Below, one piece after another: positions 1 to 17,057 of a stretch of 17,057 nucleotides of DNA. A program made the position numbers and the translations under genes. The notes beneath the pieces are model-generated. The model was not told the DNA's origin. It saw nothing but the letters and a program-made list of their open reading frames with translations, and made no database searches. Each line of letters begins with the position of its first letter. Positions within the stretch are counted from its first letter, which is position 1. The stretch lies in the NCBI GenBank assembly GCA_016288255.1, contig JAEEYS010000127.1, positions 1 to 17,057 on the forward strand. Direction: 5' to 3'. Origin of the DNA: Bacillota bacterium (GTDB lineage: Bacteria > Bacillota > Tb-RUG-66).

Positions 1-1
1 T

Positions 2-2547
<2,546 letters not shown>

Positions 2548-2563
2548 AAAAAAGGCAACATGG

Positions 2564-2589
2564 CAAAAAAGAAGCTTTTGGCTTTTTTG
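2564..2589 (+). terminator. Possible weak hairpin between ligA and gatC
   Basis: CAAAAAAG at 2564-2571 pairs with CTTTTTTG at 2582-2589 around a 10-base loop. The U-run is part of the stem and no separate T tract follows, so it would be at best a partial terminator or attenuator inside the ligA-gatC spacer. The 113-base spacer (2548-2660) is otherwise featureless apart from a short CGGCT/AGCCG inverted repeat near 2602-2634. Confidence 0.25.
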
Positions 2590-2660
2590 AATACAAAGTT
2601 CGGCTAGTGCGCAAAAAGGAGCAAAGAGCCGATCTGATGGGAAAATAAAGGAGAAACACA

Positions 2661-2954
2661 ATGAAAGTAACGATGGAAACGGTGGAACATACGGCAAAAC
2701 TGGCCCGTTTGAAATTCACGGAAGAGGAAAAGACCGCTTTTTTGGGAGCGATGAATGACGTGTTGAACTATGCGGAACTCTTAAATGAGCTGGATACGGA
2801 GAACATAGAACCCACTTCTCATCCCGTGCCTTTAAAAAACGCGCTGCGGGAAGATAAAGTTTGGGATTATACCTTAAGCAGAGAAGACGTGCTGAAAAAC
2901 GCGCCTGCGGAAGAATCGGGCGGTTTTAAAGTGCCGAAGATCATAGAAAGCTAA
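2661..2954 (+). CDS. gatC: Asp-tRNA(Asn)/Glu-tRNA(Gln) amidotransferase subunit C
   Basis: GatC is the small belt-like subunit that wraps around GatA and GatB and stabilises the GatCAB heterotrimer, which turns mischarged Glu-tRNA(Gln) and/or Asp-tRNA(Asn) into the correct amidated forms. The 97-residue length is normal. The N-terminal helix [17 protein letters not shown] and the later segment ([20 protein letters not shown]) followed by LREDKV are the conserved GatC signatures. The ATG at 2661 has an AAAGGAG site at 2647-2653. gatA follows after 17 bases and gatB overlaps gatA, so the three subunits are co-transcribed. Presence of this enzyme implies that at least one of GlnRS or AsnRS is absent or non-exclusive in this organism (inference from pathway knowledge). 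Confidence 0.95.
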
Positions 2955-2971
2955 GATGGGAGGCAGAAAAA

Positions 2972-4422
2972 TTGGAATTTCAAAAACAAACCATCAGACA
3001 GCTATCTGAAATGCTGCAAAAAAAAGAACTGACAGCGAAAGAATTGACCGCGGAAACGCTTAAAAACATCAAAGAAAAAGAAAAGGATATCGACGCCTTT
3101 CTGACGATTTGCGAAGAAGAAGCCCTGCAGGAAGCGAAAAAGGTGGATCAGGCTTTTGATACATACGCTTCTCCTTTAAAAGGGATCCCGATGGCTTTAA
3201 AAGACAATATGGTGACAAAAGACATACGGACGACCTGCGCTTCCAAGATATTGGAAAACTTTATTCCGCCTTATGACGGCACCATGGCGGCGCGGCTGAA
3301 AGAAAGAGGGGCCGTTTTAACGGGAAAACTGAATTTGGATGAATTTGCCATGGGTTCCAGGACAGAATATTCTGCCATGAAACCAACCAAAAATCCTTAT
3401 GATCTGACCAGAACACCCGGCGGCAGTAGCGGCGGCAGCGCGGCGGCAGTGGCGTCGGGAGAGATCCCTTACGCTTTGGGGTCGGATACCGGCGGTTCCA
3501 TCCGTCAGCCTGCTTCATATTGCGGCGTTGTGGGATTAAAGCCCACTTACGTAAGGGTCTCCCGCTATGGTTTGGTGGCCTTTGCTTCTTCTTTGGATCA
3601 GATCGGGCCCATTACCAGAAGCGTGGAGGACGCGGCTTTGGTCTTAAATGAGATCGCGGGATATGATCCCATGGATTCCACTTCCGTCAACTGTTCCGTG
3701 CCGGATTATACCAAGGCGTTAACGGGTGACATCAAGGGATTAAAGGTGGCGCTGCCGAAAGAATATTTTGGTGAAGAGCTTCATCCCGGGGTAAAAGAAG
3801 AGATACTAAAAGCAGTGGGATATTTGGAAAAGCTGGGCGCAAAAGTGGAAGAAGTGAGCCTGCCTCACACGAAATACGGGATCGCCGCTTATTATATCAT
3901 TGCGCCGGCGGAAGCCAGCTCCAATCTGGCGCGTTATGACGGCGTGCGCTATGGGGTGAGAGCAAAAGAATATAAAGATCTGATCGATCTGTATGAAGCG
4001 TCCCGCAGCGAAGGGTTTGGAGAAGAAGTCAAAAGAAGGATCATGCTGGGCACCTTTGCTTTAAGCTCTGGCTATTATGACGCTTATTATCTAAAAGCGC
4101 AAAAAGTAAGGACCTTGATCAAAGAAGATTTTGCCAAAGTGTTTGCGGATTATGACGTGATCGTAGGGCCTACGGCGCCTGCCACAGCGGGAAAACTGTT
4201 CCAGGCGGCAAAGGATCCCATGGAAGACTATTTGCTGGACGTTTATACGGTGCCGGCCAATATGGCAGGGGTGCCGGGGATCTCCGTGCCTATAGGATTC
4301 AGTGAAAATATGCCGGTGGGATTACAGATCTTCGGCAGACATTTTGATGAAGAAACCGTACTCAAGACCGCTTTTGCCGTGGAACAAGAGGTGTGTTTCG
4401 ATACGACAAAGGGGGCGAGAAG

Positions 4423-4426
<4 letters not shown>
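2972..4426 (+). CDS. gatA: Asp-tRNA(Asn)/Glu-tRNA(Gln) amidotransferase subunit A (amidase)
   Basis: GatA is the glutaminase subunit: it releases ammonia from glutamine and channels it to GatB. It belongs to the amidase-signature family, and the Lys-cisSer-Ser triad can be placed at K77 (in MALKDN), S152 (in PGGSSGGS) and S176 (in DTGGSIRQP), all offset by two from S. aureus GatA. The 484-residue length is typical. Translation starts at a TTG (2972), supported by a GGGAGG site at 2958-2963 and by the alignable N-terminus [15 protein letters not shown]. The stop codon TGA (4424-4426) overlaps the gatB ATG (4423-4425) as ATGA, so GatA and GatB are probably translationally coupled. Confidence 0.96.
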
Positions 4427-5871
<1,445 letters not shown>

Positions 5872-5930
5872 ATAAGGGATAGATGTGTTTAAAAAAGAGA
5901 ATAAAAAGAAGCGTTTTTATAAAAAACATC

Positions 5931-5970
5931 AAAAAAGAAAAGACGGAATCCGTTCCGTCTTTTCTTTTTT
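5931..5970. terminator. Bidirectional terminator between gatB and the convergent SLH gene
   Basis: A perfect 18-bp inverted repeat: the left arm 5931-5948 (AAAAAAGAAAAGACGGAA), loop TCCG at 5949-5952, and the right arm 5953-5970. The inner 12 bp are the stable stem and the outer A6/T6 arms supply a U-run in either direction, so it should end gatB transcription on the + strand and the 5987-8257 gene on the - strand. Confidence 0.9.
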
Positions 5971-5986
5971 GATAGGTGTGAAAATA

Positions 5987-8257
5987 CTATTTTCCGTTTT
6001 GGATAAAATGATAGATCATAGAGAGCGCTTCCGCGCGGGTAACGGACTTTTGCGGATAGAAGTTTTTCTTTTCATCTCCCCGGATAATGTCTAGTCCCTG
6101 CATGATGGCCGCGTAGCCCAACATTTCTTTGGAAATGGCGCTGCCGTCCGTAAAGGCAGTGGTATAAATGTCCGGTATCTTAGCGGCTTTTTCCAGTCCC
6201 AAAGCCCGGATCATGAACTTCGCCGCGTCGATTCTGGTAACGGCGGATTCCGGATCGATTTCTTCTTTTAAGATATAACCCAGATCCAAAAGCTGCCTAT
6301 AAAGAGCATTTTGGTTGGAGGGAACAGACAGTCCGTCCATTTGGTTCACGACCGCATAGCCTGTATTGGATTTTAAAAGAAGATAAAGGAATTCTTTTTG
6401 ACGAACTTCTGTATTTGGCTTTAAGGCATCTTCCTCAAACCCGATGCCGATAGACAACAGGGTATCGGCGATCTCTTTGGCCCAGTGGTTTTCCATATCG
6501 GTATAAGCGGTTTTTCTGCTGAGAGAGACTTCTTCTCCGGACCAGAAACGGATCAGTTTTCCGGTTCTTGCTTTTACGATAAAAGAGGTCACGGGATTCA
6601 GACAATAAACCAATCTGGGTGTGACGACGGATAAAGGACCGGGAGTTTCAATGTATTCTCCGTATTCTTCTTCGATGGTAGCTTTACTTCCCGCTGTGTC
6701 ATAAAAATAAGTATAGTAGGATTCATATTGCAGTCCCGCTTGATTTCCTTCCAAAATGGTGCTCATGGCATCGTTTTGGCTGACGATCCCCGCTTTGGAC
6801 TCAAAGTCAACGTTGTCAAACCAATTGGAATAGTAAGAGGTGATCTTTGCGGTTTGACTGCTTACGGTGACCCTTAAGTTGTTGTCGGGCATGGGGATAT
6901 TGTCATAAAGCCGTTCGTAAGTATAAGAATAAGAAATAGGATAGCTGTCTTCTTTGCTGTAGTAATAATCCGGAGCAGAAGTTTTATAAGAAACTTCTTT
7001 TAATTTAGCCGGCGTATTTTCTTTTAAAAAGTTTTCGGCAGTCACTTTGTTTTGTTCTTCCGTAAATTTGGCTTTTGGGATCTTTCCTAAAGAATCATAA
7101 TCCTTTTCGGACTGATAATAGGACAGGATCTCGCCGGTTTTGGCATCTACGGTGACATAAACATAAGGATTTTCAAAGCTTTCTTTTTCGACCTTGCCGA
7201 TATACTCGATATGCCAAGCATAGTAATTGTTATAACCCGTATTTTTGTGCAAATAGGAATGAGAGATTTTATAGTTTTGATCCAACGCCAAATAAGGATT
7301 TCTTTTTAACAGCGCGTCGATGTCCGCCACTTTGAACAGTTTTTCCGATTCCTGGATCTCTTTTAGCTCTTCCGCGCTGAAAGTGATCTGTTTGCTGCCT
7401 TCGGCGTTTTGATTGGTGGAGGAAGCGTCTTCCGTTTCTGCCCCGCCGCCGTTAGAATACTTTTCCCAATCGGCATTTTTTTCCAAAAGTTTTCCGCTTA
7501 TGGGATCGACCGCGATGTAAGTGTCTTCCAAAACATAGGCCAAATAAGCTTTGGCCGGTTTGTTCCGGTCTTCGTCCCCGTAAAACGGTTCATAGTTTAC
7601 AAGATACTGCAGTTTTGGCGTGAAATTTTCTCTGATGATGGATAACGCCTTTTCTTTGCTTATGATATTTTCCGGCTTTTTAAATTCCATGTCATAATCA
7701 AACCGGATCTGGAAGTTTTTGATCTCCAGCGTAGTATAATCAACGCTGATCTCGATCCCGTTGTCATAATAAGGAATGTCATTTTCTATTCTGTAAAAAG
7801 AAAAATCATATTTTTGTCCATAAGTATAATAATTGGTGTTTTCGCGTAAAACCATTTTATCGGAAGCATCCGGCGCTATTTTACGAATAAATTCTTTGGC
7901 TTTATTGAGCGCTTCTTCTCTGGTATGCTTCGGAATGGCAATGGAGTTGGTTTCATTGTTTTTAACGGAAAAGTATCCTAAGATGTGTTTCTTTTGGTCA
8001 ATGGATACGGTGATCCGATCGTTTCCTTCATTTCGCCAATACAATGTATATTCTCTGCCGTTTTGTGTTTCACAGCTGTCATAATCGAATTTGGTGTAAG
8101 TTTCCGGTATATCAAGCTGACTTTTTACCGCAACGATCATTTCTTCCAATTCTTTTGGGTCTTCCTTGGTATTTTCTGCCTCCCCAAAAACGTTTAGAAC
8201 AAAACAGAAGCATAAGGATAGGCACAAAATACAAGAAATGAGCTTTTTTCCTTTCAT
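5987..8257 (-). CDS. Secreted YcdB/YcdC (PepSY-like) repeat protein with C-terminal SLH domains
   Basis: A 756-residue exported protein. An N-terminal signal peptide (MKGKKLISCILCLSLCF followed by a hydrophobic run to about residue 25) has no clear lipobox. Residues of about 35-570 contain repeated alpha/beta units ending in motifs such as YIAVDPISGKLLEKN, YVTVDAKTGEILSYYQ and VTVSSQTAKITSYYSNW, the pattern of YcdB/YcdC and PepSY domains. From residue 584 (AYTDMENHWAKEIADTLLSIG) to the end are about three SLH units, the last with the conserved VTRAEAL; the middle one is degenerate. SLH domains anchor proteins to pyruvylated secondary wall polymers, so the protein is probably displayed on the cell wall. 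YcdB/YcdC domains have no firmly established activity; protease inhibition is proposed for PepSY relatives. The start has AGGAGG at 8265-8270. It is convergent with gatB and divergent from the small membrane genes. Confidence 0.85.
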   Translation of the reverse strand: MKGKKLISCILCLSLCFCFVLNVFGEAENTKEDPKELEEMIVAVKSQLDIPETYTKFDYDSCETQNGREYTLYWRNEGNDRITVSIDQKKHILGYFSVKNNETNSIAIPKHTREEALNKAKEFIRKIAPDASDKMVLRENTNYYTYGQKYDFSFYRIENDIPYYDNGIEISVDYTTLEIKNFQIRFDYDMEFKKPENIISKEKALSIIRENFTPKLQYLVNYEPFYGDEDRNKPAKAYLAYVLEDTYIAVDPISGKLLEKNADWEKYSNGGGAETEDASSTNQNAEGSKQITFSAEELKEIQESEKLFKVADIDALLKRNPYLALDQNYKISHSYLHKNTGYNNYYAWHIEYIGKVEKESFENPYVYVTVDAKTGEILSYYQSEKDYDSLGKIPKAKFTEEQNKVTAENFLKENTPAKLKEVSYKTSAPDYYYSKEDSYPISYSYTYERLYDNIPMPDNNLRVTVSSQTAKITSYYSNWFDNVDFESKAGIVSQNDAMSTILEGNQAGLQYESYYTYFYDTAGSKATIEEEYGEYIETPGPLSVVTPRLVYCLNPVTSFIVKARTGKLIRFWSGEEVSLSRKTAYTDMENHWAKEIADTLLSIGIGFEEDALKPNTEVRQKEFLYLLLKSNTGYAVVNQMDGLSVPSNQNALYRQLLDLGYILKEEIDPESAVTRIDAAKFMIRALGLEKAAKIPDIYTTAFTDGSAISKEMLGYAAIMQGLDIIRGDEKKNFYPQKSVTRAEALSMIYHFIQNGK

Positions 8258-8344
8258 AAGCTATCCTCCTTTTTTATAAAAAGCATATTCTCTTCTATAG
8301 ACGACCTTGTAACAGAAAAGTTCCTCAAAAAAATCCAAAAGAGC

Positions 8345-8466
8345 AAAAGTCCGTTTTATTGGACATATTTGGGCGTAATATTATTTTTAAAGAAGAAAGT
8401 ATGAAGAAAATGAGTTCAAAATCATATAGGATCGAATGATGGGAAGAGGAGGAATCAAAACATGTT
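8345..8466 (+). repeat. Duplicated leader, copy 1 (upstream of the 65-residue membrane protein)
   Basis: A 122-bp sequence that recurs at 8668-8789, exactly 323 bases on, with four substitutions and no gap. It covers everything from about 117 bases before the start codon to the first two codons (ATG TTA). It includes a short inverted repeat GTCC/GGAC, a possible sigma-A promoter (TTGGAC 8359-8364, 17-base spacer, TATTTT 8382-8387; the -10 is weak), and the ribosome binding site AGGAGG at 8447-8452. A 12-codon micro-ORF (8401-8439, MKKMSSKSYRIE) lies inside. Confidence 0.9.
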
Positions 8467-8659
8467 AAATATACCATTGATTATCTTAGGGTTGATAGGT
8501 CTTTGGGCTTGTGTTCAAGAGAAAAACGGAAAAGCGGATAGAAAGAAAGAAGAAAAAGTTTTTTATACAGCTTATACCATTATGATGGCGATCTTGTCAA
8601 TTATCTGTTTCCCTATAACGATCTTGTTGGGCACGACAGGTTTTAAATTTAAAAAATAA
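8462..8659 (+). CDS. Small two-segment membrane protein, unknown function
   Basis: A 65-residue protein I do not recognise. The first hydrophobic segment covers about residues 2-18 (LNIPLIILGLIGLWACV). A highly charged linker follows (QEKNGKADRKKEEK), then a second hydrophobic segment of about 36-58 (AYTIMMAILSIICFPITILL), and a basic tail KFKK. Cytoplasmic linker and tail fit the positive-inside rule only for part of the molecule, so topology is open. The ATG has AGGAGG nine bases upstream in the duplicated leader, so translation is well supported. No terminator separates it from the second leader copy. The C-terminal pattern Pro-Ile-x-Ile-Leu with a basic end resembles the 8785-9033 protein, hinting at remote paralogy. 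Confidence 0.75.
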   Translation: MLNIPLIILGLIGLWACVQEKNGKADRKKEEKVFYTAYTIMMAILSIICFPITILLGTTGFKFKK

Positions 8660-8667
8660 AAAGGGAT

Positions 8668-8789
8668 AAAAGTCCGTTTTATTGGACATATTTGGGTGTA
8701 ATATTATTTTTAAAGAAGAAAGTATAAAGAAAATGAGTTCAAAATCATATAGGATCGAACGATGGGAAGAGGAGGAATAAAAACATGTT
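8668..8789 (+). repeat. Duplicated leader, copy 2 (upstream of the 82-residue membrane protein)
   Basis: Second copy of the 122-bp leader, 118 of 122 positions identical to 8345-8466. Substitutions are C to T within the candidate promoter spacer, G to A and T to C in the leader middle, and C to A just before the start. The T to C change removes the stop of the internal micro-ORF, which here runs 8733-8780 (MSSKSYRIERWEEEE) through the ribosome binding site (AGGAGG, 8770-8775) and stops four bases before the ATG at 8785. Identity ends abruptly after ATG-TT. Confidence 0.9.
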
Positions 8790-9033
8790 GACATTTTTGT
8801 GGTGGGTCGCGGTATTATTTGCGGCGTCCCCAATGATAGCGGTTTTTCTGATTGCCCACGCACTGAAAAAGGCCCAGGAGCAAAAAGGCAAGGAAGCACT
8901 CACAAAAGCCGAACAAAATACTATTGCGATAGGTGTAGGCGCAACGGTTTACAACGTTTTCAAACTAATATTGACTATCGTGGCGGCTCCAATTATGATA
9001 ATCCTTTACGCGGCCGGGATCATAAAAAAATAA
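8785..9033 (+). CDS. Small two-segment membrane protein, unknown function
   Basis: An 82-residue protein of unrecognised family. Hydrophobic segment 1 is about residues 3-26 (TFLWWVAVLFAASPMIAVFL), a charged and Lys/Gln-rich linker follows (HALKKAQEQKGKEALTKAEQ), then a longer hydrophobic region of about 46-79 (TIAIGVGATVYNVF, LILTIVAAPIMIILY) and a basic KK end. It has the same architecture as the protein at 8462-8659, but almost no residue identity beyond the first two residues. The ATG has a strong AGGAGG site supplied by the duplicated leader, and a strong terminator follows 17 bases after the stop. Small membrane stress proteins, holin-like or toxin-like peptides and regulators all share this shape; nothing in the sequence decides between them. 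Confidence 0.75.
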   Translation: MLTFLWWVAVLFAASPMIAVFLIAHALKKAQEQKGKEALTKAEQNTIAIGVGATVYNVFKLILTIVAAPIMIILYAAGIIKK

Positions 9034-9050
9034 ATACACTCCTATTTATA

Positions 9051-9080
9051 GGCGGGATCATTCCCGCCTTATTTTTTGTT
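9051..9080 (+). terminator. Terminator after the small membrane protein genes
   Basis: GGCGGGA at 9051-9057, loop TCAT, TCCCGCC at 9062-9068, then TTATTTTTTG. A GC-rich seven-bp stem with a T-rich tail is a classic intrinsic terminator. Confidence 0.92.
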
Positions 9081-9273
9081 TTATTTTCAACAGAACTTTT
9101 TAAGCGGGATGCAGCCGACAGGAATCCGAGATCAGCGCATTTTTGCATGGAAGCGGTTTCAATCAAACAATTCCATGGAATAATTAGAATATTATTGAGA
9201 ATAATACTAAAGAAAAAATATGTTTCTATTTTAAGATAAAACAGAAGAACAACCAGCAAAGGAGGAAAGTTAT
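9081..9273. other. Intergenic region upstream of spoVT
   Basis: About 190 bases with no gene I can support. The right half is strongly AT-rich and holds the candidate spoVT promoter (9178-9209); the left half (9085-9160) is more balanced in composition and carries no recognisable feature. Confidence 0.6.
9178..9209 (+). promoter_or_regulatory. Candidate forespore-type (sigma-F/G) promoter for spoVT
   Basis: GAATA at 9178-9182 followed after 14 bases by GAGAATAATA (9197-9206), which fits the sigma-F -10 pattern at nearly every fixed position; the overlapping AATACTA (9203-9209) resembles the sigma-G -10 CATACTA. spoVT is sigma-G controlled in B. subtilis, so a promoter of this class is expected here. 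The spacing is one base shorter than the sigma-F norm, so this stays tentative. Confidence 0.35.
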
Positions 9274-9831
9274 ATGAAAGCGACAGGGATCGTAAGGCGG
9301 ATCGACGATTTGGGACGCGTTGTCATACCGAAAGAGATCAGAAGGACCTTAAGGATCAAAGAAGGGGATCCCTTGGAGATCTTTACCGACCGGGAAGGAG
9401 AAGTGATCTTAAAAAAATATTCTCCTATCGGCGAGTTGGGAGAATTCGCAAAAGAATACGCGGAATCCTTAAGCGAAACATCCGGCCATATCGCGCTCAT
9501 TTCTGACCGAGATACCATTATCGCGGTAAGCGGCATTTCCAAAAAAGAATTTTTAGAAAAATCCATCAGTGAAGATATAGAAGAGATCATGGAAAGCAGA
9601 AGGAGCAGGATCTTTTCTGAAGAAGAGGGGATGAAAGGGATCTCTATCTTAAAAGACGGGCAGGGGGATCAGCAGTTTTCTTCTCAGGTAGTCGCGCCCA
9701 TCGTGGCGGAAGGAGACCCTATCGGCACCGTGATTTTGATCGCGAAAGACCGAAAGACAAAAATCGGTGATCTGGAAAAGAAATTAGCGGAGACAGCAGC
9801 CGGATTTTTGGCAAAACAAATGGAACAATAG
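9274..9831 (+). CDS. spoVT: Stage V sporulation transcription factor SpoVT
   Basis: SpoVT is a forespore regulator that tunes sigma-G-dependent genes and affects spore coat and germination. The N-terminal 50 residues are an AbrB-type swapped-hairpin DNA-binding domain (MKATGIVRRIDDLGRVVIPK, then EIRRTLRIKEGDPLEIF). The rest (about 55-180) is the GAF-like effector domain typical of SpoVT, ending in AGFLAKQMEQ. Length 185 residues compared with about 178 in B. subtilis. The ATG at 9274 follows AAAGGAGG (9258-9265) with eight bases between. It is followed by yabM, yabN, rqcP, yabP, yabQ and divIC, the conserved order, which supports SpoVT rather than AbrB. A large inverted repeat immediately follows the gene. 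Confidence 0.95.
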   Translation: MKATGIVRRIDDLGRVVIPKEIRRTLRIKEGDPLEIFTDREGEVILKKYSPIGELGEFAKEYAESLSETSGHIALISDRDTIIAVSGISKKEFLEKSISEDIEEIMESRRSRIFSEEEGMKGISILKDGQGDQQFSSQVVAPIVAEGDPIGTVILIAKDRKTKIGDLEKKLAETAAGFLAKQMEQ

Positions 9832-9865
9832 TTGAAAAATAGAAGAGGATGGTCTAAAATGGGAT

Positions 9866-9905
9866 AAATAATAAAACGGTATGAAAAATTACCGTTTTAT
9901 TATTT
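9866..9905. terminator. Perfect 16-bp inverted repeat after spoVT, probable terminator
   Basis: The left arm 9866-9881 ends in AAAACGGTA, the loop is eight bases (TGAAAAAT), and the right arm 9890-9905 starts with TACCGTTTT. The outer part of the arm provides a T-rich 3' side (TTTTATTATTT). It probably ends spoVT transcription, but it also lies only 53 bases before the flippase start and could act as an operator or attenuator. Confidence 0.7.
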
Positions 9906-9957
9906 ACAAATCTACCCAAAAAGGGATAAAATGAAATAGGTTTTTAGGCTGGAGAGG

Positions 9958-11610
9958 ATGAGTGTATTGGAAGAAAAGAGAAAAACCAATTTTTTGAAGG
10001 AAGCCATGATTTTGTCGGCGGCAGGCCTGATCGTAAAAATCATTGGTTCCGTATATCGAATCATTTTAAACCCATGGGTAGGCGCAGAAGGTATGGGGAC
10101 TTACCAGATGGCATATCCTATCTATACTTTACTGCTTTCGATCTCTACCGCGGGGATCCCTACCGCGATATCAAAATTGATGGCAGAGCGGATCGCGGTC
10201 AATGATAACAAAGGAAGTTTTCGCGTATTTAAAGTCTCGCTTGTATTATTGTTCTTTATCGGACTGTTCTTTTCCGCATTTTTGTATTTGGGCGCGGACT
10301 ATTATGCGACGCATGTTATCCAAGTCCCGGTTGCGGGTATGGCGATCAAAGCGATCGCGCCGGCGGTATTCTTTGTATCCATCATGTCGGGGTTCAGAGG
10401 GTTTTTCCAGGGATTGCAGGATATGACGCCTTCCGCCATTTCTCAGATCGTGGAACAGGTCTTCAGAGTCATTGCCATCTTTACAATGGTATGGATCTTT
10501 CTTCCGATCAGTGTGGACCACGCGGCGGCAGGGGCTGCTTCGGGACCGGCTTTCGGCGGTCTGTTCGGCCTTTTGACTTTGCTTTTCATCTATTTCAAAA
10601 GAAGAAAAAATTTCAAGACTTTCTTTGAGACCACGGAAAGTACATATGAAGAAAGTTCTTTGACCATTATGAAGAACGTCATTTTGTTCGCTCTTCCGAT
10701 CACATTGGGGGGCATGATCGTGCCTTGCATGAGCACCATCGATACCATGGTCATCAATACCAGACTCATGACCATCGAAGGCATGACTTTGACCAGGGTA
10801 AAGGAACTGTATGGCTATTTGTCCTCTTACGCAGGGGCTTTGGTGAATTTCCCGCCGGTCATTACCATCGCGCTGTCGGCCAGCTTGGTGCCGGCTATCG
10901 CAGAGGCAATGGCACTGAAGAACAGAAAATTGGCTTCCAAGAACATTTCTACCGGGATCAAATTCACGTTTTTGGTAGGGATGCCTTGTACGATCGGGAT
11001 GTTTGTTTTGGCAACGCCTATCTGCACTCTTTTGTATCGAGATCCGTTCGGCGGAAAACCTTTGGCAGTCATGGCCTTTACGGTGGTATTTTTGACATTG
11101 AATCAGACCTGCGCCGGTATCTTGCAGGGGCTGGGCCACGTCAATATCCCTGTTAGGAACCTGTTGTTCGGGGTCTTGACCAAAACGTGCCTAAACTATG
11201 TTTTGGTAGCGGTCCCGTCTTTGAATATTTTAGGGGCGGCTCTGGGCAGTGTGGGCGGCTACGGCGTAGCGTCTATTTTGAACCTGCTGGCTGTCAGAAA
11301 ATACGCGAAATGGGAAATGAACGGAAAAGACCTGATCTTAAAACCGCTTGTGGCGTCTTTGATCATGGGCGTTTGCACCATAGGCGCTTATTATGGATTA
11401 AAGAGTGTATTGGGCGGCATCTCTCACGGAGCGGATATGGCTACGCTGTTATCCATTTTGATCGCTGTCGTTATTTATTTCTATATCGTGCTTCACTTCA
11501 AATTCTTGGAAAGAAGAGAACTCTTGATGCTTCCCGGTATGAAAGAAGAACGGGTGGCAAAACTGGAAAGAATCAACCTCTTTAAAAGCGAGAGTGAAGA
11601 AGATGAATAA
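9958..11610 (+). CDS. yabM: SpoVB/YabM-type polysaccharide flippase (MOP superfamily)
   Basis: A polytopic membrane protein of the MATE-like MOP flippase superfamily (polysaccharide biosynthesis family), expected to move lipid-linked wall precursors across the membrane. The N-terminal signature FLKEAMILSAAGLIVKIIGS, followed by VYRI and later TYQMAYPIYTLLLSISTAGI, is typical of SpoVB, YtgP and YabM, and about 14 hydrophobic segments can be counted. Length 550 residues (B. subtilis YabM about 530). Position between spoVT and yabN makes YabM the best match; SpoVB is the nearest alternative. Start choice is uncertain: the ATG at 9958 sits only three bases after GGAG (9951-9954), whereas an in-frame TTG at 9967 is nine bases after GGAGAGG (9951-9957) and may be the true start. 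The gene overlaps mazG by eight bases. Confidence 0.88.
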   Translation: MSVLEEKRKTNFLKEAMILSAAGLIVKIIGSVYRIILNPWVGAEGMGTYQMAYPIYTLLLSISTAGIPTAISKLMAERIAVNDNKGSFRVFKVSLVLLFFIGLFFSAFLYLGADYYATHVIQVPVAGMAIKAIAPAVFFVSIMSGFRGFFQGLQDMTPSAISQIVEQVFRVIAIFTMVWIFLPISVDHAAAGAASGPAFGGLFGLLTLLFIYFKRRKNFKTFFETTESTYEESSLTIMKNVILFALPITLGGMIVPCMSTIDTMVINTRLMTIEGMTLTRVKELYGYLSSYAGALVNFPPVITIALSASLVPAIAEAMALKNRKLASKNISTGIKFTFLVGMPCTIGMFVLATPICTLLYRDPFGGKPLAVMAFTVVFLTLNQTCAGILQGLGHVNIPVRNLLFGVLTKTCLNYVLVAVPSLNILGAALGSVGGYGVASILNLLAVRKYAKWEMNGKDLILKPLVASLIMGVCTIGAYYGLKSVLGGISHGADMATLLSILIAVVIYFYIVLHFKFLERRELLMLPGMKEERVAKLERINLFKSESEEDE

Positions 11611-13060
11611 GATCATTGTATTGGGGATGGGCCCCGGGAAAGAAGAATTTTTGACTTTGAAAGCCTATCGGCTTTTAAAAGAAGGGAAATTCCCCATTTA
11701 TTTGAGAACAAAAATCCATCCCACTGTGCAGTTTTTGGACAAAGAAGGGATATCCTATACTTCCTTTGACAGTTTGTATGAAGAGGAAGAGGATTTTGAC
11801 GTATTGTATCAAAAAATAGCAAAATGTTTGGTAGAAAAGGCAAAAGAAGAGCAAACCATTCTTTATGTCGTGCCGGGCAGTCCCATGGTAGCGGAAAAAA
11901 CGGTGGAAGAGCTGATAGAATACGAAAAAGAGGGGCTTCTTTCTTTGGAGATCGTGTCCGGTGTCAGCTTTTTGGATCTCATGATGGAAAAGGCAAAGAT
12001 CGATCCCTCGGAAGGGATCTTGCTGTTGGACGCGCTGCGGATGGATGTCATGGACATAGATCCCGATCAGCATACCTTCATTACGCAGGTATATGATCAG
12101 TTTACCGCTTCGGAGACGAAGCTGAAACTGTTGGAGATGTATGAAGACGCCATGCCGATTACAGTGATGCGGGGATTGGGCACAGAAGAGGAACAGATCG
12201 AAACCGTGCCGCTTTATGAATTGGATCGGCTTTCTAAAATAGATCATTTGACCAGCATCTATATTCCCAAGGCGGATTTGCTGAACCGAAACGGCTATCA
12301 TATGAAAGATCTGCTGACGGTGGTGGCGATCCTAAGAGGAGAACACGGCTGCGTATGGGATAAGGAGCAGACCCATGAAAGCCTTCTGCCGCAGATCATA
12401 GAAGAGACCTATGAATATGTGGACGCGGCACAAAAGGGTGATATTTTCAATATGTATGAAGAGTTGGGAGACATTCTTTTACATGTTGCCATGAACAGTC
12501 AGATCGGGCAGGAAGAAGGACTCTTTTCCATCAAAGATGTGACCACCGAGATCTGTCAAAAGATGATACGGCGGCATCCCCATGTGTTCGGAACGGTTTC
12601 CGTAAAGGATACGGAAGAAGTTTTGGTCAATTGGGAAAACATCAAAAAAGAGGAAAAAGGGAATAAAAAAGAAAAAGGCCTCTTTGACGGGATCCCCGAC
12701 GCGTATCCTGCGCTTTTGAAAGCAAAGAAGATCCAAAAGAAAGCAAGATCAGTGGGCTTTGACTGGGATGATCCCGAAGACGCGGTGAAGAAACTGACCG
12801 AAGAAGTGGAAGAGTTCATGGAAGCGTATCAAAAGGGCAGTCAAGAGTCCATGGAAGAGGAACTGGGAGATATTTTATTCACTTTAGTAAACGTGGGAAG
12901 ATTTTTATCTATTGACTGTGAAACAGCTTTGATATATAGTAATAATAAGTTTATTGAAAGATTTTACCGCATGGAGAAGCAAATCGAGGAAGATCATAAA
13001 AAGATACAAGATCTTTCTTTGGGAGAAATGGACGCTTACTGGGGTAAAATCAAAAAATAA
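11603..13060 (+). CDS. mazG: YabN-type fusion: tetrapyrrole methylase-like domain plus MazG pyrophosphohydrolase
   Basis: A 485-residue two-part protein. Residues 1 to about 225 form a SAM-dependent tetrapyrrole methylase-like domain (MNKIIVLGMGPGKEEFLTLK; VVPGSPMVAEKTV) whose substrate in this family is unknown. The C-terminal half has two MazG domains that hydrolyse NTPs to NMP and pyrophosphate and are thought to clear aberrant nucleotides. The first carries the metal-binding EExxE (E267, E268, E271) and EExxD (E287 region, D290); the second has EEVEE at 400-404 and EELGD ending at D423. I chose the ATG at 11603, which overlaps the yabM stop and gives the conserved N-terminus; an in-frame GTG at 11594 adds three residues. 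Neither has a strong ribosome binding site, so coupling to yabM is likely. The 3' end contains a promoter for HU. Confidence 0.93.
   Translation: MNKIIVLGMGPGKEEFLTLKAYRLLKEGKFPIYLRTKIHPTVQFLDKEGISYTSFDSLYEEEEDFDVLYQKIAKCLVEKAKEEQTILYVVPGSPMVAEKTVEELIEYEKEGLLSLEIVSGVSFLDLMMEKAKIDPSEGILLLDALRMDVMDIDPDQHTFITQVYDQFTASETKLKLLEMYEDAMPITVMRGLGTEEEQIETVPLYELDRLSKIDHLTSIYIPKADLLNRNGYHMKDLLTVVAILRGEHGCVWDKEQTHESLLPQIIEETYEYVDAAQKGDIFNMYEELGDILLHVAMNSQIGQEEGLFSIKDVTTEICQKMIRRHPHVFGTVSVKDTEEVLVNWENIKKEEKGNKKEKGLFDGIPDAYPALLKAKKIQKKARSVGFDWDDPEDAVKKLTEEVEEFMEAYQKGSQESMEEELGDILFTLVNVGRFLSIDCETALIYSNNKFIERFYRMEKQIEEDHKKIQDLSLGEMDAYWGKIKK
12912..12940 (+). promoter_or_regulatory. Sigma-A promoter inside the mazG 3' end, for HU
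   Basis: TTGACT (12912-12917), 17-base spacer, TATAGT (12935-12940): each hexamer differs from consensus at one position, with ideal spacing. It lies in the coding sequence of mazG about 175 bases before the HU start, with predicted transcription start near 12947. It would let the abundant HU protein be made independently of the upstream genes. Confidence 0.7.
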
Positions 13061-13070
13061 AGATCAAGGA

Positions 13071-13101
13071 TAATAATGCAAAAGATGAAGCAGCATTATT
13101 A
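13071..13101 (+). promoter_or_regulatory. Hairpin in the HU leader next to its ribosome binding site
   Basis: TAATAATGC (13071-13079) pairs perfectly with GCATTATTA (13093-13101) around a 13-base loop. The 3' arm ends where the ribosome binding site AAAGGAGG (13101-13108) begins. It has no T tract, so it is not a terminator; it could protect the mRNA or tune translation. Confidence 0.45.
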
Positions 13102-13115
13102 AAGGAGGAAGTAAA

Positions 13116-13391
13116 ATGAACAAAACACAATTAGTGGCTAAAATTTCTGAAAAGAGTGGCTTGACTAAAAAAGATGCGAATAAAGTAGTGGACAGTTTTA
13201 TCGAAACAGTAGAAGAAGCTTTGGTGGATGGAGAAAAAGTAGTTTTAGTTGGTTTTGGTACATTTGAAGTAAAAACAAGAAAAGCAAGATCCGGTAGAAA
13301 CCCGAGAACCGGTGAAGTGATCAATGTTGCTGAAAAATCTATTCCGGTATTTAAAGCAGGAAAAGCAATCAAAGACAAAGTGAATGCATAA
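13116..13391 (+). CDS. hup: DNA-binding protein HU
   Basis: HU is a small homodimeric nucleoid protein that bends and compacts DNA. The 91-residue protein starts MNKTQLVAKISEKSGLTKKD and carries the beta-arm signature GFGTFEVKTRKARSGRNPRT, which includes the intercalating proline at the arm tip (RNPRTGE). The ATG has AAAGGAGG (13101-13108) seven bases upstream. Codon use is noticeably more AT-rich and uniform than in its neighbours (many GTA, GAA, AAA, GTT codons), as expected for a highly expressed gene. It has its own promoter (12912-12940) and its own terminator (13423-13453), so it is an independent unit inserted in the yabN-rqcP interval, an arrangement seen in Clostridia. IHF is excluded by the HU-type N-terminus. 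Confidence 0.97.
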   Translation: MNKTQLVAKISEKSGLTKKDANKVVDSFIETVEEALVDGEKVVLVGFGTFEVKTRKARSGRNPRTGEVINVAEKSIPVFKAGKAIKDKVNA

Positions 13392-13422
13392 TAAGTAGAC
13401 GCTTTTGAATTGGATTATAGAT

Positions 13423-13453
13423 AAACGGGTCTTTTTAAGGTCCGTTTTTTTAT
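13423..13453 (+). terminator. Terminator after HU
   Basis: AAACGGGTC at 13423-13431 pairs (with two G-U pairs) with GGTCCGTTT at 13439-13447 around TTTTTAA, followed by a T run to 13451. Ends the HU transcript. Confidence 0.85.
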
Positions 13454-13484
13454 TTTGATAGAATTTGATAGAAAAAGATAAAAA
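13454..13484 (+). promoter_or_regulatory. Tandem 10-bp repeat and weak promoter candidate before rqcP
   Basis: TTTGATAGAA occurs twice head to tail (13454-13463 and 13464-13473), one helical turn apart. The first copy includes TTGATA (13455-13460), which with an 18-base spacer and TAAAAA (13479-13484) forms a weak sigma-A promoter. After the HU terminator, rqcP needs either this promoter or read-through. Confidence 0.35.
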
Positions 13485-13508
13485 TAAGTGGGAGAAAAGG
13501 AGAAAAAA

Positions 13509-13751
13509 GTGAGACTGGATAAATATTTGAAAGTTTCCCGATTGATCAAGCGGCGGACAGTGGCAAAAGAAGTGTCGGATCAGGGAAAAGTGCTCATCAA
13601 CGGAAAAGTGGGAAAACCTTCCGATCAGTTGAAGATAGGAGATATTTTGGAACTGGTCTACGGGCCGCAGACTGTGAAGGTAAAAGTGCTGAGCTTAAAG
13701 GAAACCGTTAAAAAAGAAGAAGCAAAATGGATGTATGAGATACTGGATTAG
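13509..13751 (+). CDS. rqcP: Ribosome quality control factor RqcP (YabO), S4 domain
   Basis: RqcP is a small S4-domain RNA-binding protein, related to Hsp15, that works with RqcH on stalled 50S subunits to add C-terminal alanine tails to nascent chains. The sequence MRLDKYLKVSRLIKRRTVAK, then EVSDQGKVLINGKVGKPSDQ, is the complete S4 motif, ending in TVKKEEAKWMYEILD. I chose the GTG at 13509: AAGGAG (13497-13502) is six bases upstream and the protein then starts exactly at the conserved MRLDK. The in-frame GTG at 13488 would add seven lysine-rich residues translated from the ribosome binding site itself. Length 80 residues, close to the 86 of B. subtilis. Lies between HU and yabP. Confidence 0.93.
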   Translation: MRLDKYLKVSRLIKRRTVAKEVSDQGKVLINGKVGKPSDQLKIGDILELVYGPQTVKVKVLSLKETVKKEEAKWMYEILD

Positions 13752-13756
13752 TCTAA

Positions 13757-13813
13757 ATCCCCCTTTTTTGGCATAAACTGATGGTAATAATGACAATAAA
13801 GGATAAGGGGGAT
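13757..13813 (+). promoter_or_regulatory. Inverted repeat that can mask the yabP ribosome binding site
   Basis: ATCCCCCTT (13757-13765) is perfectly complementary to AAGGGGGAT (13805-13813), the yabP ribosome binding site, with 39 bases between. In mRNA reading through from rqcP the site would be paired; an mRNA starting at the candidate sporulation promoter (13771-13797) would begin near 13804, lack the left arm, and keep the site open. The repeat is direct observation; the switching role is inference. Confidence 0.5.
13771..13797 (+). promoter_or_regulatory. Candidate sigma-E promoter for yabP-yabQ
   Basis: GCATAAA (13771-13777) and, 11 bases on, AATGACAAT (13789-13797) partly match the sigma-E pattern (ATA-rich -35, CATACAAT -10; the ACAAT end is exact). 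yabP and yabQ are sigma-E genes in B. subtilis, which makes the position attractive, but the -10 is imperfect and the spacing is slightly short. Confidence 0.35.
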
Positions 13814-13817
13814 CTCT

Positions 13818-14120
13818 ATGGGAAAAACCGAAGAAAAGGATAGGGGAAAAGAAGCGCCTGTCAACCATGAGCTCTGTTTAGTAAACAGAAAGAGACTTCA
13901 TATCGGCGGCATTGAAAAAGTATATCATTTCAATGAAGTATTGATCAAAACCAAAACCGTCATGGGGATGCTGGAGATCAAAGGGCAGAATCTGTTCATT
14001 GAAAGTTTGGATCTGGAAAAGAAAGAACTGGCTGTCACCGGAGAAATCAAAAGTCTGCAATATGAGGACAGTTCTGTTTTAAAAAAGCAAAAAGGCGGTT
14101 TGGGCAAATGGTTCAAATAG
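13818..14120 (+). CDS. yabP: Sporulation protein YabP
   Basis: A 100-residue protein of the YabP/YqfC sporulation family. The core ELCLVNRKRLHIGGIEKVYH, then FNEVLIKTKTVMGMLEIKGQ and NLFIESLDLEKKELAVTGEI, matches the family, with a C-terminal GGLGKWFK. In B. subtilis yabP is transcribed in the mother cell under sigma-E; its biochemical role is unknown. The charged N-terminal extension (MGKTEEKDRGKEA) is variable in the family. The ATG at 13818 is preceded by AAGGGGGA (13805-13812). yabQ follows after 29 bases. Confidence 0.92.
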   Translation: MGKTEEKDRGKEAPVNHELCLVNRKRLHIGGIEKVYHFNEVLIKTKTVMGMLEIKGQNLFIESLDLEKKELAVTGEIKSLQYEDSSVLKKQKGGLGKWFK

Positions 14121-14149
14121 CCGAAAAAAGAAACAAGGTGGCTTGACAG

Positions 14150-14467
14150 ATGGTAAAAGAACAAATTTTTTCTTTTTGCGCCTCTTTCTTTTGGGGCCTT
14201 GTGGGAGGCCTTTTGTATGAGATGATGATGCCCGCGGGAAAATGGAAAAAAAGAAAAGAATGGTTCCAGATCTTATTTTGGATAGTTTATACCGCAATAA
14301 CGATACCGGTTTTGATCTTTGGCGCCTTTTCTACCCTAAGAGCGTATCATTTTTTGGCGCTTTTGCTGGGAATGCGGGGGGTAGAGCGGCTGATCCGCCG
14401 GTCAAAAAAGGCACATTTCAAAAAAAATAAAAAATTTCCCTTGTCATATCAGTATAAGAAGGCGTAA
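14150..14467 (+). CDS. yabQ: Spore cortex biosynthesis protein YabQ
   Basis: A 105-residue membrane protein of the YabQ family, needed for spore cortex formation in B. subtilis where it locates to the forespore membranes. A hydrophobic helix covers about residues 6-25 (IFSFCASFFWGLVGGLLYEM), followed by a basic loop (KWKKRKEW), a second pair of hydrophobic segments of about 38-72, and a long basic cytoplasmic tail (RRSKKAHFKKNKK). The family-typical 'F-x-W-G-x-x-x-G-x-x-Y-E' pattern is visible at the start. ATG at 14150 has AAGGTGG (14135-14141) eight bases upstream. It lies in the usual place between yabP and the divIC gene and is shorter than some homologues at the C-terminus. Confidence 0.9.
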   Translation: MVKEQIFSFCASFFWGLVGGLLYEMMMPAGKWKKRKEWFQILFWIVYTAITIPVLIFGAFSTLRAYHFLALLLGMRGVERLIRRSKKAHFKKNKKFPLSYQYKKA

Positions 14468-14507
14468 AATGGGAATATATAGGAATTTGCGGATATGGGA
14501 GGTGTAA

Positions 14508-14825
14508 ATGCCAATGGTTCGAGAAAAATTAGAAGAACAACGAAAAAAAGGACCAAAGATGAAAATCAGAACAGTGGTTTATATCGTTTTGGCAATTTAT
14601 GCCGGTTTGATCTTTTTTAATCAAACAGCGACCATGAACAAGATCAAAGGGAATATCGGCGATTTGAACAAAGAAAAAGCCGTTGTGGAAGAAAAACAGG
14701 ATAAGCTCAACAAAGAATTGGAAAACTTGAATAAAGACGATTATATAGAAGCCATCGCCAGAAAAGAACTGGGGCTCATTCGAGAAGGCGAAGAAGTGTT
14801 TGTGGACAGCGGCAAAGAAGAATAA
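14508..14825 (+). CDS. divIC: Septum formation initiator protein, FtsB/DivIC family
   Basis: A bitopic division protein that with FtsL and DivIB/FtsQ activates septal wall synthesis. Residues 1-17 form a basic cytoplasmic head; about 20-40 is the membrane helix (RTVVYIVLAIYAGLIFF); 43-77 is a heptad-rich coiled coil (MNKIKGNIGDLNKEKAVVEE onwards); then the family motif DDYIEAIARKELGLIREGEE (about 78-97). Length 105 residues is normal. The ATG at 14508 follows GGGAGGTG (14497-14504); an in-frame ATG at 14514 is less well placed. The position after yabQ is the DivIC position in B. subtilis. Two terminators follow, so it closes the cluster; in B. subtilis spoIIE is further on but it is not here. 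Confidence 0.93.
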   Translation: MPMVREKLEEQRKKGPKMKIRTVVYIVLAIYAGLIFFNQTATMNKIKGNIGDLNKEKAVVEEKQDKLNKELENLNKDDYIEAIARKELGLIREGEEVFVDSGKEE

Positions 14826-14845
14826 AAAAAGAATGAATCGGAAAG

Positions 14846-14876
14846 AAACAGATGCCGGGGGCATCTGTTTTTATTT
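14846..14876 (+). terminator. Terminator after divIC
   Basis: AAACAGATGCC (14846-14856), loop GGG, GGCATCTGTTT (14860-14870), then TTATTT. A perfect 11-bp stem with T tract. Confidence 0.93.
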
Positions 14877-14888
14877 GCTCAGAAAAGC

Positions 14889-14939
14889 AAAGAGCCTTTC
14901 TCTGTTTTCCAAAATCCGCAAAAGAGAGAAAGGCTCTTT
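14889..14939. terminator. Bidirectional terminator between divIC and the DUF378 gene
   Basis: AAAGAGCCTTTCTCT (14889-14903) and its exact complement AGAGAAAGGCTCTTT (14925-14939) with a 21-base loop. T-rich sequence follows on the + strand (TTTTATTTTCTTT) and, less strongly, on the - strand (GCTTTTCT). It probably ends the minus-strand DUF378 gene and backs up the divIC terminator. Confidence 0.75.
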
Positions 14940-14962
14940 TATTTTCTTTGTCGCTTAAAATC

Positions 14963-15163
14963 TTAAGCTTCGTAGGCGGTAATTTTTTTAAACAACAAAG
15001 TGATACAGTACAGGCCCGCGATCCCCACCAAAGCATAAATGATCCTGCTTATCAGGGCAGCCTGCCCGCCAAAAATACTTGCCACCAGATCAAAGTTGAA
15101 AAACCCGATCAGGCCCCAGTTGATGGCGCCGATAATGACTAATACCAATGCTGTTTTATCCAA
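14963..15163 (-). CDS. DUF378 family small membrane protein (YuzA-like)
   Basis: A 66-residue protein with two membrane segments, about 4-24 (TALVLVIIGAINWGLIGFF) and 36-58 (ALISRIIYALVGIAGLYCIT). The motif GAINWGLIGFFNFDLVASIF with GIAGLY in the second helix is the DUF378/YuzA signature; the function of the family is unknown. The start is a TTG at 15163 with AAAGGAG (15174-15180) ten bases upstream; no in-frame ATG is present near it. It is a single-gene unit, convergent with divIC and divergent from the tRNA operon, and shares the 14889-14939 terminator. I could not find a convincing promoter on the minus strand. Confidence 0.88.
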   Translation of the reverse strand: MDKTALVLVIIGAINWGLIGFFNFDLVASIFGGQAALISRIIYALVGIAGLYCITLLFKKITAYEA

Positions 15164-15180
15164 TATGGATCCACTCCTTT

Positions 15181-15339
15181 ATTGATGAAATGTGAATGAT
15201 TCCACCTTTATTCTTTCCTTTTTGCAGATTTCTATACGAAAAAGGCAAAAAGAGAAAGCAGCGTATATTTTGAAACTTTCGGTAAATACTAAAAGCGGTT
15301 TTGAAAAGCAAGCCGAAATAAAAAAACTTTTAAAAGCGC
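15181..15339. other. Intergenic region between DUF378 gene and tRNA promoter
   Basis: No gene is supported here. It holds an 8-bp inverted repeat, CTTTTTGC (15218-15225) with GCAAAAAG (15245-15252), and the left part of it can alternatively pair as CCTTTTT with AAAAAGG around 15238-15245, giving two mutually exclusive hairpins in the likely leader of the DUF378 mRNA. A shorter pair, TTTCGG near 15286 and CCGAAA near 15313, lies further right. Confidence 0.4.
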
Positions 15340-15368
15340 TTGACAGGTAATGGGATTTTCCCTATAAT
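15340..15368 (+). promoter_or_regulatory. Consensus sigma-A promoter of the tRNA operon
   Basis: TTGACA (15340-15345), 17-base spacer, TATAAT (15363-15368): a perfect match to the sigma-A consensus in both hexamers and spacing, as expected for a stable-RNA promoter. Predicted transcription start near 15375. Confidence 0.95.
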
Positions 15369-15374
15369 ATGATT

Positions 15375-15419
15375 ATGGCTTAAGAAATGTCCTTTGAAGT
15401 GAAGCAAAGCCATTTTTTT
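15375..15419 (+). promoter_or_regulatory. Terminator-like hairpin in the tRNA operon leader
   Basis: ATGGCTT (15375-15381) is complementary to AAGCCAT (15407-15413), immediately followed by seven T residues (15413-15419). A competing inner hairpin, CTTTG (15392-15396) with CAAAG (15405-15409), uses part of the same right arm. Lies between the promoter and the first tRNA, so it could act as an attenuator or a processing signal. Confidence 0.45.
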
Positions 15420-15424
15420 ATTGT

Positions 15425-15500
<76 letters not shown>

Positions 15501-15509
15501 ATTTTATAT

Positions 15510-15586
15510 GGCGGCGTGGCTCAGTTGGCTAGAGCATACGGTTCATACCCGTAGGGTCACTGGTTCGAATCCAGTCGCCGCTACCA
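15510..15586 (+). tRNA. Elongator tRNA-Met (CAT)
   Basis: A 77-base cloverleaf with encoded CCA; acceptor GGCGGCG/CGCCGCT (G1:T72 wobble), anticodon stem-loop TACGG TTCATAC CCGTA. The stem sequence matches the Firmicutes elongator Met tRNA. tRNA-Ile2, which also has a CAT anticodon gene sequence, is less likely because of the acceptor and anticodon stem. Confidence 0.92.
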
Positions 15587-15608
15587 TCTTTTTTATAAAA
15601 CTACATAG

Positions 15609-15683
15609 GGCCCCATGGTCAAGCGGTTAAGACATCGGCCTTTCACGCCGGTAACTCGGGTTCGATTCCCGATGGGGTCACCA
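15609..15683 (+). tRNA. tRNA-Glu (TTC)
   Basis: A 75-base cloverleaf with encoded CCA; acceptor GGCCCCA/TGGGGTC, anticodon loop CTTTCAC with TTC anticodon, T loop TTCGATT. A clear Glu tRNA; in this organism its synthetase may also charge tRNA-Gln for GatCAB. Confidence 0.96.
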
Positions 15684-15687
15684 AAGT

Positions 15688-15763
15688 GGGGGCATAGCTC
15701 AGCTGGGAGAGCATCTGCCTTACAAGCAGGGGGTCACAGGTTCGAGCCCTGTTGCCCCCACCA
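15688..15763 (+). tRNA. tRNA-Val (TAC)
   Basis: A 76-base cloverleaf with encoded CCA; acceptor GGGGGCA/TGCCCCC, anticodon stem-loop CTGCC TTACAAG CAGG with TAC anticodon, T loop TTCGAGC. Last gene of the operon, followed by a terminator. Confidence 0.96.
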
Positions 15764-15773
15764 TTTTGTGAAC

Positions 15774-15799
15774 AACCGGAAATTCCGGTTTCTTTTTTT
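15774..15799 (+). terminator. Terminator of the tRNA operon
   Basis: AACCGG (15774-15779) and CCGGTT (15785-15790) form the stem with an AAATT loop, followed by TCTTTTTTT. It starts 11 bases after the tRNA-Val CCA end. Confidence 0.9.
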
Positions 15800-15853
15800 G
15801 TACAGAAAAAGTAAAAAAGCAAAAAAATCCGATAGAAGATCCTCTATGTCAAA

Positions 15854-15878
15854 TTTTTGTTTCTTTTAGAAACAAAAA
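15854..15878. repeat. AT-rich inverted repeat upstream of the S-layer gene
   Basis: TTTTTGTTTCT (15854-15864) pairs with AGAAACAAAAA (15868-15878) around TTT. It has no T tract after it on either strand, so I do not call it a terminator; it lies just before the candidate promoter. Confidence 0.5.
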
Positions 15879-15892
15879 AAGCCTTTTGTTGT

Positions 15893-15921
15893 TTGTATTG
15901 TGTGAATCGCTTTGCTATAAT
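15893..15921 (+). promoter_or_regulatory. Candidate sigma-A promoter (extended -10) of the S-layer gene
   Basis: TATAAT at 15916-15921 is a perfect -10 with an upstream TG (15913-15914) giving an extended -10. A weak -35, TTGTAT (15893-15898), is at 17 bases. About 70 bases of leader precede the start codon. Confidence 0.7.
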
Positions 15922-15998
15922 AAAAATAGATAAGCAAATCAAAAATGCCAAATAGGGACTTGCTTGTTACTCATTTCATAATTTAGGAGGGGAAAATT

Positions 15999-17057
15999 TT
16001 GAAAAAACGAGTGTTGAGTATTTTACTTTGTGTGATCATGGTTGTGGGACTGATACCTTCCATGGCACTGGCTGCGAATCTACCGTTTACCGATGTGGCA
16101 ACAAGCGCATGGTATTACGATGATATCAAAACAGCTTATGAAACCAACCTGATCAATGGGAAAACAACGACAACCTATGAACCGGATGCGAATTTGACCT
16201 ATGCGGAAGCGGTCAAATTGGCAGCTTGTATGAATCAAAGATACGTAGACGGTTCCGTCACATTAAAAAACGGAACGCCATGGTATCAAACTTATGTGGA
16301 TTATTGCAAAAAGAAAGGGATCATCAGCAAGGACTATAGCTGGAACGCACCCGCCACCAGAGCCGGCTACATGGAAATTTTTGCCAACGCTCTGCCAAGC
16401 TATGCCATGAGTGAGATCAACACCATCGCGAACGGGTCTATTCCGGATGTTCCGATGAGCCACCCGCAGGCTAGTTCTATTTATAAGTTATATCGGGTAG
16501 GGATCCTGCAGGGGGTCGACTCCAAACATAACTGCAGTCCCGCATCCAATATCAAACGGAGTGAAGTGGCAGCGATCTTGACCCGTATGATGAATTCCAG
16601 CAAACGGATCAGTTTCAGCATGGGCGAAGCGCCTACGACCGAACTGAAAGTCAGTATTCCTGCGACAGCTTCCGGCAAAGCAAATGAAATCATGAACATC
16701 AAGGCAACCGTAACAGGAGGAAAGGCTCCTTATACATATGTATGGTATTATGCCAAATCGACTGACAGCAGCTGGTCAAAGTCCAGCGACAATGACAATA
16801 CCTACAATCCTTCCTTTACCGCAGGCGCATGGGAATGCTGGTGCAGAGTCACCGACGCGAATGGAAAGACTGCGGAATCCGGTGTTTGCAAGATTACCGT
16901 GGCTGCGGCAGAAACAGCGGTATCTGTGAGCATTCCTTCGACAGCTTCCGGCAAAATGGGTGAGGCGCTCAGCATCAAAGCAACCCACACAGGAGGAAAC
17001 GCTCCTTATACGCATGTATGGTATGATGCCAAATCGACTGACAGCAGCTGGCAAAAA
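15999..17057 (+). CDS. S-layer type protein: three SLH domains then 92-residue Ig-like repeats (5' part)
   Basis: The gene begins at a TTG (15999) with AGGAGG (15985-15990) eight bases upstream and stays open to the window edge, so at least 353 residues are seen and the C-terminus is missing. The signal peptide MKKRVLSILLCVIMVVGLIP continues to a likely cleavage after ALA (about residue 26). SLH units follow: about 29-78 (PFTDVATSAWYYDDIKTAYE), 92-136 (WYQTYVDYCKKKGII) and 150-200 (IPDVPMSHPQ; KRSEVAAILTRMM). From residue 216 a 92-residue repeat starts (KVSIPATASGK, YTYVWYYAKSTDSSW) and begins again at 308, with obviously similar DNA. The repeat contains a Cys-rich segment (WECWCRVTDANGK) resembling PKD/Ig-like domains. 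SLH domains bind wall polymers, so it should be a surface-anchored or S-layer protein. Confidence 0.88.
   Translation, partial: MKKRVLSILLCVIMVVGLIPSMALAANLPFTDVATSAWYYDDIKTAYETNLINGKTTTTYEPDANLTYAEAVKLAACMNQRYVDGSVTLKNGTPWYQTYVDYCKKKGIISKDYSWNAPATRAGYMEIFANALPSYAMSEINTIANGSIPDVPMSHPQASSIYKLYRVGILQGVDSKHNCSPASNIKRSEVAAILTRMMNSSKRISFSMGEAPTTELKVSIPATASGKANEIMNIKATVTGGKAPYTYVWYYAKSTDSSWSKSSDNDNTYNPSFTAGAWECWCRVTDANGKTAESGVCKITVAAAETAVSVSIPSTASGKMGEALSIKATHTGGNAPYTHVWYDAKSTDSSWQK
16644..17057 (+). repeat. Tandem 276-bp coding repeat in the S-layer gene
   Basis: The unit at 16644-16919 restarts at 16920 and is cut by the window end at 17057. Period 276 bases (92 codons); for example, GACAGCTTCCGGCAAA occurs at 16664 and 16940, and TGCCAAATCGACTGACAGCA recurs near both unit middles. 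High DNA identity suggests recent duplication or gene conversion. Confidence 0.85.

Follow-up and report, generated by a model that had tools for sequence, protein, structure and literature searches.

In the window (the whole 17,057-nt stretch of DNA that was analysed) two small genes, ORF1 and ORF2, follow one another, each preceded by very nearly the same leader, and the question that they raise is how leaders so alike came to stand before proteins so different. The geometry reported in the preliminary description was reproduced by recount. The two leader copies are 323 bases apart and align without a gap over 122 bases, with four mismatches (copy 1/copy 2: 8374 C/T, 8403 G/A, 8437 T/C and 8456 C/A), a divergence of 3.3%. 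The repeat grows to 139 bases at 93% identity once an A-rich flank is added, and its chance origin is excluded by the E values of the self-search, 1.9e-54 for the 139-base query and 1.3e-53 for the 122-base query. The identity does have the sharp edge near the coding start that had been claimed for it: the repeat stops inside codon 2 of both genes.

Table. Position, strand and main properties of the features at the ORF1–ORF2 locus (window coordinates)
Feature	Position	Strand	Remarks
Leader copy 1, including the ribosome-binding site and the first ORF1 bases	8345..8466	+	97% identity with copy 2
Sigma-70-like promoter candidate in leader 1, TGGACA-16-TATTTT	8360..8387	+	9/12 consensus match
ORF1, 65 aa, two hydrophobic segments, KK end	8462..8659	+	one public relative, P0003 (72% over 88% of the query)
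Weak terminator-like stem within ORF1, at its 3′ end	8623..8640	+	consensus match only
Leader copy 2, including the ribosome-binding site and the first ORF2 bases	8668..8789	+	4 mismatches to copy 1, no gap
Same promoter candidate in leader 2, hexamers unchanged	8683..8710	+	weak, consensus match 9/12
Block homologous to the phage contigs: ribosome-binding site, ORF2, terminator	8765..9077	+	87% DNA identity; L024 match from 8747
ORF2, 82 aa, two-helix model	8785..9033	+	91-93% identity to the L023/L024 proteins and P0001
Intrinsic terminator after ORF2, present in the phage copies too	9050..9069	+	paired stem changes (by eye)

The promoter candidate has an equal position in both leaders, though sigma-70-like sites across the region are hardly above shuffles in number (5 against a shuffle mean of 3.7, sd 2.0). 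Its hexamers being identical in both copies would suit an explanation by which the near-identity of the leaders is held by constraint, on a structured RNA or a regulatory site, with no recent copying. However, the identity is spread evenly over the whole leader, and a small reading frame within it is altered by the differences (by eye). The leader as a structured RNA was rejected, its folds being no better than those of shuffles (z +0.65 for the first of the pair and +0.59 for the second) and no Rfam family being matched at either copy. Constraint is thus quite an improbable reason for the likeness.

An alternative offered at the outset was that the leader is a cassette which drives interchangeable small membrane proteins. 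In its own genome there are only two copies, the other 16 matches listed being of 27 bases or fewer. No full-length leader was found in 60 other genomes of the same phylum, in 397 other genomes (the best two candidate places per genome were scored, and the set overlaps the sample of 60), in the two genomes holding the phage contigs described below, or among GenBank phage records or PLSDB plasmid records; nor was any exact leader 25-mer found in IMG/VR. The host class is represented in the genome set by this genome alone, and leader copies in close kin could be missed. With the leader confined to this locus, the idea of a general cassette does not hold within the range of these searches. Short matches to the leader (15–38 bases, in its own and other genomes), several of them in its A-rich parts, were set aside as probable chance. 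One such, of 38 bases at 87% (E 3e-5), lies at G308:C1:1383613-1383650 and matches the AT-rich middle of the leader; it too is taken as chance. As the sole member of its class in the set searched, the host genome may represent a deep lineage of the phylum.

The common architecture described for the two proteins, two hydrophobic segments, a charged linker and a lysine end (KK in both), is there, but to call them almost unrelated was too strong. BLASTP aligns them at 35% over 48 residues (E 3e-6 in a single comparison), and their local score of 59 was reached by none of 2000 composition shuffles and by one of 2000 local-block shuffles. To judge by these alignments, they are probably old paralogs in one family of two-helix small membrane proteins. 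The paralogy is not certain, because P0001 and P0003, the respective public relatives of ORF2 and ORF1, give no BLASTP local alignment with each other at E <= 100, and because 11 of 2000 block shuffles, though none of 2000 composition shuffles, attained the score of P0003 with ORF2. From a set of 5.8 billion proteins only P0001 (91%), P0003 (72%) and P0002, which is ORF1 itself, were retrieved. Neither protein obtained a convincing score in Pfam, NCBIfam, PHROGs or PADLOC (the best PHROG, E 0.004, is of unknown function), and as they match no named exclusion or defence family in these collections convincingly they are not filed in one. The structure model of ORF2 consists of two helices, residues 2-34 and 41-76 (mean pLDDT 74.6, pTM 0.49); a fold search of viral proteins gave no match at E <= 0.001, the best E value in a sequence search of the PDB was 0.2, and two patterns for each protein found neither in IMG/VR. 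Distant protein matches in five other genomes of 398 (its own included) were judged to be chance: three cover about one helix, and those at L038 and L041 span most of the profile but lie inside frames of 378 and 536 aa. Among the relatives of genome G062, none of 193 others has the protein at E <= 1e-4.

The connection that gives the locus its interest, and that the preliminary description could not see, is to phages. When the species-genome collection was scanned for two peptide patterns from the N-terminus of ORF2, two loci came up, L023 and L024, both in yak-gut assemblies. L023 (contig JAGCNM010000043.1, with the record title Candidatus Saccharibacteria) codes, by profile matches, for both terminase subunits (large and small), portal, major head protein and primase; more to the left it has a 1229-aa ORF that is tape-measure-like by eye. 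Judged by these genes, it is a tailed phage. L024 (JAGCBH010000009.1, 3.4 kb) has in common with it a region of 1488 bases, reaching from ORF2 to the terminase small subunit inclusive, at 95% identity. ORF2 is accordingly encoded within a phage genome, to judge by L023. By eye, it is in both contigs the last of a run of small plus-strand genes and has 3′ of it the terminase small-subunit gene in the opposite direction (the mechanical ORF list also has plus-strand frames of 75-110 aa, some of which overlap ORF2 or run antisense to the terminase small subunit; these were not counted as genes).

The gene preceding ORF2 differs between the two phage contigs (79 aa in one and 122 aa in the other), and just before the differing genes is a 54-base stretch with 91% identity (L023:9711-9764, L024:1463-1516) which by eye is promoter-like, TTGACT-17-TATTAT or TATCAT. 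Because so similar a stretch precedes two different genes, it seems that the phages too exchange genes while retaining the leader, or control sequence, that stands before them upstream of ORF2. This stretch and the terminator after ORF2 make up a candidate for independent control of the phage gene, as read from sequence only. ORF2 is in none of six related IMG/VR stretches, all of them partial contigs or cut, and three with equal match values that are perhaps near-copies; the L023 protein at 7693-8379, presumably gene-88-like, and an 88-aa L024 protein had no IMG/VR match. Binning of phage contigs is unreliable. Nothing links the genomes that hold these contigs to the present bacterium, since in neither was there a SpoVT match at E <= 1e-10.

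The match of host to phage DNA has well-marked limits. Its identity is 87% over 313 columns with L023 and over 331 columns with L024. At the left edge, the L023 match starts at the ribosome-binding site, while the L024 match reaches 18 bases further out at a weaker identity. At the right edge, the match ends just past the terminator, the identity in 20-base bins falling from 0.85 to 0.55-0.60 and then to 0.35-0.44 (from about 9105). The predicted folds of all three terminators are much more stable than those of shuffles (z -4.1 to -4.3), and by eye the changes in their stems (GGCGGG/CCCGCC, GGCGGA/TCCGCC and GGTGGA/TCCACC) are paired among the three sequences. No strong terminator is listed between ORF1 and ORF2, so ORF1 transcripts may read into ORF2.

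Apart from its last bases, the full leader is absent from the phage copies. For leader 1 the match to L024 covers 43 bases (77%), and that to L023 the ribosome-binding site only. Leader 2 and L024 both have TAAAAACATG, at the place where leader 1 has TCAAAACATG, and this is compatible with a recombination junction at that place. The 26 bases 5′ of the ribosome-binding site agree with L024 at 15/26 in leader 1 and 14/26 in leader 2, scores that fractions of 0.002 and 0.004 of the 26-base positions along L024 attain; the same bases agree with L023 at 6/26 only. By eye, an in-frame reading of leader 2 reaches a TAA that aligns with the stop of the gene preceding ORF2 in L024. The alignment of the TAA and the match to L024 would suit a reading of the leader as an old coding remnant.

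The relative ages of leader and gene can be compared. Between the host ORF2 and its two phage counterparts dS is 0.36 and 0.40 and dN 0.05 and 0.06 (dN/dS about 0.15), the differences being mostly silent; between the phage copies dS is 0.28 and dN 0.03. Because dN is far below dS, there has been purifying selection on the ORF2 protein somewhere along the branches joining the host and phage copies, though three sequences cannot show constraint on the host branch alone. Leader and protein have had different histories, as had been proposed, with 3.3% between the leaders against a dS of 0.36-0.40 between host and phage ORF2, and with ORF1 and ORF2 differing at most aligned residues. If silent and leader sites change alike, the copying or homogenisation of the leader is therefore younger than the split of host from phage ORF2.

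The surroundings of the two genes are ordinary chromosomal genes, with no prophage genes around the host copy: the neighbours in the window include a SpoVT and an SLH/YcdB-domain protein by Pfam, and LigA, GatCAB, SpoVB, MazG and HU as recognised by eye. The assembly is fragmented (1.37 Mb in 203 contigs, 75% complete), and a phage stretch might have been joined artificially into a chromosomal contig. However, the host ORF2 is 13% off both phage contigs over the matched block and stands between chromosomal genes behind a leader that the phage contigs lack; an artefact is very improbable. Elsewhere in the window, a perfect 21-base inverted repeat with 4 bases between its arms (5928-5973) separates convergent gatB-like and SLH-domain genes and is perhaps a bidirectional terminator, four consecutive tRNA genes (Rfam) lie at 15425-15760, and near the contig end direct repeats with 276-base spacing (16650-17056; 84 bases at 88% and 30 bases at 90%) may belong to a repetitive protein.

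DNA searches that used L024 and the greater part of L023's contig, and a search with the terminase protein, found no relative of the phage in the host genome. For L024, ORF2 was the only match at E <= 0.01. Most of L023's contig gave, besides ORF2, 15 short matches, the best at E 6e-5 and about 50 bases long, mostly AT-rich where printed, and 11 short L023-matching loci had no CRISPR-like repeats and were mostly AT-rich or of low complexity. The L023 terminase protein had no match, an empty answer that there proves little. One short resemblance is between G000:C163:6735-6782 (L046), in the host genome, and L023:7468-7516, the stretch which precedes the phage's plus-strand genes (82%, E 6e-5); both are promoter-like by eye.

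The simplest account, and the best reading of these observations, is that a gene-plus-terminator block recombined between phage and chromosome and that the host gene stands behind a copied resident leader. In its full form this reading is tentative, if still the likeliest of those considered: ORF2 and its terminator would be a gene shared with tailed phages, most likely an accessory gene (a moron), which entered the host chromosome as a block by recombination, its junction lying near the ribosome-binding site. The host ORF2 would thereby have been placed behind a recent copy of the leader of resident ORF1, promoter and ribosome-binding site included, and with like leaders the two genes may be expressed alike. 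The ORF2 protein would lie in the membrane, most likely as a barrier of the superinfection-exclusion type against related phages, and the host copy would be a captured resistance gene.

A serious, though slightly less probable, alternative starts from the host. It supposes a tandem-duplicated host gene family, whose leaders were homogenised by conversion or recent copying, and from such a host a phage took ORF2 with its terminator. ORF1 and ORF2 are indeed probable paralogs in tandem, and conversion would leave a sharp edge at the coding start. The base composition also favours it: GC3 of the host ORF2, 0.50, fits seven of eight host genes (0.47-0.58; HU is 0.24), whereas the phage copies of ORF2, at 0.44-0.45, are unlike their four neighbouring plus-strand genes (0.24-0.33; four other phage genes have 0.39-0.45). 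Because of that difference ORF2 looks foreign in the phage operon, and transfer from phage to host is weakened as a direction, since GC3 speaks against phage origin. However, ORF2 is at the same place in both phage contigs, and the dS between them nearly equals that between host and phage, so ORF2 is not new to phages. The shared place in the two phages, and the lack of other phage genes around the host copy, lead us to lean slightly, on an unrooted comparison, to transfer from phage to host.

Holins are small, with two hydrophobic helices and a charged end. ORF2 has all three features, and might on that ground be a lysis-related phage protein (holin or antiholin) whose host copy is a remnant or is put to private use. 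This is unlikely, as no holin PHROG is listed at E <= 0.1 and as the ORFs that flank ORF2 in the two phage contigs, profile-scanned in part, include none that by eye looks like an endolysin; a constrained lone holin in a chromosome would, moreover, presumably be odd. Returning to the block recombined behind a copied resident leader, a bolder extension of it, and a doubtful one, is that the host locus is a growing array of exclusion genes acquired from invading phages, each behind a copy of the resident leader, a chromosomal stock of the phages' own exclusion proteins kept without a prophage.

The family of ORF1 and ORF2 probably serves as a membrane-bound accessory protein. For ORF2, superinfection exclusion is the best guess by analogy, because phages are known to carry, as one class of accessory gene, small exclusion proteins of the membrane, and because SieA types diverge strongly while their helix predictions are similar. 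Of the functions suggested earlier, a defence-related one comes closest, since phages have ORF2 too; nothing found points to a pheromone or bacteriocin family. What the locus offers is a gene that phages have too, cut down to its ribosome-binding site, coding region and terminator, in a chromosome behind a host-only leader and beside a probable diverged relative. Should ORF2 exclude phages, it would be a clear example of a phage's exclusion gene put to use by a host, and in any event the two genes form a small and unnamed family of proteins for which the assay to run is obvious.

Among known systems, the superinfection-exclusion morons are the nearest in kind. T4 Imm is about 83 aa long with two membrane segments. 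It resembles ORF2 in size and in its two hydrophobic segments, though T4 is lytic and infects a distant host, and the likeness is one of general description. Two accounts give T4 Imm an exclusion role (PMC11436027, PMC7677548), and a third has morons regulated independently of the rest of the prophage (PMC7380047). In one study, SieA sequence types show strong divergence with similar helix predictions, P22 SieA and HS1 SieA act alike at 24% identity, and HK97 gp15 and Tuc2009 Sie2009 are named as blocking DNA injection (PMC10883804). P22 SieA, HK97 gp15 and Tuc2009 Sie2009 are morons and, like the putative moron ORF2, small membrane-protein genes in the accessory part of a tailed phage, and the SieA types, like the family of ORF1 and ORF2, have diverged yet share a helix layout. 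However, SieA has about 162 aa and three predicted helices, where the 82-aa ORF2 has a two-helix model, and in contrast to these morons ORF2 has no convincing profile match to a named family and no prophage genes surrounding its host copy. The other comparison is with tandem paralogs, which may be homogenised in part by gene conversion. Such partly converted pairs have, as ORF1 and ORF2 do, a near-identical stretch with a sharp edge in copies that are otherwise old. Here, however, one of the two copies is shared with phages, from its ribosome-binding site to its terminator.
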